Shown here: positions 1 through 64,000 of the stretch, in pieces | Layout: each line of letters begins with the position of its first letter | How positions within the stretch are numbered: position 1 is the first letter of the stretch | From: Tsukamurella ocularis | GTDB lineage: Bacteria; Actinomycetota; Actinomycetes; Mycobacteriales; Mycobacteriaceae | Direction of reading: 5' to 3' | NCBI RefSeq assembly: GCF_024807615.1 | Contig: NZ_JANUCJ010000001.1 | Coordinates: 744,001 to 808,000, forward strand | DNA: 64,000 nucleotides | Position numbers and translations under genes: made by a program | The notes under the pieces: generated by a model | Database searches by the model: none | What the model saw: only the letters and a program-made list of their open reading frames with translations | Told to the model about the DNA's origin: nothing

Positions 1-810
1 GGCTACCCCGTCTCCGCGTCCCGCGGCGTCGACGGCGGCTATCAGCTGGCGGCCGGCGCCGCGCTGCCGCCGCTGGTCCTCGACGACGAGGAGGCGGTGG
101 CGATCGCCGTCGGGCTGCAGACCGCGGCCCAGGGCGGGATCGCCGGCATCGCCGAGACCTCGGTGCGGGCGCTGGGAAAGGTGGCGGCTGTGATGCCACC
201 GCGGCTGCGCAAGCGCGTCGAGGCACTGGGCGCCGTCACGCAGCCCGCCGTTCTTACCGGCGGCCCGGCCGTCGACCCGCGCGTACTCACCGGCCTCGCG
301 GAGGCGTGCCGCGCGGAGGAGCGGATCGAGTTCGGCTACACCGCCGCCGACGGGGCGCGCACCGACCGGCTCGCCGAGCCGATGCGGCTCGTGCCGCTCG
401 AGCGCCGCTGGTACCTCGTGGCCTACGACCTGTACCGCCACGACTGGCGCAGCTTCCGGCTCGACCGGATCAGCAGACCATCGAGCACGGGCGTCCGCTT
501 CCGGCCGCGCGAGCTGCCCGCCGAGGACGCCGCCGCCTACGTCCGCGCGTCCGTCGGCCAGCGCACGCCCGCGCACCGGATCGAATTCCACGTAGTCGCG
601 CCCGTCGAGCACGTGCGCCCGCTCATCGGCCGGTACGCGCGGCTGGAGGAGGTGTCGGACGGCACCGTCGTGCGGATGGAGGCCGACACGCTGGACTGGC
701 CCGCGATGGCGATCGCCGTGCTCGACGCGGAGGTCACCGTCGTCGAGCCCGCCGAGCTGACGGCCCACCTCGCCCGCTGGGCGGGAAACCTCGCCCGCGT
801 CCGCTCGTAA
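1..810 (+). CDS. WYL-domain transcriptional regulator, 5' end missing
   Basis: The reading frame is open from the first base, so the N-terminal helix-turn-helix lies upstream of the window. What remains is the end of the DNA-binding part (GYPV, then GGYQLA, the usual wing of the DeoR-type HTH in this family), a helical linker, and a WYL domain around residues 90-190 with the ERRWYLVAYD core and a following FRLDRI strand. Proteins of this type (YafY/PafBC-like) are cytoplasmic regulators; the WYL domain is a proposed ligand sensor. The target cannot be told from this sequence. It ends 9 bp before the gluQ start, so the two may be cotranscribed. Confidence 0.85.
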   Translation, partial: GYPVSASRGVDGGYQLAAGAALPPLVLDDEEAVAIAVGLQTAAQGGIAGIAETSVRALGKVAAVMPPRLRKRVEALGAVTQPAVLTGGPAVDPRVLTGLAEACRAEERIEFGYTAADGARTDRLAEPMRLVPLERRWYLVAYDLYRHDWRSFRLDRISRPSSTGVRFRPRELPAEDAAAYVRASVGQRTPAHRIEFHVVAPVEHVRPLIGRYARLEEVSDGTVVRMEADTLDWPAMAIAVLDAEVTVVEPAELTAHLARWAGNLARVRS

Positions 811-819
811 GCTGGGGCG

Positions 820-1677
820 GTGACTGCTGGACGGTACGCGCCGAGCCCGTCGGGCGACCTGCACGTGGGCAACCTGCGCACGGCCCTACTCGCCTGGCTC
901 TTCGCCCGCTCGACGGGGCGGGATTTCCTGCTGCGCGTCGAGGACCTGGACACCGGGCGCACCGCCGACGGTGCCGAGGCGCGCCAGCTCGCCGACCTCG
1001 CCGCTCTGGGACTGGACTGGGACGGCGAGACGGTGCGCCAGTCGTCGCGGACGGAGCGCTACGCGGCCGTGCTGGAGCGGCTCGACGTCTACGAGTGCTA
1101 CTGCACCCGCCGGGAGATCCTCGCCGCCCCGTCGGCGCCGCACGCCCCGGAGGGCGCCTACCCGGGAACGTGCCGCGACCTCACCGAGGCCGAACGGGAA
1201 GTGCGGCGGCGGGAGCGGCCCGCGGCGGTGCGCCTGCGCGCGACCGTCGACGAGTTCACGGTGACCGACGTGCTGCACGGCGAGTACACCGGCACGGTAG
1301 ACGATTTCGTGCTCCGGCGGGGCGACGGCATGTACGCCTACAACCTCGCCGTCGTGGTCGACGACGCCGCGCAGGGCATCGACCAGGTGGTGCGCGGAGA
1401 CGACCTCCTGCCGTCGGCACCGCGGCAGGCCTACCTGACGCGCCTGCTCGGCGGCATGCCGCCGACCTACGCCCACGTACCAATAGTACTGGGGCCCAAC
1501 GGCATTCGGCTCGCCAAGCGCGACGGTGCCGTCACCCTCGCCGAGCGCGGCGGGCCACCGGTGGTGCTGCCCGAGCTGGCCGCGAGCCTGGGGCTGCAGG
1601 GCCGCACGCCGCGAGAGATGCTCAACGACTTCGACCCCGCGCGGCTGCCGCGCGCACCCTGGACGCTACCGCTCTGA
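820..1677 (+). CDS. gluQ: glutamyl-Q tRNA(Asp) synthetase
   Basis: A 285-residue truncated paralogue of glutamyl-tRNA synthetase that lacks an anticodon-binding domain. Family members activate glutamate and attach it to the queuosine base at position 34 of tRNA-Asp. Visible are the class I signature near residue 8 ([12 protein letters not shown]), the zinc site typical of GluQ (CYC, then Y and C in YPGTC, about residues 92-115), and a KMSKS-like loop LAKRDGAVT. The start is a GTG 9 bp after the WYL gene. Its substrate requires queuosine in the cell, so the TGT-like domain encoded about 1.3 kb further on the other strand is relevant context. Confidence 0.9.
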
Positions 1678-1884
1678 CGCGGGCCGCTCCGCCGGCGCGG
1701 GCCCCAGCCTGGGCCGCTCGCAGATCCGCGAGCCGTGCGCGCCGGGGACGCCGGCGCCGTGGCGGACGAGGTTGCCCGCCGCGATCCCGGAGGCGAACTC
1801 CCGCAGCCATCCCGGGGACCGGTTCGTCGTCGTCGAGGCCGCCCGGGTGCCGCCGAAGACCTTCCTCATCTGCTGAATCCTCAT
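1666..1884 (-). CDS. small hypothetical protein
   Basis: A 72-residue reading frame whose third codon positions are almost all G or C, as in real genes of this genome. It begins 57 bp downstream of the GlxA-type regulator on the same strand and overlaps the gluQ end by 12 bp in a convergent arrangement. No signal peptide, membrane segment or known motif is visible; the sequence is rich in Arg, Gly and Ala. It might be a real small gene cotranscribed with the regulator, or a chance frame. Confidence 0.4.
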
Positions 1885-1941
1885 GTCCGAAACGCTATCC
1901 GGGGTGCGCCGCGCCGCCCAGGTGTGCGGTGCCGGAATTCC

Positions 1942-2931
1942 TCAAGATCCGGCCACGGGCCGGGTGGAGCTGCGCCCCACCTCGCTGCCGCGGAAGCGCT
2001 CACGGTAGGCCGTCGGCGCGAGTCCGGTCTGTCGTTTGAAGTGGTAGCGCAGCGTCTCCTCGGCGTCGAAGCCCGCGCGGCCGGTGATCACGGTGACGGA
2101 GTCGTTGGTCGTCTCCAGCAGCCGCATGGCGCGGTAGACCCGTTGCCGCATCAGCCATTCCAGCGGCGCGATGCCGGTGTACTGACGGAACCGGCGATGC
2201 AGCGTGCGGCGGGAGACGCCCGCACGGGCCGCCATGTCGTCGAGGCCCGCGACGCCGCCGATGCCGTGCGCGAGCCCCTGGAGGAAGTCGGCGAAGCGCT
2301 TGTCCATATCCGGCCGCAGCGTATCGATGTTCACGAACTGCGACTGGTCGCCGTCGCGGTGCGGCGCGACCACCAGGCGACGGGCCACCTCGTTCGCGGT
2401 GCCGGCGCCGTGATCGGAACGGATGAGGTGCAGGCACAGGTCGAGACCCGCCGCGGAGCCCGCGCCGGTGAGCACCGGGCCGTCCTGGATGTACAGCTCC
2501 GACGGCGTGACGTGCACCCGCGGGAAGCGGTACTGCAGCAGCCCCGCGTGCCGCCAGTGCGTCGTAGCTCGCCGGCCGTCGAGCAGGCCCGCCGCCGCCA
2601 GCGCGAAGGCGCCGGTGCATATGGAGACGATCCGCGCACCGTTCGCCGCGGCCGCGCGCAGCGGTTCGTGCCACTCTGGGTTCGAATCGGTCCGCGGGTC
2701 CGAGACCGCCGTGATGATGACGGTGTCGGCGCCCGCGATCTCGTCGAGGTCGTACGCCGGCCGCAGCACGGCACCGCCGAGCGTCCGCACGCCGTCGGCG
2801 GGCCCGCAGCCGCGCACGTCGTACCCGAGGGACGGAAGGTCGTGCCACTCGAAGCTCAGCGCCTCGACCACGGCGCCGTACTCGAGCAGGGTCATCCCAT
2901 CGCAGACGGGCAGCGCCACCACGTGGGACAT
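1942..2931 (-). CDS. GlxA-family AraC-type regulator
   Basis: A 329-residue two-domain regulator. Residues about 1-190 form a DJ-1/PfpI-like domain with the SICTGAFALAAAGLLDGR nucleophile-elbow motif and the TTHWRHA segment; the C-terminal third is an AraC-type double helix-turn-helix (SRRTLHRRFRQYTG, then the second HTH around the FDAEETLRYHF segment). The N-terminal domain of such proteins is a ligand-sensing relic rather than a proven enzyme. A related protein, also GlxA-like, is encoded at 32047-33012. The neighbours are unrelated, so no target is inferred. Confidence 0.88.
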   Translation of the reverse strand: MSHVVALPVCDGMTLLEYGAVVEALSFEWHDLPSLGYDVRGCGPADGVRTLGGAVLRPAYDLDEIAGADTVIITAVSDPRTDSNPEWHEPLRAAAANGARIVSICTGAFALAAAGLLDGRRATTHWRHAGLLQYRFPRVHVTPSELYIQDGPVLTGAGSAAGLDLCLHLIRSDHGAGTANEVARRLVVAPHRDGDQSQFVNIDTLRPDMDKRFADFLQGLAHGIGGVAGLDDMAARAGVSRRTLHRRFRQYTGIAPLEWLMRQRVYRAMRLLETTNDSVTVITGRAGFDAEETLRYHFKRQTGLAPTAYRERFRGSEVGRSSTRPVAGS

Positions 2932-2965
2932 GTCCGAATCCTACGGGGCGACGGGCCTCCGCGGC

Positions 2966-5900
2966 CTAGTCGGACTTGGCGAGGTGCTGCTGAGTGCCCT
3001 TGTAGTAGCGACCCAGGAACTCCTCCTTGAAGTCCCAATACGTGCCGTCGAGCATCGACTGCCGAATCTTCGCGACCAGGGAGACGATGAACTGCTCGTT
3101 ATGGATGGTGGCCAGCGTGGCCGCGAGACCCTCCTTCGCCTTGAACAGGTGATGGATGTACGCGCGGGTGTACTGCGAGGTGTAGTTCTGCGTCTCCGGA
3201 TCCAGCGGGCGGAAGTCCGTCTTGAACCGCGAATTGGTCACGTTGTAACGGCCGTCCAGCGAGTAGATCGCGCCGTTGCGGGCCACCCGAGACGGGGAGA
3301 CGCAGTCGAAGGTGTCGATGCCCTGCTCGACCGCGGCGAAGATGTCATCCGGCTCGGAGATGCCCAGCAGGTGCTTCGGCCGGTCCTCCTCGAGCTCCTG
3401 GTTCACCCAGCGCACGATGGTCGACAGGTTCGCCTTCTCCAGCGCGCCGCCAATGCCGTAGCCGCCGAAGCCGAGGCCGCCGGAGAGCCGGTCCTCCTCG
3501 CTCAGCGCGCGCAGGTCGCGGGCCGCCTTGCGGCGCAGGTCCTCGTACTGCGCGCCCTGCACGACACCCCACAGCGAGATCGCGTCCCGCCGTTGCGCGG
3601 TGAGCCAGTTGTGCTCGGAGAGGCAACGCCGCGCCCACAGGCGGGTGCGCTCCAGCGACTCCACCTGGTAGGCGCGCGTGTTGTGCAGGGTGGTCAGCTC
3701 GTCGAAGGCGAAGATGACGTCGGCGCCCAGCTGATGCTGAATCTGCATCGAAACTTCGGGCGTGAACCGGTGCTCGGTGCCATCGAGGTGGCTCAAGAAG
3801 GTCACGCCGTCGTCGTCGACGCGGGAGAGGCGGTCCTTGCCCTCGGCGATCGCGTCGTCGCCCTGGAGTTCCTCGCCGCCGGTCATGTCGATGACCTTCT
3901 TGAAACCCGAGCCGAGCGACATCACCTGGAAGCCACCGGAATCGGTAAAGGTAGGCCCGTCCCAGTTCATGAACGCGCCCAGGCCGCCGGCCTGCTCCAC
4001 GATCTCCGGGCCGGGCTGCAGGTACAGGTGGTAGGCGTTCGCCAGCACCGCCTGCGCCCCCAGCTCCGAGACAGCCTCGGGCAGAACCGTCTTCACCGTG
4101 GCCTTGGTGCCGACGGGGATGAAGGCGGGGGTGAGCATCTCGCCGTGCGGCGTGAGCAGCCGGCCGGCACGGCCGAGCGGACCGTCGGGGCCCTCGAGGC
4201 GCCCCTCGATCTCGAACCGCGTGGGGTCGCTGATGTGCTCGCTCTGGAGCCGGGTGCGGCTCGTCATCGAGCGGTAGTCGGAGCGCAGCGCGCTCAGCTC
4301 CGCCGCGATCGCCTTGTTCTGCTCGCGCAGCTGGGCGATCTCGTCGCGGGTGCGATCCCGGGCGACGATCGGGCCGGTCGCGGTCTGGTCCGGGCGCGGG
4401 ACACCGGGCCGCGCGACGGGGTACTCGGCGGTGTCCGGCGCGACGGTATCCGCCGCCGTGGCCATCTGTTCCGTGTCGGCGTACACGGGCGCCTGCTCGG
4501 TCACGTGCTCCTCGTCCTTGCCGAGGGGCACCAGTGGCACCGTCGGCGCGGCCGTGGGGAGCTCGACGCCGTTGGCAGTGCCGTTGGCGTGGCCGTTCAC
4601 GCCGGCATGCGCGACCCGCTCCGTGCCGCGGGCGGGCACGTCGGTCGCGCCGGCAGCGACGAGCTGCTCCGCCGGCACAGGAATCTCGGCCGTGACCGGC
4701 GCCGGGATCGCGGCGGTGTCGGCGTTCGCGTCGCCGCGGCCGAGCTGGGCGACGAGCGCCTCGCCCTCGATATCGACGTTGGGCAGGATCTTGTCGAGCC
4801 ACGTCGGCAGCCACCACGCCCACTTGCCGAGCAGCACCATCACCGACGGGATGAGCACCATCCGGACGATGAAGGCGTCGAGCAGCACCGCGGCGGCGAG
4901 ACCGAAGCCGATCTCCTTGATGAAGACCTGCTCGTTGAGCATGAACGACGCGAAGACCGAGATCATGATGATCGCGGCCGCAGTCACCACGCGGGCGCCG
5001 TACTGCACGCCCGTCACCACGGACTGCGTCGCGTCGCCGGTGTGCACGAACTCCTCGCGCATGCGGGAGACCAGGAACACCTGGTAATCCATCGCGAGGC
5101 CGAAGACGATGCCGATCAGGAAGATCGGCAGGAACGACACCAGCGGCTGGGTGTTGTCGATGATGCCGAGGGCGCCGTCGGTGAAGATCGCGGAGGTCAC
5201 GCCGAACGTGGCGACCACGGACAGCAAGAAGCCGAGAACCGCGGTGAGCGGCACCAGAATCGAGCGGAAAGCGACGAGCAACAGCAGGAACGCCAGGCCC
5301 ACGACGATCCCGAGATAGATCCACAGCGCGTCACCGAGCTTCTCCGAGATGTCCATCTCGATGGCGGTGCTACCCGCGACGCCGAGGTCCACGCCGAGGC
5401 GCGCCTTCGTGCCGGCGTCACCGTTGACCATCGTGCGGAGCTTGGTCACCAGGGTCTTGGTGTCTTCGTCGTTGGGGCCGGACTTGGGCGTCACGACGAT
5501 GGTCGCGGCCTTGTTGTCCGCCGCGAGCTGCGCGAGCTGCGCGTTCGCGATGAGCGGCGCGATATTGGGGTTCGTGTTCAGCTGATCGACGATCTGCTTG
5601 TAGGCGCCCAGGCGCTGGTTGGGCTGGGCCCCGGCACCGTCGACCGCGACGAGGAGGGTGCCGTTGGCGCCCTTGCCCCAGGCGTCGGAGATCAGGTCGT
5701 AGGCCTGGCGCTCCGACGTGCTCTTCTCGCTCATGCCCGAGCCGGGCAGGGCGGTCTTCATGTCCTTCATCGGGATCGCGAGGATGCCGAGCACCGCAAC
5801 GCCTGCGACAAGGGTGACGACGGGGACCTTCTTCACCAGATTCGCCCAGCGGAGGCCATTGGCGACGCGGCCCTCACCCTGGTCGGTGTCCTGCGGATGC

Positions 5901-7111
5901 AAGCCCTTGACCCGGCCGGCGAAGACCTTGGAGCCGAACAGGCCCAGCACAGCCGGCAGCAGGGTCAGCGCGACGATGACGGCGATGAACACGCCCCATG
6001 CGGCGGCGACACCCATCTGACCGAGGAAGTCCATGCCGATGAAGGCCAGCGCGGCGAGCGCAATGATCACCGTCAGGCCGGCGAAGATCACCGCGGTGCC
6101 GGCCGTGCCCACCGCGATGCCTGCGGCCTCGGCCCGCTGTTCCTTGGTGGTGGCGCCGAGGCGCCGTAGTTCGTGCCGGTATCTCGAGACGATGAACAGG
6201 GCGTAGTCGATGGTCACGGCCAGGCCGATCATCGACGTCAGGACCGTGGGGAAGGTGCCGAGCTCGACGAAGTGCGACGCGATCATGACGCCGCCGATGG
6301 CCACCGGGACCGCGATGATCGCGTTCAGCAGCGGGAGGCCCCACGCCACCAGCGAGGCGAAGGTGATGACCAGCACGATCGCGGCGACGATCATGCCGAT
6401 GATCTCGCTGGTCATGCCCATGTCCTCGGCGCCGCGCGCGGCGGAACCGTCGGCCTCGACCTGCAGGGTGCCGTTCGACGCGGCTTCGCCGGCTTCGCGG
6501 GCCTTCTTGATGTCCTCGGACAGGGTGTCCGGCAGATCCGTGACCTTGCCGAGGAAGTTCACCGTGATCTTGGCGGTCTTGCCGTCCGGGCTGACCGACG
6601 AGGTGGCCGCCGCGTCGGCGTCCTTCTGCGGCTGCGTCTTGGTCGACGCGATGGTCTTGCCCTGCTCGGTGACCGTCTCGAGCTTCGAACGCTGATCCGG
6701 GGTCAGCGCGTTCGTGTCCAGCTTGCCTGTCGGATTGTGCAGCAGCTCCGGGTCCTGGACGACGGAGACCTTCGTGCCGTCCTGATCCTTGGTGAGGTTC
6801 TTGATGTCGGCGATCGTGCGGTCGATGCCCGCCGCGGCCGCGGGGTCGGTGAGCTTGCCGTCCTTGGTGTGGAAGACGATGGTCGCCGAGGCGGTGGTGA
6901 ACGGGTCACCGCCGCTGTCTCCGAAGTTCTCGGAGACGATGTCCGTCGCCTTCGCCGAGGGGAGGCCCGGCAGCGAGAAGTTGTCGACCGTGGCGCCCTT
7001 GAGGGCCACGCCGCCGCCGAGCACGCCGACGAAGATCAGCAGCCAGGCCGCGATGACTTTGAAACGATTGAGGTAGGCGAACCTCCCCAACCGGTACAGG
7101 AACAGTGCCAT
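2966..7111 (-). CDS. MMPL/RND transporter fused to a TGT-like domain
   Basis: A single uninterrupted frame of 1381 residues. Residues 1 to about 778 are a complete MMPL (YdfJ-type) transporter: one N-terminal helix, a large exoplasmic domain, a five-helix block with the DYALFIVSRYRHE motif, a second exoplasmic domain and a second block with MDYQVFLVSRMREE. Residues about 779-948 are a hydrophilic Ala/Pro/Val/Thr-rich tail ending in a predicted coiled coil. Residues 949-1381 align with tRNA-guanine transglycosylase, with DSGGFQ near 1055, VVQG, and FDCVSPSR near 1267 (the nucleophile region). The zinc-binding CxCxxC is replaced by TQNYTS near 1304, and the GGLAVGE loop by GGALEK. The ATG at 7111 has GGAG 8 nt upstream; the ATG at 4267 that would start a free TGT has no visible ribosome-binding site. 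Confidence 0.85.
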   Translation of the reverse strand: MALFLYRLGRFAYLNRFKVIAAWLLIFVGVLGGGVALKGATVDNFSLPGLPSAKATDIVSENFGDSGGDPFTTASATIVFHTKDGKLTDPAAAAGIDRTIADIKNLTKDQDGTKVSVVQDPELLHNPTGKLDTNALTPDQRSKLETVTEQGKTIASTKTQPQKDADAAATSSVSPDGKTAKITVNFLGKVTDLPDTLSEDIKKAREAGEAASNGTLQVEADGSAARGAEDMGMTSEIIGMIVAAIVLVITFASLVAWGLPLLNAIIAVPVAIGGVMIASHFVELGTFPTVLTSMIGLAVTIDYALFIVSRYRHELRRLGATTKEQRAEAAGIAVGTAGTAVIFAGLTVIIALAALAFIGMDFLGQMGVAAAWGVFIAVIVALTLLPAVLGLFGSKVFAGRVKGLHPQDTDQGEGRVANGLRWANLVKKVPVVTLVAGVAVLGILAIPMKDMKTALPGSGMSEKSTSERQAYDLISDAWGKGANGTLLVAVDGAGAQPNQRLGAYKQIVDQLNTNPNIAPLIANAQLAQLAADNKAATIVVTPKSGPNDEDTKTLVTKLRTMVNGDAGTKARLGVDLGVAGSTAIEMDISEKLGDALWIYLGIVVGLAFLLLLVAFRSILVPLTAVLGFLLSVVATFGVTSAIFTDGALGIIDNTQPLVSFLPIFLIGIVFGLAMDYQVFLVSRMREEFVHTGDATQSVVTGVQYGARVVTAAAIIMISVFASFMLNEQVFIKEIGFGLAAAVLLDAFIVRMVLIPSVMVLLGKWAWWLPTWLDKILPNVDIEGEALVAQLGRGDANADTAAIPAPVTAEIPVPAEQLVAAGATDVPARGTERVAHAGVNGHANGTANGVELPTAAPTVPLVPLGKDEEHVTEQAPVYADTEQMATAADTVAPDTAEYPVARPGVPRPDQTATGPIVARDRTRDEIAQLREQNKAIAAELSALRSDYRSMTSRTRLQSEHISDPTRFEIEGRLEGPDGPLGRAGRLLTPHGEMLTPAFIPVGTKATVKTVLPEAVSELGAQAVLANAYHLYLQPGPEIVEQAGGLGAFMNWDGPTFTDSGGFQVMSLGSGFKKVIDMTGGEELQGDDAIAEGKDRLSRVDDDGVTFLSHLDGTEHRFTPEVSMQIQHQLGADVIFAFDELTTLHNTRAYQVESLERTRLWARRCLSEHNWLTAQRRDAISLWGVVQGAQYEDLRRKAARDLRALSEEDRLSGGLGFGGYGIGGALEKANLSTIVRWVNQELEEDRPKHLLGISEPDDIFAAVEQGIDTFDCVSPSRVARNGAIYSLDGRYNVTNSRFKTDFRPLDPETQNYTSQYTRAYIHHLFKAKEGLAATLATIHNEQFIVSLVAKIRQSMLDGTYWDFKEEFLGRYYKGTQQHLAKSD

Positions 7112-7254
7112 GCGAGTCACTCCGAGTCGTCGAGGCGCGGCGGGCTGCGCGATACAGGTCGTGTTCGAGTGTACCGATCGTTGCCGCCCGCAATAATGTC
7201 GCTGACCGGCACTTTTGTGAGGCTCATCACCGAACCGGGGGTACCGTGCAGGAC

Positions 7255-7644
7255 ATGACCGCATTTCAGCACTTCGCAACGCCTGTCACAGCCGTCGCGA
7301 CCGCAACAGTGTGCGGCCTGCTCCTCGCGGGCTGCGGCAATTCCTCCGACCCGGTCCCTGCGCCATCAGGCACGCCGACGGCCACCGCGACGGCGGCCCA
7401 GACCCGAGCCGAGATGTGCGGCCAGACCCGCGGCCCCGACGGGGCGCTGTACGTCCACGCGCTGGGCACCGTGAAGGTCGACTGTGCCGAGGCGATGCGC
7501 GTCGCCAACGCCTTCGGCCCGCAGATCGCGCAGGCGAAGCCCGTCACCGTCGAGGCCTGGAACTGCACCTTCCCGCAGACCCCCGGCATGCTCGCGCGCT
7601 GTGACAGCGGCGACAAGGCGATCGGCTTCTTCAGCTCCCACTGA
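7255..7644 (+). CDS. small lipoprotein of unknown function
   Basis: A 129-residue exported protein. The N-terminus has a signal peptide ending in the lipobox LLAGC near residue 26, followed by a Ser/Thr/Pro/Ala linker and a compact domain with four further cysteines (MCGQ, DCAE, NCTF, RCDS) that could form two disulfides. It is expected to be lipid-anchored on the outer face of the cytoplasmic membrane. The gene is divergent from the MMPL fusion and overlaps the NAT gene by 14 bp tail to tail. I chose the ATG at 7255; an in-frame GTG lies 9 bp upstream. Confidence 0.75.
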   Translation: MTAFQHFATPVTAVATATVCGLLLAGCGNSSDPVPAPSGTPTATATAAQTRAEMCGQTRGPDGALYVHALGTVKVDCAEAMRVANAFGPQIAQAKPVTVEAWNCTFPQTPGMLARCDSGDKAIGFFSSH

Positions 7645-8467
7645 CGGCCGCGAGCGCCGCGGCCTCGTCCTCGGGCAGGTCGATCGCGAAGGTCTCGGCG
7701 AGGATCGCCCGACGGTCCGCCGCCATGTACGGCACGGACTCCTTGAACCCGTCGGGGCGCGTCGTGATCACCGCGTCGCGCGTGAGCACATGTCGCTCGC
7801 CGGGCCGGTTGACCACAGCCATGAGCCGCCCGCGAAACGGCGAGTGCGGCGAAGCCGCGACGTAGAAGTTGGTCATCCGCAGGTCCGACCACGTGCGGTC
7901 GGTGAGCGCGAACCGGTACTGCGGCCGCCACTCGGCCGAACTCGGGTCGAGGAAATCCAGCTGCCACTCCTCGCCGAAGCCGACGGTCGACGCGGTGAGC
8001 CGGTAGCGCCAGCCGTCGGCGTCCTGTTCGAAGCCGCTCTCGAGCCGCAGCGGCGCGAGCGGGACGGCACCGAAGCCGACCTCGGCGAGGTGCGGCGCAC
8101 CGTCGACCTCGACGAGTAGCAGGGCGTGCGTGCTCGCCGACGGGCGGCCGTCGACCAGCACGCGACCGGACGCCGCCCCGAATCGGAAGCCCGTGCGCTG
8201 CAGCACCGCGGCCAGCAGCGGGACGTGACCCGTACAGCCGTAGCCGCGGCGGCCGTCGATCATGCGACGCTGCAGCGCGTCGACCGTGAGCTCGCCCGGA
8301 ATGCCGCGGACGGCGTCGAAGTTCTCCCACGGCAGCGTGGTCGCATGCGCCTGGACCAGCGCTGACAGGCCGTTGAGGTCGGGCGCAGGCGAGGCGCTCA
8401 GGCCGATCCGCTCCAGGTACCGCGGCAGGTCGAGGGCGGGCGCGCCCCAGGCACCGTCGTCGTTCAT
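7631..8467 (-). CDS. nat: arylamine N-acetyltransferase
   Basis: A 278-residue cytoplasmic enzyme that transfers acetyl from acetyl-CoA to arylamines, hydrazines and related amines. The Cys of the catalytic triad is in GRRGYGCTGH (about residue 78) and the His in the STHALLL strand. The third residue, normally Asp in a DVGFG motif, is Glu here (LAEVGFG, read directly at about 8076-8090). The start at 8467 is preceded by AGGAGG with 6 nt spacing, which decides against the upstream ATG at 8497. In mycobacteria NAT is linked to cholesterol catabolism; none of those genes is nearby. Confidence 0.85.
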   Translation of the reverse strand: MNDDGAWGAPALDLPRYLERIGLSASPAPDLNGLSALVQAHATTLPWENFDAVRGIPGELTVDALQRRMIDGRRGYGCTGHVPLLAAVLQRTGFRFGAASGRVLVDGRPSASTHALLLVEVDGAPHLAEVGFGAVPLAPLRLESGFEQDADGWRYRLTASTVGFGEEWQLDFLDPSSAEWRPQYRFALTDRTWSDLRMTNFYVAASPHSPFRGRLMAVVNRPGERHVLTRDAVITTRPDGFKESVPYMAADRRAILAETFAIDLPEDEAAALAAVSGS

Positions 8468-8578
8468 TCGTTTCCTCCTCGCAGAACCCCCGATCATCGT
8501 GCCTCACCCGCGCGGACTACGCAGGCCCACTCGCGCGGGTGATCCGCCGCCGCGGGTTCCGTCCCTAGCGTTCCCCGT

Positions 8579-9244
8579 ATGAAGAAACTGCTGGTGGGCG
8601 CCCTGCTGGTGCTCGTCTTCCTCGCCTACTCCCTGCCTCCCTACCTCACGGGCGGGAGCCGCGTCCCGCTCGACGGTCAGCCGAACTGGTACTACGGGCT
8701 GCTCGTCGGGCACATCCTGCTCGGGTCGGTGGCGATGCTCGCCGGGCTGGTGCAGCTGGGCCGCCGCTGGTTCGCGAAGTACCACTGGATCGCCGGCCGG
8801 ATCTACGTCGCGTGCGCGCTGCCGGTGGGGCTCGCGGCCATTGCGATCGGCACCGTCACGCCCTTCGGGCCGGCGAACGCCGCCTCCAACGTGACGCTGG
8901 GCTCGCTGATGCTGCTTTTCACGGCACTCGGCGTCCGCGCGATCGTGGGCGGCGACGTGGCCTCCCACCGTCGCTGGATGCTGCGCAGCGCGGCACTCAT
9001 GTACTCGGTGATCATCAACCGGATCCTGGGGCCGGTCGTCTTTCTGGTCCTCGACGCCGCCGGTGCGCCCAGCTCGATGACAGACGCCGTAGGACCCGCA
9101 CTCGTCGCGTGGCCGAGCTGGCTGATCGCGATCGTCTTCTGCGAGTGGTGGCTACGGCGCGGCACGCATCGGCCCTGGAACGGGAGAAACCCCCTCCGAT
9201 CGGAATCGGAGAGGGTTTCCCTCAGCGGTGGCGGGGGGATTTGA
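8579..9244 (+). CDS. DUF2306-like integral membrane protein
   Basis: A 221-residue protein with about six membrane helices starting from the first residues. The segment LGRRWFAKYHWIAGRIYV and the SHRRWMLRSAALMYSVIINR segment match the DUF2306 family, whose function is unknown but whose conserved His and Arg residues suggest redox or metal binding within the membrane. The last 20 or so residues are odd: they are translated from the terminator hairpin at 9182-9223, and the stop codon lies within the antisense of tRNA-Ser(CGA). The natural C-terminus may therefore have been lost. Confidence 0.7.
   Translation: MKKLLVGALLVLVFLAYSLPPYLTGGSRVPLDGQPNWYYGLLVGHILLGSVAMLAGLVQLGRRWFAKYHWIAGRIYVACALPVGLAAIAIGTVTPFGPANAASNVTLGSLMLLFTALGVRAIVGGDVASHRRWMLRSAALMYSVIINRILGPVVFLVLDAAGAPSSMTDAVGPALVAWPSWLIAIVFCEWWLRRGTHRPWNGRNPLRSESERVSLSGGGGI
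9182..9223 (-). terminator. hairpin downstream of tRNA-Ser(CGA)
   Basis: Two 19-base arms (9182-9200 and 9205-9223) pair with a few mismatches around a 4-base loop. The structure starts 3 bases beyond the 3' end of the tRNA gene, so it is most simply its transcription terminator. It also lies inside the C-terminal codons of the membrane protein on the other strand. Confidence 0.65.
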
Positions 9245-9313
9245 ACCCCCGGTACGGGGTTACCGCACACAACATTTCGAGTGTTGCACCTTCGGCCGCT
9301 CGGACACGCCACC
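9227..9313 (-). tRNA. tRNA-Ser (anticodon CGA)
   Basis: An 87-base class II tRNA. The acceptor arms GGTGGCG and CGCCACC pair, the anticodon arm CAACA-CTCGAAA-TGTTG carries CGA, a long variable arm is present, and the T arm contains GGTTCAAATCC. It decodes UCG. The 3' CCA is not clearly encoded apart from the final bases of the acceptor. Confidence 0.93.
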
Positions 9314-9359
9314 GTCGGAGTACTTTACCGGAAGTCGCCCTCGACGCTAAATCGGCAGG

Positions 9360-9824
9360 TCAGTACCGGTGCGGTTGGAAGAAGTCGTGCAGCAGGGCCG
9401 CGCACTCTGCCGCCCGGACCCCGCCGCGCACCGTCACCCGGTGCGCGACGCGAGGGTCGCGGACCACGTCCCACACCGAGCCGACCGCACCGGTCTTGGG
9501 CTCGAAGGCACCGAAGACGAGGTGGCCGATACGCGCAGAGACCAGCGCGCCGGCGCACATGGCGCAGGGCTCCAGGGTGACGGCCAGGGTGCAGCCCTCG
9601 AGCCGCCAGCCGTCACCGAACCGCGTTGCGGCCTCTCGAATCGCGAGGATCTCCGCGTGCGCGGTCGGGTCGCCCAGCGCTTCGCGGCGGTTCCCCGCGA
9701 GCGCGAGCACGGCACCGTCGGGCCCGATGACAGCGGCGCCGACGGGGACGTCGTCGGGGCCCGCGAGGCCCGCTGCCTCGAGCGCGAGGCCCATCGCCGC
9801 GCGTTCGGCGTCCAGCAGCGCCAC
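9360..9824 (-). CDS. tadA: tRNA-specific adenosine deaminase
   Basis: A 154-residue zinc deaminase that converts A34 to inosine in tRNA-Arg(ACG). The zinc site is complete: HAEILAI (His and catalytic Glu near residue 51) and LEPCAMCAGA (two Cys near residues 81 and 84). The GTG start overlaps the stop of the upstream companion gene by one base (TAGTG), indicating translational coupling. Its substrate tRNA-Arg(ACG) is encoded in this window at 23824-23896. Confidence 0.93.
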   Translation of the reverse strand: MALLDAERAAMGLALEAAGLAGPDDVPVGAAVIGPDGAVLALAGNRREALGDPTAHAEILAIREAATRFGDGWRLEGCTLAVTLEPCAMCAGALVSARIGHLVFGAFEPKTGAVGSVWDVVRDPRVAHRVTVRGGVRAAECAALLHDFFQPHRY

Positions 9825-10342
9825 TAGCCCAGCGAGTCGAGGATCGCACCCAGCTCGGTATCGAACTGGAGCCGCTCGGCGATCACCTGGAGCTGCTCGT
9901 CGGGGTAGAGGTCCGGGTCGGCCAGCAGCACGCTGAGCTCCTGCTCGCCGAGGCCGAGGTCGGCGAGGATGCCGAGGTCGCCCTCGGGCCAGGGGTCGGT
10001 GTCCTCGATCTCCTCGGGGTCGATGTCCGGCACGTCGATGTTGAGCCGGTCGAGCGCCTGCACGGCGAGCTCGTCGAAGACGGCGGCCGTCGCGTCGGAG
10101 AGCAGCAGCCGCGAGTCCGAAGGCCCAGGGCGCACGATGACGAAGTACTCGTCGTCCACGTTGAGCAGGCCGATCACGGCGCCGGTCGCGCGCAGCGCCT
10201 TGAGTTCCTGCTCGGCCTTGGCGATGCTGCCCAACGCGGCGGGGTCGAGCAGGTGCACCGTCCAGGCGGTCTCCCCGCGGATCACGGCCACGGCGTAGCC
10301 GTCGGTGTCGTCGTAACGCTCCGGTGAGGTCTCTGCGGCCAT
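9824..10342 (-). CDS. tRNA adenosine deaminase-associated protein
   Basis: A 172-residue acidic protein of the family conserved next to tadA in Actinobacteria (TIGR03941-like). It begins with the segment YAVAVIRGETAWTVHLL and has a strongly acidic centre (DIDPEEIEDTDPWPEGD) followed by a helical C-terminus. The biochemical role is unknown; the fixed one-base overlap with tadA suggests that the two products act together. The ATG at 10342 is chosen because the family begins just before the SPERYDD segment; an upstream in-frame ATG at 10399 would overlap the promoter region of tyrA. Confidence 0.85.
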   Translation of the reverse strand: MAAETSPERYDDTDGYAVAVIRGETAWTVHLLDPAALGSIAKAEQELKALRATGAVIGLLNVDDEYFVIVRPGPSDSRLLLSDATAAVFDELAVQALDRLNIDVPDIDPEEIEDTDPWPEGDLGILADLGLGEQELSVLLADPDLYPDEQLQVIAERLQFDTELGAILDSLG

Positions 10343-10421
10343 GCAGAGAACCGTATCCGTAAACGCGCGTCCGCGACACGTCTCATACGGCTTCCTCACG
10401 CCGTTGTGGAACGCTGTCGGG

Positions 10422-11390
10422 GTGTCCGTGCAGCGTGCTCCTCATTCAGGCGTACCCGTATGCGTCCTCGGCCTCGGCCTCATCGGTGGCTCGATCCTCC
10501 GTGCGCTGGGGCGCGCGGGGCGTCCCGCCTACGGCTGGAACCGTTCGGCCTCCGCCGTCGACGATGCAGGGGCCGCGGGCTTCGACGCCTCGTCGGACCT
10601 CGCGGCGACGCTGCGCCGCGCGGAGGAGGGCGGACACGTCATCGTCGTCGCGGTGCCCGTCCCCGCGCTCGACGGCGTGCTCGCGGCCGTCGCCGAGCAC
10701 GCCCCGAACGCCTGGCTGACCGACGCGGTGAGCGTGAAGGGCGCCGTCGCGCGGCGGGTCGCCGCCGCCGGCCTGACGGGGCGGTACGCGGGCGGCCACC
10801 CGATGGCCGGAACCGCCTTCTCCGGCTGGGAGGCCACCGACGCCTCGCTGTTCGACGGCGCGACCTGGGTGGTCACCGCCGACGCGGAGACCCCCGCGGC
10901 GGCCTGGCGCCTCGCGGCCTCCGTGGGCCTGGACTGCGGTGCAGTGATCGTGCCCGCCGGCTCCACCGAGCACGACGCGGCGGTCGCGCGGATCTCGCAC
11001 TCGGTGCATCTGGTGGCCGAGGCCGTCGCGATCACGGCGGAGCTCGACCCGGCCGCGAAGCAGCTGGCCCTGTCGCTGGCCGCGAGCAGCTTCCGCGACG
11101 TCACGCGGGTGGCGGGCACCGCACCGTCGCTGGTGAACGCGATGTGTGAGGCGAACGCCGAGGCCCTGCTCGACGCGCTAGACGACACCATCGCCGAGCT
11201 GATCGCCGCCCGCGCCGAACTCGCCGTGCAGGGCACCGTCGGCGACATCACCGAACGCGGCTACGCGGCCCGCAGGCGGTACGAGAACGCCCGCCGCACC
11301 CCCTTCACCCCCGTGCTCGACGGGGCGGGGTGGCAGCGGGCGCTGCGCGAGGCCGGTCACGCCGGCGGCGTGATCACAGCGCTCGACTGA
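10422..11390 (+). CDS. tyrA: prephenate dehydrogenase
   Basis: A 322-residue enzyme of tyrosine synthesis that oxidatively decarboxylates prephenate to 4-hydroxyphenylpyruvate with NAD(P). The N-terminal Rossmann fold has GLGLIGGS, the substrate region has the GGHPMAGT motif, and the helical C-terminal dimerisation domain includes the FRDVTRVA segment. GTG at 10422 (alternative GTG 6 bp later) fits the family N-terminus, as the glycine-rich loop then starts near residue 18. The gene is divergent from the tadA companion, the same order as in mycobacteria. Confidence 0.9.
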   Translation: MSVQRAPHSGVPVCVLGLGLIGGSILRALGRAGRPAYGWNRSASAVDDAGAAGFDASSDLAATLRRAEEGGHVIVVAVPVPALDGVLAAVAEHAPNAWLTDAVSVKGAVARRVAAAGLTGRYAGGHPMAGTAFSGWEATDASLFDGATWVVTADAETPAAAWRLAASVGLDCGAVIVPAGSTEHDAAVARISHSVHLVAEAVAITAELDPAAKQLALSLAASSFRDVTRVAGTAPSLVNAMCEANAEALLDALDDTIAELIAARAELAVQGTVGDITERGYAARRRYENARRTPFTPVLDGAGWQRALREAGHAGGVITALD

Positions 11391-12005
11391 CTACTCGACA
11401 CGGCGCGAGAGCCCCGGGTAGTCGACGACGAATCCGTCGGCGTCGACGGAGATCTTCGAGCTGCTGATCGGGGAGATCACCGTAATGCCGTCGGCGGCAC
11501 CGTCGTAGTTGATGACCGTCTCCTTGACCGCGAGCGTCGGCAGGTCGACGTACACGACCGGCACGTCGATCTCCTCCGGGTGGCTCTGCAGGTCGAATCG
11601 GCGGATCGTGAGGGCGTTGAAGAACGCGGATCTGAGCACGTCGACGCTGAGCGCACCGGAGAAGAAACCGCGTTCCGCGCCCTGTGCGCCCTGGACCAGC
11701 CAATGGTTCTCGCCGTCGCGGGCGATCGTCACCTGCGACTCGCCGGCCGCAGTGAGGGCGTGCACGGAGAGGCGCTTGGTGACGCCCTCGTCGTCGGTGA
11801 CCAGGTCGTACGAGGCGTTGAAGGCGGGGCCGTCGGCCGACGGGGCCGCGATGATCCGGCCGTAGGCCTTGATCCGGTCGCCCGTCAGCTGCACGCGGAC
11901 CGACTCCAGGAGGTTCCCGTCCTCGGAACGCCAGGTGAGGATCCTGGGCCAGCTCGCGCCGGTGATCACGGTGGCCACTGCGTCTGCGGATGAAGGGGTG
12001 CTCAC
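11391..12005 (-). CDS. putative glycolipid-binding protein (PF06475-like)
   Basis: A 204-residue soluble protein. It resembles the glycolipid-binding family: an early W in the ILTWRSEDG strand, a central DVLRSAFFNALTIRRFDL segment that matches the characteristic F-N-(T/A)-L-(P/T)-IRRL core, and the C-terminal VDADGFVVDYPGLSRRV signature. The biological ligand is unknown. The stop abuts the tyrA stop (adjacent bases), so the two genes are convergent. Confidence 0.7.
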   Translation of the reverse strand: MSTPSSADAVATVITGASWPRILTWRSEDGNLLESVRVQLTGDRIKAYGRIIAAPSADGPAFNASYDLVTDDEGVTKRLSVHALTAAGESQVTIARDGENHWLVQGAQGAERGFFSGALSVDVLRSAFFNALTIRRFDLQSHPEEIDVPVVYVDLPTLAVKETVINYDGAADGITVISPISSSKISVDADGFVVDYPGLSRRVE

Positions 12006-12042
12006 GCCCCTACGGTAACCCCTCGCATCCGGCGCGAACGAA

Positions 12043-12095
12043 CCCCTGTGGCCGCCACTCGGTCAGCGCTATCGCTGTGCCGGCGCTCACAGGGG
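12043..12095. terminator. long imperfect stem-loop between Rid and glycolipid-binding genes
   Basis: An 8-base outer stem (CCCCTGTG at 12043-12050 with CACAGGGG at 12088-12095) encloses a smaller hairpin (CAGCG-CTAT-CGCTG). It lies downstream of the Rid gene and just upstream of the glycolipid-binding gene on the same strand, so it may end the DUF6918-Rid transcript. No T-run follows. Confidence 0.4.
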
Positions 12096-12125
12096 CTCTG
12101 CGTCACGCGAGCCCGTCGCGCCCGC

Positions 12126-12518
12126 TCAGAGTGCCGCGACGGCCTCCAGCTCGACCACCTGATCGTCGTACCGCAGCCGGCTGACGCCGACGATCGACAC
12201 GGGCGGCAGGTCCACGAAGACCTCGGCCAACGTCTCGCCCGCGACCTGCAGGTCCACCTGCAAGTGCTCGGCGACGAACACCGTCAGTCGCGCGACGGCG
12301 GACAGCTGTGCACCGCGCTCACCCAGGATCACCCGGAGGTTCGCCACGGCCGCGCGGACCTGCCCCTGGACGTCGCCGGGGGCGACGGTCGTGCCGCCCT
12401 GGTCGAGCGGCGCCACACCCGCGACGTGCAGGGTGGCGCCCGCGGACACTGTCGCGCTGTAGGCGTGCTCGACCGCGGTGGTCAGCTGGTCCGAGCCGTG
12501 GAGCTGTACGTCGCCCAT
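12126..12518 (-). CDS. Rid family (YjgF/YER057c) protein
   Basis: A 130-residue protein with the Rid fold: the HVAGVAPLDQGG loop, the QVRAAVANLRVILGERGAQL helix and the VDLPPVSIVGVSRL strand. Proteins of the RidA branch hydrolyse reactive 2-aminoacrylate-type imines, relying on an Arg in the (S/C)R(A/V) motif; here the equivalent region reads VSRLRYD, so it may belong to another Rid subgroup. It starts 2 bp after the DUF6918 gene, so the two form an operon. Confidence 0.75.
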   Translation of the reverse strand: MGDVQLHGSDQLTTAVEHAYSATVSAGATLHVAGVAPLDQGGTTVAPGDVQGQVRAAVANLRVILGERGAQLSAVARLTVFVAEHLQVDLQVAGETLAEVFVDLPPVSIVGVSRLRYDDQVVELEAVAAL

Positions 12519-12520
12519 GA

Positions 12521-12961
12521 TCAGGCGGCGTTCTTCTGGACGGCCGCGCCGACGCGCGGGAGCGCCGCGACGACGTTCTCCTTGGCCTTGCCGCGCAGGC
12601 TCGAGTAGGCCTTGCGGAGCGCGGGCTGGCTGGTGGACTCGGCCTTCTTGTCGGTGACCGCAAGCAGCGCGTCGCCGACCGCGTCGCCGCGGGCCGCGAG
12701 GAACTGGCCGAAGTCGCCGGGGCCCTGGGCCTGGAACTCGGTCCAGAACGGGTCGAGCGCGGCGGCGAAGTCGGGGAGCAGCTTGGTCAGCGCCGACTCG
12801 ATGACGGTCGGCGAGACCTTCTTCACCGCGGCGTACGCGGTCTTGATGACGGTGCCCGACAGGCCGCTCTTGTCGCCCACCTCGGATTCGACGACCGACG
12901 CGAAGTCGGCGACGACGGCCGGCTGGCGCGCGGGATCGAGGAGCGTGGTGGTCAGCGACAT
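12521..12961 (-). CDS. DUF6918 family protein
   Basis: A 146-residue, mostly helical protein. The N-terminus (LTTTLLDPARQPAVVADF) and the segment GLSGTVIKTAYAAVKKVSP match a small family conserved in Mycobacteriales with no assigned function. It has no signal peptide or membrane helix. The ATG at 12961 has a GGAGG about 8 nt upstream. It is the first gene of an operon with the Rid protein. Confidence 0.7.
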   Translation of the reverse strand: MSLTTTLLDPARQPAVVADFASVVESEVGDKSGLSGTVIKTAYAAVKKVSPTVIESALTKLLPDFAAALDPFWTEFQAQGPGDFGQFLAARGDAVGDALLAVTDKKAESTSQPALRKAYSSLRGKAKENVVAALPRVGAAVQKNAA

Positions 12962-13063
12962 GGGGTACCTCCGGGTCTTGCGGTCGATTGCGATAACGAG
13001 CTTATCGGGCCTCACGGCGGCGTGCGGAGTGCTGAATCCACGCTGAGCCGGACCCGCCGGGAA

Positions 13064-13098
13064 TGCAACCGTTCTGCATCGGATCTGCAACAACCGCA
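13064..13098. promoter_or_regulatory. TGCAAC half-sites upstream of the CocE-type hydrolase
   Basis: TGCAACCGTTCTGCA (13064-13078) and TGCAACAACCGCA (13086-13098) lie 62-96 bp before the hydrolase start. The same TGCAAC word forms a perfect inverted repeat in front of the aldehyde dehydrogenase at 16479-16493. I infer a shared operator for the GAF-domain regulator encoded between the two genes. Confidence 0.4.
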
Positions 13099-13159
13099 CC
13101 CGCGGTTTGTGAGGTATGTCACCCGTGATCTAAGTTGACGATTGAAGGAAGGGGTTGCA

Positions 13160-15187
13160 ATGGTGACCAGCCGATCCGGTAGAGCGAACGCACGACTGTC
13201 CGGCGTGCGCTTCCCGCTCTGGGACCGCAGCCCCTCGCTGCCCGCCCCGTCGGGCGGCGAACACCACCCACGCGTCGACCACACGCTCCCCCTCGGCGAC
13301 CCCACCGGCGGCGCCGACGCCCTCGCCTGGCGCGAGGCCGTCGACGGCCGGCTCACGTATCCGCGCGTCCACATCGACCGCAACGTCGACATCCGCATGT
13401 CCGACGGTGTCGTCCTGCGCGCGACCGTCGTGCGGCCCGCCGAGCTCGACGGGGTGCCCGTCGAACGCCCCTACCCCGCGATCCTCAACCTCAACCCGTA
13501 CAACCGGATGATCGTCGACGCGATCGACGAGACCACGCACGCCGCCTTCGTCGGGCCGGCGCTGACCAACGCTTCGAAGGCGCTCACGGGCGGCACCGTC
13601 GACTTCTCGGGCGGCCTGCTGCAGGGCTTCGGCATCAACCGTCGCCTGGTGCGCAGCGGCTACGTGCAGGTGATCGTCGACGTGCGCGGCACGGGCACCT
13701 CGCACGGCGTGTGGCAGATCCTCGGCCCGCGCGAGCAACAGGACTCCGTCGAGGTGCTGGGCTGGGCCCGCGCGCAGAACTGGTGCGACGGGAAGCTCGG
13801 CATGGGCGGCTGGTCGTACTCCGCGATCAACTCGCTGCAGGCCGCGGGCCATGCGCCGGAGGGCCTGGGCGCGGTCTTCGCGATCGAGGGCAGCGAGGAC
13901 ATCGTCCGCGACATCTACATCACCGGCGGCCTCCCGTCGGTGTTCATCCCGCTCTGGCTCGGCGCGGTGAACGCGCTCAAGTGGCTCTACAACCCCCGCA
14001 CGCTGCTCCGTGACACCGTGAACGGCAACGTCTTCCGCTGGTTGCACAGCCGGATCGTCTCGCCCGCCACGGAGATTCCGTCGGTGGTGAGTGGCGTGCT
14101 CACCGGCCGCGATCCCCGCGTCAACGACAATCCTTACTTCACCGAGCGGAACGCGAGCATCGAGTCGATCACCGCGCCCACCTTCCTGTTCGGCGGCTGG
14201 CACGACCTCTTCGGGCGCAGCACGCCCCGGACCTTCGACCGCCTGAACCTGCCGGCGGGGCGCAAGCAGATGGTGATCACCGACGGCTTCCACGTCGACA
14301 TGGGCGCCGGCTTCGGCGGCACCCAGGCGCCGCCGCGCATCGACGTCCTGGAGCGGGCCTGGTACGACCGCTGGCTCAAGGACATCGACAACGGCGTCGA
14401 CCGCTACGGCCCCGTCACCCTGCAGCAGCAGGGCGGTGGCTGGACCGCCGGCGAGTCCTTCCCCCGCCCCGGCGCCCGCACCCGGCGGCTCTACGCGACC
14501 CCGGCACCGTCGGGCACGGCGGAGCACGCGAAGTACGACGGTGGCCTCGCGACCTTCCCGGCGCGCCGGCAGGCGTCTGCGTCCACGCGGATCGACCTCC
14601 GCGGCCTGGCCTCGCCCGACCTGACGCAGGTACTCGCGGGCCTGACCAAGGCCGTCCCCGCGCTGGCGCACGCCGGCGTGCAGGAGCGCGGCGCGATCTC
14701 CTTCACCTCCCCTCCGGCCGCGGTGCCGGTGCAGCTGAGCGGCGCGATCAACGTGCACCTCGTGACGCGGTGCGAGGGCGAGGAGGCGATCTGGGCGGTC
14801 ACGGTCAACGACGTCGCGCCCGACGGCACGTCGACGGTGCTCTCGGGCGGCGCCCTCATGGCCTCGAACCGGGCGCTCGACCCCGCGCGCAGCACCTACG
14901 ATCTCGACGGCGAGCTGCTCGGCGCCTTCCACCCGCTCACCTGGTCGGCGAAGCAGAAGGTCGTGCCGGGCGAGACGATCGAGCTCGACGTCGACGTGGT
15001 GCCCACCGACGCCCTGCTCGAGGAGGGCCACCGCCTGCGCGTGGACGTCTACGCCGGCAGCGTGCCGCGCTACCTGGCGACGGTCCCCGATCTGGTGAAG
15101 ACGCGGTTCGGCAAGCAGACGGTGCTGCTCAGCCCCGAGCAGCCGTCGTACGTGAGTCTGCAGATCGTGGGCGATCCGGGCTGGTGA
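13160..15187 (+). CDS. CocE/NonD family serine hydrolase
   Basis: A 675-residue alpha/beta hydrolase of the X-Pro dipeptidyl-peptidase/cocaine-esterase group. The nucleophile Ser is in GMGGWSYSAINS near residue 223, the Asp in GGWHDLFG, and the His in DGFHVDMG near residue 379. A C-terminal jelly-roll domain (from about residue 430) is typical of the family. Substrates are esters or amides, not predictable here. There is no obvious signal peptide. The ATG at 13160 has AAGGAAGGGG 5 nt upstream. The regulator gene follows after 31 bp. Confidence 0.87.
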   Translation: MVTSRSGRANARLSGVRFPLWDRSPSLPAPSGGEHHPRVDHTLPLGDPTGGADALAWREAVDGRLTYPRVHIDRNVDIRMSDGVVLRATVVRPAELDGVPVERPYPAILNLNPYNRMIVDAIDETTHAAFVGPALTNASKALTGGTVDFSGGLLQGFGINRRLVRSGYVQVIVDVRGTGTSHGVWQILGPREQQDSVEVLGWARAQNWCDGKLGMGGWSYSAINSLQAAGHAPEGLGAVFAIEGSEDIVRDIYITGGLPSVFIPLWLGAVNALKWLYNPRTLLRDTVNGNVFRWLHSRIVSPATEIPSVVSGVLTGRDPRVNDNPYFTERNASIESITAPTFLFGGWHDLFGRSTPRTFDRLNLPAGRKQMVITDGFHVDMGAGFGGTQAPPRIDVLERAWYDRWLKDIDNGVDRYGPVTLQQQGGGWTAGESFPRPGARTRRLYATPAPSGTAEHAKYDGGLATFPARRQASASTRIDLRGLASPDLTQVLAGLTKAVPALAHAGVQERGAISFTSPPAAVPVQLSGAINVHLVTRCEGEEAIWAVTVNDVAPDGTSTVLSGGALMASNRALDPARSTYDLDGELLGAFHPLTWSAKQKVVPGETIELDVDVVPTDALLEEGHRLRVDVYAGSVPRYLATVPDLVKTRFGKQTVLLSPEQPSYVSLQIVGDPGW

Positions 15188-15218
15188 CGGCCCGTCGAGG
15201 GCTATCGTCGAGTCCACG

Positions 15219-16451
15219 ATGGTGACCGGTTCCCGAGCCGTCGCGTCCGCGGGTGCGGCCGCGCGGCTGCACAGCATGTTCGTCGACGGTGCGGTCGACG
15301 AGTCGACGCTGCGCGCGTCCCAGCTACGGCATCTCATCGCGGAGAGCTGGCAGCGCAGCCGCGACCTGGGCGTGAACCCGGACGGGGAGGCACCGTCGGG
15401 CGACTGTGCGCTCGACGCCCTGCGCGCCCGTAACCCGCTGTCGGGCGTGATGCCCGTGATCCGCAGGCTGCTCGTCGACGATTCCGCCGGCGCGATGGTG
15501 GCCGTGGGCGACCGGGACGGGACGCTCCTGTGGGTGGAGGGCGACGGTGCCGCCGTCCGCCGGGCCGCCGCCATGAACTTCATCCCCGGCGCGAACTGGA
15601 GCGAGACCGCGGCCGGCACGAACGCGCCCGGCACCGCGCTCGCGCTCGACACCGAGGTGCAGATCGCCGGGTCGGAGCACTTCGCCCGGCGCGCGCACCG
15701 GTGGAACTGCACCGCCGTCCCGGTGCACGATCCGGTGACCCGCGCGCCGATCGGCGTGCTCGACGTGACCGGCGGCCCCGAGGTGGCGACGCCGCAGGCC
15801 CTGGCCCTGGTGCGGGCCGCGGCGATGGCCGTCGAGGGGCAGCTGGCGATCCTCCGCCTGGCCCCGCCCGCCCCCGCGGCGGGCCCGCGGTTGCGGCTGC
15901 TGGGCGGCCGGCCGGTGCTGGAGCGGGACGGCCGGGAGGCGCCGCTGACGGGCCGGCACGCCGACATCCTCGCGCTGCTCGCGCGGCATCCGGAGGGCCT
16001 CACCGCCGACCACCTGGCTCTGCTTCTCGACGAGCGCGACCTCGACGTGGTGACGGTCCGCGCGGAGGTCTCCCGGCTGCGCAAGACGGTCGGCGCCGAC
16101 CTGCTGGGCTCGCGCCCGTATCGGCTGCTGCGCCCGCTCGCCTCCGACGCCGACGACGCCGCGCGCGCCATCCGCGCGGGCCGCGTCGGGGACGCCCTCG
16201 CCGTCTACCGCGGGCCACTGCTCCCCAACTCCGCGGCTCCCGGCGTCGCGCGCCTGCGCACCGAGCTGGCGGGGAGTCTGCGCTCGGCCGTGCTCGCGAG
16301 CCGGGACCTGGGCCTGCTCCGACGGTGGCTCGACCTGCCCGACGCGCGCGACGACGAGCACGGCTGGCGGGTGCTGCGCGCGCACGGCGATGCGCGGGCG
16401 CGCGCCGAGGCCGACGGACGGCTCGCGGCGATCGCCATCGACCTGGCCTAA
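15219..16451 (+). CDS. GAF-domain regulator with C-terminal winged helix (AcoR-like N-terminus)
   Basis: A 410-residue regulator. Residues about 35-210 resemble the sensory part of AcoR-type activators: the AESWQRSRDLGV entry and the NFIPGANWSETAAGTNAPGTAL signature of their GAF domain. No AAA+ sigma-54 domain follows; instead residues 225-320 look like a winged helix (RHADILALLARHPEGLTADHLA, then VTVRAEVSRLRKTVG) with a short helical tail. Such proteins regulate alcohol or aldehyde catabolism genes. The position between the hydrolase and the aldehyde dehydrogenase, each preceded by TGCAAC repeats, suggests it controls both. Confidence 0.8.
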   Translation: MVTGSRAVASAGAAARLHSMFVDGAVDESTLRASQLRHLIAESWQRSRDLGVNPDGEAPSGDCALDALRARNPLSGVMPVIRRLLVDDSAGAMVAVGDRDGTLLWVEGDGAAVRRAAAMNFIPGANWSETAAGTNAPGTALALDTEVQIAGSEHFARRAHRWNCTAVPVHDPVTRAPIGVLDVTGGPEVATPQALALVRAAAMAVEGQLAILRLAPPAPAAGPRLRLLGGRPVLERDGREAPLTGRHADILALLARHPEGLTADHLALLLDERDLDVVTVRAEVSRLRKTVGADLLGSRPYRLLRPLASDADDAARAIRAGRVGDALAVYRGPLLPNSAAPGVARLRTELAGSLRSAVLASRDLGLLRRWLDLPDARDDEHGWRVLRAHGDARARAEADGRLAAIAIDLA

Positions 16452-16468
16452 CCTGGGCGGATCGACGC

Positions 16469-16493
16469 TGCAACCGACTGCAACGGTGTTGCA
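16469..16493. promoter_or_regulatory. inverted-repeat operator before aldehyde dehydrogenase
   Basis: TGCAAC-GGT-GTTGCA (16479-16493) is a perfect 6-3-6 inverted repeat, and a further TGCAAC half-site sits exactly 10 bp upstream (16469-16474), one helical turn away. It lies 60-84 bp before the dehydrogenase start, a normal position for an activator. Confidence 0.55.
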
Positions 16494-16552
16494 ACGGTCA
16501 CTGCGTAGGGTGAACTGTGACTGATATCACGCCACTCATCTGGAGGTCCCCC

Positions 16553-18076
16553 ATGACCGTTTACGCACGCCCCGGCGCGGCCGGCTCGCTCATGAGCTAC
16601 CAGTCCCGCTACGACAACTGGATCGGCGGCGAGTGGGTCGCCCCGGTCAAGGGACAGTACTTCGAGAACGTCACCCCGGTCACCGGCCAGGGCTTCTGCG
16701 AGGTGGCGCGGTCCACCGCCGAGGACATCGAGCTGGCGTTGGACGCTGCGCACGCGGCCGCTCCCGCCTGGGGCAAGACCGCGCCGGCCGTCCGCGCGGG
16801 GATCCTGCTCAAGATCGCCGACCGGATGGAGGCCAATCTCGAGTCGATCGCCCTCGCCGAGTCCTGGGACAACGGCAAGCCGATCCGCGAGACCCTCAAC
16901 GCCGACATCCCTCTCGCCATCGACCACTTCCGCTACTTCGCGTCGTGCCTGCGCTCCCAGGAGGGCGGGATCTCGGAGATCGACGAGAACACTGTCGCGT
17001 ACCACTTCCACGAGCCGCTCGGCGTGGTCGGCCAGATCATCCCGTGGAACTTCCCGATCCTCATGGCGGTGTGGAAGCTGGCGCCCGCGCTGGCCGCCGG
17101 CAACGCGATCGTGTTGAAGCCCGCCGAGCAGACCCCGGTCTCGGTGCTGTACCTGTGGTCGCTCATCGGCGACCTGCTGCCCGCGGGCGTGGTGAACATC
17201 GTCAACGGCTTCGGCCTCGAGGCCGGCAAGCCGCTGGCCTCGTCGAAGCGGATCCGCAAGATCGCCTTCACCGGTGAGACCACCACGGGCAAGCTGATCG
17301 CGGGCTACGCCGCCGACAACCTCATCCCCGTGACCCTGGAGCTGGGCGGCAAGAGCCCGAACGTCTTCTTCAAGGACGTCATGGCTGCGAACGACGACTA
17401 CCAGGACAAGGCCCTCGAGGGCTTCACGATGTTCGCGCTGAACCAGGGCGAGGTGTGCACCTGCCCGTCGCGCGCGCTGCTGGAGAAGCCGATCTTCGAC
17501 GAGTTCCTCGAGCTCGGCTCCATCCGCACCAAGTCGATCATCCAGGGCGACCCACTGGACACCGACACCATGATCGGCGCGCAGGCCTCGAAGGAGCAGC
17601 ACGAGAAGATCCTGTCGTACATCGAGATCGGCAAGAACGAGGGCGCGACGCTGGTGACGGGCGGCGAGGCGGCCGACCTGGGCGGCGACCTCTCCGGCGG
17701 CTACTACATCCAGCCGACCATCTTCTCCGGCACCAACGACATGCGGATCTTCCAGGAGGAGATCTTCGGGCCCGTGCTCGCGGTGACGTCCTTCGACGGC
17801 TACGACAACGCGATGGAGATCGCCAACGACACCCGCTACGGCCTCGGCGCCGGCGTGTGGTCGCGCAACGGCGACGTCGCCTACCGCGCGGGCCGCGACA
17901 TCCAGGCCGGCCGCGTCTGGACGAACACCTACCACCAGTACCCGGCGCACGCGGCGTTCGGCGGCTACAAGGACTCGGGCATCGGCCGTGAGAACCACAA
18001 GATGATGCTCGATCACTACCAGCAGACCAAGAACCTGCTGGTCTCCTACGCACCGGGCGCTCAGGGCTTCTTCTGA
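16553..18076 (+). CDS. NAD-dependent aldehyde dehydrogenase (ExaC/AldB type)
   Basis: A 507-residue cytoplasmic enzyme oxidising aldehydes such as acetaldehyde to acids. It has the PWNFP segment, the GETTTGK nucleotide-binding turn, the general-base Glu in LELGGKSPN near residue 266, and the catalytic Cys in GEVCTCPS near residue 303; a second Cys two residues later is usual in the ExaC/AldB group. The ATG at 16553 follows GGAGG by 6 nt. Upstream repeats and the adjacent GAF regulator suggest induction by the substrate. In many relatives a DUF779 gene is directly adjacent; here it is 3.8 kb away at 21847-22227. Confidence 0.93.
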
Positions 18077-18106
18077 TCCCCTGCCCGGGCAACGCCTGGG
18101 GTGTCC

Positions 18107-18141
18107 GCGGCGCCGTCCCCGATATCCGGGGGCGGCGCCGC
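18107..18141. terminator. GC-rich hairpin between convergent genes
   Basis: Arms 18107-18120 and 18128-18141 pair at 13 of 14 positions around a 7-base loop. The hairpin sits between the ends of the aldehyde dehydrogenase and the GGDEF gene, and can act in both directions. No T-run is present, as is common in high-GC actinobacteria. Confidence 0.6.
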
Positions 18142-18176
18142 TCGCACGTCCGGGCGGACCTGCCCGACGGTGCCCG

Positions 18177-19304
18177 TCAGGCTTCGGCGGTCGCGTCGTC
18201 GACCGCCACTGCGTCCGTCGGATGCCGCTTCGCCCGATACATCAGCGCGTCCGCCCGTCCGGACAGTTCCTCGAGCCGGCCGGACCACGTCTCGGCCGAA
18301 ACGACGACGACCCCCATGCTGCCGCGGATCCCGGCACCGTCCGGGGCCGCTCGCGGCGCCATCAGCGAGCACAATCGGTCGACCAACAGCTGCGCTTGAG
18401 CGTGTCCATCACGGATCGCGAAGATCCCGAACTCGTCACCGCCCCACCGGGCTCCGAGACTCTTGGGAATGTTCTCGCGCAGCATCGATGCGACGGTGAC
18501 GAGCAACTCGTCGCCGCCGACGTGCCCGTGCGTGTCGTTGAACGTCTTGAACCCGTCGAGGTCAATCGCAGCCATGACCAGCACCGCGTCGCGGTCCGTC
18601 CGGGTAGCCACGGCCCGGCGCATCGCGAGCCCCATTCCGCGGCGGTTCAGCAGCTTCGTCAGCGGATCGATCGACGATTCGTTGGCGAGCGTGACGAACC
18701 CTCGGCGACCGACCTCGATGGCGAACTGCGCGGCAACGGGCACCCCCACGACCGTCGCGATCACAGGCGTTACGACCACATACATCGCCGCGGGGGCGAT
18801 TCCGTCGTGGACCACGGCCGCCACCACGAGCGACAGGATCAGCACGAGCGAGTAGGCGCAGTGCAGCAGCAGGACTCGCCATCCCAGGAAGAAGGCCGCG
18901 AACAGCCCCATCATGGCAAGGTGCAGGGTCCCCGTGATCCGCACGTACGGGCCGCTCATCACGACGGCCGCAACGGTGAAGCACACATCCGAGAGCACGA
19001 GGAACCAGAGCGCTTCGGTGGCCGTCGGCCACGGACCGAACCACCACCGCAATCCCAGCAACGCCCCACTGATCGCGGCGGCGAAGTAGAACGCCGACTT
19101 GAGCGGGGTATCGGGTCCGAAGGGCACGTTGTTGGCGACCACGGCGATTGGAAGAAAGGACAATCCCAACGCCCCGAAGATCTTCCGCAGCGTCGCCTGC
19201 GCACGCGCGGCGCGGAGCGCCGCGCTGATCCTCCGATACTCGCTACGACCGGCAACGCGCCACGCCCGCGCGTTGAGCAATGCCCGCACCATGAACGTGG
19301 ACAT
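18177..19304 (-). CDS. GGDEF-domain membrane protein (putative diguanylate cyclase)
   Basis: A 375-residue protein. About six membrane helices occupy residues 45-200, followed by a GGDEF domain that begins with DPLTKLLNRRGM and has the catalytic RWGGDEFG motif intact, so it could make cyclic di-GMP from two GTP. The RxxD product-inhibition site usually found five residues before GGDEF is absent. There is no EAL domain. It converges on the aldehyde dehydrogenase and stands alone upstream; the ATG at 19304 is chosen because the longer frame lacks family similarity. Confidence 0.85.
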   Translation of the reverse strand: MSTFMVRALLNARAWRVAGRSEYRRISAALRAARAQATLRKIFGALGLSFLPIAVVANNVPFGPDTPLKSAFYFAAAISGALLGLRWWFGPWPTATEALWFLVLSDVCFTVAAVVMSGPYVRITGTLHLAMMGLFAAFFLGWRVLLLHCAYSLVLILSLVVAAVVHDGIAPAAMYVVVTPVIATVVGVPVAAQFAIEVGRRGFVTLANESSIDPLTKLLNRRGMGLAMRRAVATRTDRDAVLVMAAIDLDGFKTFNDTHGHVGGDELLVTVASMLRENIPKSLGARWGGDEFGIFAIRDGHAQAQLLVDRLCSLMAPRAAPDGAGIRGSMGVVVVSAETWSGRLEELSGRADALMYRAKRHPTDAVAVDDATAEA

Positions 19305-19384
19305 TACCTGCACACTACGCTGGTCAGGCCGAAGCCGGACGGCCTTCTCGACCTGCCGGATCTCCTGGCCCGACGGTGCCGCTT

Positions 19385-19606
19385 TCACACCGTCCGGTAG
19401 GCGGCCCCGACCGCCTCATAGGTGCGCGGGGCCCGCAGGTCAGCGGTCAGGAGGGTCATCCCGGTGATGCGCCGCGATTGTGCCCACCAGCGCGTCGTAC
19501 GTCGCGCCCCCACCGATCCCTCGCGCCCCCAGAGCCGCGACCACCCGTCGGTGCTCAGTGACGGGAAGGTTGATCAAGGGTGCGTCGATGCCTGCGATGA
19601 GCGCGG
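19385..19606 (-). pseudogene. decayed VapC-type PIN-domain toxin
   Basis: Reading the minus strand gives EHRRVVAALGARGIGGGATY DAL, the usual C-terminal half of a VapC ribonuclease with the acidic D-A-L motif. A one-base frameshift after AAHH then restores MTLLTADLRAP and TYEAVGAAYRTV, followed by a stop at 19385-19387. An in-frame stop about 19607 cuts off the N-terminal half. The fragment is therefore non-functional. A palindrome at 19636-19656 may be the remnant of its operator. Confidence 0.6.
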
Positions 19607-19635
19607 CGGCGCATCACGATCCGGCCCGCTCCGTC

Positions 19636-19656
19636 GATGGTAGTTCTCCTACCATC
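19636..19656. promoter_or_regulatory. perfect 8-5-8 inverted repeat
   Basis: GATGGTAG and CTACCATC flank TTCTC. It lies between the vapC remnant and the hypothetical gene at 19709. Toxin-antitoxin operons usually carry such palindromes as autoregulatory operators, so this may be a relic of a vapBC promoter, or it may serve the downstream gene. Confidence 0.4.
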
Positions 19657-19708
19657 GCTCCTGCCATATGTCGATGCGTTCGCACACTCACCCACGTAAC
19701 CTGGGCAG

Positions 19709-20458
19709 ATGCCCGATAGCCCGCTCGTTCCGGATCGCGTCCTGCACGTGTACCCGGACCTCGAACCCTCGCCTCTCGTCGGTGTGGACAACCTGCGCCC
19801 GCTGACCGGCGCGGACCTGGGTCTGTCCGCCGGGCTGGCGGACCGCGTGGATGCGTGGCACGCGCTCTTCACGAGTGACCACCTGGGCCACGAGGGCTGG
19901 CGCTCCGATGGCGCAGCGGCTGAGTACGCGCGCGAAGCGGACGCGATCCTCGAGTCCCTGGTAGCGGAACTACCGGGCTTCGTCATCGACTACCGGCTCT
20001 GGCCGATCGCGGCGCGCGGCTACACCGGCGGCTGGGCGACGGGGTGGTCCCCCTCGGGCGCGACCCCGCTTCCCGTGGGCACCGAGGTACGCCAGTTCGA
20101 CGCGGCGCCCGAACGCTGGATCCGGCTCATGAACGACTACTCGGGCCCGCCGCTGTGGGCGACGTACGGCGGCATCGGGCCCGAGGACCTCGACCTGCCC
20201 GAGGACCTGGGCCGCGAGCTCGACGCCTGGCAGGCGGCGTTCGATCGCGGGTTCCACTGGGAGACCGGTTGGCGGACGGACGATCTCGCGGCGACGCACG
20301 CCGTCGAGGGACGACAGCTCCTGCCGCTCGTCGCCGCGGAGCTCCCCGGCCACCTCGTCGAACTACGGATCGGCGACGAGCACGCCTACGCGGGCGCCTG
20401 GGTCGACGGCTGGTTGCCGACGCTGCCAGACGTGGCCTTCACGCCGTGGAGCGACTGA
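19709..20458 (+). CDS. hypothetical protein with internal duplication
   Basis: A 249-residue soluble protein made of two similar halves. Each half contains a segment of the form L-(A/G)-(D/R)-x(2)-DAW-x(2)-(L/A)F, then GWR(S/T)D, an Ala-rich helix with E(A)-x-(A/G), and ELPG(F/H)(V/L)(I/V). The first copy spans about residues 35-100 and the second 160-230. No catalytic motif or signal peptide is seen and I do not recognise the family. It stands alone between a decayed vapC and a gene fragment. Confidence 0.7.
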   Translation: MPDSPLVPDRVLHVYPDLEPSPLVGVDNLRPLTGADLGLSAGLADRVDAWHALFTSDHLGHEGWRSDGAAAEYAREADAILESLVAELPGFVIDYRLWPIAARGYTGGWATGWSPSGATPLPVGTEVRQFDAAPERWIRLMNDYSGPPLWATYGGIGPEDLDLPEDLGRELDAWQAAFDRGFHWETGWRTDDLAATHAVEGRQLLPLVAAELPGHLVELRIGDEHAYAGAWVDGWLPTLPDVAFTPWSD

Positions 20459-20459
20459 C

Positions 20460-20590
20460 TCAGTCCACCGGGATCGTCGTGGTGCCGAGCAGATCCCCGA
20501 GTTGCCACGGATCGAGCCCGTTGGCGGCGTTCATGTCGCACCGCACCCTGCCGTAGCCCTCCGGCAGTCCGCCGCCGTAGCCGCTGCCGC
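20460..20590 (-). pseudogene. C-terminal gene fragment
   Basis: The minus strand encodes a glycine-rich stretch then RVRCDMNAANGLDPWQLGDL ending at TGA (20460-20462), with good codon bias, but an in-frame stop about 43 codons upstream leaves no room for a complete gene. The fragment looks like the tail of a lost gene. Together with the nearby vapC remnant it marks this stretch as a recombination scar. The remaining 100 bp up to the PAP2 gene hold nothing recognisable apart from its promoter region. Confidence 0.35.
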
Positions 20591-20699
20591 CTCAGCCTCT
20601 TCCGCATGCGCTCACGCTATGCGGGAACCCCCGGTCATGAGGGGCGCTTTACCCGGTCTTGGGTTGCGCGAACGACTTTCGCGCAGGCAATCTGGTCGG

Positions 20700-21410
20700 A
20701 TGCTCACCTTCTCCCGACCCAGCAGGAACTACCTGGCCGGCGCGGTCGCGCTCGTCGCAGCCGTCGTCGCGCTTGGCCTGCTCGTCGGGTGGAAGCCCGT
20801 CACCGAGGCCGACGGCGAGGTGCTCGAGGAGATGATCGAGCACCGCGACTCGGCGACAACTTCGGTGATGACGCTCATCACCGACGTCTTCTCCCCGGGC
20901 GGCACCATCGCGATCGGTATCGCCGTCGCGGCGCTCCTGGCCTGGCGCCGGTCCGCGGCATCGGCCGTCTTCGTGCTCGGCAGCACCGCCGTCGCCTCCG
21001 CGGCGACCCTCGCGTTGAAGTACGCCTTCGCGCGACAGCGACCCCCGCTGATCGACCACCTCGCCAACGAGACCGACTACGGCTTCCCGTCGGGGCACGT
21101 CACCGGCACGACAGCCCTGCTCCTGGCCACGACGGTGGCAATCACCGCCGGTTGGACCGCCCGGCGGCGACTGCTCGCACTCCTCGTGCCCGCCGCGGTG
21201 ATCGGCGCCGTCGCGGCGAGCCGCCTTTACCTGGGCGTGCACTGGTTCTCCGACACCGCGGCCGGCTTCGCGATCGGCCTCGCTGGCGTCGCCGTCGGGC
21301 TGGCGCTGCTCCCGCCCGCGTCGTGGTCGCGCTGGGACCGCAGGCTGGCCGACACCCTCAGGAGTCGTCGCGCTCCGCGAACACGTCCCGTCCGACCAGC
21401 GTCGCATTGA
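20700..21410 (+). CDS. PAP2-family membrane phosphatase
   Basis: A 236-residue integral membrane protein with about five helices and the three PAP2 acid-phosphatase motifs: KYAFARQRPP, FPSGH and SRLYLGVHWFSD. The conserved Arg, Ser-His and Arg-His residues are all present, so it should hydrolyse a lipid phosphate or pyrophosphate such as undecaprenyl pyrophosphate or phosphatidate on the outer membrane face. The ATG at 20700 is followed directly by the first helix. Its end overlaps the CMD gene by 53 bp, convergent. Confidence 0.88.
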   Translation: MLTFSRPSRNYLAGAVALVAAVVALGLLVGWKPVTEADGEVLEEMIEHRDSATTSVMTLITDVFSPGGTIAIGIAVAALLAWRRSAASAVFVLGSTAVASAATLALKYAFARQRPPLIDHLANETDYGFPSGHVTGTTALLLATTVAITAGWTARRRLLALLVPAAVIGAVAASRLYLGVHWFSDTAAGFAIGLAGVAVGLALLPPASWSRWDRRLADTLRSRRAPRTRPVRPASH

Positions 21411-21768
21411 TGGCGCGCGGGAAGCCCGCGTACGGCGCGACGTGCAGCAGCGCCTCGACGACCTCGTCGCGGGTGATCCCGACGTTGAGCGCGGCGTTGA
21501 TGTGCACCCGGAGCTGCGGCTCGGCGCCGCCGAGTGCGCTGAGCACGCCCAGCGTCACCAGTTGACGGCTCCGCGGGTCGAGACCGGGCCGCGCGTAGAC
21601 GTCCCCGAATCCCCACGCGGCCACGTGGTGGGCGAGGGCGGGACTGATCTCACCCAGGGAGTCGATGACGGCCCGGCCGGCCTCGCCGTCGATCGTCTCG
21701 AGGACCGCGAGCCCCGCTTCCCGTCGGGCGATCGATTCGGCGCTGTCGATGTCGTACTGCTCGGGCAT
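21358..21768 (-). CDS. carboxymuconolactone decarboxylase family protein
   Basis: A 136-residue all-helical protein of the CMD/AhpD superfamily. The segment DPRSRQLVTLGVLSALGG and the later NVGITRDEVVEALLHVAPYAGFP match 4-carboxymuconolactone decarboxylases (PcaC-like). AhpD-type CxxC cysteines are absent, so a peroxidase role is unlikely. No protocatechuate pathway genes are nearby. The ATG at 21768 has GGGGAAG 6 nt upstream. Confidence 0.85.
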   Translation of the reverse strand: MPEQYDIDSAESIARREAGLAVLETIDGEAGRAVIDSLGEISPALAHHVAAWGFGDVYARPGLDPRSRQLVTLGVLSALGGAEPQLRVHINAALNVGITRDEVVEALLHVAPYAGFPRAINATLVGRDVFAERDDS

Positions 21769-21846
21769 GGCGCTTCCCCTTCCGACGGCCCGTCGTTCGC
21801 GGGCCTCACGGTCGAGGCTAGGACTTCGAGCGCGCTCGAACACAAG

Positions 21847-22227
21847 TCACGTCTGTGGGACGACGGGGCAGGCGGCACCGTCGGCGCCCGTGATCCGCAC
21901 CCGGGAGACGAACCGCTTGCCCGTGGAGCCCTCGAGCGAGAAGCCGGCGGCGCGGCCGGGCGCGAGGTCCAGGACGAGCACGCTGTTCGCCCACACCCGG
22001 GCCTCGCCGTCAGAGACCCAGACCGGCACGTCGCGCCCATCCCCGAGTTCGACGGTGCCGAGCCGCACGGTGGCATCACCCACACGGAACTCGTCGACGG
22101 TAAAAACCATGGGCGCCGAGCCGTCGCAGCAGCCGCCGCTCTGGTGGATCAGCAGCGGGCCGTTGCCGTCCCACAACTCGCCCAGCATCTCCCGCGCCGC
22201 CTGCGTCGATTCCACCCGCTCGTCCAT
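21847..22227 (-). CDS. DUF779 family protein
   Basis: A 126-residue protein with the family hallmark LLIHQSGGCCDGSAPM near residue 35 and the later DLAPGRAAGFSLEG and FVSR segments. DUF779 genes are usually directly downstream of ExaC/AldB aldehyde dehydrogenases and may bind a metal through the double Cys, but the activity is not established. Here the dehydrogenase is separated by several unrelated genes. The start at 22227 skips a longer in-frame extension that lacks similarity. Confidence 0.85.
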   Translation of the reverse strand: MDERVESTQAAREMLGELWDGNGPLLIHQSGGCCDGSAPMVFTVDEFRVGDATVRLGTVELGDGRDVPVWVSDGEARVWANSVLVLDLAPGRAAGFSLEGSTGKRFVSRVRITGADGAACPVVPQT

Positions 22228-22390
22228 ACCGCTCCCATCGTCTCCCTCGACGGTAGCCCAGCCCGATCGCGGAAGCGCCGGGTCAGATGAACCGACTGGG
22301 AAGTGCACGCATCACATTCGCGTCGACTTCGGAGTGACTGCTGGGCTCGCCGGATCCGAAGGAGTCCCCAGGTCTGTGCAGCCGCATCGG

Positions 22391-23671
22391 TCAGTTCGTG
22401 CGCCGCAGCTCGAGATCGGCCGCCGCCCTCACACCGCTCAGACTCAACGTCAGATCGAGTTCGGCCAGGATGTGGTTGAGAACCGCAGTCACACCGTTCG
22501 CCCCGGCGATCGCGAGTCCGTACGTCCACGGTCGCCCGATCGCGACCACGTCTGCTCCAAGAGCGAGCGCCTTGGCGACGTCGGACCCGGTGCGTACGCC
22601 CGAGTCGAAGATGATCGGTGCTCCGCCCGCGGCCTCCACGATCTCGGGAAGCATCGTCAGCGAGGCGACCGCACCGTCGACCTGCCGGCCGCCGTGGTTG
22701 GACACCCACATGCCGTCGGCGCCGGAGTCCAGAGCGAGCCGCACGTCCTGTGCGGACTGCACGCCCTTGACCAGGACCGGCAGCGACGTGTGCTGCTTGA
22801 GCCAGGTGAACCGGTCCCACGTGAGGTCCTGCCGCGAGAAGCCCTCGAGGAAGGTTTCGACTGAGGCACGAGGCACCGGCGAGGCCAGATTGCGCACGAA
22901 GCCACCGGGCACGCGCTTCGCCATACCGAACAGCGCCCGCACTGCTTGCGGACGCGGGAACGGATCCTTGGGCTTCTCGACTGCGGCGGGTGCGGCGATC
23001 CGGTCGCGCACCTGCTGTCGGAAGACGGGGTCCGAGGTGTACTGCGCGATTCCGAGCGCGCGAGCGAAGGGCAGGAAGCCGCGATCGAGATCCTCTGTGC
23101 GCCATCCCAGCGAGGTGGTGTCGAGGGTGACGACGATCGCCTTCGCACCGCACCGCTCAGCGCGTTGGACCAACGAGACCGCGAGCTCGTCGCTCTGCGG
23201 CCAATACAGCTGGTACCAGAACGGAGTGTCGCCGAGCTCACGGGCGATGGCCTCCATGGGTGCCGCGGCCTGGCTTGAGATCGTCATCGGCACTCCGGCT
23301 TGCCGGGCGCCGCGGGCCACGCCCACATCCGCCCGAGAACGCACCAGATCCAGCGCGCCAACCGGCGCAGTGATCACAGGGTGCGGGTGCACGGTGCCGA
23401 ACATTCGCAGCGAGAGGTCCCGGTCGGCCGTATCGCGGCCCATCCGAGGGACGATGCGCCACCGATCGAAGGCCTCACGGTTCGCTCGCATCGTCGCGCC
23501 CGAACCTGCGCCCCCGGCGATGTAGCCGTACGCCTCCCGGCCCAGCTTGCGCTTCGCGGCGGCCTCCAGACGTGCCGTCTCAGTGGGGACAGTGGGTCGG
23601 TATCCGAAGGTGCCGCGGCGGTAGATCCGATCCTGCGCAGCACGGCCAATCGATACGAAACCTGTGGTCAT
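22391..23671 (-). CDS. FMN-dependent alpha-hydroxy-acid oxidase/dehydrogenase
   Basis: A 426-residue TIM-barrel flavoprotein of the lactate oxidase, lactate monooxygenase and glycolate oxidase family, oxidising a 2-hydroxy acid to the 2-oxo acid. Conserved residues visible are the substrate Tyr region (YGYIAGGAG), the catalytic His and substrate Arg in SNHGGRQVDG near residue 310, and the FMN-phosphate segment FDSGVRTGSDV. The lactate monooxygenase branch is the best guess from the length and the long insert with KPKDPFPRP. The next gene upstream is only a remnant. Confidence 0.85.
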   Translation of the reverse strand: MTTGFVSIGRAAQDRIYRRGTFGYRPTVPTETARLEAAAKRKLGREAYGYIAGGAGSGATMRANREAFDRWRIVPRMGRDTADRDLSLRMFGTVHPHPVITAPVGALDLVRSRADVGVARGARQAGVPMTISSQAAAPMEAIARELGDTPFWYQLYWPQSDELAVSLVQRAERCGAKAIVVTLDTTSLGWRTEDLDRGFLPFARALGIAQYTSDPVFRQQVRDRIAAPAAVEKPKDPFPRPQAVRALFGMAKRVPGGFVRNLASPVPRASVETFLEGFSRQDLTWDRFTWLKQHTSLPVLVKGVQSAQDVRLALDSGADGMWVSNHGGRQVDGAVASLTMLPEIVEAAGGAPIIFDSGVRTGSDVAKALALGADVVAIGRPWTYGLAIAGANGVTAVLNHILAELDLTLSLSGVRAAADLELRRTN

Positions 23672-23681
23672 GGAGAGAAAT

Positions 23682-23773
23682 CTACTGAAGCCGAGCGATG
23701 AAGGCCTGCCCGAGCGCACTCGCGTCCGTCTCCGGGGAGAACGCGATGATGGTGCCGTTCAGCGACCAGACGA
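23682..23773 (-). pseudogene. C-terminal remnant next to tRNA-Arg
   Basis: About 30 codons in frame (LVWSLNGTIIAFSPETDASA and a short helical end) terminate at a TAG at 23682-23684. The frame runs back into the terminator hairpin of the tRNA-Arg gene, so the rest of the gene is gone. The sequence resembles the end of secreted actinobacterial proteins, but is too short to assign. A cut gene beside a tRNA is typical of an old integration or deletion. Confidence 0.4.
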
Positions 23774-23811
23774 GTCAGGGCCGGAATCCTGTATCGGAAA
23801 CCGGCCCTGAC
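23774..23811 (-). terminator. hairpin downstream of tRNA-Arg
   Basis: GTCAGGGCCGG (23774-23784) and CCGGCCCTGAC (23801-23811) are perfect 11-base arms with a 16-base loop. The hairpin begins 12 bp beyond the 3' end of tRNA-Arg(ACG), which fits a terminator for the tRNA transcript. Confidence 0.7.
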
Positions 23812-23823
23812 CTGTATTTTCTG

Positions 23824-23896
23824 TGCGCCCGAAGGGATTCGAACCCCTGACCTTCTGATCCGTAGTCAGATGCTCTATCCACTGAGCTACGGGCGC
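23824..23896 (-). tRNA. tRNA-Arg (anticodon ACG)
   Basis: A 73-base class I tRNA with acceptor arms GCGCCCG and CGGGCGC, D arm GCTC-AGTGGATAG-AGC, anticodon arm TCTGA-CTACGGA-TCAGA carrying ACG, and T arm with GGTTCGAATCC. A34 is the substrate of TadA, which is also encoded in this window. Confidence 0.95.
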
Positions 23897-23937
23897 ATAC
23901 CCATATTCAATTCTCGCCGGTCCGAAGACCGACGTGG

Positions 23938-24026
23938 CGGAGGCGAGAGGATTTGAACCTCCGGTCCGGTGTTGGCCGGACAACTCATTAGCAGTGAGTC
24001 CCATTCGGCCGCTCTGGCACGCCTCC
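23938..24026 (-). tRNA. tRNA-Ser (anticodon GCU)
   Basis: An 89-base class II tRNA with acceptor arms GGAGGCG and CGCCTCC, anticodon arm ACTCA-CTGCTAA-TGAGT carrying GCT, a long variable arm (GTCCGGCCAACACCGGAC) and a T arm with GGTTCAAATCC. It decodes AGC and AGU. It is 41 bp upstream of tRNA-Arg and probably cotranscribed. Confidence 0.95.
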
Positions 24027-24156
24027 AAATCGGACGCGCTGCGCGAGCGATCCTTACGGGTCACGCGCAACCGCCGAGCAGCTACATTACACAACGTCTC
24101 CGCAACCCACAAAACCGCTGGTCATCTTCCGTTCACGTGCGGGCCGCGTGGCGCGC

Positions 24157-24753
24157 TCAGATCGGCTCCGGCGTGAGCACGTCCTCCCAGGTGAGATCGA
24201 TGCGCACATCGACGGTGCCGACCATGCGCCGCACGACGTCGGCCGCCAGGGCCCGCAGGCGCTCGCCACCGTCGAACAACGTGTGCGACCGGCCGTCCGC
24301 CCCCACCGCGACGAGGTGGACGTGGATCGCGGCCAGTGCGCCGCCGGTGAGATCGAGCGCGACATCGGCGACGGCGGCGGACTCGGCGGCGGCGGCGTCG
24401 GAGAGCGCCGCCGTGATCGCCTTCGAGAGAGCCAGCTCGGTCACGGCGATCCCCTGCCGCACCGTCGAGATCGGGCGGGACCGCCGGGGCAGCGCGGAGA
24501 CCTGCTGGGCGACGGCCTCGCGCAGCCGGTCGATGGCGTCAGCGCCCCAGCGCGGATCGACCTCGGGCGTCTCGGCATCGGGTCCGGACAGCCCGGCGAG
24601 CCGACGCGTCGCGTCGGCTATCCAATCGGTGGCCTGCGCCGGTTCGGCGTCGCCACTCTCCAGTCGCCTGAAACTCATCGCTCCCCCAGTGTGACCACGT
24701 CCTGTCGGATTGCACAACGGTCCGGCCTTCGTGGGCCGCGTCGGATCGCTCAT
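24157..24753 (-). CDS. hypothetical protein coupled to the ECF sigma factor
   Basis: A 198-residue protein whose ATG overlaps the sigma-factor stop (ATGA) and follows GGGGGAG by 8 nt, so it is translationally coupled. The C-terminal half (TVRQGIAVTELALSKAI through VDVRIDLTWEDVL) has the alternating strand-helix look of Asp23/Gls24-like domains, which fits the divergent Asp23 cluster. No membrane helix is present. It could be a cytoplasmic partner, or a non-classical anti-sigma factor given its position; neither is proven. Confidence 0.65.
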   Translation of the reverse strand: MSDPTRPTKAGPLCNPTGRGHTGGAMSFRRLESGDAEPAQATDWIADATRRLAGLSGPDAETPEVDPRWGADAIDRLREAVAQQVSALPRRSRPISTVRQGIAVTELALSKAITAALSDAAAAESAAVADVALDLTGGALAAIHVHLVAVGADGRSHTLFDGGERLRALAADVVRRMVGTVDVRIDLTWEDVLTPEPI

Positions 24754-25337
24754 GGCCAGTACTCCCCCAGCGTCTCCGCGAGGCGCTGCCGCGTCCGCTG
24801 GAGGTGGCCGCGCACCGACCCCTCCGTCGTCCGCAGAACGCCCGCGATCTCGGCGATGGAGAGCCCGTCCACCTCGCGGAGCCACCAGGCCGCACGGGCC
24901 GGGTATGGCAGGCGCCCCAGCTCCCGGGCGAGCGCGTCGAGGAAGTCCCTGTCGGTCGCCTTCTCACCGGGGCCAGGCTCGCGCGCGACGGCCTCGTCGA
25001 CGGCCTCCGAGTCGACGACGGGCGCGCGGCGACGCAGCACGTCAGCGGTCTTGCGGGCAGCGATCGAGAACAGCCAGGTCCGCAGGCTCGAGCGGAAGGC
25101 GAAGCTCGGGAGCGCCTTCCACGCGGCGATGAGCGATTCCTGCACGATGTCGTCGCAGTCGCTGCGTTCGGGCATCGTCCGCGCGACGAACCGATGCAGC
25201 GCGGGGGCGTGCCGCTGGACGAGCACGTCGAAGGCCGCGGCGTCGCCGCGCTGGGCGCGCCTCGCCAGGGTCTCGTCGGGCAGCGACGGCAGCAGCTCCG
25301 ATTCGAACAACCACCCTCCAAGTGTGAGATGGATCAC
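24750..25337 (-). CDS. ECF-type RNA polymerase sigma factor
   Basis: A 195-residue sigma-70 family protein with region 2 (DCDDIVQESLIAAWKALPSF) and region 4 (AWWLREVDGLSIAEIAGVL and the recognition helix TTEGSVRGHLQRTRQRL). It should direct RNA polymerase to a small set of stress promoters. It is divergent from the Asp23 cluster across an 88-bp intergenic region, which suggests it drives that cluster. The start is uncertain: GTG at 25337, or TTG at 25310, which has GGAGGG just upstream. Confidence 0.88.
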   Translation of the reverse strand: MIHLTLGGWLFESELLPSLPDETLARRAQRGDAAAFDVLVQRHAPALHRFVARTMPERSDCDDIVQESLIAAWKALPSFAFRSSLRTWLFSIAARKTADVLRRRAPVVDSEAVDEAVAREPGPGEKATDRDFLDALARELGRLPYPARAAWWLREVDGLSIAEIAGVLRTTEGSVRGHLQRTRQRLAETLGEYWP

Positions 25338-25382
25338 AATCGCGTGCCGATCTCCGAGAGACGGCGACTCACCAAGTGTGCC

Positions 25383-25408
25383 GGAACGGATCCCGGTACA
25401 TCAGTCGA
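25383..25408 (+). promoter_or_regulatory. possible ECF-type promoter of the Asp23 cluster
   Basis: GGAAC at 25383-25387 is the common -35 core of ECF promoters, with GTCGA about 16 bp later as a weak -10 candidate, 18 bp before the Asp23 start. The spacing fits but the -10 is not a clear match, so this is a suggestion only. Confidence 0.3.
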
Positions 25409-25425
25409 CACAAGGGAGACCGAAG

Positions 25426-25902
25426 ATGACCTCGACCACCACCAAGCCCGCCCCGACCGCCGACGAGTCGACGGCGACGAAGCCCGGCACCGCGGTCGCG
25501 ACGCAGGTCGGGCGCGGCAGCACCAACATCGCCGACGTGGTCGTGTCCAAGATCGCCGGCATCGCGGCCCGCGAGGTCGACGGCGTCTACGACCTCGGCG
25601 GCCAGGCCGCCCGCGTCGTCGGACGCATCCGCGAGACCCTCCCGGGCGCACCGGACCTCACGCAGGGCGTCACCGTCGAGGTCGGCGAGCGCCAGGCCGC
25701 GGTCGACGTGACGATCGTCGCCGAGTACGGCGTCGCGATCCACGACCTGGCCGCCGGCATCCGCAGCAACGTCATCGACGCCGTCGAGTCCATGACCGGT
25801 CTCGAGGTGACCGAGGTCAACGTCACCGTCCACGATGTCCACTTCGCCGACGACGACGATGTCGCCACCGGCGAGACGTCGACGGAGTCGCGGGTCCAGT
25901 GA
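25426..25902 (+). CDS. Asp23/Gls24 family envelope stress protein
   Basis: A 158-residue protein with a Thr/Ala-rich lead of about 30 residues and an Asp23 domain (about 32-142): NIADVVVSKIAGIAAREVDG V, the VTVEVGERQAAVDVTIVAEYG strands and the MTGLEVTEVNVTVHDVHF end. In Firmicutes Asp23 is a membrane-associated protein anchored by AmaP that supports the cell envelope; actinobacterial members are assumed to act similarly. The ATG has GGGAG 8 nt upstream. It is the first of five closely packed genes. Confidence 0.9.
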   Translation: MTSTTTKPAPTADESTATKPGTAVATQVGRGSTNIADVVVSKIAGIAAREVDGVYDLGGQAARVVGRIRETLPGAPDLTQGVTVEVGERQAAVDVTIVAEYGVAIHDLAAGIRSNVIDAVESMTGLEVTEVNVTVHDVHFADDDDVATGETSTESRVQ

Positions 25903-26222
25903 GCGCCGCACGCGCCGCCCGGGTGGACGGGGTCGTGGCCGCCGTGACCGCGATCGACGGGGTCGTGGGCGTCCACGCTGGCGGCCCCGGCGCCCCCGCC
26001 ACTCACCTCCCGGGCCGGACGGTGCGCGGCATCCGGCTCGACGACGACGGCGGGCAGGTGGCCGTCGTGCTCGAGTTCCGCCGCGACCTCGACCTCGTCG
26101 ACCTCGCGGATCGCGTCCGTACGGCCGCCTCCGACGCCGCGGGAGTCCCCGTGGACGTCGTCGTATCCGATATCGCGGTGTCCGAGCAGGGCACCGCAGC
26201 ACCGAAGGAGTTCACCGCATGA
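25899..26222 (+). CDS. small Asp23-like protein
   Basis: A 107-residue protein starting with GTG overlapping the previous stop (GTGA). It keeps the first and last strands of the Asp23 domain (VDGVVAAVTAIDGVVGVHAG and VPVDVVVSDIAV) around a shortened middle. It is probably a diverged second Asp23-type subunit. It has no membrane segment. Confidence 0.7.
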   Translation: MSAARAARVDGVVAAVTAIDGVVGVHAGGPGAPATHLPGRTVRGIRLDDDGGQVAVVLEFRRDLDLVDLADRVRTAASDAAGVPVDVVVSDIAVSEQGTAAPKEFTA

Positions 26223-26404
26223 CGCCAGGACACTTCACCGTGTGGGGAGGCGTGATCGGCCTGCTCGTGGCGATCGCCGTCGTGGTCGGCGGCCTGGTCG
26301 GCCTCCTGCTCGCGATCGTCCTCGGCACGGCCGGCGCGGCCGTGGGCGCACACCTCGACGGGCTGATCGACCTCACCGCCCTGCGGCGCCGCGACCGGAG
26401 CTGA
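26219..26404 (+). CDS. DUF2273-like small membrane protein
   Basis: A 61-residue protein with two closely spaced hydrophobic segments (VWGGVIGLLVAIAVVVGG and LVGLLLAIVLGTAGAAVGA) followed by a charged tail. Small proteins of this shape (DUF2273) are found with asp23 and amaP in many Gram-positive bacteria and are thought to sit in the same membrane complex. Its ATG overlaps the preceding stop (ATGA). Confidence 0.75.
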   Translation: MTPGHFTVWGGVIGLLVAIAVVVGGLVGLLLAIVLGTAGAAVGAHLDGLIDLTALRRRDRS

Positions 26405-26406
26405 CA

Positions 26407-27234
26407 ATGACCACCGAATCGGTGACCCCCGACGGCCCGCTCGCCGCGGCGGTCACGGCCGACACCGTCGCCGCGGCGACCGGAGCCGATACCGGTGACG
26501 AGCGGCCCGCCGACACCGCGGGCCGGGGCCGCACCGTCATCGACGACCGCGTGCGGCGCCGGTTGGTCGAGCACGCAGCGCTCTCGGTGCCGGGCACCGA
26601 GCGGGTCCGCGGGCTCACGACGCGGCAACTGCCGTCCGTCCGCTTCGCCGACCGCGCCCGCAGCGAGCTCGATGTGCAGATCGCCGCGCAGTGGCCGCTC
26701 GACTCCGCCCGCCTGGTGCCCGCGGTCCGCTCCGCCGTCGACGACGAACTCTCCCGCAGCCTCGGCACGGCCCCGAAGGAGGTGCACGTGCACATCACCC
26801 GGATCAGTGAGGACCGCACGGATCCCCGCGCCACCCAGGCGCTAAGCACCGTCGCCGCCGCGACCGACGCGCCTTCCACGGCCCGCGACCTGCGCCGCCA
26901 CGCACCGCGCCGCACGGCCGGTGCCAGCATCGCAACGGTGCCGCTGCTGCTCGCCGTCGTCGCGCTCGGCGTGGTCGCGGTCCGCGACGCCCTGGTCTCG
27001 CTCGGCTGGGTCGCCGGGAGCCGTTGGATCGACGCGGTGCCCCGCATCGCCGACGACGTGCGCTGGTCGTGGTGGGCCTGGCCCGCGACGGTCGGCGCCA
27101 TCGTGCTGGGCCTGCTGCTGCTCATCGCCGCGGTGAAGCCGCGCCGCCGCAGCCACACTCCCGTCTCCGACGAACTGTGGTTCCACCGGCGGATCGCCCC
27201 CGACCGCCGCAGCGCCGAGGAGGTGGCCCGATGA
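26407..27234 (+). CDS. Asp23-like protein with DUF6286-type membrane domain
   Basis: A 275-residue protein. Residues about 40-145 repeat the Asp23-like pattern (LVEHAALSVPGTERVRGL and PKEVHVHITRI), then two membrane helices follow at about 175-195 and 225-250, as in DUF6286 proteins of actinobacterial asp23 loci. It likely ties the cytoplasmic Asp23 layer to the membrane. It starts 2 bp after the previous gene. Confidence 0.7.
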   Translation: MTTESVTPDGPLAAAVTADTVAAATGADTGDERPADTAGRGRTVIDDRVRRRLVEHAALSVPGTERVRGLTTRQLPSVRFADRARSELDVQIAAQWPLDSARLVPAVRSAVDDELSRSLGTAPKEVHVHITRISEDRTDPRATQALSTVAAATDAPSTARDLRRHAPRRTAGASIATVPLLLAVVALGVVAVRDALVSLGWVAGSRWIDAVPRIADDVRWSWWAWPATVGAIVLGLLLLIAAVKPRRRSHTPVSDELWFHRRIAPDRRSAEEVAR

Positions 27235-27821
27235 AGGGCTCGACCCGCGTCATCGACCGGCTGCTCGCCGGCCTCGTCGGCCTCCTGCTGCTCGGCGGCG
27301 GCCTGTGGGCGCTCGGCGACCGGCTCGGCCAGCGGACCGCGACCGACGCCGCCGACCGTGTCTCGGTCCCGACGATCGTTCACCTGCCCGATCAGCCGTG
27401 GTGGCCCGCCGTCACCGGCGCCGCCGGCGCGGTCCTGGTGCTCGTGGCGCTGTGGCTGCTCGTCCGGCACCTGCGCAGCTCCGCCTCGCGGACCGCGCAC
27501 ACCCCGGGCGACGGCACCGTCGACCTCGGGCGCGTGGCCGATGCGGTCGCCGCCGACCTGGGGCGCAGCCCGCTGATCCGGCGCGCCCGCCCGTCGACCG
27601 TGATCGAGAAGGGGCGGCCCGTCATCCGGGTTGCCGTAGCGATCTCCCCCGGCGCAACCGTCGACGAGCTCGCGGCACTGGCGGCCGCCGCCCGCAACGA
27701 CGTGGCCGCAGCGACCGGACCCGACGTTGCGTTCCAGGTCCTCGTGAACGACCGGCGCGGCGACAGAAGACTTGGGGAGCACCCCCGAGAAGAAGATCCA
27801 ACGACCATCGAGAGGATGTGA
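27231..27821 (+). CDS. amaP: AmaP-like membrane anchor
   Basis: A 196-residue protein with two N-terminal membrane helices (about residues 8-28 and 60-83) and a cytoplasmic domain of about 110 residues, the layout of alkaline shock response membrane anchor proteins. The ATG overlaps the previous stop (ATGA). It is expected to recruit Asp23-type proteins to the membrane. Sequence similarity to Firmicute AmaP is weak, so the name rests on architecture and context. Confidence 0.7.
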   Translation: MKGSTRVIDRLLAGLVGLLLLGGGLWALGDRLGQRTATDAADRVSVPTIVHLPDQPWWPAVTGAAGAVLVLVALWLLVRHLRSSASRTAHTPGDGTVDLGRVADAVAADLGRSPLIRRARPSTVIEKGRPVIRVAVAISPGATVDELAALAAAARNDVAAATGPDVAFQVLVNDRRGDRRLGEHPREEDPTTIERM

Positions 27822-27823
27822 CC

Positions 27824-28033
27824 ATGGGCATCGCAGACGACGCCAAGAACAAGGCGGAGGACCTCAAGGGACGCGCCAAGGAGGCCGCCGGCGCGGCCAC
27901 GGGCAACGACGACCTCAAGGCCGAGGGGCAGGCGGATCAGGGCCTCGCCGCAGCGAAGGAGAAGATCTCCGAGGCCGCGGACAAGATCAAGGAGGGCGTC
28001 GACGCCGTCAAGGACAAGCTCTCGGGCAAGTGA
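27824..28033 (+). CDS. CsbD family stress protein
   Basis: A 69-residue hydrophilic helical protein rich in Lys, Asp, Glu and Ala, with the CsbD-like start GIADDAKNKAEDLKGRAKEA. Such proteins are abundant under general stress in many bacteria; the function is unknown. It follows the AmaP-like gene by 2 bp and is the last gene before a strong terminator, so it belongs to the envelope-stress operon. Confidence 0.85.
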   Translation: MGIADDAKNKAEDLKGRAKEAAGAATGNDDLKAEGQADQGLAAAKEKISEAADKIKEGVDAVKDKLSGK

Positions 28034-28055
28034 TCCGCTGCACCGACGGTCATCG

Positions 28056-28079
28056 GGCCGGTCCCATGCGGGACCGGCC
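28056..28079 (+). terminator. terminator of the Asp23/AmaP operon
   Basis: GGCCGGTCCC and GGGACCGGCC form a perfect 10-base stem with the loop ATGC, 22 bp after the CsbD stop. No T-run follows. Confidence 0.75.
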
Positions 28080-28121
28080 TCGGTGGCCCCGGGGGCCGGG
28101 TCGTCGGTCTACCCTGGCCGG

Positions 28122-29213
28122 GTGGCCCTTGAGAACTCCCCCCGCCCCACGCCGCTGAGCATCCGCTCCGATCTCGACGCTCTCCCCGCGTACGTCCCGG
28201 GGAAGTCCGCGCCCGGCGCGATCAAGCTCGCCTCCAACGAGATCGTCGACGGCCCCCTGCCGTCGGTCGCCGCGGCCCTTGCCGAGGTGCTGCGCAGCGC
28301 CAACCGGTACCCCGACAACGGCGCGATCGCGCTCAAGGCCGAACTGGCGAAGCTCACCGGCGCCACCGAGGACCAGCTGCACGCGGGCTGCGGCTCCGTC
28401 GCCCTCTGCCAGGACCTCGTACAGGTCACCTGCCGCCCGGGCGACGAGGTGATCTTCGCGTGGCGCAGTTTCGAGGCCTACCCGATCGTGACCCGCGTCG
28501 TCGGCGCTACTCCGGTCCAGGTCCCGCTCACGGCCGATCACGCGCACGACCTGGACGCGATGGCCGCCGCGATCACCGACCGCACGCGCCTCATCTTCGT
28601 GTGCAACCCGAACAACCCCACAGGCACGACGGTCTCCGAGGAGGCCCTCGAGACGTTCCTGCAGAAGGTGCCGCCGCACGTGATCGTCGCCCTCGACGAG
28701 GCCTACTACGAGTACCACCGCGCCAACGAGCAGACCGGCGAGCGCATCGACGGCGCGGCCCTGATCTCCCGGCACCGCAACGTGATCGCGCTGCGCACTT
28801 TCTCCAAGGCCTACGGCCTCGCGGGCCTGCGGGTGGGCTACGCCATAGCCGACCCGGAGCTCATCGCCGCGCTCACCAAAGTGCACCTGCCCTTCTCCGT
28901 CAGCGTGCCCGCACAGGCCGCCGCGATCGCCTCGCTGCAAGCCAACGACGAGCTGCTCGCCCGCACCGAGGCCGTCGTCGCCGAGCGCACCCGCGCCCGG
29001 GACACGTTGCTGCAGGCCGGATTCGAGGTACCGCATACGCAGGCCAACTTCGTCTGGCTCCCCCTCGGCGCCGACGCCCTACGTTTCGCCGCTGACGCCG
29101 CCGAGGCCGGCCTCCTGGTCCGGGGCTTCGACGGTGCCGGGGTCCGCATCACCGTCACCACTCCCGAGGAGAACGACGCCTTCCTCGCCTTCGCCACGGG
29201 GTGGCGGCGGTGA
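28122..29213 (+). CDS. pat: aromatic amino acid aminotransferase (Pat/HisC2 family)
   Basis: A 363-residue PLP enzyme of aminotransferase class I. The lysine that binds PLP is in RTFSKAYGLAGLRVGYA near residue 228, the NPNNPTGT motif holds the PLP-pyridine region, and the segment NRYPDNGAIALKAELAKLTG with GCGSVALCQ matches actinobacterial Pat, which makes phenylalanine and other aromatic amino acids rather than histidinol phosphate. HisC remains the alternative name. The GTG start at 28122 gives the usual family N-terminus. The thioesterase gene overlaps its stop. Confidence 0.88.
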   Translation: MALENSPRPTPLSIRSDLDALPAYVPGKSAPGAIKLASNEIVDGPLPSVAAALAEVLRSANRYPDNGAIALKAELAKLTGATEDQLHAGCGSVALCQDLVQVTCRPGDEVIFAWRSFEAYPIVTRVVGATPVQVPLTADHAHDLDAMAAAITDRTRLIFVCNPNNPTGTTVSEEALETFLQKVPPHVIVALDEAYYEYHRANEQTGERIDGAALISRHRNVIALRTFSKAYGLAGLRVGYAIADPELIAALTKVHLPFSVSVPAQAAAIASLQANDELLARTEAVVAERTRARDTLLQAGFEVPHTQANFVWLPLGADALRFAADAAEAGLLVRGFDGAGVRITVTTPEENDAFLAFATGWRR

Positions 29214-29644
29214 GCCTCGGCAAGTACGAGTTCGCCTTCACCGCACACGTTCCCGTCCGCTGGTCGGACATGGACGCGCTGGGCCACGTGAACCACGCGC
29301 GGATGGTGACACTCCTGGAGGAGGCCCGCATCCAGTGGTTGCTCTCCGCAGGCGAGAAGTACGCGCCGCTGATCAAGAGCGCCTTCATCGCCGACGTCGC
29401 GATCAAGTACAAGGCACAGCTGTACCACGAGGATTCGCCCGTCCAGGTGGGCATGTACATCGCGTCGAACCGCAGCGTCGACTTCACCATCGGCTACGAG
29501 GTCCGCGCGAAAGAATCTGCGCCCGAGTCGAAGCCGGCGATCCTCGCGACCACGCAGATGGCGGTCGTCGACATCGAGAAGCGCAGCCTGCGCCGCCTGA
29601 CCGACGAGGAGAAGACCTACCTCGCGTCCTGGTCGCGCGGCTGA
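29210..29644 (+). CDS. acyl-CoA thioesterase (4HBT/YbgC-FadM-like)
   Basis: A 144-residue hot-dog fold protein. RWSDMDALGHVNHARMVTLLEEAR carries the catalytic Asp and the usual hot-dog helix. Relatives hydrolyse acyl-CoA thioesters; the chain length cannot be predicted. The GTG start overlaps the pat stop (GTGA), so the two are cotranscribed. The end overlaps the next gene on the other strand by 28 bp. Confidence 0.85.
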   Translation: MSLGKYEFAFTAHVPVRWSDMDALGHVNHARMVTLLEEARIQWLLSAGEKYAPLIKSAFIADVAIKYKAQLYHEDSPVQVGMYIASNRSVDFTIGYEVRAKESAPESKPAILATTQMAVVDIEKRSLRRLTDEEKTYLASWSRG

Positions 29645-30846
29645 GCAGGCGCGGGCTTCCACGCCTTCGGCGCCTCCCCCGGAAGTGCCGCACCCGGCCG
29701 AGCCGAATCCGTTAGTTCCGATGCGGATCCGGGCCGCGCCCCCGCCGCGCCGGGCAGAGCGCGCCGCACACCGTCGGGCAGCGCCGGCGGGAGGTCGCCC
29801 CGGGCGCCCATGATCTGCCCGGCGACGCGACGCGCGCTCTGCGTGGAGATCTCGCGCTCCCCGGAGCGCTGCACCAGCTCGTGGATCTGCTGGTCGATCG
29901 ACTCGATCGACAGCCGCCGCGGCCGCTTGGAGTCGGCGACGTCCACGAGGTCGCCGACGCGCGTGAGCGCGGTGACTCGGTCGACCAGCTCGTCCCACAC
30001 CGTGTCCAGCTCGCTCGATCGGGTGCCGTCGGCGAGGCCCGGCGCGTACCGCAGCTGACCCCAGACGCACTTGAGCTGCATCACGTCGACGGAGATCTGC
30101 ACCAGGTCGGTCGGCAGGTCGAGCTGACCGAGCTGCTCGTCGAACTCGCCGGCGCTCACCGACCGGGAGTAGCTGACCTTGTCGTAGACCAGGCCGGCGA
30201 CGAAGAGCAGCACGTCGTAGCGGTTCTCGAAGACGAGCAGGCCCTCGTCGGGGGCGCCGTGACCGTCGACCCAGCCCGCGAGCTGCGGGGCGAGCCGCAG
30301 GGCCGGTCCGGCCACCCGTGCGACGGTCCGCGCGGCGACCGCTGCGGCCGACGGGGTGAGCGGCAGCGGCGTCAGGCAGAGCGCATCGAAGAGGGCGTCG
30401 CGCTCGTCGAGATCGAGGTGCACCGCGTCCTTGCGGGCGCGCCGCACGGCGCGGACGCCCGCAGCGAAGGAGATGCGGTTGAGCGTGAAGGCGTGTCGGA
30501 AGCCGGCGAGCTTGCGCCGCGCGTCAGCCCCGCGGACGGCATCGGCGGCGGCCTTGGCCTGCTGCAAGGGGTTGGCCGGGACACCGTCGGCCGAGGGTGG
30601 CGGCGCCTCGTGCTCGGCGATCCGGCTGAGCCGGCGCAGCTTGGCGTACCCGCCGATGTCCGGGAACGCACGCTCGGTGTCGAACCGGTTGAGCACCACC
30701 TCGCGGGCGGCGGGTTGCAGGTGCCCCGCGGCGATGAGCAGCGCAGCCTCGTCGGAGAGTTCGCGCCGCGGCATGGGGATGGCGCGCGCGTCGCACCAGC
30801 GACGCACCGGCGCCTCGATGTGCACTTCAGGCTCCTGCGCGGACAT
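29617..30846 (-). CDS. hypothetical protein
   Basis: A 409-residue, mostly helical cytoplasmic protein. The N-terminal 70 residues include an LSDEAALLIAAGHLQPA segment; the centre (SFAAGVRAVRRARKDAVHLD onward) is Ala/Arg/Leu-rich, and the last 70 residues are a disordered Pro/Ala/Arg tail. I do not recognise a domain. It overlaps the acyltransferase gene by 20 bp on the same strand, so the two are likely cotranscribed and coupled. Confidence 0.7.
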   Translation of the reverse strand: MSAQEPEVHIEAPVRRWCDARAIPMPRRELSDEAALLIAAGHLQPAAREVVLNRFDTERAFPDIGGYAKLRRLSRIAEHEAPPPSADGVPANPLQQAKAAADAVRGADARRKLAGFRHAFTLNRISFAAGVRAVRRARKDAVHLDLDERDALFDALCLTPLPLTPSAAAVAARTVARVAGPALRLAPQLAGWVDGHGAPDEGLLVFENRYDVLLFVAGLVYDKVSYSRSVSAGEFDEQLGQLDLPTDLVQISVDVMQLKCVWGQLRYAPGLADGTRSSELDTVWDELVDRVTALTRVGDLVDVADSKRPRRLSIESIDQQIHELVQRSGEREISTQSARRVAGQIMGARGDLPPALPDGVRRALPGAAGARPGSASELTDSARPGAALPGEAPKAWKPAPAQPRDQDAR

Positions 30847-31969
30847 CCGTCACCTCCTTCTGCGTCGACGTGCGGCCTTCATCATCCCCGAAGGGCAGGG
30901 CGGCGCGCAGCGCCCACGCGAGCACGACGGTGACGACCGAGGTCGCAAGGAAGGCGACGGCGATGTTCCCGGTGAACGGCCCCCAGCCGAAGACGTCGAG
31001 GAGCAGCACGTCCATGACGATGAGGTGCACCAGGAAGTACTCGTAGGAGATCCCGCCCAGCCACACCATCGGACGGCTGCCGAGCAGCCGGTGGTACGGA
31101 GACCGCGCGCCCGGCGCCAGCCCGAGCGGGGCGATCAGCGCGGTCGCGATCAGCAGGTACAGCGCCGACTTCACCAGGGCCTCCGCCTGGCTCGCCGGCA
31201 CCATCGTGGGCGGGCCGCCGATCACCGGCAGGGCGGAGACGACGAACCCCGTAAGGGCGACGGCGAGGCACGCGGGCGTGGCCCACCGCGGCCACTGTCG
31301 GACCAGGGGGACTGCCACCGTCAGGGCCATGCCGCCGACGAACCACCACAGGTAGGCGGGCGGCCACATGCGGGCCGTGCGCTCGATGCCGGGGGCGATC
31401 ATGATCCACACGGGCGTGATCGCGGCCACGGCGGCGAGGCCGGCCAGCAGCCGCGCGGGCCGCCACCGATAGCGGCAGAGGACCACGGTGAGCGCCCAAC
31501 CGATCAGCGGGAGCGCCAGGTAGAAGACCACCTCCACGGCGAGGCTCCACGCCTGCGTGAGCCCCACCCGCAGGTGCCCGAAGCCGTAGATCTGGGTGAA
31601 GGTGAGGTTCCGCAGCAGCCCGTCGACGCCCCGGCCCGACGGGTTCGGCTCGTGCCGGACGAGCCCCAGCGCGTACACCACGACCACGACCACCCAGTAC
31701 GCCGGCACCACGCGCCGGAACCGGTGCCAGGCGTACCGCCGCAGGTCGGGCTGGTGCCCCGTGCCGTCCTGCAGCAGGCGCACCCACGGCCGGAACAGCA
31801 GGAAGCCCGACAGCGCGAAGAAGATGGGGACGCCGATCTCGAACCGCGCCCACAGGTGCCCGGCGAAGTCGTCGGTGTAGTGCCCCGTCGAGAACGCGGC
31901 GTGCGTCAGGCACACCGTGGCCGCCGCGACGGCACGCAGCCCGGTGAGCGGCGCTACCCGACTCTGCAT
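30827..31969 (-). CDS. membrane acyltransferase (acyltransferase-3 family)
   Basis: A 380-residue protein with about ten membrane helices. The family start is clear: LTGLRAVAAATVCLTHAAFS with the conserved His near residue 23, then the WARFEIGVPIFFALSGFLLFRPW segment and the Arg/Tyr-rich RRVVPAYW motif. Relatives O-acylate sugars of the envelope or secreted glycans such as trehalose lipids. ATG at 31969 places the first helix at residue 8. It is the upstream gene of the hypothetical protein that overlaps it. Confidence 0.85.
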   Translation of the reverse strand: MQSRVAPLTGLRAVAAATVCLTHAAFSTGHYTDDFAGHLWARFEIGVPIFFALSGFLLFRPWVRLLQDGTGHQPDLRRYAWHRFRRVVPAYWVVVVVVYALGLVRHEPNPSGRGVDGLLRNLTFTQIYGFGHLRVGLTQAWSLAVEVVFYLALPLIGWALTVVLCRYRWRPARLLAGLAAVAAITPVWIMIAPGIERTARMWPPAYLWWFVGGMALTVAVPLVRQWPRWATPACLAVALTGFVVSALPVIGGPPTMVPASQAEALVKSALYLLIATALIAPLGLAPGARSPYHRLLGSRPMVWLGGISYEYFLVHLIVMDVLLLDVFGWGPFTGNIAVAFLATSVVTVVLAWALRAALPFGDDEGRTSTQKEVTDVRAGA

Positions 31970-32046
31970 CCGTTCATTTTGCCCGGTGACCCCCGGGCCC
32001 CGTCCAGCCGCCCGCCGGCGGTCGCCCGGGCCCGACGGTACGCCGC

Positions 32047-33012
32047 TCACGCGACCGGGGCGTCCCGGAAGACGCGACGGTAGCCGAGCGGCGTCATGCC
32101 GGTATCGCGGCGCAGGTGCGCCCGCAGGCTGGCGCCGGTGCCGAGGCCGGAATCCCGTGCGACGGCGTCGACGGACAGCTCGCTCGTCTCGAGCAGCTCA
32201 CGGGCGCGGTCGAGGCGGCGGCGCAGGATCCACGCGCCGGGCGTCTGCCCCGTCTCCTCGCGGAACCGCCGATTGAAGGTGCGCACCGACATCCCCGCGC
32301 GCCGCGCGAGCACCTCGACGGACAGGTTCTCGTGCAGGTTCCGGACGGCCCAGTCCCGCGGTTCGACGGTGCTGCCCGCCCCGCTGACCGGCACGGGGAC
32401 GTCGACGAACTGCGCCTGCGTGCCCTCGCGGGCGGGCGGCACCACGCAGTGTCGCGCGACCTTGTTGGCGACGGCGGCGCCGTGGTCGCTGCGGATCAGG
32501 TGCAGGCACAGGTCGAGGCCGGCGGCGAGCCCGGCGGAGGTGAAGACGTCTCCGTCGTCGGTGAACAGGACGTGATCGACGAGGCCGACGGCGGGGTAGA
32601 GCTTGCGCAGCTGCGCGCCGTACTTCCAGTGGGTGGTCACGCTCCGCCCGTCGAGCAGGCCCGCGGCGGCGAGCACGAAGGCGCCGGTGCAGATGGAGAC
32701 GACGCGTGTGCCCGGACGGATGGTGGCGAGGGTGGCGCGGATGTCGTCGGGGAGGGTGCCGTCGAACCGGGGGCCATTGATCTTCGTACCGGGCACGATC
32801 ACCGTGTCGGCGAGGGCGAGGGCCTCGGGGCCCGCCTCTGGCGTGATCGCGTAGCCGCCCGTCGCGCGGACGGGACTCCGATCGACGCCGCAGGTGATGA
32901 CGCGGTAGAGGGGCCGGTCTGCCTCGTCGGTGGCCTCGGAGAAGCACAGCGGCGGGATCGCGGCATCGAAGCCGACGATGGGTTCCAGCAGCAGGACGGC
33001 GACGGTGTGCAT
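32047..33012 (-). CDS. GlxA-family AraC-type regulator (second copy)
   Basis: A 321-residue regulator with the same layout as the one at 1942-2931: a DJ-1/PfpI domain with VVSICTGAFVLAAAGLLDGR and TTHWKYGAQL, then an AraC-type double HTH (SVRTFNRRFREETGQTP and the GASLRAHLRRDTG helix). It is divergent from the MFS gene at 33083, with an AT-richer 70-bp promoter region between them, so control of that transporter is plausible. Confidence 0.88.
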   Translation of the reverse strand: MHTVAVLLLEPIVGFDAAIPPLCFSEATDEADRPLYRVITCGVDRSPVRATGGYAITPEAGPEALALADTVIVPGTKINGPRFDGTLPDDIRATLATIRPGTRVVSICTGAFVLAAAGLLDGRSVTTHWKYGAQLRKLYPAVGLVDHVLFTDDGDVFTSAGLAAGLDLCLHLIRSDHGAAVANKVARHCVVPPAREGTQAQFVDVPVPVSGAGSTVEPRDWAVRNLHENLSVEVLARRAGMSVRTFNRRFREETGQTPGAWILRRRLDRARELLETSELSVDAVARDSGLGTGASLRAHLRRDTGMTPLGYRRVFRDAPVA

Positions 33013-33082
33013 GGCACGATTCTTTCATATCTTGTCATTAATGCCACTGGTTCGCGCCCGCGGAATCCGGGAATCTAGTCCG

Positions 33083-34366
33083 GTGACTACTCCGCCGAGG
33101 CGCCTGCGCGCGCCCCACTACGCCTGGATCGTGGCCGGCGTCGCCTTCGTGACGATGCTCGGCGCGGCCGGTTTCCGGTCCGTGCCCGGCGTCATGATGG
33201 ACCCGCTGCACATGGAGTTCGGCTGGTCGCACGCGACGATCGGCGCGGCGATGTCGGTGAACATGGCGCTGTTCGGGCTCACCGCGCCGTTCTCCGCCGC
33301 GCTCATGGACAAGCTGGGCGTGCGGCCCGTGGTCATCGGCGCGCTGACGCTCGTCGCCGCGGGCACCGGGCTCGCGGTGTTCATGACCGACGCCTGGCAG
33401 CTGATGCTGCTGTGGGGCGTGCTGGTCGGCCTGGGCACCGGCTCGCTGTCGACGGCCTTCGTCGCCACCATCGCGATGCGCTGGTTCGTCGCCCGACGGG
33501 GCCTGGTGACGGGCGTCCTGACCGCCGCCAGCGCCACCGGCCAGCTGATCTTCCTGCCCGTGGTCGCGGCGCTCTCCGAGGCGCACGGCTGGCGAACGGC
33601 GACGCTCGTGGTCACCGCCGTGGCGGTCGCGGTGATCCCCGTCGCCGGACTGTTCCTCCGGTCATGGCCGGCGCAGCTGGGCCTCCCGCCCTTCGGCGCC
33701 GACGAGGTCGCACCCCCGCCCGCCCCGACGCGCGGCGCGGTGCGTGCGGCTTTCGCGGGGCTCGTGATGGGCGCCCGGCGACCCGCCTTCTGGCTGCTCG
33801 CCGCGAGCTTCGCGATCTGCGGCGCGACGACCAATGGCCTGCTACAGACGCACTTCATCCCCGCCGCGGGCGATCACGGGATGCCCGCGACCACGGCCGC
33901 TTCACTACTCGCGGTCATCGGCGTCTTCGACGTCGTCGGCACCATCGCGTCGGGCTGGCTCACGGACCGCGTGGATTCGCGGATCCTGCTGGTGGCCTAC
34001 TACCTCGGCCGCGGCCTCGCGCTCGCGCTGCTGCCCGCGCTGCTCTCGCCCAGCATCGCGCCCGGCCTGCTGGTCTTCATCCTGTTCTACGGCCTCGACT
34101 GGGTCGCGACGGTGCCGCCGACGATGGCCCTGGCCCGCGAGCACTTCGGCGAGTCGACGCCGGTGGTCTTCGGTTGGATCTTCGCCTCGCACCAGTTGGG
34201 CGCCGCGGTCGCGGCATTCGGCGCCGGCTACATCCGCGACGCCTCGGGCGGCTATGACCCGGCCTTCTACACCGCGGGCGCGCTCTGCGTGGGCGCCGCC
34301 GCGATGTGCTGGGTGATCCCGCGCGCCCGCGCCCGCGCGGCCGAGCCTGAGCCCATCGCGGCCTGA
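33083..34366 (+). CDS. major facilitator superfamily transporter (OFA/MCT-like)
   Basis: A 427-residue protein with twelve predicted helices. The N-terminal segment YAWIVAGVAFVTMLGAAGFRSVPGVMMDPLHMEFGWSHATIGAAM is like monocarboxylate or oxalate-formate type MFS carriers. The inter-helix loop DKLGVRPVV is the standard motif A. GTG at 33083 is chosen to give a short cytoplasmic N-terminus. Substrate unknown; a carboxylate is the family-based guess. A GlxA-type regulator is divergent. Confidence 0.82.
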   Translation: MTTPPRRLRAPHYAWIVAGVAFVTMLGAAGFRSVPGVMMDPLHMEFGWSHATIGAAMSVNMALFGLTAPFSAALMDKLGVRPVVIGALTLVAAGTGLAVFMTDAWQLMLLWGVLVGLGTGSLSTAFVATIAMRWFVARRGLVTGVLTAASATGQLIFLPVVAALSEAHGWRTATLVVTAVAVAVIPVAGLFLRSWPAQLGLPPFGADEVAPPPAPTRGAVRAAFAGLVMGARRPAFWLLAASFAICGATTNGLLQTHFIPAAGDHGMPATTAASLLAVIGVFDVVGTIASGWLTDRVDSRILLVAYYLGRGLALALLPALLSPSIAPGLLVFILFYGLDWVATVPPTMALAREHFGESTPVVFGWIFASHQLGAAVAAFGAGYIRDASGGYDPAFYTAGALCVGAAAMCWVIPRARARAAEPEPIAA

Positions 34367-34418
34367 TCGCCCGACCGCGGCCGCATCGGCACGCGGGGTG
34401 GGGACGTGGACCGTGGGA

Positions 34419-34976
34419 TCAGACGACGGCGTCGGTGAACAGTCGCAGGCCCTCGGCACGGACCTGCGCCGGATCCACGGCCGGGACGACGCCAGCGAGC
34501 CGGACCCCGGCGATCACGCCCGCTGCGGCGGGCCCGCCGACCTCGGGCCGGTCCTCGGGCCAGATCGTGGCCTCGCGCACCTCTCGGTACTCCACGGAGG
34601 CGGGGTCGATGTCGAGTTCGCCCGAACGCTCGCGCGCGTACGTGCCGATCTCCTCAAGCAGCACCTCGACGGTGCCGAGCACCGTGGGCGCCGGCCCGGC
34701 GTCGTGCCAGCCCAGGCTCACGATGAGATCGGTGCGATAGGGGTCGGTCACCGAGAACCCCAGCTGCGCGTACAGGTCGCCCACCCGGACCAGGCCTGTC
34801 GCCGGCTCCCAGTCGAGCACCTCCGGCGCCGGGTAGCCCGGCCGCCGGCTGGGGTGCAGGGTGAGCGAGCCGCGCACGGCGCCGCCGACGCGAGGTACCG
34901 CGCCGCAGCACTGGTACTCCCAATTCGAGACGTGCACGTACAGCAGCGATACATCCAGCGACAAAGGAGAATTCAC
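34419..34976 (-). CDS. hypothetical protein resembling DUF6578
   Basis: A 185-residue protein that begins with a strand containing WEYQCCGAVPRVGG, similar to the W-x-x-CCG entry of actinobacterial DUF6578 proteins, followed by mixed strands and a Pro/Gly-rich end. No catalytic motif or membrane segment is visible. The first codons are uncertain: GTG at 34976 or one of several in-frame GTG/TTG codons within the next 35 bp. Confidence 0.55.
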   Translation of the reverse strand: MNSPLSLDVSLLYVHVSNWEYQCCGAVPRVGGAVRGSLTLHPSRRPGYPAPEVLDWEPATGLVRVGDLYAQLGFSVTDPYRTDLIVSLGWHDAGPAPTVLGTVEVLLEEIGTYARERSGELDIDPASVEYREVREATIWPEDRPEVGGPAAAGVIAGVRLAGVVPAVDPAQVRAEGLRLFTDAVV

Positions 34977-35171
34977 GACTCTGCACCGAGCGTTCGACGA
35001 TCCGCAGGAGTGGTTCCGCGGGGTCCCGGCGTACCTCCGCGGCTATCGTAGCCACGCCCCAGCCGGACCGATGCGATTGCACTCGCCGTGGCGCTGAAAT
35101 GTGCGCTTCAACGGCACGGGTCCGGCGACCCGGCGTTCAGTGTAGCGAACAACGAACGCGGGATGGAGGAT

Positions 35172-35879
35172 TCAGCAGAAGCCGCACTCGCCGTTGGCGG
35201 CGAGCTGGGTGAAGCAGTGGGGGCACAGCTTCGCCGGGCGGGGCTCGGGCTTGGCGGGCGCCGCCTTGGTCGGCCGCGCCGACGGTGCCTTCGTGGCCCG
35301 CGGCGCCGCAGGAGTGCGAGCCTTGACGACGCGGCCGTTCGAGGCGGCCTTCGCGGGCTTCACCTTCGCGACGCGGGCCGCGGCGGCCCGTCGGGCCTCC
35401 TCCAGCTTGGGAGTGAGCTGCGGTGCCGCGCCGGCGGGCATCGTCGCCCCGAAGTGCAGGTAGCAGGCGAAGCGCGCCGCGGCCGCATGCTGATCGAGGT
35501 TCTCGGGAACGGGCAGCCCCGCCGCGGCGACGGCGTAGGCGTAGCCCTCGCCGACGGTCTGGTCGTGCGCGACCATCAGCGCGACGAGGGGCGGCTCCCC
35601 CGCGGCCTCGCAACGGTCCGTGACGCGGCGCTGCAGCGCGGCGACCCACAGGCGCACGGGGGCGCGGGTGGCGACGCCGGCGTCGGCCTGCGCGCGGGCA
35701 GCGAGTTCGGCGAAGGAGATGAACGATCCGTAGCGACCTGCCAGCTCGACGAGGGCGGCGTGCGCGGTCTCCGCCCACAGATCCAGCGCCTCGGAAAAGG
35801 GCACGGACAGTTCGTTGGCAGTACGCCACGCTTCGAGGTCGGTCGGGTCTTCGGGGACTGCACCACCGGCTTCACTCAC
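35172..35879 (-). CDS. hypothetical protein with C-terminal zinc ribbon
   Basis: A 235-residue cytoplasmic protein. Residues 1-155 are helical (LEAWRTANELSVPFSEALDL through the LDQHAAAARFACYLHFG segment); residues 160-215 are a Lys/Ala/Pro-rich linker (PAKAAS, PRATKAPSARPTKAAPAK) that resembles histone-like basic tails; the end CPHCFTQLAANGECGFC is a short zinc ribbon. The basic tail could bind nucleic acid. I do not recognise the N-terminal domain. It is isolated between unrelated genes. Confidence 0.65.
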   Translation of the reverse strand: MSEAGGAVPEDPTDLEAWRTANELSVPFSEALDLWAETAHAALVELAGRYGSFISFAELAARAQADAGVATRAPVRLWVAALQRRVTDRCEAAGEPPLVALMVAHDQTVGEGYAYAVAAAGLPVPENLDQHAAAARFACYLHFGATMPAGAAPQLTPKLEEARRAAAARVAKVKPAKAASNGRVVKARTPAAPRATKAPSARPTKAAPAKPEPRPAKLCPHCFTQLAANGECGFC

Positions 35880-36045
35880 CGACTCATTTTACGGCGATCC
35901 ATGGGGTGCAACGCAAACCGTCGACGTCGACGTGAACTCGGCCACACCTCGGCGAGCCCGCCGCGACCACGGCGACCAAGGCGGAACAGGAATCGTTGGA
36001 GGTTCGGACAAGTCATCCGCGCGCCTACGCCGATACCGTGGTCGG

Positions 36046-36603
36046 ATGCCCAATGACACCGCCGCCACCCCGCTGACCCCCGAAGAGATCAGCGCGCGCA
36101 CCGCGAGCGCCGTCGGCCACCACTACGTGCACCGCGACACCTACCTCGTGGGTCGCGAGAAGATCCGCGAGTATGCACTCGCCTCCCAATTCACCGACCC
36201 GGTGCACTTCGACGTCGAGGCGGCGCGCGCCGCCGGCTACACCGACCTGGTCGCGCCGCCGATGCTCGTGAGCGTCGCGGGCATCGTCTCCAACCGCCCG
36301 CTCTTCGACGACTCCGTGATCGGGTACGGCGCCAGCCAGCTGATCCAGGCCGACGAGGCGATGACCTACCACCGGCCCGTGGTCGCGGGTGATGAATTGA
36401 CCATCCATGTGTACGTGGACAAGCACCGCCGCGTCGGCGGGTACGACATGGTGACGCTCCGGAACGAGATGTACGCGCAGGACGGCGAGCACCTGGTCTC
36501 GCTCTCCACCACGCTCATCGGTGGCTCGCCCGACGGCGACGAGGCCGGGGACTTCAGCGAGGCTGCGAAGAGCGTGGTGATGCACGGCGTCGTCATCGCC
36601 TGA
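36046..36603 (+). CDS. MaoC-like dehydratase
   Basis: A 185-residue hot-dog protein with the FAS1-like dehydratase N-terminal arrangement: VGREKIREYALASQFTDPVHFD near residue 36 and the AAGYTDLVAPPMLVSVAG segment, as in mycobacterial HadA/HadC-type (3R)-hydroxyacyl-ACP dehydratases. HadA-like members act with HadB; no HadB partner is next to it. It might serve mycolate or other fatty-acid pathways. The ATG has no strong ribosome-binding site. Confidence 0.75.
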   Translation: MPNDTAATPLTPEEISARTASAVGHHYVHRDTYLVGREKIREYALASQFTDPVHFDVEAARAAGYTDLVAPPMLVSVAGIVSNRPLFDDSVIGYGASQLIQADEAMTYHRPVVAGDELTIHVYVDKHRRVGGYDMVTLRNEMYAQDGEHLVSLSTTLIGGSPDGDEAGDFSEAAKSVVMHGVVIA

Positions 36604-36625
36604 TCGCGCCGACGCTGCCGGGCGG

Positions 36626-37411
36626 TCACCGCGCGAACTGCCGCATCACGTCGTAGCCGAGCTTGCAGATGAACACCGAGACCACGACGAGGAAGACCAC
36701 CTTGACGAAGCCGCTGCCCTTGGCGACGGCGGTCCGCGCGCCGAGGTAGCCGCCCGCGACGTTGGCGCACGCCATCGCGACGCCGAGCTTCCAGTAGCCC
36801 GCGCCCTGCGGCAGGAAGACCACGAGCGAGGCGAGGTTGGTCGCGAAGTTCGCGACCTTCGCCTTCGCCGACGCCTCCAGGAAGGCGTAGCCCATGAGGC
36901 CGACCATCGCGAAGACGAGGAATGATCCGGTGCCGGGGCCGAGCGCACCGTCGTAGACCCCGATCGCGAACCCGGCCACCCCGGCCGTCACGAGATGACG
37001 GTGCCCGCGGTAGCGCAGGTCCGTCTCGTCGCCGAGGTCGGGCTGGCGCAGCGTGTAGACGAAGACGGCGATGAGCGCGGCCAGGATGATCGGGTTGAAC
37101 GCCGACCGCGGGATGTGCGAAGCGATGAGCGAGCCCGCGATCGCGCCGGCGAACGCGGGGACGGCCAGCGCTACGGCGGTCCGCCAGTCGGGCCGCACGC
37201 GCCGCCAGTAGGTGATGCTGCTCGTCGTCGTGCCGGCGATCGAGGCCATCTTGTTGGTCGCGAGCAGGTGGATCGGCGCGGCCGTCGGGAAGGCGATGAG
37301 CAGTGCGGGCAGTTGGATCAGCCCGCCCCCGCCCACGACGGAGTCGACCCAGCCGGCTGCGAGGGCGGCGAGGAGCAGGAGCAGGAGCGTCGTCGTGGTG
37401 ATGTCGGGCAC
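36626..37411 (-). CDS. TauE/SafE family membrane exporter
   Basis: A 261-residue protein with about eight helices and the TauE/SafE signatures WVDSVVGGGGLIQLPALL at the start and GVYDGALGPGTGSFLVFA in the second half. Members export sulfite or organosulfonates, or import other small anions. GTG at 37411 is chosen; it is 25 bp from the divergent CGNR gene. Confidence 0.87.
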   Translation of the reverse strand: MPDITTTTLLLLLLAALAAGWVDSVVGGGGLIQLPALLIAFPTAAPIHLLATNKMASIAGTTTSSITYWRRVRPDWRTAVALAVPAFAGAIAGSLIASHIPRSAFNPIILAALIAVFVYTLRQPDLGDETDLRYRGHRHLVTAGVAGFAIGVYDGALGPGTGSFLVFAMVGLMGYAFLEASAKAKVANFATNLASLVVFLPQGAGYWKLGVAMACANVAGGYLGARTAVAKGSGFVKVVFLVVVSVFICKLGYDVMRQFAR

Positions 37412-37436
37412 CGGTCGATCGTGCTGTAATGGCCTT

Positions 37437-37946
37437 GTGCACATCAACCCTTACGGCGAGGGACCGGTCCTGCTCGCGGTCGACCTGGCGAACGCTCCGG
37501 CCGTCGACCTCGACGACCTGGTCCGACGGTGCGACGCGCACGACATGCTCGTCGAGACCGTCGGCGCGGAGGACTTCGCCGGTTGCGACGCCCTGATCGA
37601 CGCCTGGCTCACCGTGGTGGACGCCGACGATGTCACGACCCGGGTGCATCGGCTCAACGGGCTCCTCGCGGAGCACGCCTCCCACCCGCGGGTCACCGAC
37701 CACGCCGGCACCGGCTGGCACATCCACTACCGCGAGTCCGGCGCAACACTCACCGGCCAGCTCGCCGTCCTGATCCTCACCGGGACGGCTCTGCACCTGA
37801 CCACGCGCGGCATGGGCAGGCTGGGCCGGTGTGCCTCGTCGGACTGCGAAGCGGTGTTCGCGGACGTCTCCCGCAACGGCCGGCAGCGGTACTGCTCGCC
37901 GCGCTGCGGCAGCCGAGAAGCCGTACGTCGGCACCGCGCCTGCTGA
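37437..37946 (+). CDS. CGNR zinc-finger protein
   Basis: A 169-residue protein. The N-terminal part (VLLAVDLANAPAVDLDDLVR) looks like the ABATE domain, and the C-terminal 45 residues are a CGNR zinc finger: GRCASSDCEAVFADVSRNGR then YCSPRCGSREAVRRHR with four Cys. Such proteins are thought to be transcription factors. It diverges from the TauE-like gene, its likely target by position. Confidence 0.85.
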   Translation: MHINPYGEGPVLLAVDLANAPAVDLDDLVRRCDAHDMLVETVGAEDFAGCDALIDAWLTVVDADDVTTRVHRLNGLLAEHASHPRVTDHAGTGWHIHYRESGATLTGQLAVLILTGTALHLTTRGMGRLGRCASSDCEAVFADVSRNGRQRYCSPRCGSREAVRRHRAC

Positions 37947-38018
37947 CCCCGGCGACACATGATGTATCAGCGATCACATTATCTTGCATACCTAAACATG
38001 GTTGTCGATACTTGTCCG

Positions 38019-38657
38019 GTGACTGCGCCCTACGCCCCTCTGACCTGCACGTTCTGCGGTTCGTCGCCCGCCATCAAGGCGACCGTCCGCGGGCATCAGG
38101 GCGTCCTGATCGTCATGCGATTCCTCAAGCTCAGCGGCCCGTACTGCCGATCCTGTGGCATCGCGATGGTCCGCGAGATGTCCGCGAAGAGCCTGTGGCA
38201 AGGCTGGACGAGCTTCCTCTCGATCCTGATCAACCCCCTGACGCTGCTGTGGAACCTCGTGATCCGGATCCGCCTGCAGCGCCTACCGGCCGTCCAGTCC
38301 TACGGACACGCGCACCCGATGGACGAGGGCAGGCCCCTGTACCAGCGGCTGGGCATGCTCGGCCTGATCATCCCGGTCGCCTTCTTCGGCTGGCTCCTCT
38401 ACAACAAGTTCGTGCTTCACGAGGCCGACGCGACCGGCGCGAGCGCGGGCGAGTGCGTCTCGACATCGGGCGACAAGCTCGGCGTGGTCGTGCCGTGCGG
38501 CGATGCCAAGGCTGAGTTCCGCGTGGCCGGTCGACTGGAGGGCACAAGGAACGCAATCGAGTGCACGACGGCCTACCCGACCGTGACCAAGACCTTCACC
38601 GAGACCCGCCGGAGCACGGACTACGTGCTGTGCCTGGAGCCTGTCACGGTGCGGTAG
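38019..38657 (+). CDS. membrane protein with zinc ribbon and LppU-like exported domain
   Basis: A 212-residue protein. An N-terminal zinc ribbon has CTFC and CRSC pairs near residues 11-50. Hydrophobic segments around residues 65-82 and 115-135 follow. The C-terminal 75 residues (AGECVSTSGDK through VLCLEPV) match the cysteine-containing LppU/SCO3897-type domain, which should lie outside the membrane. The combination suggests a sensor or structural protein; function unknown. The GTG at 38019 is chosen to start just before the ribbon. The end overlaps the bile-acid symporter-like gene by 14 bp. Confidence 0.7.
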   Translation: MTAPYAPLTCTFCGSSPAIKATVRGHQGVLIVMRFLKLSGPYCRSCGIAMVREMSAKSLWQGWTSFLSILINPLTLLWNLVIRIRLQRLPAVQSYGHAHPMDEGRPLYQRLGMLGLIIPVAFFGWLLYNKFVLHEADATGASAGECVSTSGDKLGVVVPCGDAKAEFRVAGRLEGTRNAIECTTAYPTVTKTFTETRRSTDYVLCLEPVTVR

Positions 38658-39639
38658 CGCGGGCCTCCTCACGCAGGGGCCGGCGCGCGAGCCACGCCGC
38701 GACCACGGCGCCGGAGATGTTGTGCCACAGAGAGAAGACCGCGGAGGGCAACGCTGCGAGGGGCGAGAAGTGCGCCGTCGCGAGCGTGGCCGCCAGGCCC
38801 GAGTTCTGCATGCCGACCTCGAACGCGAGCGCGCGCCGGGCGCGGTCGTCGAGGCGACCCACCTTGCCCGCCAGGTAGCCCAGGCCGAGCCCGAAGCCGT
38901 TGTGCAGCAACACTGCGAGGAAGACGATGCCGCCCGCCGCGGCGAGCTTGCTCGCGCTGCCGGCGACCACGATCGCGACAATGAAGGCGATGACGATCGC
39001 GGATGCCCACGGCAGCACCGGTAACGCTCGCGCGACGAGATTCTTCACGAACCGGCGAGCGAGCACGCCGAGGATCACCGGCAGCAGAACCGTTTTGACG
39101 ATGTCGACCACCATCCCGCCGGCGTCGATGGGCAGGTAGGAACCGGCGAGCAGCAGCACCAGCAGCGGCGTCACGATCGGGGCGATGAGCGTGGAAACGC
39201 TGGCCACCGCCACTGACAGCGCCACGTCACCCTTGGCCAGGAACGCCATAACGTTCGACGCCGTGCCGGACGGCGCACAGCCCACGAGGATCACGCCCAC
39301 CGCCAACTCGGGCTCGAGGTTCAGGCCGTGGGCGATGACCCAACCCGCTCCCGGCATGATCACGTAGTGCGCGACGATGCCGAGCACGACCGCCCAGGGC
39401 CGCTTCGCCACGGAGGCCAGGTCGGGCGGGGTCAGCGTGAGCCCCATGCAGAACATGATCACGCCGAGCAGGTACGGCACCGAGGGCGCGAGCGGCGTGA
39501 ACGTGCTCGGCGTCAGGTACCCGACGACGCCCGCCACCAGGACCAGGAGTGGGAAGACGGCGACCGCCGTCCGCGCGATCCGTGCCTCCGCCGCGAGGGC
39601 GGGGTTCGCGGGGGTTCCGGGCGGCGAGGACGCAGACAT
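38644..39639 (-). CDS. bile acid:sodium symporter-like transporter (BASS family)
   Basis: A 331-residue protein with ten predicted helices. Diagnostic segments are VGVILVGCAPSGTASNVMAFLAKGDVALSV, with the conserved C-x-P-x-G-x-x-S-N sodium-binding region, and the ALAFEVGMQNSGLAATLA crossing near residue 275. Bacterial BASS proteins take up pantoate, pyruvate-like acids or sterol acids with sodium. No local gene shows the substrate. Confidence 0.88.
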   Translation of the reverse strand: MSASSPPGTPANPALAAEARIARTAVAVFPLLVLVAGVVGYLTPSTFTPLAPSVPYLLGVIMFCMGLTLTPPDLASVAKRPWAVVLGIVAHYVIMPGAGWVIAHGLNLEPELAVGVILVGCAPSGTASNVMAFLAKGDVALSVAVASVSTLIAPIVTPLLVLLLAGSYLPIDAGGMVVDIVKTVLLPVILGVLARRFVKNLVARALPVLPWASAIVIAFIVAIVVAGSASKLAAAGGIVFLAVLLHNGFGLGLGYLAGKVGRLDDRARRALAFEVGMQNSGLAATLATAHFSPLAALPSAVFSLWHNISGAVVAAWLARRPLREEARATAP

Positions 39640-39942
39640 TCTTCGATAGTCTCACTTCCCAGTCGAGCGGGTCCATCGCCCTCCCCAATGCTCCGCACCG
39701 GAATCACGGACAGCTCACTGACATCGGTGCCGGATCGAACCCATCGAGCAGCGCGAAGACCGGAGTGACGAGACCACCGACCAGGACCACGGCAAGCACC
39801 ACTCAACTTCGCCTAAAGGCCCGTACGGAAACCTCCTCAACAAGGGCGTGAGACCGTACCGCACAACTATCTCGAGACCGGCATCGCGGAAAGCTCGACG
39901 GCTCTTCGCTTCGGACACCACGCCGCCACAGGATAGGAAGCC
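39640..39942. other. 303-bp non-coding stretch
   Basis: Lower GC than the flanking genes. The only hint of coding is a short minus-strand frame that starts with a signal-like stretch (VVLAVVLVGGLVTPVFALL) after a stop and ends within 32 codons; it may be a gene remnant. Nothing else is recognisable. Confidence 0.5.
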
Positions 39943-40122
39943 ATGAACACGTCACCTCGAATCGGTGCCGGGCTCGCACTGACCGCCCTGGCCGCCACCA
40001 CATTGGGCGCCACGGCGTCTGCGGAGACGGTCACCTACGGTCACGGCACGAACTTCGAGTTCCGAGACCCGGGAATGGAGACGACCGTCTGCGTCACGCG
40101 ACGGGTACGGGTCAGAACCTGA
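39943..40122 (+). CDS. small secreted hypothetical protein
   Basis: A 59-residue frame with a good signal peptide (TSPRIGAGLALTALAATTLG then ATASA, cleavage likely after residue 27) and a mature part of about 30 residues (ETVTYGHGTNFEFRDPGMET onward) with one Cys and an Arg-rich end. A strong AGGATAGGAAG ribosome-binding site lies just before the ATG. The mature part is short and the Arg-rich end may be frameshifted, so it may be a decayed longer secreted protein. Confidence 0.45.
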   Translation: MNTSPRIGAGLALTALAATTLGATASAETVTYGHGTNFEFRDPGMETTVCVTRRVRVRT

Positions 40123-40453
40123 TCGATGACAGCCATATCTCTATCATGCAGTCGCAACTCCGAGGGCGAGGCGGGATCGAGAACGTTCGATAACTTCGCG
40201 GATGCCGTCGCAGGGGAGGCTGGGGCGGAGCACCTGGTCACGGCATGGTCGGAGCCGCGGAGGACTGGTCGATTGACGCATCGAACAGGATGAGGACACG
40301 ACCGGCTGTACAGTCGACACAACGCACCGACGTCTCGCGGGCCGTAGCGCCGATTCGCCACACGCCCAATGCCGGTGCCCCACTTCTCGGTGGAGTTCCC
40401 ACGCTGAGGATCCTCAGAGTGCCGCACCGGCACGACATCGATTGGAGCCAGCG
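40123..40453. other. 331-bp non-coding stretch before the desaturase
   Basis: No supported gene is seen on either strand: the possible frames have poor codon bias and no family similarity. It should contain the promoter of the acyl-ACP desaturase gene, and its length suggests regulation or residual decayed sequence. Confidence 0.5.
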
Positions 40454-41464
40454 ATGGCACCCAGTTCCGCACCGCGCGGCTCAAGCGCGAGTCTGGTCAC
40501 TCACCGCCCACTGACGCACCTGGAGCTCCTGCGGGAGCTCTCCGGTGTCGCCGAGGACAACGTCAACCGCCATCTCTCGATGACGAAGGACTGGAGCCCC
40601 CACGACTACATCCCGTGGTCGGACGGCAAGAACTTCGCCGCCCTCGGCGGATCGGACTACGACCCCGAGGAGAGCCGCCTCGACGAGGTCGCCAAGGCCG
40701 CCATGATCACCAACCTCCTCACCGAGGACAACCTCCCCACCTACCACCGCGAGATCGCCGCCAACTTCTCCATGGACGACGCCTGGGGCCACTGGGTCGG
40801 CCGCTGGACCTCCGAAGAGAACCGCCACGGCATCGCCATGCGCGACTACCTCGTCGTCACCCGCGGCGTCGACCCGGTCAAGCTCGAGCAGGCCCGCATG
40901 ATCCACATGACCAACGGCTGGGACCCCCAAGGCAAAGTCGCCCAGCAGACGGAGCAGACCGGCACGATGCTGCATTCGGTGGCGTACGTGACCTTCCAGG
41001 AGCTCGCCACCCGCGTCAGCCACCGCAACACCGGCAAGGTCTGCCAGGACCCCATCGCCGACAAGATGCTCCAGCGCATCGCCGCCGACGAGAACCTGCA
41101 CATGATCTTCTACCGCAACATCTCCGCCGCCGGCCTCGACCTCGTCCCCGACCAGGCGATCCGGTCGATCACCGACACCATCAAGCACTTCGAGATGCCC
41201 GGCGCCGGCATGCCCGACTTCCGCCGCAACGGCGTCCTCATGGCCAAGCACGGCATCTACGACCTGCGCCAGCACAAGGACGAGGTCGTCATGCCCGTCC
41301 TGCGCAAGTGGAAGATCTTCGAGCGTGAGGACTTCAGCGCCGAGGGCGAGCGCACCCGCGAGGAGCTCGCCGCCTTCCTCGACGAGCTCGAGACCGCGGC
41401 CGTCAAGTTCGAGGAGATGCGCGACCGCTCCCTGGCACGGGCGGCCGCCAAGCGGAACTGCTAG
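40454..41464 (+). CDS. acyl-ACP desaturase
   Basis: A 336-residue soluble di-iron enzyme of the DesA1/DesA2 type, inserting a cis double bond into acyl-ACP. The iron ligands are visible: E in LTEDNLPTYH near residue 92, the E-x-x-H of TSEENRHG near 120, E in VTFQELATR, and the second E-x-x-H in ADENLH near 214. In mycobacteria such enzymes feed unsaturated fatty acid and mycolic acid synthesis and respond to cold. The ATG has GGAG 8 nt upstream. It is the first gene of a short run with a DUF5994 protein and a tiny membrane protein. Confidence 0.92.
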   Translation: MAPSSAPRGSSASLVTHRPLTHLELLRELSGVAEDNVNRHLSMTKDWSPHDYIPWSDGKNFAALGGSDYDPEESRLDEVAKAAMITNLLTEDNLPTYHREIAANFSMDDAWGHWVGRWTSEENRHGIAMRDYLVVTRGVDPVKLEQARMIHMTNGWDPQGKVAQQTEQTGTMLHSVAYVTFQELATRVSHRNTGKVCQDPIADKMLQRIAADENLHMIFYRNISAAGLDLVPDQAIRSITDTIKHFEMPGAGMPDFRRNGVLMAKHGIYDLRQHKDEVVMPVLRKWKIFEREDFSAEGERTREELAAFLDELETAAVKFEEMRDRSLARAAAKRNC

Positions 41465-41656
41465 ACTCGAAAGACGTTCTGCGGTAGGCGGATTCCCTCC
41501 GCCCGCAACGGTTCTGCGCGCCGTTTCAGCGCCCCTACAGTGCGGGGCCCCGCGAGGAACACCTCGCCTCTCCTCCCCTGGACCCGGGGACCGCGATCGG
41601 GTACGCGCGATCACGCCGACGAGACGGACCCATGGCCGCCACCACCGAATCCACCC

Positions 41657-42079
41657 GTGAGTCGAGATAGGGCGACGCCGGCCGAGCTGCTCGACATGCT
41701 GCGGCGGCCGCCCGCAACGATCGGCCGCCCGGTACCCGGCCGGGTACTGCTCCGCAGCCCCTCGTCGCTACCACACCACATCGCCGGCGTGTGGTGGCCC
41801 CGGAGCAGGCAGCTCGAGCAGGAGCTACCCACCGTCATCCCTACGATCGGACTTCGCCTGAAAAAGCTCACCCGCATCAGCTACAGCACCACCGACTGGG
41901 CGCGCCGCGAACCCCGGATGGAGATCATGGGTGACCTCGTCGAGCTCGATCCCGCACACCCGTCGGGCCTGATCGTGTTCGCCGGCCCGAACGCCACGAT
42001 CGCCTTCGGGCTGATCGCGCCGAACACGACGCAGCAGCAGGCGGAGCGCACTGCCACCGCCATGCTCCAGGATCGATGA
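41657..42079 (+). CDS. DUF5994-like protein
   Basis: A 140-residue soluble protein. The pattern HIAGVWWPRSRQLEQELPTV, the later LKKLTRISYSTTDW, and the Ala/Glu-rich end TTQQQAERTATAML match DUF5994 proteins common in mycobacteria and relatives, whose function is unknown. GTG at 41657 is the most plausible start because the family begins shortly before the first Arg/Pro stretch. A tiny membrane gene follows after 22 bp. Confidence 0.7.
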   Translation: MSRDRATPAELLDMLRRPPATIGRPVPGRVLLRSPSSLPHHIAGVWWPRSRQLEQELPTVIPTIGLRLKKLTRISYSTTDWARREPRMEIMGDLVELDPAHPSGLIVFAGPNATIAFGLIAPNTTQQQAERTATAMLQDR

Positions 42080-42101
42080 CCCCCGGACAACGAGGAGAAA
42101 C

Positions 42102-42200
42102 ATGACTGACGAAGCACCCGAGAAGGCGCGGACACGGCGCAAGTGGCCGTGGATCGTCGCAGCCGTCTTCATCGCTTGCACGTTGCTGTCGATGTCATAG
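42102..42200 (+). CDS. 32-residue single-pass membrane peptide
   Basis: MTDEAPEKARTRRKWPW is followed by one hydrophobic segment (IVAAVFIACTLLS) and a stop. The ATG follows a near-perfect GAGGAGAAAC ribosome-binding site 22 bp after the DUF5994 gene, so expression is very likely despite the length. It fits a positive-inside single-pass membrane peptide. Function unknown; a regulatory subunit of a membrane protein is one possibility. Confidence 0.6.
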   Translation: MTDEAPEKARTRRKWPWIVAAVFIACTLLSMS

Positions 42201-42260
42201 CCCTGTCGCCTCACCGTGTGGCTGGGGCTGTCGGCGCCGAGCGAGTCCGAAACGACGAAA

Positions 42261-42299
42261 CCGGCGGCGCTCCAGGAGAATTCTCCTGAGCGCCACCGG
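42261..42299. terminator. strong bidirectional terminator
   Basis: Nearly 19-base arms (42261-42280 and 42281-42299) form one long hairpin with an EcoRI-like centre (GAGAATTCTC) and one or two bulges. It lies between the small membrane peptide and cspA, which converge. Confidence 0.75.
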
Positions 42300-42319
42300 C
42301 GATTCGTGCTGTCTGGAAC

Positions 42320-42529
42320 CTAGACCTTCTGCACCGCGACGGCCTGGGGGCCGCGGTCGCCGGCCTCCTCCTCGAAGCTCACCCGATCGTTCTCATCGAG
42401 GCTGCGGAAGCCGCCGTTGCCGAGGATGCCGGAGAAGTGCACAAACAGGTCCTTGCCGCCGTTGTCCGGGGTGATGAACCCGAAACCCTTGTCGGCGTTG
42501 AACCACTTGACGGTGCCCTGTGCTGCCAT
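42320..42529 (-). CDS. cspA: cold shock protein
   Basis: A 69-residue OB-fold protein with both RNA-binding motifs, KGFGFITP and DLFVHFSG, which bind single-stranded RNA and act as RNA chaperones. The ATG at 42529 has AGGAG 9 nt upstream. The leader has no gene for about 150 bp, as in cold-shock mRNAs whose 5' untranslated region folds in a temperature-dependent way. Confidence 0.95.
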
Positions 42530-42716
42530 GTTGTTACTCTCCTGAATATCTGTACGGAATCGACGTTCGATCCCGGGCCTGCGGAGATACGCGAAACCAA
42601 GGCAACTGAGTGTCACAGAGATCTGGTGTAGAACTGCCGCGGAAAGTCTTCGCGAGCGTGTCACCAAGAAAATCAACCACTTTCACAGTAGCACCCCCGA
42701 CGAGCAAGCGCCACCG

Positions 42717-42911
42717 TTACGCGGAGGGCGCCTCGTCTCGCTGCCCGGTCAATGTCAGGACGGCCGCCGCCCGATCCGGACGCGCCCCGGCGAGGCCGTC
42801 CACCACCGCGAGGACGATCAGGACGAAGGGCAGAACGAAGTAGCCTGCGCGAGAGACCAGCGACAGGAGGAGGACCGAAGTCGCACCGAGGGTGCTCGGC
42901 GACCGAACCAA
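42717..42911 (-). pseudogene. remnant of a membrane protein
   Basis: A 64-codon frame with two hydrophobic stretches (LGATSVLLLSLVS and YFVLPFVLIVLAVV DGLAG) and good codon bias, but no ATG or ribosome-binding site and a stop codon shortly upstream. It is probably the end of a broken membrane-protein gene. A small intact protein starting at TTG cannot be excluded. Confidence 0.4.
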
Positions 42912-42999
42912 GGCGACGAAGGCCGTGCTGCTCTCCGTCCGTCACCGTGCGCCTGGTTCGGAAGTACTCGAAGGCGTACGAGCCCGTGGACACCGGTGC

Positions 43000-43170
43000 G
43001 CTCACCGCCTCACCGGTCGGGAGCGCGAGGTCCTCAAGGCGGTCGCGACCGGGCTGTCCAACAAGGAGATCGCTGCCGGCCTTGTCATAGCCGAGGAGAC
43101 CGTCAGCGCGAGCATCAACACTGCGCCGCGAGTGGAGGCGCCTGCGTGTGATCTACGCCATGGCCGTTCG
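43000..43170 (+). pseudogene. remnant of a LuxR-type response regulator
   Basis: The frame reads RLTGREREVLKAVATGLSNK EIAAGLVIAEETV, the classical LuxR HTH. After SASIN a one-base shift is needed to continue with LRREWRRLRVIYAM, which matches the recognition helix and the dimerisation end. No receiver domain is present upstream. This is a decayed two-component regulator output domain. Confidence 0.6.
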
Positions 43171-43384
43171 CGCGCGCCCCGCGCCGCGGGCATGGCCCGC
43201 CCTGGTCGTTGAGCTGCGAGAACACGTCTGCGAGCACGCTCGAGCGGAATTCGAGATCGCGATGCGTGGATGTGTCAGTTTCATAACGGTCCTTCGCGGG
43301 ACTTCCGAAAGACCGAAACCTCTGCTTCAGTGTGGCCAGAGTTGTTTATGTGACTGAAGTGAATTTCTTGAGCGGGGGGACAAG

Positions 43385-44524
43385 ATGAACCGTGCTGGTG
43401 TGAACCAGGCTGTGCGGCGGGGCAACCTCGAGCGTCGGCGACGAGATCGCGGGATCCGGAAACAGCTGTGGAGGGCCGGAGCGTTCGGCTTCGTGGGGGC
43501 CACGGTGCTCGCCGGTGGAGTCGTCGCGGCCGCACCGCCGGCAGCGGACAAGGCGCCGCGCCCCGGAGCCATCCGGACGGGCTTGTTCGCCGACACCTCC
43601 CGGGCGCTGGAGACCCGCGAGGGCTACGTGATCCGGGCGTGGAAGTACGGCGAGGAGCTGCGGTCGATCATTCCGCTCGGCCGTGCCTTGAACACATATG
43701 AGGCGATCGTCTCGATCGCCGGTGAGGGGCTGATCGAGTACAGGGATCCGAAGAACAAGCCGAAGGTGCCGATCCGGAGCGCGTCGATCACGGTGGGTCT
43801 GACCTTGGCGTGCGCGGCGACGCCGCAGAGTCTGCAGATCGGCGGCACCTTGTCGAATGCGGTGAACGCTTCGGTGACGCCGTCGCTGTCCGGCACCGTC
43901 GGAGCCACCGCAGGCGGCCAGGGCGGTTCGAGCGGCGGGCAGGGCAGCGGCTCGGTCAACGGGTCCATCACACCCGGGATCTCGGGAACACTCGGCGACA
44001 CGGTCACCACGTCGGGAACCATGACCGGCACCATCGCACCGGGCACATCGAAGGACTTCCCGATCGCCAAGAAGAACCTCGCCGGGCAGTCCGGGTACGT
44101 GGTGACCAAGGAGACCCGGATCGCGATGGACTCGTGCCTCGGCGGCGCGCAGGTCCGCGCGTACGCCACCGCGACGCTGTCGACCGATCAGGGCGACTCC
44201 GCGATCACCACGTACGGCAAGCCGCTGTTCATCGAGCGCGACAACCCCGGTCCGGCGAAGAATCCGCCGAAGATCACCGAAGATCCCAAGCCGGCACCAG
44301 CGCCCGCCGTCGCGGGAACCACGATCGCCGCCGCCACAACGACCGCGCCGGTCAAGCCCGCCCCGAAGCCGGCGGCGCCAGCCGTGAAGCCCGCGGGTGT
44401 GGCGCCGAAGCCGGTCGCCGTGTCCCCGGCGAAGCCCGCACCGGCGCCGTCGTCCGCCGCCGCACCGCCGGCGAAGCCCGCACCGGTGAAGCCCTCCGCT
44501 GAGCAACTGGTGCAGGTCCGGTGA
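43385..44524 (+). CDS. MspA-family porin with long Pro/Ala tail
   Basis: A 379-residue exported protein. A signal peptide covers about residues 28-50. The MspA signatures are the early EGYVIRAWKYGEELRSIIPL strand pair, GTLGDTVTTSGTMTGTIAPG, and the end of the barrel, STDQGDSAITTYGKPLFIE, which parallels the TGDSVTTYGEPWNMN end of mycobacterial MspA. Unlike MspA a central Gly/Ser-rich loop (GGQGGSSGGQGSGSVNGS) and a C-terminal 85-residue Pro/Ala/Lys tail are added. It should form an outer (mycolic acid) membrane channel. A GGGGGG ribosome-binding site precedes the ATG. Confidence 0.75.
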   Translation: MNRAGVNQAVRRGNLERRRRDRGIRKQLWRAGAFGFVGATVLAGGVVAAAPPAADKAPRPGAIRTGLFADTSRALETREGYVIRAWKYGEELRSIIPLGRALNTYEAIVSIAGEGLIEYRDPKNKPKVPIRSASITVGLTLACAATPQSLQIGGTLSNAVNASVTPSLSGTVGATAGGQGGSSGGQGSGSVNGSITPGISGTLGDTVTTSGTMTGTIAPGTSKDFPIAKKNLAGQSGYVVTKETRIAMDSCLGGAQVRAYATATLSTDQGDSAITTYGKPLFIERDNPGPAKNPPKITEDPKPAPAPAVAGTTIAAATTTAPVKPAPKPAAPAVKPAGVAPKPVAVSPAKPAPAPSSAAAPPAKPAPVKPSAEQLVQVR

Positions 44525-44554
44525 CCGCGCGCCGACGAGCAGGAGAGCGGGCGC

Positions 44555-44776
44555 ATGGCTGAACAGGGACGCGGGAGCGTGCTCAAGGATGCGCTAGGTT
44601 TCGCCGCCGGCGCCGTGTTGATCGTGTGCTGCGCGGTGACACTGCCGCAGCTCCCGAAGGCCGTCGACGCGATCGGCCCCTGGCCGGTGTGGGGCGGGTT
44701 CTTCGTCCTCACGATGTTGGCGGGCTGGCTGTTCTGGTCGAACATTCAGAACCTCTACGACCACCTGAAACGATGA
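44555..44776 (+). CDS. small two-helix membrane protein
   Basis: A 73-residue protein with two predicted membrane helices (about residues 14-33 and 45-62). The second half, IGPWPVWGG...GWLFWSNIQNLYD, resembles the second and third helix region of the toxin-like protein at 45454 (FGPARYWTP...LVFWKGVRELWD): GP, a tryptophan-containing turn, a helix, then FW-x(2)-(I/V)-x(2)-L-(Y/W)-D. I do not recognise a family. The ATG is 30 bp after the porin gene and its stop overlaps the next start. Confidence 0.65.
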   Translation: MAEQGRGSVLKDALGFAAGAVLIVCCAVTLPQLPKAVDAIGPWPVWGGFFVLTMLAGWLFWSNIQNLYDHLKR

Positions 44777-45219
44777 CCGGCCCCAGCGAACTGAACCTCG
44801 CCCAGACGCTGCAGCGAGCGTTCATCGAGGCCGGCGAGCCGAGCATCAGCTCGGTGGCAGCGGGGTCGGGCGTCTCACGCCAGCGGCTCTCCGACTGGCG
44901 CTCCGGCAAGCACGTACCGAGCCGGTTCGATGACGTCGAACCCGTCATCGCCTACATCCGACTCGTCGCCGACGCGAGCGAACCCGTCGCAATGAACGGC
45001 GACCGAGTCACCGGATGGACCGACGAGAACTGGCGGCAGGCGTGGAAGCGCTCGACTACGGTTGCGTCTTCCACTGCGTCCCGCGCATTGCCGCAAGCGG
45101 TGGTGTCGACCGAGAAGGTGGATCGGCGGCCCGTCGCGATCGTCGTCGTCGGCCTGCTCGTTTTCCTCGTCGCGGCCCTCGCGGTAGCGGCCTTCCTCGC
45201 CAGCTGGGCGTATCGATAG
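44773..45219 (+). CDS. helix-turn-helix protein with C-terminal membrane anchor
   Basis: A 148-residue protein. Residues 20-50 are a helix-turn-helix (SISSVAAGSGVSRQRLSDWR then SGKHVPS), of the lambda-repressor-like type used by actinobacterial mobile or defence loci. The last 28 residues (AIVVVGLLVFLVAALAVAAF) form a membrane helix. The combination suggests a membrane-tethered regulator or adaptor. The ATG overlaps the stop of the previous gene (ATGA). Confidence 0.65.
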   Translation: MTGPSELNLAQTLQRAFIEAGEPSISSVAAGSGVSRQRLSDWRSGKHVPSRFDDVEPVIAYIRLVADASEPVAMNGDRVTGWTDENWRQAWKRSTTVASSTASRALPQAVVSTEKVDRRPVAIVVVGLLVFLVAALAVAAFLASWAYR

Positions 45220-45221
45220 GT

Positions 45222-45244
45222 GCGCCGGACCGCCGGTCCGGTGC
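45222..45244 (+). terminator. hairpin after the HTH membrane gene
   Basis: GCGCCGGACC and GGTCCGGTGC pair at 9 of 10 positions around a 3-base loop, 2 bp after the stop. The stretch from here to 45453 has no gene and should hold the promoter of the toxin-like gene. Confidence 0.5.
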
Positions 45245-45453
45245 GATCCGGCGACCTTCAGCAACAACCGGCAGAGATCACGGTTCAGTCACGGGCACTC
45301 CTCTGACCAGTTCCGATTCGCTGCGGGATCCCGCCGGACATGGCTGGATCGTTGAACCGGCAGACGAGGCCGTGCTCTGGTGAATCCGTCAACCGCCGAT
45401 CGTGAATACACCGGCCGAGCGGCACCCCCTTCTCCGCACGAATCGAGGCACAC

Positions 45454-47172
45454 GTGGCATCCCCCTCCGACCCACCCACCGACCGCGCTGGCGACACGGA
45501 GCAGTTCCCCGTCACGCGCGTCAGCACCGCCGCGGCGACCGATACCGACGACGTGCCGTCGACCGGTGGGCCCGCGCACGCTGTCAGCGCAAACGCTCCG
45601 GGGATCAGCCGTGCCGGGTGGTGGGCCATCACGATCGCGGCCGCGGTCGTGTTGGTTCTCGGGTTCTTGCTGACCTTCGGCCCGGCCCGCTACTGGACCC
45701 CGGTCCCGGCCGTCTTCCTCGGGTACTTCCTCATCTCCGGCGTCATCGGCCTGGTGTTCTGGAAGGGCGTCCGCGAACTCTGGGACTCGAACCCGACGCT
45801 GCACTCCGGCGACGGGCCCGCCACGCCCGGCGCCCGAGTCGCCGCCGCGATCGGTGCCGTCGGCATCGCGTCCGCGCTGATCATGCTCCCCGTCGGCCTC
45901 TCCGACGCGCCGGCCAGCGCAGCGCCGTGCCCAGACGGGACAAATACTTGTGGGCCGCAGCCGACCATGGGGCCGCAGCCCACCCAGGGCAACGGCGGCA
46001 ACACCACCGCCCCGCAAGCACCGAACACCACCGTGCCCGGCTACACCCCACCGGACACGCCGCCGCAGCAGGGCAGCGGCAGCACCCCGACCGTGCAGGG
46101 GCAGGTCCCGACGATGCCTACCGGCGACAGCCCGTCGAACGGCTGCATCTTCAACTGCGGCCCCACCCAAGCACCGCAGCAGGCCCCGCAGACCGGGCAG
46201 GCCACCCCGCCGCAGACCGCGCAGAACCCGGTCACAACCGCACCGAACACGCCCGCAACCACCCCGCAGGCGCCGACCACCACGGCGCGACTGCGCACCC
46301 CGACGCCCGAGACGACCACCTCCACGACCTCGAGCAAGGCGCGCGACCGCGACTACGACCAGCAGCGCAGCAGCGACGAGGACCGCGAGAAGAACTCGCC
46401 GTACCCGTACCAGGCCGCCCTTCTCTCGGCGGTCGGCGGAACGTACCGGCGGCGGCGCGATGGCAAAGTCGATCCCAGCCGGATTCTCGTGGACCCTACA
46501 ACTGCATGGGGCGAGGTGTACGACATCGTCCAGCAAGGCGGATGGACGCAGGGGCCAAATCTCCCAGACCACAGCGTTGACAACGCGACGTGGAACACAT
46601 GGGAGATTCGAGGTCGCGATCGGCTCGCGCGAACCAAGGTCGGTGTTGGCATGCAGGGCGCCGCGCTCGTCCTCCCTCAGGGTTCACGAGGTCTGCAACA
46701 ATACGTCGGAGGGACCGGGCGTCCGTTGTCAATCAGCCCAGAGGATCTGATGGCCGATTCCGCTCAATACAATAAGCATGTTTCCGATACCGTTCAACAC
46801 ATCATTTCCGACATGCTCGCGAGGGGCACAACTGGTACGCAGGCGTTTGTATCGAGTTGGGACGGAACGAGTACTGCGACAGATTCGACGGACTGGCACT
46901 TCCTCCTCGGAAAGTTCTCAACCAGCATTTCCGGATTGGTGAATCTCAAGCCGGACGGTAGTTACACGGTAAGCTACGTTGTACACGTGTACGACTACTA
47001 CGACTGGAAGCCGGGCGCCCCCATGCCTGAGATCGCGCAAGACGTAGGCTTGAGCGCTGAGGACATGTTCAGACTGCACATGGTGGGGCTGGCGAAGAAC
47101 TTTGAAACAGTAGGAACTAGTGCAGTTATCGAAACCATTGGAAAGGTGCAGCCCGCGCCAAGCACCCCGTAA
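45454..47172 (+). CDS. membrane-anchored polymorphic-toxin-like protein, colicin M-like C-terminus
   Basis: A 572-residue protein in three parts. Residues 1-150: a disordered lead and three membrane helices (about 54-74, 82-104, 128-148). Residues 150-310: a low-complexity Pro/Gln/Thr linker. Residues 320-572: a compact domain whose end resembles colicin M, which cleaves lipid II in the periplasm: GSYTVSYVVHVYDYYDW (compare colicin M's GSWTY...VVRSYDDKYDF) and FRLHMVGLAKNFE. The D-x-Y-D motif is D514-Y515-Y516-D517; the H-R pair expected five residues later is P-M here, while H542 is near. The GC content falls to about 47-57% from codon 330 on, a sign of recent acquisition of this domain. The following gene encodes a lipoprotein. 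Confidence 0.6.
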   Translation: MASPSDPPTDRAGDTEQFPVTRVSTAAATDTDDVPSTGGPAHAVSANAPGISRAGWWAITIAAAVVLVLGFLLTFGPARYWTPVPAVFLGYFLISGVIGLVFWKGVRELWDSNPTLHSGDGPATPGARVAAAIGAVGIASALIMLPVGLSDAPASAAPCPDGTNTCGPQPTMGPQPTQGNGGNTTAPQAPNTTVPGYTPPDTPPQQGSGSTPTVQGQVPTMPTGDSPSNGCIFNCGPTQAPQQAPQTGQATPPQTAQNPVTTAPNTPATTPQAPTTTARLRTPTPETTTSTTSSKARDRDYDQQRSSDEDREKNSPYPYQAALLSAVGGTYRRRRDGKVDPSRILVDPTTAWGEVYDIVQQGGWTQGPNLPDHSVDNATWNTWEIRGRDRLARTKVGVGMQGAALVLPQGSRGLQQYVGGTGRPLSISPEDLMADSAQYNKHVSDTVQHIISDMLARGTTGTQAFVSSWDGTSTATDSTDWHFLLGKFSTSISGLVNLKPDGSYTVSYVVHVYDYYDWKPGAPMPEIAQDVGLSAEDMFRLHMVGLAKNFETVGTSAVIETIGKVQPAPSTP

Positions 47173-47180
47173 GGATTTCC

Positions 47181-47693
47181 ATGCAGTTTACTCCCGTCCG
47201 TCCGTTCACATCCGCCCGCCGTGTCGTCCTGTGGTCGACGTTGATGTGTACTGTCGTATGCATCGCTGGATGCACTACAGACTTCTGGAAAGAGGTGCCA
47301 GCAAGCGCCTCCGAACGGCCTATATCGCAGATCGCGAATGAGGCGTTCGCTTGGGGGTACATTCGAGGCGTATCCGACAGTGGGGATGTCACGAGAGCCA
47401 AGAAGTCAATTTCCAGCCACGGGGAGATTTCGTATTCCGTCGGTCTTCATGCAAGCAGCTGCTATAGCGCGACGATTGCCTCTCTTTCCCTTCTTCCCGA
47501 AGGCATTCCTAGCAACGGGCGGATCGTCTACGGACCGCAGATGGACTTTTCCCCGCCAGGTTATGAATCCGCGCCGGCATCATTGAATCGCGACGTGGGA
47601 ATTCGAATCCGTAGGATCCTGACCGTCGATTTGGGTGAATCGGACAATTTGACCGGCCCTTGTTCAATGTCAATTGACCTGAACGAGTACTAG
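47181..47693 (+). CDS. lipoprotein, candidate immunity protein
   Basis: A 170-residue exported protein with a lipobox (TVVCIAGC, Cys near residue 30) and a mature domain of about 140 residues with two more Cys (ASSCYSAT and GPCSMS). It starts 8 bp after the toxin-like gene and shares its low GC content (about 57%), unlike the rest of the window. Immunity proteins against colicin M are anchored on the periplasmic side, so a lipoprotein in this position is a natural immunity candidate. No sequence similarity to known immunity proteins can be claimed. Confidence 0.55.
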   Translation: MQFTPVRPFTSARRVVLWSTLMCTVVCIAGCTTDFWKEVPASASERPISQIANEAFAWGYIRGVSDSGDVTRAKKSISSHGEISYSVGLHASSCYSATIASLSLLPEGIPSNGRIVYGPQMDFSPPGYESAPASLNRDVGIRIRRILTVDLGESDNLTGPCSMSIDLNEY

Positions 47694-47754
47694 TCAGTGC
47701 CGTCTGTGAAGGCAATCAGAGCTCTCCGAGGTTGAACAACGAACGAGCTGGGGC

Positions 47755-47780
47755 AGCGCCGCCGAACTATCGGCGGGGCT
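47755..47780 (+). terminator. hairpin after the lipoprotein gene
   Basis: AGCGCCGCCGA and TCGGCGGGGCT pair at 10 of 11 positions around the loop ACTA, 62 bp after the stop. It fits a terminator of the toxin-lipoprotein pair. Confidence 0.5.
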
Positions 47781-47805
47781 GTTCCTGGTTGGCCGGTCGC
47801 CACCG

Positions 47806-47925
47806 TCACGCGGATGCGACCTCCTTCGCCTCGCGGTAGTTGTACACGCTCTGTCTGCTGATGCCGAACTCCGTCGAGAGCCCCGTCGCGGACTCGCCGC
47901 TGGCCACGCCTTCGTCTCGTCGAGC
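47806..47925 (-). pseudogene. C-terminal fragment of a resolvase-like recombinase
   Basis: The minus strand ends with EGVASGESATGLSTEFGISR QSVYNYREAKEVASA, a helix-turn-helix like the C-terminal DNA-binding end of serine resolvases and Hin-type recombinases. The catalytic N-terminal domain is absent. The rest of 47694-48199 shows no gene on either strand, only further frames with weak codon bias. It is the remnant of a mobile element between the toxin pair and tRNA-Ser. Confidence 0.55.
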
Positions 47926-48199
47926 GACCGGAACCGCTTCCGGTGCTGGAGTCATTTCCCTCCGGGAAGCGTGGCGTTGACCCGCGCCTCGTATCGGGGT
48001 CCACGCGGACCTTCGAAGCACGTACTGTAGCTGGGTAGTCGAGCCATGTGTACATCCCATCGGTGATTTCTTTGATCACCCGCCAGCCGGGACGACACGC
48101 CGACACTAGCGCCGAGAATTCCACCGGCGATCGAGGCAAGGTGTGGCAAGTTTCGAAGGTCCCGATGCCGTATTCGGCACCGGGACCCTGCTTTACCTG

Positions 48200-48284
48200 C
48201 GGAAGCGGAGGGATTTGAACCCCCGGTGGTTTCACCCACGCTCGCTTTCAAGGCGAGTGCATTCGGCCGCTCTGCCACGCTTCC
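48200..48284 (-). tRNA. tRNA-Ser (anticodon UGA)
   Basis: An 85-base class II tRNA with acceptor arms GGAAGCG and CGCTTCC, anticodon arm CTCGC-CTTGAAA-GCGAG carrying TGA, a long variable arm and a T arm with GGTTCAAATCC. It decodes UCA and related codons. It borders the decayed mobile stretch and may have served as an integration site. Confidence 0.95.
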
Positions 48285-48324
48285 CTCGCGCCGTACGATA
48301 CCGGACCGCACGGCGCCGATCAGC

Positions 48325-49500
48325 TCAGAGGCGCTCGATGATGGTCCCGTTCGCCATGCCGTTGCCCTCGCACATCGTCTGCAGGCCGTAGCGGCCGCCG
48401 GTCTGCTCGAGGTGATTGACCAGCGTCGCCAGCAGGCGGGTGCCCGACGCGCCGAGCGGGTGCCCCAGGGCGATGGCGCCGCCGCGGGGGTTCAGCCGGG
48501 CGGGATCGACGTCGAACTCGGCGGCCCAGGCCATGGGCACCGACGCGAAGGCCTCGTTGACCTCGAAGGCATCGATGTCGTCGGCTCGCAGGCCGGCGCG
48601 AGCGAGCACCCTGTGTGTCGCGGGGATCGGGCCGCTGAGCATGACCTCGGGGTCGGAGCCGACCACGGAGAAGGCGTGGAACCGCGCCCGTGGGGTCAGG
48701 CCCAGGGCCTCGGCCTTCTCGGCGCTCATGATCAGCGCGGCGGAGGCGCCGTCGGTGAGCGGCGACGAGTTGCCCGGCGTGATCGACCAGTCGATCTCGG
48801 GGTACCGCTCCGCGAACCGGGGATCGGCGAAGGCGGGCTTGAGTTCGCCGAGGCCGTCAGCCGTGGTCGAGCCGCGGACGGTCTCGTCGACGGCGTGCGT
48901 GCCGCCGTCGGGCAGCGTAACGGGCACGATCTCGCGGTCGAAACCGCCGGCGGCGTGGGTCGCGGCGGCCCGACGATGCGATTCCGCGGCGAAGGCGTCC
49001 AGCGCCTCCCGGTCGAACTTGCCACGGGCGGCGAGCAACTCGGCGCCGATGCCCTGGTGCGGCAGGCTCGGGAAGCGGGCGGCGAGCGGCGCGAAGGGCG
49101 CACCACCGGTGGGGCTGGTCCCCATCGGTACGCGACTCATGGACTCGACGCCGCCGGCGATCACCACGTCGTACGCGCCGGCGATCACGCCCTGTGCCGC
49201 GAAATGCGCCGCCTGCTGCGAGGATCCGCACTGGCGGTCGATCGTGGTGCCGGGCACCTCGATCGGGAGCCCGGCGGTGAGCGCGGCGACTCGCGCGATG
49301 TTGAGCGCCTGATCCCCCACCTGCTGGACGCACCCGCCGATCACGTCCTCGACGAGGGCGGGGTCGAGGTCGTTGCGCTCGATGAGGGCGGAGATGACGC
49401 CCGCGAACAGGTCGACGGGGTGGACGGGGTGCAGGGCGCCACCGGGCTTGCCCTTGCCGGACGGGGTGCGAACGATGTCGACGATGACGGCGTCGGTCAT
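48325..49500 (-). CDS. acetyl-CoA C-acyltransferase (thiolase)
   Basis: A 391-residue enzyme of the beta-oxidation type. The nucleophile Cys is in TIDRQCGSSQQA near residue 91, the active-site His in NPRGGAIALGHPLGASG near residue 347, and the second Cys in MCEGNGMANG near residue 377. It cleaves 3-oxoacyl-CoA with CoA. It follows the SDR gene by 35 bp, so the two form a beta-oxidation operon, with a FadR-like operator upstream. Confidence 0.92.
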   Translation of the reverse strand: MTDAVIVDIVRTPSGKGKPGGALHPVHPVDLFAGVISALIERNDLDPALVEDVIGGCVQQVGDQALNIARVAALTAGLPIEVPGTTIDRQCGSSQQAAHFAAQGVIAGAYDVVIAGGVESMSRVPMGTSPTGGAPFAPLAARFPSLPHQGIGAELLAARGKFDREALDAFAAESHRRAAATHAAGGFDREIVPVTLPDGGTHAVDETVRGSTTADGLGELKPAFADPRFAERYPEIDWSITPGNSSPLTDGASAALIMSAEKAEALGLTPRARFHAFSVVGSDPEVMLSGPIPATHRVLARAGLRADDIDAFEVNEAFASVPMAWAAEFDVDPARLNPRGGAIALGHPLGASGTRLLATLVNHLEQTGGRYGLQTMCEGNGMANGTIIERL

Positions 49501-49535
49501 GGCTGTGCTTCCTTCGATCTCAGGTGACTAGGGGT

Positions 49536-50294
49536 TCAGCGCGGGGCCATGCGGATGGCGCCGTCGAGGCGGATGGTCTCGCCGTTGAGCATCGGGTTGC
49601 CCACGATGGCGGCGACGAGGTCGGCGTACTCCGACGGGTCACCGAGACGCGCGGGGTGCGGCACCTGCGCGCCCAGGGAGGCGCGCGCCTCGTCGGGCAG
49701 CGTGCCGAGCAACGGCGTGAGGAACAGGCCCGGCGCGATGGTGACGACGCGGATCGCCAGCGATGCCAGGTCGCGCGCGATGGGCAGGGTCATGCCCACG
49801 ACGCCGCCCTTCGACGCCGAGTACGCCGCCTGGCCGATCTGGCCGTCGAAGGCCGCGACGGAAGCGGTGTTGACGATGACGCCACGCTCCTCGCCGTCGA
49901 GTGCATTCTCGGCGATCACGGTGGCCGCCAGTCGGATCACGTTGAACGTGCCGATGAGGTTCACGGAGATCACCTTCGAGAAGGCATCGAGCGGGAACGC
50001 GCCCTTCTTGCCCGTGGTCTTGATCGCGTTGCCGATGCCCGCACAGTTCACGACGATCGCGAGGGTGCCCTCGTCGTTGGCGAGGTCGACGGCGGCCTGC
50101 ACCGCGGCCTCGTCGGTCACGTCGGCGGGGGCGAAGCGCACGGCGTCGCCGAGGGCGGCAAGAGCCGAGGTATCGGCACCCGGCAGGTCGATCGCGACGA
50201 CGCGGGCGCCGCCGGCGACGAGACGGGTCACCGTCGCCAGGCCCAGTCCGGAGGCGCCGCCCGTGACGAGTGCAGTCTTGTTCTTCAGGTCCAT
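49536..50294 (-). CDS. 3-hydroxyacyl-CoA dehydrogenase-like SDR
   Basis: A 252-residue short-chain dehydrogenase. NAD binding is by [12 protein letters not shown] near residue 12, then NCAGIGNA, and the catalytic Ser-Tyr-Lys is [20 protein letters not shown]. The sequence resembles type II 3-hydroxyacyl-CoA dehydrogenases (human HSD17B10 type). The start at 50294 has GAGGAG 8 nt upstream. It is the first gene of an operon with the thiolase. Confidence 0.9.
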
Positions 50295-50326
50295 CGCGAT
50301 CTCCTCGCCCTCGCGCCACCGTTCAA

Positions 50327-50346
50327 GTGACTGAATGTTCATTCAC
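50327..50346. promoter_or_regulatory. FadR/TetR-type operator before the beta-oxidation operon
   Basis: GTGACTGAATGTTCATTCAC is an inverted repeat with 8 of 9 matching bases, 33 bp before the SDR start. TGAATG and CATTCA half-sites are typical of TetR-family fatty-acid regulators (FadR type in Bacillus). It suggests that the operon is repressed unless acyl-CoA is present. Confidence 0.5.
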
Positions 50347-50444
50347 TTCTAACACGTAGCGAGGTCCCCGACTGCATTCTCGCGAAGCCGAGGCGCGCAC
50401 CACAGCCCGCGCGACGGCCGCGCCCGGTGTGCTAACCATGAACC

Positions 50445-51410
50445 ATGAGGGCCATCGGCGTCGACGAAACCACACAGGACCTGCGCATCATCGACCTCCC
50501 GATCCCCGAACCCGGCCCCGGCGAGGTGCGGATCGCCGTCGCGGCGACGGCGGTCAACCGGGCCGACCTCATGCAGCGCCGCGGCCTCTACCCGCCCCCG
50601 CCCGGCGCGAGCCCGATCCTCGGCCTCGAGGTCTCGGGCACCGTCGACACCGTCGGCCCCGACGTCGCGGGCCTCGCCGTCGGCGACGAGGTCTGCGCGC
50701 TCCTCGCCGGCGGCGGCTATGCCGAGTACGCGCTCGCGCCGGCCGCGCAATGCCTGCCGGTCCCCATCGGCGTCTCCGTCGTCGACGCCGCGGCGCTCCC
50801 CGAGGTCTCCTGCACCGTTCACTCGAACATCGTCACCGAGGCCGGGCTCCGCGCCGGCGAGACGCTCCTGGTGCACGGCGGCGGCAGCGGCATCGGCACC
50901 CACGCGATCCAGCTCGGCAAGGCCCTCGGTGCGACGGTGGCCGTCACGGTCGGCTCGGAGTTCAAGGCGCAGCGCTGCCGCGAGCTGGGCGCCGACATCG
51001 TGATCGATTACCACGACGAGGATTTCGCGGAGATCCTGCGCGACCGCGCCGACGTGATCCTCGACATCATGGGCGCGAAGTACCTCTCCCGCAACGTCCA
51101 GACTCTCGCCCCGCAGGGCCGTCTGGTCATCATCGGCCTGCAGGGCGGCGTCACGGGCGAGCTGAACATCGGTGCGTTGCTGGGTAAGCGGGGCCGGGTC
51201 AGCGCCACGAACCTGCGGGGCCGCCCCGCGGTCGGACCGCACAGCAAGGCCGAGGTGGTGGCCGCGGTCCGGGAACAGGTCTGGCCCCTCGTCGCCGACG
51301 GTGCCGTGCGCGCCGTCGTCTCCGCGCGCCTCCCGCTCGCCGACGCGGCCACCGCCCACGACCTCCTGGACTCCCCCGAGTCCGTCGGAAAGGTGCTCCT
51401 GACCCCATGA
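50445..51410 (+). CDS. NADPH:quinone oxidoreductase family (PIG3-like)
   Basis: A 321-residue medium-chain dehydrogenase without the zinc ligands of alcohol dehydrogenases. The glycine-rich NADP loop is HGGGSGIGTHAIQLGKALGA near residue 144, preceded by the RRGLYPPPPGASPILGLEVSG entry. It reduces quinones or enones with NADPH. The order oxidoreductase, then a divergent desulfurase-like gene, recalls mycobacterial Rv3777-Rv3778c. Its stop overlaps the next start (ATGA). Confidence 0.88.
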   Translation: MRAIGVDETTQDLRIIDLPIPEPGPGEVRIAVAATAVNRADLMQRRGLYPPPPGASPILGLEVSGTVDTVGPDVAGLAVGDEVCALLAGGGYAEYALAPAAQCLPVPIGVSVVDAAALPEVSCTVHSNIVTEAGLRAGETLLVHGGGSGIGTHAIQLGKALGATVAVTVGSEFKAQRCRELGADIVIDYHDEDFAEILRDRADVILDIMGAKYLSRNVQTLAPQGRLVIIGLQGGVTGELNIGALLGKRGRVSATNLRGRPAVGPHSKAEVVAAVREQVWPLVADGAVRAVVSARLPLADAATAHDLLDSPESVGKVLLTP

Positions 51411-52396
51411 TCGACGACCTCGCCACCCGCCTCCTCGAGGCTCAGATCGCCTTCGCGCGCAAGCAGCTCCGCGACACGACCTACCACTCGTTGGTGATCG
51501 ACGAGGTCGACCACGCGCTCGCCGTCGCCTCCGAGCTGACCCTGGCCGAGGCCGTGACGCCAGACATGATCAAAGCCGTCGCCGCCAAGTACGCCGTCCA
51601 GGTGCCGGTCGAGGGCGCGATCCCCGAGCTCGTCGGGGAGATCGCCGGCCGCCTGTACCGGCACACCGTCAACGACACCACGCGGCTCGACGAGGTCATC
51701 GACAGCCACAGCTTCGAGATGCTGCTGAGCACCGTGACGGAGATGGACCTCACCCGGCGGGTACTGCAGGCCCTGTCCGAGAGCCCCGTCACCGAGGACG
51801 CGGTGACCTCCGTCCTGCACGCCGCCGCGTCGTCCGCCGCCGACGATGCGAACCGCGCTCTCGCCCGGAACGCGGTGACCCGCACCGTCGCCGGGGCCGC
51901 TGCGCGGGCCCTGCGACCCGCCCTCCCCGCGCTCGGCCAGCGCGCCGACGCCGCCGCCCGGCACGGTGTGCGTTTCGCCCTGCGCCGGGTCGCGGCCGAC
52001 GGTGACGAGACCCTCGCCGAGGCCGTCCGGGACTTCTGGCGCCAGCACCGCGACAGCGCGGTCGCGGAGTACCGCGGGGTGCTCACCGACGGCGACGTGG
52101 AGGACGTGGTGGTGCTGATCTTCGAGTTCTGGCGTACCTTCCGCGACACCGAGTACTTCCGCGCACTGCTCGACGAGGGCATCGACCACGTCTTCGACAA
52201 GTACGGCGACGCCTCGCTCTACGAGCTGCTCGCCGAGCTGGGTGTGGGCCGCGAGGACATGATCGAGGAGGCTCTGCGGTTCGGACCGCCGGTGATCGCC
52301 GTCCTGGACGAGCGCGGCGTCATCGAGGGCCTGCTGCGCCGCCGACTCACCCCGTTCTTCGAGTCCGAGGAGTACCGCGCCGCAATCGACGGCTGA
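51407..52396 (+). CDS. conserved hypothetical protein
   Basis: A 329-residue all-helical soluble protein, acidic at the C-terminus. Recognisable segments are the LLEAQIAFARKQLRDTTYHS start and a middle repeat of Ala-rich helices; no catalytic residues stand out. The ATG overlaps the oxidoreductase stop, so the two are translationally coupled. I do not recognise a family. Confidence 0.7.
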   Translation: MIDDLATRLLEAQIAFARKQLRDTTYHSLVIDEVDHALAVASELTLAEAVTPDMIKAVAAKYAVQVPVEGAIPELVGEIAGRLYRHTVNDTTRLDEVIDSHSFEMLLSTVTEMDLTRRVLQALSESPVTEDAVTSVLHAAASSAADDANRALARNAVTRTVAGAAARALRPALPALGQRADAAARHGVRFALRRVAADGDETLAEAVRDFWRQHRDSAVAEYRGVLTDGDVEDVVVLIFEFWRTFRDTEYFRALLDEGIDHVFDKYGDASLYELLAELGVGREDMIEEALRFGPPVIAVLDERGVIEGLLRRRLTPFFESEEYRAAIDG

Positions 52397-52401
52397 GCGG
52401 A

Positions 52402-53043
52402 TCAGACGAACGCGGTCACCAGGATCACGACGGCACACACCGCGACGATCGCGCCGCCCGCGGCGGTGACGATCCGCCGCATCCGCACGGTCGACCGTGC
52501 CCGCAGCACCGCCCCCAGGCCGATGAGCACGAGATTCCAGCCGAACGAGGCGATCCCGACGCCGATCGTGAACGCCGTCGCCACAGGCGGCCGGTGCAGC
52601 CCCTCCCCCAGACCCACGGCGATCGCGCCGAAGTACACGAGCGGAAAGGGGTTGACGGCGGTGAGCCCGAAGAACATCGCGTACCGCGCCCATCCCCCGC
52701 TCCCGCCGGCCAGCTCGGCACCGTTGGGATCGGCGGGATCAGGACGGAAGGCCTTGCGCACCATGAGGACCGCGACCACGATTAACAGGAGGCCGCCGAC
52801 GGCGGCGGGCCACCTCCCCCACTGCGCAACGAGCGGCGCCAGCACCGAACCGGCGGCCAGCGCCAGCACGGCGAAGATCAGATCCGCAGTGCCGACGCCC
52901 GCGGCGGCGGGGACGGCGCGACGCCAGCCGCGGGAGGCCCCCTCGTGCAACAGCATCACGCCGATGGCGCCGAGCGGGAGGACGGCGCCGAGGCCCGCGA
53001 GAATCCCTGCGCCGAAGGCAGCCGCCAGCGCTGACGATCCCAC
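52402..53043 (-). CDS. LysE family exporter
   Basis: A 213-residue protein with six predicted helices of the LysE/RhtB layout. The first helix region PLGAIGVMLLHEGASRGWRR AVPAAAGVGTADL and the TAVNPFPLVYFGAIAVGL segment are characteristic. Such proteins export amino acids or small metabolites by proton exchange. It ends next to the desulfurase-like gene on the same strand (3-bp gap), downstream of it. Confidence 0.85.
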   Translation of the reverse strand: MGSSALAAAFGAGILAGLGAVLPLGAIGVMLLHEGASRGWRRAVPAAAGVGTADLIFAVLALAAGSVLAPLVAQWGRWPAAVGGLLLIVVAVLMVRKAFRPDPADPNGAELAGGSGGWARYAMFFGLTAVNPFPLVYFGAIAVGLGEGLHRPPVATAFTIGVGIASFGWNLVLIGLGAVLRARSTVRMRRIVTAAGGAIVAVCAVVILVTAFV

Positions 53044-53046
53044 CGT

Positions 53047-54252
53047 CTAGCCCAGGGAGGCGAGGGCGCGGACCAGCTGGTCCACGTCGTACGGAGTCGA
53101 GTAGGGCGCCAGGCCGACGGTGACCGCGCCGCCGTACTCGGGCACGCCCAGCCCGGCGAAGTAGCGGCTCGGCACGTTCGACAGGGCGCACACGCCGTTG
53201 TCGGCCAAGCGCTTGGCAGCCTTGGCCGCCGGCACGCCCGGCATCGTGAAGGAGACCGTGGGCACCCGGCGCTCGGCGCGGCCGATGATCGCCACCTGCG
53301 GAGCGGAGGCCAGGGAGTTGAGCAAGTAGAACAGGAGGCGCTGCTGGTACTGGCGCAGGCCGAACATCGACTGCTCCAGCCGGTCCCGGCGCGTGCCGAC
53401 CGACGACTCGTCGAGGCCGGCGAGGTGATCGATCGAGGCGATGAGCCCCGCCAGCATCGCGTACTGATGCTCGCCCAGCTCGAACCGCTCCGGCCCCGTC
53501 AGGCTGCGATCGGGGTTCACGGCGCGCAACCGGCCGAACAGCGACGGATCGCGGAAGGCCATCGCGGCCACCTGCGGCCCGCCCCAGCGGTTCGCGCTCA
53601 CCAGCAGGACGTCGGCGCCGAGCCGCTCGATGTCCAGCAGCTCGTACGGCGCGGCGCTCGTCGCGTCCACCACGAGGAGCGCGCCCACGCGGTGCGCCGC
53701 CTGCGCCGCCGCGGCCACGTCGATGACGGTGCCGATGGTCGACGAGGCGTACGGCACCGCGATCACCGACGTGCTCGACCCGGCCAGCTCCTCGAACTGC
53801 CACGCCGGGACCTCACCGGTCTCGATGTCGGCCTCGACCCACCGGACCCGGCCGCCGCCGCGATCCGCGACGCGCAGCCACGGCGACTGGTTCGCATCGT
53901 CGTCCAGGCGGCAGAGCACGATCTCCGAGCCGAGCCCCAGACGCGCGCTCAGCGACTCTGCGAGAGACGTGAGCAGCTGCTCGCGGCTGGGCCCGAGCAC
54001 CACACCCTCGGGATTGCCGTTGACGAGGTCGGCCACCGCCACCCGGGCGGCCTGCACGATCGAGCGCGTGTGCGCGGCCCCGGCGTAGACGCCGTAGGGG
54101 TTGCTGACGAATCCGCGGAAGGCGTTCGCCACCGCCGAGGACACCGCTCCGGGGATCTGGGCGCCGGCTTGCGGATCGAAGTGGATCCACCCGTCTCCCA
54201 AGGCAGGATAAAGCCCCCGGACGCGGGCAACGTCGAATGCGGATACTGCCAC
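53047..54252 (-). CDS. cysteine desulfurase-like PLP enzyme
   Basis: A 401-residue fold-type I PLP enzyme of the class V aminotransferase group (TIGR01976-like). Substrate and cofactor regions visible are the start FDVARVRGLYPALGDGWIHF, HTRSIVQAARVAVADL, the Asp in LLVVDATSAAPYELLDI, and the segment VLLVSANRWGGPQVAAM in which the usual PLP lysine position is taken by Asn/Arg/Trp. If the lysine is truly missing, the enzyme may be inactive or altered. It corresponds in position to mycobacterial Rv3778c. Start at GTG 54252 (alternative GTG 54303). Confidence 0.78.
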   Translation of the reverse strand: MAVSAFDVARVRGLYPALGDGWIHFDPQAGAQIPGAVSSAVANAFRGFVSNPYGVYAGAAHTRSIVQAARVAVADLVNGNPEGVVLGPSREQLLTSLAESLSARLGLGSEIVLCRLDDDANQSPWLRVADRGGGRVRWVEADIETGEVPAWQFEELAGSSTSVIAVPYASSTIGTVIDVAAAAQAAHRVGALLVVDATSAAPYELLDIERLGADVLLVSANRWGGPQVAAMAFRDPSLFGRLRAVNPDRSLTGPERFELGEHQYAMLAGLIASIDHLAGLDESSVGTRRDRLEQSMFGLRQYQQRLLFYLLNSLASAPQVAIIGRAERRVPTVSFTMPGVPAAKAAKRLADNGVCALSNVPSRYFAGLGVPEYGGAVTVGLAPYSTPYDVDQLVRALASLG

Positions 54253-54373
54253 CGCAGTCGATGCCCGGCCGGGTTCACCCTGGCCTTCTGAGAACGTGTT
54301 CACTGGGACGCAGATTACACCGCCGCACCGACGACACCGTGGTCCGCCCGCGGGGAGCTGCCAGAATGGTGGT

Positions 54374-54883
54374 ATGAGCGATCGCGACGAGGTGGAGATC
54401 ATTCCCGCGGGTGCCGGCGCCGGCGCCGGCAGCGAAGCGGATGAACCGGACAACCCCGCCGAGGAACTGCACAGCATGGTCGAGCAGCCCGCGAAGGTGA
54501 TGCGGATCGGCACGATGATCAAGCAGCTCCTCGAGGAGGTGCGCGCCGCGCCGCTCGACGAGGCCAGCCGCGCCCGGCTCAAGGACATCCATCGGACGTC
54601 GATCAAGGAGCTCGAGGACGGGCTCTCGCCTGATCTGCAAGCCGAGCTGGAGCGCCTCGCGCTGCCCTTCACGGACGAATCGACCCCGTCGGACGCCGAA
54701 CTGCGGATCGCGCAGGCACAGCTCGTCGGCTGGCTCGAAGGCCTCTTCCACGGCATCCAGACCGCCCTCTTCGCGCAGCAGATGGCCGCCCGGGCCCAGC
54801 TCGAGCAGATGCGGCAGGGCGCCCTGCCTCCGGCGATGAACCCGGGCCCGGAGTCGCAGACCGGTCACGGTCAGTACCTGTGA
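54374..54883 (+). CDS. bpa: bacterial proteasome activator Bpa/PafE
   Basis: A 169-residue protein. It begins with the disordered MSDRDEVEIIPAG lead, has a helical core (VEQPAKVMRIGTMIKQLLEE through the LVGWLEGLFHGIQTALFAQQ segment) and ends in GQYL, the tail with which Bpa rings dock into the 20S proteasome and open it without ATP. The protein removes damaged or unstructured proteins such as the repressor HspR in mycobacteria. It is divergent from the desulfurase-like gene and precedes the galactan export genes, as in Rv3780. Confidence 0.93.
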   Translation: MSDRDEVEIIPAGAGAGAGSEADEPDNPAEELHSMVEQPAKVMRIGTMIKQLLEEVRAAPLDEASRARLKDIHRTSIKELEDGLSPDLQAELERLALPFTDESTPSDAELRIAQAQLVGWLEGLFHGIQTALFAQQMAARAQLEQMRQGALPPAMNPGPESQTGHGQYL

Positions 54884-54985
54884 CGGTGCCGCCCGCGGGC
54901 GACGGGCGCACCGTCGGAAGGCGACCGGGGCGCTCCCGCTCGACGTGCGCCGGACGAGCCCTCGGGACGGGTACCCTGGCCTACC

Positions 54986-55843
54986 GTGCCCGTCGATAGC
55001 CCCCACGCCGCCCAACCGGCGCCCCTCGTCTCGGACTCGCGCACTTTCTCGCGTGCGATCCGCGACCTGGTCGACGGCGCCACCGTGCATCGCGAGCTTT
55101 GGCTCGAACTGGGCTGGCAGGACATCAAACAGCGCTACCGCCGGTCGGTGATCGGCCCCTTCTGGATCACGATCGCCACCGGCGTCACCGCCAGCGCGCT
55201 CGCACTCCTGTGGTCGGTGCTGCTCGGCGCCGACGTGAAGACGCTGCTGCCGCAGCTCACCGTCGGCTTCGTCCTGTGGGCCTTCATCCAGAGCTCGATC
55301 ATCGACGGCGCCGAGGTGTTCATCGCCAACGAGGGCCTGATCAAACAGCTGCCCGCGCCACTGTCGGTGCACGTCTACCGACTGGTGTGGCGACACATGC
55401 TGTTCCTCGCCCACAACATGATCATCGTGGTGATCGTGCTGGCGATCTTCCCCCCGAAGCAGTGGTCTTGGACGCAGCTCAGCGTGATCCCCGGGTTCGC
55501 CATGCTGGCCATCACCGGGGTCTGGGTCTCGATGTTCTTCGGGATCCTCGCCACCCGGTTCCGCGACATCGCGCCGCTCCTCACCGCCCTGACGCAGTTG
55601 CTGTTCTACATCACCCCCGTGGTGTGGACGCTCGACACCGTTCCCGGCGGCAACAGTGAGCGTGCGCAGCTGGTGAAGCTGAACCCGCTGTACCACTACC
55701 TGGAGATGGTGCGCGGACCGCTCACGGGCAAGCCCTTCGATCCTCAGCACTGGTACGTAGTGATCGGCTGCACGATCGTCGGCCTGGGCCTGACCCTCGT
55801 GCTCATGAAGCAGTTCCGTTCCCGAGTCGCGTATTGGGTGTGA
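54986..55843 (+). CDS. wzm: galactan export ABC transporter permease
   Basis: A 285-residue ABC-2 type permease. The amphipathic start RELWLELGWQDIKQRYRRSV IGPFWITIATG, the INYL-type helices and the end KQFRSRVAYWV match Wzm/RfbD proteins that export lipid-linked polysaccharides. In mycobacteria (Rv3783) it moves the lipid-linked galactan across the cytoplasmic membrane for arabinogalactan assembly. It starts with GTG, and its ATPase begins 1 bp after its stop. Confidence 0.9.
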   Translation: MPVDSPHAAQPAPLVSDSRTFSRAIRDLVDGATVHRELWLELGWQDIKQRYRRSVIGPFWITIATGVTASALALLWSVLLGADVKTLLPQLTVGFVLWAFIQSSIIDGAEVFIANEGLIKQLPAPLSVHVYRLVWRHMLFLAHNMIIVVIVLAIFPPKQWSWTQLSVIPGFAMLAITGVWVSMFFGILATRFRDIAPLLTALTQLLFYITPVVWTLDTVPGGNSERAQLVKLNPLYHYLEMVRGPLTGKPFDPQHWYVVIGCTIVGLGLTLVLMKQFRSRVAYWV

Positions 55844-55844
55844 G

Positions 55845-56642
55845 ATGAGCGTTTCCATTCGGACGCAGGATGCCTGCGTCGACTTCCCGGTGTTCGACGC
55901 GAAATCGCGCTCGATCAAGCGCGCAGTCATGGGCTCGGCCGGCGGAAAGGTGATGGCCGACGACAACGTGGTCGTGGTCGAGGCACTGCGCAACATCACC
56001 ATGAGCCTCGACGAGGGCGACCGCGTGGGCCTCGTCGGCCACAACGGCGCCGGCAAGTCGACGTTGCTGCGGCTCCTCGCCGGGATCTACGAGCCCACCC
56101 GCGGCTCTGCGCTCGTGAAGGGTCGCGTGGCACCCGTCTTCGACCTCGGCGTGGGCATGGATCCCGAGATCTCGGGCATGGAGAACATCATCATCCGCGG
56201 GCTGTTCCTGGGGCAGACCCGCAAGTCGATGCTGCGCAAGGCCGACGAGATCGCGGAGTTCACCGAGCTGGGCGACTACCTGTCGATGCCGCTGCGCACC
56301 TATTCCACCGGTATGCGGGTGCGCATCGCCCTGGGCGTGGTCACGTCGATCGACCCCGAGATCCTGCTGCTCGATGAGGGCATCGGCGCCGTCGACGCCG
56401 AGTTCATGCGCAAGGCCCGCAAACGGCTCTCCGCCCTGGTGGAGCGCTCCGGAATCCTCGTCTTCGCATCGCACTCGAACGAATTCCTCGCGCAGCTCTG
56501 CGACCGGGCGATGTGGATCGATCACGGCGAGATCCGGCAGGAGGGCGGCATCGAGGAGGTCGTGACCGCCTACGAGGGCCTCGACGCCGGCGCCCAAGTG
56601 CGCACGGTGCTCGACATGCTCGAGGCCGAGAAGGATGAGTGA
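55845..56642 (+). CDS. wzt: galactan export ABC transporter ATPase
   Basis: A 265-residue nucleotide-binding protein: Walker A GHNGAGKST near residue 66, the signature YSTGMRVRIALG, Walker B ILLLDEGIGAVD, and the H-loop ASHSNEF. It is the motor of the adjacent permease (Rv3781 in M. tuberculosis). Short length and lack of a C-terminal carbohydrate-binding domain are normal for the mycobacterial type. Its end overlaps glfT1 by 8 bp. Confidence 0.92.
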   Translation: MSVSIRTQDACVDFPVFDAKSRSIKRAVMGSAGGKVMADDNVVVVEALRNITMSLDEGDRVGLVGHNGAGKSTLLRLLAGIYEPTRGSALVKGRVAPVFDLGVGMDPEISGMENIIIRGLFLGQTRKSMLRKADEIAEFTELGDYLSMPLRTYSTGMRVRIALGVVTSIDPEILLLDEGIGAVDAEFMRKARKRLSALVERSGILVFASHSNEFLAQLCDRAMWIDHGEIRQEGGIEEVVTAYEGLDAGAQVRTVLDMLEAEKDE

Positions 56643-57546
56643 CGGCCTGGGCAGCGTCGTCGCGGTCGTCGTCACCCACGACCGAGCCGGCCTGCTCGCG
56701 AAGTCCCTCGAGGTGCTCAGCTCGCAGGAGCGGCCCGTCGACCACCTGATCGTGGTCGACAACGCGGCCCAGGACGAGGTGCGCGCGCTGGTCGAGTCGC
56801 AGCCCGTCGCCACCACGTACCTGTCCTCTCAGTTCAACCTGGGCGGTGCCGGAGGCTTCGCCCTCGGCATGCTGCACGCGCTCGCGCTGGGCGCCGACTG
56901 GATCTGGCTCGCCGACGACGACGGTCGCCCCGAGGGACCGCAAGTGCTCGGCACGCTGCTCGACTGCGCCGAGCGCCACGGCCTGGCGGAGGTCTCGCCC
57001 GTGGTCTCGACGCTCGACGACCCCGAGACGCTGGCCTTCCCGCTCCGCCGTGGCCTCGTCTGGCGACGCGAGCGTTCCGAGCTGATCGACCCCGAGGCAC
57101 CGTCGGACGACGTGCTGCTGGGGATCGCCTCCCTGTTCAACGGCGCACTGTTCCGCAAGGACACCGTCGCGGCGGTGGGGGTGCCGGATCTGCGGCTGTT
57201 CATCCGTGGCGACGAGGTGGAGGTGCACCGTCGGCTGGTGCGTTCGGGCCTTCCCTTCGGCACCTGTCTGACCACCGCCTACCTGCACCCGAACGGCGCC
57301 GACGAGTTCCGGCCGATCCTGGGCGGGCGCATGCACACCCAGTACCCGGACAACGAGACCAAGCGCTTCTACACCTATCGCAACCGCGGCTACCTGCAGT
57401 CCCAGCCCGGGATGCGGAGGCTGATCCCGCAGGAGTGGGCACGGTTCGGCTGGTTCTTCCTGGTACAGCGGCGCGACGTCGCGGGCTTCCGCGAGTGGCT
57501 GCGGCTGCGCAAGCTGGGACGCGACGAACGGTTCACACGGCCCTGA
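56635..57546 (+). CDS. glfT1: galactofuranosyltransferase GlfT1
   Basis: A 303-residue GT-A glycosyltransferase of family GT2. The start VVAVVVTHDRAGLLAKSLEVL, the acidic LADDDGRP metal site near residue 93, and the RGDEVEVHRRL catalytic base region near residue 186 match GlfT1, which adds the first galactofuranose residues to the arabinogalactan linker on decaprenyl phosphate. It overlaps the ATPase gene by 8 bp, so the export and priming steps are made together. Confidence 0.9.
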   Translation: MSDGLGSVVAVVVTHDRAGLLAKSLEVLSSQERPVDHLIVVDNAAQDEVRALVESQPVATTYLSSQFNLGGAGGFALGMLHALALGADWIWLADDDGRPEGPQVLGTLLDCAERHGLAEVSPVVSTLDDPETLAFPLRRGLVWRRERSELIDPEAPSDDVLLGIASLFNGALFRKDTVAAVGVPDLRLFIRGDEVEVHRRLVRSGLPFGTCLTTAYLHPNGADEFRPILGGRMHTQYPDNETKRFYTYRNRGYLQSQPGMRRLIPQEWARFGWFFLVQRRDVAGFREWLRLRKLGRDERFTRP

Positions 57547-57553
57547 TCCCGGT

Positions 57554-57563
57554 GGTGTACACC
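57554..57563. promoter_or_regulatory. GGTGTACACC palindrome before the acyl-CoA synthetase
   Basis: A perfect 10-base palindrome lies 54 bp upstream of the fadD start, a position where an operator would act. It is short, so chance is possible. Confidence 0.25.
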
Positions 57564-57616
57564 TCTTATTGAAGGGGGCTCAACAGAGCTCCCGCGATGC
57601 CTCTATCATCGTCGTC

Positions 57617-59251
57617 ATGGGAACGAGCCTGGTCTCCGATCTTCTTCCGCAGGGCCACGCCCTGCTGCGCATGCTCCAGCGCCGGGTCGTCGACCCGGCA
57701 CGCCCCGACGTCGCGCTGCGCGCGCTCGGCTACAACCGGCAGTACGGCCCGCAGGCCGCGCTGGTGATCAAGGGCGCCGCCGAGAACCCCGACCGCATCG
57801 CGATCGTCGACGAGCGCGGCACGCTCACCTATGCCCAGTACGAGGCGCAGTCGAACGCCCTGGCCCGCGGCCTGCGCGCGTCCGGCCTCTCGTCCGGCGA
57901 CGTGATCGCCGTACTCGCCCGCGACCACCGCGGCCTGCTGCTCATCATCAGCGCCGCCGCTCGTGCGGGCATGCGCCTGGCCATGATGAACACCGGCTTT
58001 GCCAAACCCCAGTTCGCCGAGGTCTGCGAGCGCGAGAAGGTCCAGGCGGTGTTCCACGACAGCGAGTTCACCTCCCTGCTGGACGCGCTGCCGGATGACA
58101 TGCCGCAGTACCTGACCTGGGTCGACGAGGCCGACGACGTGCCCGCAGGCGCGAAGACCATCGACCAGCTGATCGCCGGCCGCGACGCCAAGCGCGTCCC
58201 GCCGCCGGACAAGCAGGGCGGCTTCATCATCCTGACCTCGGGCACCACCGGCCTGCCCAAGGGTGCGACCCGCAGCAAGGTGCCCTCGCTGGCGACGGCG
58301 ATGCTCGTGGACCGCATCCCCTTCAAGCGCCGCGGCACCGTCGTCATCGCCTCGCCGATCTTCCACTCCACGGGCTTCGCCATGTGGTCCGCCGGGATGT
58401 CGGTCGGCTGCACCACCGTGACGATGCGCCGGTTCGACCCGGAGAACACCCTCAAGCTGATTGCGGACAACCGCGCCGACATGTTGGTCGCGGTTCCCAC
58501 GATGCTCACCCGCATGCTGAGCCTGCCCGCGGAGACCCTCGCGAAGTACGACACCAGCTGCCTGAAGTCCGTGGTCGTGGCCGGCTCCGCGGTCGCCCCC
58601 GAGCTCTCGGAGAGGTTCCAGGACGTCTTCGGCGACGTGCTCTACAACGTCTACGGCTCGACCGAGGTCGCCGTCGCCACCGTCGCGACGCCGCGGAACC
58701 TGCGCACCGCGCCCGGCACTGTCGGCAAGCCCCCCGTGCTCACGACGGTGCGCCTGTACGACGAGAACGACGCGCCCGTCGAGGGCGTCGGCAAACGGGG
58801 CCGCGTCTTCGTGCGCGCCGGCGCGCCCTTCGAGGGATACAGCGACGGTCGCACCAAGCAGATCATCGACGGCCACCTCTCGTCGGGCGATATGGGCCAC
58901 TGGGATGAGCACGGCCTGCTGCACATCGACGGCCGCGACGACGACATGATCGTCTCCGGCGGCGAGAACGTCTACCCGCTCGAGGTGGAGAACCTGTTGG
59001 TCACCCGCGACGACGTGGTGGAGGCCGCAGTGATCGGCGTGCCCGATCCCGAGTTCGGCCAGCGGCTGCGCGCCTTCGTCGTGATCGAGGGCGGCGCCCC
59101 CGGCGACGACGAGGCCCTGGTGAAGGACCTCAAGGACTACGTGCGCAGCAACCTGGCCCGGTTCAAGGTCCCGCGCGACGTGGTCTTCCTCGATACCCTG
59201 CCCCGCAATCCCACGGGCAAGATCGTCCGCCGGGAGCTCCCGAAGGACTGA
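57617..59251 (+). CDS. long-chain acyl-CoA synthetase / acyl-AMP ligase (FadD)
   Basis: A 544-residue ANL-superfamily enzyme. The P-loop motif is LTSGTTGLPKGA near residue 214, followed by NVYGSTE near 350, the SSGDMGHWDEHGLLHIDGRDDD hinge near 430 and the catalytic Lys in NPTGKIVRREL near residue 537. It activates fatty acids to acyl-AMP and acyl-CoA. The N-terminal 40 residues resemble mycobacterial FadD2/FadD12-type proteins. The ATG at 57617 is chosen for family length. Confidence 0.88.
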   Translation: MGTSLVSDLLPQGHALLRMLQRRVVDPARPDVALRALGYNRQYGPQAALVIKGAAENPDRIAIVDERGTLTYAQYEAQSNALARGLRASGLSSGDVIAVLARDHRGLLLIISAAARAGMRLAMMNTGFAKPQFAEVCEREKVQAVFHDSEFTSLLDALPDDMPQYLTWVDEADDVPAGAKTIDQLIAGRDAKRVPPPDKQGGFIILTSGTTGLPKGATRSKVPSLATAMLVDRIPFKRRGTVVIASPIFHSTGFAMWSAGMSVGCTTVTMRRFDPENTLKLIADNRADMLVAVPTMLTRMLSLPAETLAKYDTSCLKSVVVAGSAVAPELSERFQDVFGDVLYNVYGSTEVAVATVATPRNLRTAPGTVGKPPVLTTVRLYDENDAPVEGVGKRGRVFVRAGAPFEGYSDGRTKQIIDGHLSSGDMGHWDEHGLLHIDGRDDDMIVSGGENVYPLEVENLLVTRDDVVEAAVIGVPDPEFGQRLRAFVVIEGGAPGDDEALVKDLKDYVRSNLARFKVPRDVVFLDTLPRNPTGKIVRRELPKD

Positions 59252-59262
59252 CGCACGACGAA

Positions 59263-59298
59263 TTCGGCCCCGGATCCGCACTTCGCGACCGGGCCGAA
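59263..59298. terminator. bidirectional hairpin between fadD and DoxX
   Basis: TTCGGCCCCGG (59263-59273) and CCGGGCCGAA (59289-59298) pair with one bulged base around a 15-base loop, between two convergent genes. Confidence 0.5.
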
Positions 59299-59315
59299 CT
59301 CGGGTCAAGGAGCGA

Positions 59316-59732
59316 TCACCAGGCGGGGAACAGCGGGCCGGTGAGACCCAGCGGCACCGACTGGGTGACATTGACGAAGTAGAACAGGATCAGCGCGCCG
59401 CCGATGAGCGCGAGGTTCTTGTTGAAGGAGATCATCTCGGTCTGCTTGGCCTGCGGATCCACGGCCTTCCAGAAGTCGTGCATCATCACCGTGACGGGCA
59501 GCAGGAACAGCACGAGCAGCAGCGCGCCCAGGTCGATCCACACGCCCAGGATCAGCGACAGGCCGCCAAGCAGCGCGATCACGCCGCTGCCGACCACGGC
59601 GAGCTTCGCGGCGGGGACCTTCTTGGCGGCGGCGTACTGCGCCATGCCCTCCGCGGCGGTGAAGTGGCCTACGGCCGACATCACGAACAGGACCGCGAGC
59701 AGAATGCGACCGATCAGGAAAACGACGTCCAT
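59316..59732 (-). CDS. DoxX family membrane protein
   Basis: A 138-residue protein with four predicted helices. The start VVFLIGRILLAVLFVMSAVG HF and the MMHDFWK segment are typical of DoxX proteins, which sit in the membrane and in mycobacteria take part in oxidative stress complexes with SseA and SodA. The ATG at 59732 has GGAG 8 nt upstream. It stands alone. Confidence 0.85.
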   Translation of the reverse strand: MDVVFLIGRILLAVLFVMSAVGHFTAAEGMAQYAAAKKVPAAKLAVVGSGVIALLGGLSLILGVWIDLGALLLVLFLLPVTVMMHDFWKAVDPQAKQTEMISFNKNLALIGGALILFYFVNVTQSVPLGLTGPLFPAW

Positions 59733-59830
59733 GGTGGAGCTCCTCGTTCGAGGCGGCGCACCGTGCGCCGCGATACGGGAACTATAACCGGACCTCGGTC
59801 CGGATGGTTCCCGGGCCGTCGTGTTCCGCG

Positions 59831-61042
59831 TCATGGCTTCGCGCGCGTGGTCCCCCAGACGACGGCGGCGAGGGCGAGCAGCGGCAGGCCGATCGCCACC
59901 GACGTGCTGACCGCGGACCGCAGGTGCAACGCCTCGATCACCACGGAGTACACCGCACCAGCCCCCATCTGGAGGAAGAAGAACAGCCCGGCGCCGACGC
60001 CCTGAGCCTTCAGGTCCAGCTCCAACAGCCCGGCCTGCGCGAATGGAATCGCCGCGCCCACACCGAGGAAGCCGACGGCGAGCGGGATGACCACCGCCGC
60101 GGCCGTCGGGACACCCAGGGCCGCCAGCGCCACGAGGGCGGCGCCCCCGAGCGTCGAGCCGATCGTGCACAGCCGCACCGCGGTCCGCGCGGAAGCGGCC
60201 CGCCGAATCACCACGCTGCCGGCGATGTAGCCGAGCGCGGGGACAATGAGCAGCAGCCCGTACTGGATCTCGGTCGCGCCGTGCAGCCCCTGCAGGATGA
60301 ACGCGGACTGTTCGATGAACAGGAAGTAGCCCATCCAGGCAAGCGAGATCACCACCGCGTGCCGGTGGAAGCCCTTGCGCACAAAGGCGTCCGCGATGCC
60401 CCGCCCGATAGCGCGCGGGGTCGGCGCGACGGGCGTGGTTGGCGCGGCCGTGGGCACGAGCCGCAGGAAGGCGAGGGCGAGAACGAGACCGACAGCGGCC
60501 AGGCCGAGGAAGAGCGCACGCCACGGCGCGACCTGGACCAGCGCCGAGCCGAAGAAGGGAGAGAGCGCGGGCGTCGCCGCGATGACGATCGACAGGGACG
60601 TGAGGAGGTGCATCCGAGCGTCCGTCGGGTACCGGCGCTGGATCACCAAGCGGCACAGCACCGTCGCCGAAGTACCGCCGACAGCCTGCACGAACCGGGC
60701 GACACCGAGCACCGCCACCGTCGGGGCGGCGGCTGCGAGCACCCCGCCCACTGCGAACAGGACGAGGCCCAGCGCTTGTAGCGTTCGGGCGTCGAAGCGG
60801 TCCGCGAGCACACCCGCGGCGAACATCGAGACCGCGTAACCCGCCATGTAACAGGACAGCGTGAGCTGCACCGCGGAGACGGAGGTGTGCAGGTCGATCG
60901 CCATCTGCGGCGTCGACGGGTTCAGCAGGCTCAGGCCCAGCTGCGGCGCGGTGACCGCGACGAGCAGCATGATCGTGGCCCACCGTTCCGGCGTGCCCAC
61001 CCCGGCCTCCGACCGCTCGGCGACCGCGCTCGCCTCAGCCAC
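59831..61042 (-). CDS. MFS drug/metabolite exporter (Bcr/CflA-like)
   Basis: A 403-residue protein with twelve predicted helices. The ADRFDARTLQALG loop is motif A and the RFVQAVGGTSATVLCRLVIQ segment is typical of DHA1 family drug exporters (motif C region AATPALSPFFG). It overlaps the FAD-enzyme gene by 8 bp, so it probably exports what that enzyme makes, or protects against its substrate. Confidence 0.83.
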   Translation of the reverse strand: MAEASAVAERSEAGVGTPERWATIMLLVAVTAPQLGLSLLNPSTPQMAIDLHTSVSAVQLTLSCYMAGYAVSMFAAGVLADRFDARTLQALGLVLFAVGGVLAAAAPTVAVLGVARFVQAVGGTSATVLCRLVIQRRYPTDARMHLLTSLSIVIAATPALSPFFGSALVQVAPWRALFLGLAAVGLVLALAFLRLVPTAAPTTPVAPTPRAIGRGIADAFVRKGFHRHAVVISLAWMGYFLFIEQSAFILQGLHGATEIQYGLLLIVPALGYIAGSVVIRRAASARTAVRLCTIGSTLGGAALVALAALGVPTAAAVVIPLAVGFLGVGAAIPFAQAGLLELDLKAQGVGAGLFFFLQMGAGAVYSVVIEALHLRSAVSTSVAIGLPLLALAAVVWGTTRAKP

Positions 61043-62549
61043 CGGTCACCGCCACCGATGCGGGCACCGGTTCCGCCTGCGGCACCGCCGGATTCACCCG
61101 CTCGGCGATGGACCGCGCCACGGCGCGGGCGCGCCGGCGGATCTTGGCGATGCTGCTGATGTAGTAGAGGTCGCCCGAGGCGATCTCGCCGAGCGCGTAC
61201 AGCCCCGGCACCGACGTGCCGTCGCGGCCGACGATCGCGTTGTCGGCGACATTGATCCGCAGCCCGCCATAGGGATTGCGGCGGGCGGTGCCGCCGTAGA
61301 CGAGCGAGGAGACCAGGCTGGCCGCCGCACCCGAGGGCGCCCCGGCGGGCGTCCGGGTCGCGTTGACCACGTGCTGGACGGCCTCGTCACCGTCGGCGCT
61401 GCTCACCACCAGCCCCGAGGCCGACGGCGCCACGTCCCGGACGCCGTGCCGCACGGTCAGCGCACCGTCGACGACCATGTCCCCGAGCACCTGCGCGCTC
61501 CGGGCGGGCAGCGGGTTGGCGAGGGCCTGGAAGGGCGCGTGCACCGACGCGACCATCGCCGACCGCGCCGAGCGGGTCATGGCGGACCACAGGTCGTTCG
61601 CGTAGTACTGGGCCACGCAGATCACCAGCCGCTGCACCTCGGGCGCGATCGAGACGGGGCGGCCGGCGAAGCCCGCGAGCCGGGGCCCGGCGGGCTCGGC
61701 GATCGCGCGGAAGGCGGCGCGCACCTCGGACCGGCGCAGGCCCTCGCCCACGGCGAGGTAGTCGACGATGTTCACGACGTCCTCCCATTCGAGGCCACCG
61801 TGCTTGAGCTGCACGCGCCGGATGAGCGCGCCCACATCGGGATCGAAGTCGAGCGGCTCGAGGTCGCTGCGCACGTCCGGGAGGATGCCCTGGCGCGAGG
61901 CCATCAACAGCCGGCCGTCCCAGCTGCGCGAGCGCACGGCCAGCGCGACGTCGATCGCGCTGAGGCCCGTGCCGATCACCGCGGCGGACTGGCCACCGAG
62001 GACGGTCGGCAGCCACTCGTCGACGGGGTACGGGTCCTGGGTGTAGTGCTCGGTCCCCTCGAGCCGGTACGGGTCGGCGGGCGGGCTCGACCCCAGCGCG
62101 AGCACGACCACGTCGTGTCGGTACGTCTCCGGTGCGAAGCCGGGGCGGTGCACGACGAGCCGCCACAGGTCGCCCTCGCGGGCCGCGTCGGTGACGCGGC
62201 CGGTGATCCTCGTGAGCGAGTCGCCGAAGTCCACCGCGCGGGCCTGCGTGCACTGCCGCAGGTAGCGGCCGTACGCCCAGCGCGGGACGAAGCTGTGCCC
62301 GCCCTCGACGAGGAGCTCCGGCTCGTTCGCGCGGCACCACTCGACGAACTCGCCGGGTTCCTCCGCGGAGATGGACATCGCGAAGGCCTGCCGGTTGAGC
62401 AGGGCGGAATCGGACTCCTCCGCGTACGCCCGGCCGGGTCCGATGACCCGGTCGGCGTAGACGGAGACGGACAGATCGTCGCTCACGGGCAGCTGCCGCA
62501 GCAGGCTCACGGCGGCGGCACCCCCTCCGACGATCCCGACTGACACCAC
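61035..62549 (-). CDS. FAD/NAD(P)-binding oxidoreductase
   Basis: A 504-residue flavoprotein. The FAD dinucleotide site is at the N-terminus (VGIVGGGAAAVSLLRQL), the NADP-type second site is VIGTGLSAIDVALAV near residue 192, and the FAD-contacting end is GLYALGEIASGDLYYIS. It is of the FAD-NAD(P)-binding (PF13454-like) type, with a hydroxylase or dehydrogenase role in metabolite or siderophore pathways among relatives. It is the first gene of a two-gene operon with the MFS exporter, behind a perfect palindrome at 62563-62588. Confidence 0.75.
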   Translation of the reverse strand: MVSVGIVGGGAAAVSLLRQLPVSDDLSVSVYADRVIGPGRAYAEESDSALLNRQAFAMSISAEEPGEFVEWCRANEPELLVEGGHSFVPRWAYGRYLRQCTQARAVDFGDSLTRITGRVTDAAREGDLWRLVVHRPGFAPETYRHDVVVLALGSSPPADPYRLEGTEHYTQDPYPVDEWLPTVLGGQSAAVIGTGLSAIDVALAVRSRSWDGRLLMASRQGILPDVRSDLEPLDFDPDVGALIRRVQLKHGGLEWEDVVNIVDYLAVGEGLRRSEVRAAFRAIAEPAGPRLAGFAGRPVSIAPEVQRLVICVAQYYANDLWSAMTRSARSAMVASVHAPFQALANPLPARSAQVLGDMVVDGALTVRHGVRDVAPSASGLVVSSADGDEAVQHVVNATRTPAGAPSGAAASLVSSLVYGGTARRNPYGGLRINVADNAIVGRDGTSVPGLYALGEIASGDLYYISSIAKIRRRARAVARSIAERVNPAVPQAEPVPASVAVTGG

Positions 62550-62562
62550 GACGCTCTCCCCT

Positions 62563-62588
62563 CGATCGTTACCTGTGCGTAACGATCG
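62563..62588. promoter_or_regulatory. 26-bp perfect inverted repeat, likely operator
   Basis: CGATCGTTAC (62563-62572), CTGTGC (62573-62578) and GTAACGATCG (62579-62588) form a perfect 10-6-10 palindrome centred 26 bp before the FAD-enzyme start. This is the size of a TetR or MarR dimer site. No regulator gene is adjacent inside the window. Confidence 0.7.
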
Positions 62589-62696
62589 TCGCGAAGGGCG
62601 ACACGGTGGGCAAGAGAAGATACGTCACACCGGACAAGGGTGGACAGACCGGACAAAGTCGTATATGCGCCTAACGAACAGCTCTTCCCTCAGTGC

Positions 62697-64000
62697 TCAC
62701 CAGTACGTATGGCGTGTGTGCGGCAGCGGCTGCGGGTCCGGCCCCTCGGCGGGTGGGGGCTGTACCAGGTGCACCACCTGGAGGATGTGGAACTGCTCCT
62801 GGTGCACCACCGCGAGCCCACCGTAGTCGAGCGAGACCTGCATGTCGGTGCCCATGAACCGGAACGGGCGGAAGGTCCACCACAGGTTGCCGTTCTCCTG
62901 CCGGAAATCGTCCTCGGGCCGGTCGGCGTCGGCGAGCACCCAGGCGGCGGTGCACTCGTCGGCCGCCCAGGACGCCCATTGGTTGACGCCCTTCTCCTTG
63001 TCCCAGAGCTTCCCGTCGGAGCGGCGGTCGCCGTCGTTCCCCATGTCCCGCAGGCCGTCGAACATTCCCGGCAGGCCGTCGTGCACGATCCGCAGCGAGG
63101 GCCACGCCCAGCTCGGCTGCACCTGGAAGAAGACGCAATCGCCGGGTCGCGCATTGTCACGGATGTAGCGCGCGGCGTAGCTGAAGTCACTGCCGCCCGG
63201 CTTCGATAGCGGGCTGTGCTGCCACAGGTAGCCGGGTATCGCAGTCACCGCCAGCACCGCGATCAGCGCCGCGCCGGCGACCCGCGGACGCGGCAGCGCC
63301 CGCGCCACCGTCGTGACCGCGGCAGCGAGCACGAGCACCACGCCCGGCACCGTGAAGCTCACGTACCGCCCCACGTACGACGGGACGATCGGCGAGACCA
63401 GCAGGATCGCCGCGAGCGGCACCAGTGCGCCGGCCAGGCCGTAGCGGAGCACGCAGGCGAGGTCCATGGGGGACGTGCCCGTCGGTGCCGCATCCGCCGG
63501 TCCACCGTCCCTCGTCCGCGCGGATCCGTCGACGCCGCGCCGCCACCAGAGCAGCGCGGCGACGGCGATCACGAGCCACGCCGCGATCGCGAAGGCGTAC
63601 GAGTGGTCGAACCACTGATCGACCAGTACGTTCTGGAAGATCCGCCACCCCGGCCATTGGAGCCAGGACACCTGGTCGCGCTGCGTCGCCGCGAGGATCA
63701 CCACGGGGCTCGCCAGCGCGATCGCTGCCGCCGACGCGATCACCGCGGGTCTCAGCACGGTGCGGGTGCGGGTCCGCTCGTCCGCGGCGAGGATCACCAG
63801 GACCGCGAGCACGAGGGTCGCGGAGTAGAGGAAGAGCACCGTCGCGAGCAGCAGCGCCGCACCGTAGGCGAGCCAGGCCCGACGGCGCGGGTCGCGCCGA
63901 CGACCGCTCGCCGCGCCGGGTTCACCGGGTTCACCGGGTTCACCGGTCGACGATGCGGCCCGGTGCGCAGCGATCAGCACGAGCGCCGCAGAGGCGATCA
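62697..64000 (-). CDS. multi-spanning membrane glycosyltransferase-like protein, N-terminus beyond the window
   Basis: At least 434 residues are present and the frame stays open to the last base, so the N-terminal part with the catalytic Asp, if any, is missing. Eight or more membrane helices are followed by a C-terminal soluble domain (from about 63200 onward, with a DCVFFQVQPSWAWPSLRIV segment). The layout resembles GT-C mannosyl- or arabinosyl-type transferases (GT39/ArnT-like) of mycolata. A Gly-Glu-Pro tandem repeat occurs in a cytoplasmic loop. The C-terminal domain hints at an extracellular sugar-binding lobe. Confidence 0.65.
   Translation of the reverse strand, partial: IASAALVLIAAHRAASSTGEPGEPGEPGAASGRRRDPRRRAWLAYGAALLLATVLFLYSATLVLAVLVILAADERTRTRTVLRPAVIASAAAIALASPVVILAATQRDQVSWLQWPGWRIFQNVLVDQWFDHSYAFAIAAWLVIAVAALLWWRRGVDGSARTRDGGPADAAPTGTSPMDLACVLRYGLAGALVPLAAILLVSPIVPSYVGRYVSFTVPGVVLVLAAAVTTVARALPRPRVAGAALIAVLAVTAIPGYLWQHSPLSKPGGSDFSYAARYIRDNARPGDCVFFQVQPSWAWPSLRIVHDGLPGMFDGLRDMGNDGDRRSDGKLWDKEKGVNQWASWAADECTAAWVLADADRPEDDFRQENGNLWWTFRPFRFMGTDMQVSLDYGGLAVVHQEQFHILQVVHLVQPPPAEGPDPQPLPHTRHTYW
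63916..63946. repeat. 9-bp tandem repeat in a loop of the membrane protein
   Basis: CCGGGTTCA occurs three times in direct succession, followed by CCGG, encoding repeated Gly-Glu-Pro in the reverse strand. It is a short in-frame minisatellite that can vary in copy number without breaking the protein. Confidence 0.7.

Follow-up and report, generated by a model that had tools for sequence, protein, structure and literature searches.

Does a mycolate actinobacterium encode a colicin M-like toxin, and if so, what kind of protein carries it? The question arises from a locus in a 64,000-nucleotide stretch of Tsukamurella ocularis DNA (hereafter, the window), for which a colicin M-like toxin with an adjacent lipoprotein immunity gene had been predicted from the letters alone. 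The locus is composed as follows (loci and genomes compared with it carry L and G numbers).

43385..44524, + strand: MspA-family (mycomembrane) porin gene, 379 aa; PF09203 at 109.2 bits against a cut-off of 22.9
44626..45219, + strand: small protein with an HTH-like segment and one C-terminal hydrophobic helix (ORF maps; start codon uncertain)
45454..47172, + strand: predicted toxin ORF, 572 aa, GTG start
45454..45924, + strand: toxin residues 1–157, conserved membrane module with three hydrophobic segments (relatives' alignment; topology by inspection)
45925..46389, + strand: toxin residues 158–312, Pro/Thr/Gln-rich linker with two Cys pairs (PCPDGTNTC, GCIFNC; relatives' alignment)
46390..46458, + strand: toxin residues 313–335, junction motif KNSPYPYQAALLSAVGGTYRRRR, where carrier conservation stops
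46459..47172, + strand: toxin residues 336–572 plus stop, swappable C-terminal tip, probable remote colicin M-fold domain (aligned core from 46609)
46993..47004, + strand: D514-x-Y516-D517, opposite D226-x-Y228-D229 of colicin M (hhalign columns)
47181..47693, + strand: probable immunity lipoprotein, 170 aa, lipobox IAGC31 (ORF and lipobox)
48199..48284, − strand: tRNA-Ser(TGA) bordering the locus; the same tRNA borders other-tipped toxins in two other species

The 572-residue protein was expected to have three membrane helices and a long low-complexity linker, and both have their counterparts: three hydrophobic segments (residues 58–76, 84–102 and 129–147) precede a Pro/Thr/Gln-rich stretch at residues 158–312, with a signal-peptidase-like ASAA-PCPDG (by inspection only) right after the third segment and cysteines at positions 159, 166, 231 and 235. 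The lipoprotein gene begins 8 bp downstream, as anticipated, its lipobox IAGC ending at Cys31. GC content is 71–74% over the N-terminal half and linker versus 53–59% over positions 46500–47699 (300-base windows); the predicted fall over tip and lipoprotein is present, but the lower end of the proposed range, 47%, was not reached. No Pfam or NCBIfam family was found in the toxin protein up to E 1, and PADLOC returned nothing for four proteins. The small protein encoded upstream matched HTH_3 at E 0.013, under the cut-off, and an ORF resembling it sits between the MspA and toxin genes in the closest loci. Just 5′ of the MspA gene, a LuxR-type helix-turn-helix fragment was observed at 42892–43212; at the matching position in L040 lies an apparently whole response regulator.

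Within 16 Tsukamurella genomes, six relatives are 83–94% identical to the carrier half of the protein (residues 1 to ~312). Per 25-residue bin, identity to these six is mostly 84–100% over residues 50–300 (lowest bins 64–80%), the first 50 residues being less conserved in five of them; it declines to 64–72% at residues 300–325 and 24–40% at 325–350, and is at most 36% past 350. The carrier half was matched in 14 of the 16 genomes of the genus (E ≤ 0.001) and is 81–88% identical in three named Tsukamurella records; across 201 genomes of the family (31 genera; E ≤ 1e-5) it was found in 12, all from the genus of the window. The tips that follow it are diverse: that of L044 is Ntox44 (E 1.4e-13, above cut-off), that of L042 is GH19-like (24.3 bits against a cut-off of 25.5), that of L041 is Tox-REase-5-like (E 0.017; 16.1 against a cut-off of 25), that of L039 was assigned no known domain, and those of L040 and L043 are distant relatives of the window tip. 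The original prediction had held that a toxin tip was swapped together with its immunity gene and had pointed to homologues of the N-terminal region as the place to look; in these six, the same N-terminal region is joined to different, unrelated C-terminal domains, with a different immunity-type small gene directly after each tip (judged by adjacency and divergence), which are the two features by which a polymorphic toxin is recognized. Beyond what had been proposed, the locus encodes a polymorphic toxin spread through the genus and adjoins an MspA porin gene, and the set of proteins sharing the carrier predicts several more toxin–immunity pairs in one genus.

The chromosomal setting can be followed in three species, in which different tips lie beside the same tRNA-Ser(TGA): the window, L042 with its GH19-like tip, and L061 (T. 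conjunctivitidis) with an Ntox44 tip. Downstream, L061 matches the window at 90% over 3.6 kb; L042 matches in two blocks, 2.0 kb at 78% and 0.5 kb at 69%, between which ~2 kb of window sequence is missing. L039 and L062 retain just 58–61 nt of the tRNA end, a remnant of the kind expected of an attachment site. The simplest reading is that tip and immunity gene were exchanged at one chromosomal place.

Our preferred reading, to which we assign as a whole a probability of about 0.7, is that of a chromosomal polymorphic toxin–immunity system with a function that can be predicted in outline. It draws on computed results: conservation of the carrier, swapping of tips, adjacent genes, linkage to MspA and a remote similarity to colicin M. 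The N-terminal half would reside in the inner membrane, with linker and tip exposed outside the cytoplasm. The tip would be a divergent colicin M-fold enzyme. Acting on the outer side of the membrane, it would most likely hydrolyse lipid II, or a near relative among the polyprenyl-linked precursors of the cell wall, by means of D514 (the metal-binding position in relatives) and Y516, both of which it has kept, and so kill related mycolate bacteria or halt them. Lipid II is the substrate we infer, and another polyprenyl-linked precursor would be its main competitor. The lipoprotein, anchored on the same face, would most likely bind and block the tip in the producer, and tip and immunity gene would be exchanged together, as one cassette, on a conserved carrier whose gene adjoins that of an MspA porin.

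The assignment of the tip comes from profile and structure comparisons. Against seven colicin M proteins, hhalign gave 93.1% for alignment A3, 87.2% for A1 and 83.6% for A6, with none of 60 column shuffles reaching the score in each case and shuffled controls far below. A more distant alignment, A2, reached 4.4%, and an unrelated control alignment (three neighbour proteins) 0.2%. The similarity to colicin M that had been proposed was thus upheld in two of the three main comparisons and failed in the third, A2. The match is colinear across the HYLxGxG, TGTF and LG...DxYD blocks and covers the activity domain only of colicin M. The structure search proposed for the C-terminal domain likewise gave colicin M, PaeM, pectocin M and syringacin M as best matches: the family occupied ranks 1–13 (model 1) and 1–8 (model 2) in Foldseek against the PDB, and ranks 1–10 of 1000 chains in VIA-align, in each case with low-confidence models, and in Foldseek with low TM. 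The models, built from three alignment rows, have pLDDT values of 45 and 53 and a topology largely of strands. PF14859 was matched neither in the window protein nor, as far as listed, in any of the 21 rows of A3, and over 198 actinobacterial genomes, the window's own included, it gave sub-threshold matches only. Searched against PDB sequences, A3 found no colicin M match, and the colicin M matches of A1 were not significant (best E 0.13). The core idea of a colicin M-like toxin beside a lipoprotein is supported, with the tip as a divergent member, probably with a remotely related colicin M fold.

A3 comprises 21 rows, seven from the genus search and 14 from the wider family, one of these on a Mycobacteroides abscessus plasmid. 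The order search gave 19 new loci, 13 of which entered A3; L074 and L081 (no recovery by tblastn at E 0.01), L075–L077 (partial matches) and L083 (gappy) were left out, and L064 is the same match as L063. The A1 profile recovered the window's own genome alone in 396 genomes of the phylum, and a single-protein search matched 19 of 397 genomes of the order, own included; both counts refer to the candidates scored (8 or 6 per genome) and, the samples also differing, are not comparable. Searches with the tip or its relatives gave no confirmed relative on contigs of genomes and viral contigs, and none in a phage collection.

Several other assignments were considered and set aside. GspH, LamB and other Pfam matches, each in one relative and none in the window (GspH, in L055, just under its cut-off), were taken as chance. 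A type VII substrate was rejected, since neither WXG100 nor LXG was seen in the window protein; of four ColM-like relatives that were scanned, only L078 showed a WXG100, a weak one (E 0.0077). A TelC-like fold was rejected on the largely strand-based topology of the predicted tip, and so was a bacteriocin of the colicin type carrying a receptor part of its own, since hhalign aligns the activity domain alone.

The catalytic motif is where the tip departs most clearly from its presumed relatives. Colicin M needs D226, Y228, D229, H235 and R236, alanine at any of which leaves <2% activity (PMC8469651). In the window tip, the D-x-Y-D at residues 514–517 (D514-Y-Y516-D517) and the colicin M-like end RLHMVGLAKNFE are present as the original prediction described, and sequence and alignment agree that the H-R of D-x-Y-D-x5-H-R is replaced by P-M. 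Across A3, the D226 position is Asp in 20 of 21 rows and the Y228 position Tyr in all 21, the D229 position is Asp in three, window included, and not Asp in 18, and the H-R pair occurs in none, one row having Arg alone. By motif the tip falls outside the standard colicin M members, because the H-R pair is absent and the D229 position is mostly changed. These substitutions lend some weight to the foremost alternative, that the tip keeps the colicin M fold but performs another reaction, attacking a different envelope lipid (for example, decaprenyl-linked arabinan or galactan precursors) or binding lipid II uncut; two Pseudomonas colicin M domains with altered motifs point the same way, one with H-x-Y-D-x5-F-K being apparently inactive (PMC8469651) and one with I-x-Y-N-x5-L-K being thought inactive now (PMC5821083). 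However, the window tip itself keeps D-x-Y-D, and 14 of the 21 rows, window included, have a His further on, in an L/M/F-H-x-x-G block, which might stand in for the missing one. We regard this alternative as possible, though clearly the less probable account, and retain the precursor-cleaving enzyme as the better one.

That the tip is some other beta-rich toxin domain, with no kinship to colicin M and with matches reflecting a short beta-hairpin similarity, would suit the low pLDDT and TM, the failure of A2 and the PDB sequence searches; yet hhalign, Foldseek and VIA-align all place the colicin M family at the top, the hhalign match is colinear and the shuffled controls lie far below, so that this seems unlikely. 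A remote colicin M relationship remains our assignment.

The adjacent lipoprotein is the probable immunity partner of the tip, a role suggested by its gene's position and lipobox. Eight ColM-like toxins were examined, the seven from the genus search and the one on the Mycobacteroides abscessus plasmid, and each is followed by an ORF with one hydrophobic segment close to its beginning: five show a lipobox pattern, L040 a near-lipobox (by eye), and L048 and L056 a membrane anchor, starts being taken from the longest ORF, which on the plasmid exceeds the annotated gene. For the target, the location of the neighbour is weak evidence, because membrane neighbours also follow three of the four other tips: a lipoprotein or membrane protein accompanies the GH19-like, Ntox44 and unassigned tips, and the neighbour of the Tox-REase-5-like L041 lacks a hydrophobic segment. 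Neighbour similarity tracks tip similarity. In a set of 11, which leaves out the neighbour of L039, those of L048 and L056 are alike (E 1.5e-40), as are those of L040 and L043 (E 2.9e-6), the latter being the only resembling pair among the six carrier relatives (again without L039); the DNA visible upstream of the L056 tip, on a short contig, is not this carrier. Among the 201 genomes searched, the window lipoprotein had no homologue besides itself. That the protein is no weapon but belongs to the cell surface or envelope, with a tip that varies and the lipoprotein as partner, would fit the membrane-anchored carrier, the adjoining porin and the fact that toxin activity is unreported, but is very improbable: Ntox44, a named toxin domain scoring above its cut-off, is found on this very carrier, as are other enzyme-like tips, and neighbours change along with the tips. 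In L040 (6305–6634) and L046 (5639–6463), in reverse-complement coordinates, ORFs were also observed that end in DPDW(L/R)EKVVPNVPAPEPE...LY, as the neighbour of the L041 toxin does; their position, downstream of other tips, is the one expected of orphan immunity genes.

The porin gene lies upstream of the toxin gene, its MspA domain ending 1.2 kb before it. Over the 16 Tsukamurella genomes, an MspA gene occurs within 5 kb at 24 of 32 toxin places, against 0.6 expected if MspA gene positions are independent; the 32 places (34 rows minus two fragments of one G009 locus) include some with linker similarity only or with ~31–36% identity. All ten places at least 70% identical to the carrier have MspA upstream on the same strand, and the eight places lacking an MspA gene within 5 kb include the next-best one (60%). 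The window porin ends in a C-terminal tail of 99 aa rich in Pro, Ala and Lys. Counting it, five toxin-linked MspA proteins have a Pro/Ala-rich tail of 96–125 residues, which is missing from three linked to more diverged toxins and from two unlinked ones (L106, L115). In this survey the ends of L102, L113 and L114 were read by eye, script lengths there being artefacts of short domain hits, and L101, L105, L107, L110 and L111 gave no match, so two unlinked proteins were compared. That MspA serves the toxin as outer-membrane exit or receptor is speculation. We tentatively suggest that toxin-linked MspA proteins could be dedicated partners in a porin-coupled, 'two-partner-like' delivery of polymorphic toxins for the mycolic-acid outer membrane, unlike type VII, with, at this locus, a colicin M-fold tip adapted to a mycolate cell-wall precursor. 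For the passage of toxins across that membrane in the group that includes mycobacteria, MspA beside a swappable carrier offers a concrete, testable candidate route. In L042 a transposase-like ORF (1076–2449, by inspection) lies between two pieces of its MspA gene.

Set beside known systems, the locus combines parts of known kinds. With the colicin M family (ColM, PaeM, pectocin M and syringacin M; PF14859) it shares a remote similarity of the activity domain in profile and, judged from low-confidence models, in fold, as well as the Asp-x-Tyr-Asp and a putative membrane-associated immunity partner adjoining the toxin; unlike them, the window tip is without a PF14859 match or H-R, is similar in the activity domain alone and sits on a membrane-anchored polymorphic carrier in a mycolate actinobacterium. 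The conserved N-terminal part, swapped tips and variable small genes match the polymorphic toxin systems of Zhang et al. 2012 (PMC3482391), which name one lipoprotein-type immunity family, Imm65; in the accessible part of that paper no mention of MspA, Tsukamurella or colicin M was found. Polymorphic WXG-100 toxins of M. abscessus prophages (PMC8092301) likewise have a mycolate host and several putative immunity lipoproteins, but are thought to be type VII-exported via WXG-100, none of which was detected in the window protein; in a figure legend of the same paper, WXG, LpqN lipoprotein and MspA porin genes are listed for two plasmids of M. abscessus. TelC (PMC5555719), an LXG lipid II phosphatase, is also a Gram-positive toxin striking lipid II from outside, but is largely alpha-helical, with an LXG carrier and an Asp-rich motif with calcium. 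The colicin M fold serves as a toxin tip in a novel polymorphic toxin domain with a membrane-anchored BamE-like immunity protein (PMC12419801, 2025) and in a DUF3289 T6SS effector predicted to be colicin M-like (PMC12135965); these differ in having cystatin-like or T6SS carriers. Colicin M domains are reviewed as polymorphic toxins for proteobacteria in PMC5821083, whose accessible text does not mention Actinobacteria. In the literature searched, partly at the level of titles and abstract beginnings, we found no description of a Tsukamurella polymorphic toxin, of a colicin M-fold tip on a mycolate carrier or of a link between MspA and polymorphic toxins. In that literature, lipid II attack by colicin M-type enzymes has been described for proteobacteria; a mycolate member with a lipoprotein antidote, if true, would extend the range to a group that includes mycobacteria.

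Related architectures were seen elsewhere. In L053 (G005:C2), an ORF at 3674–5290 combines the linker with an HExxH metalloprotease-like motif and a match to prokaryotic phospholipase A2 (PF09056, 27.6 bits against a cut-off of 29.4). A second architecture, at L052 in the window's own genome (G000:C1:1076004-1084444) and at L051, comprises an MspA gene, a hydrolase-like gene and a toxin-like protein, after which come two small proteins that begin with a hydrophobic stretch; the toxin-like protein has a plain signal peptide and shares only the PCPDG...CGPQPT linker. The ColM-like domain also occurs in very long frames: one uninterrupted frame in an actinobacterial genome (G533:C1:3518410-3574384, − strand; via L116–L119), 18,658 codons long, contains two copies, at residues 4691–4887 and 6172–6330, and frames of 5,752, 12,536 and 14,714 codons in three other genomes contain the domain as well.
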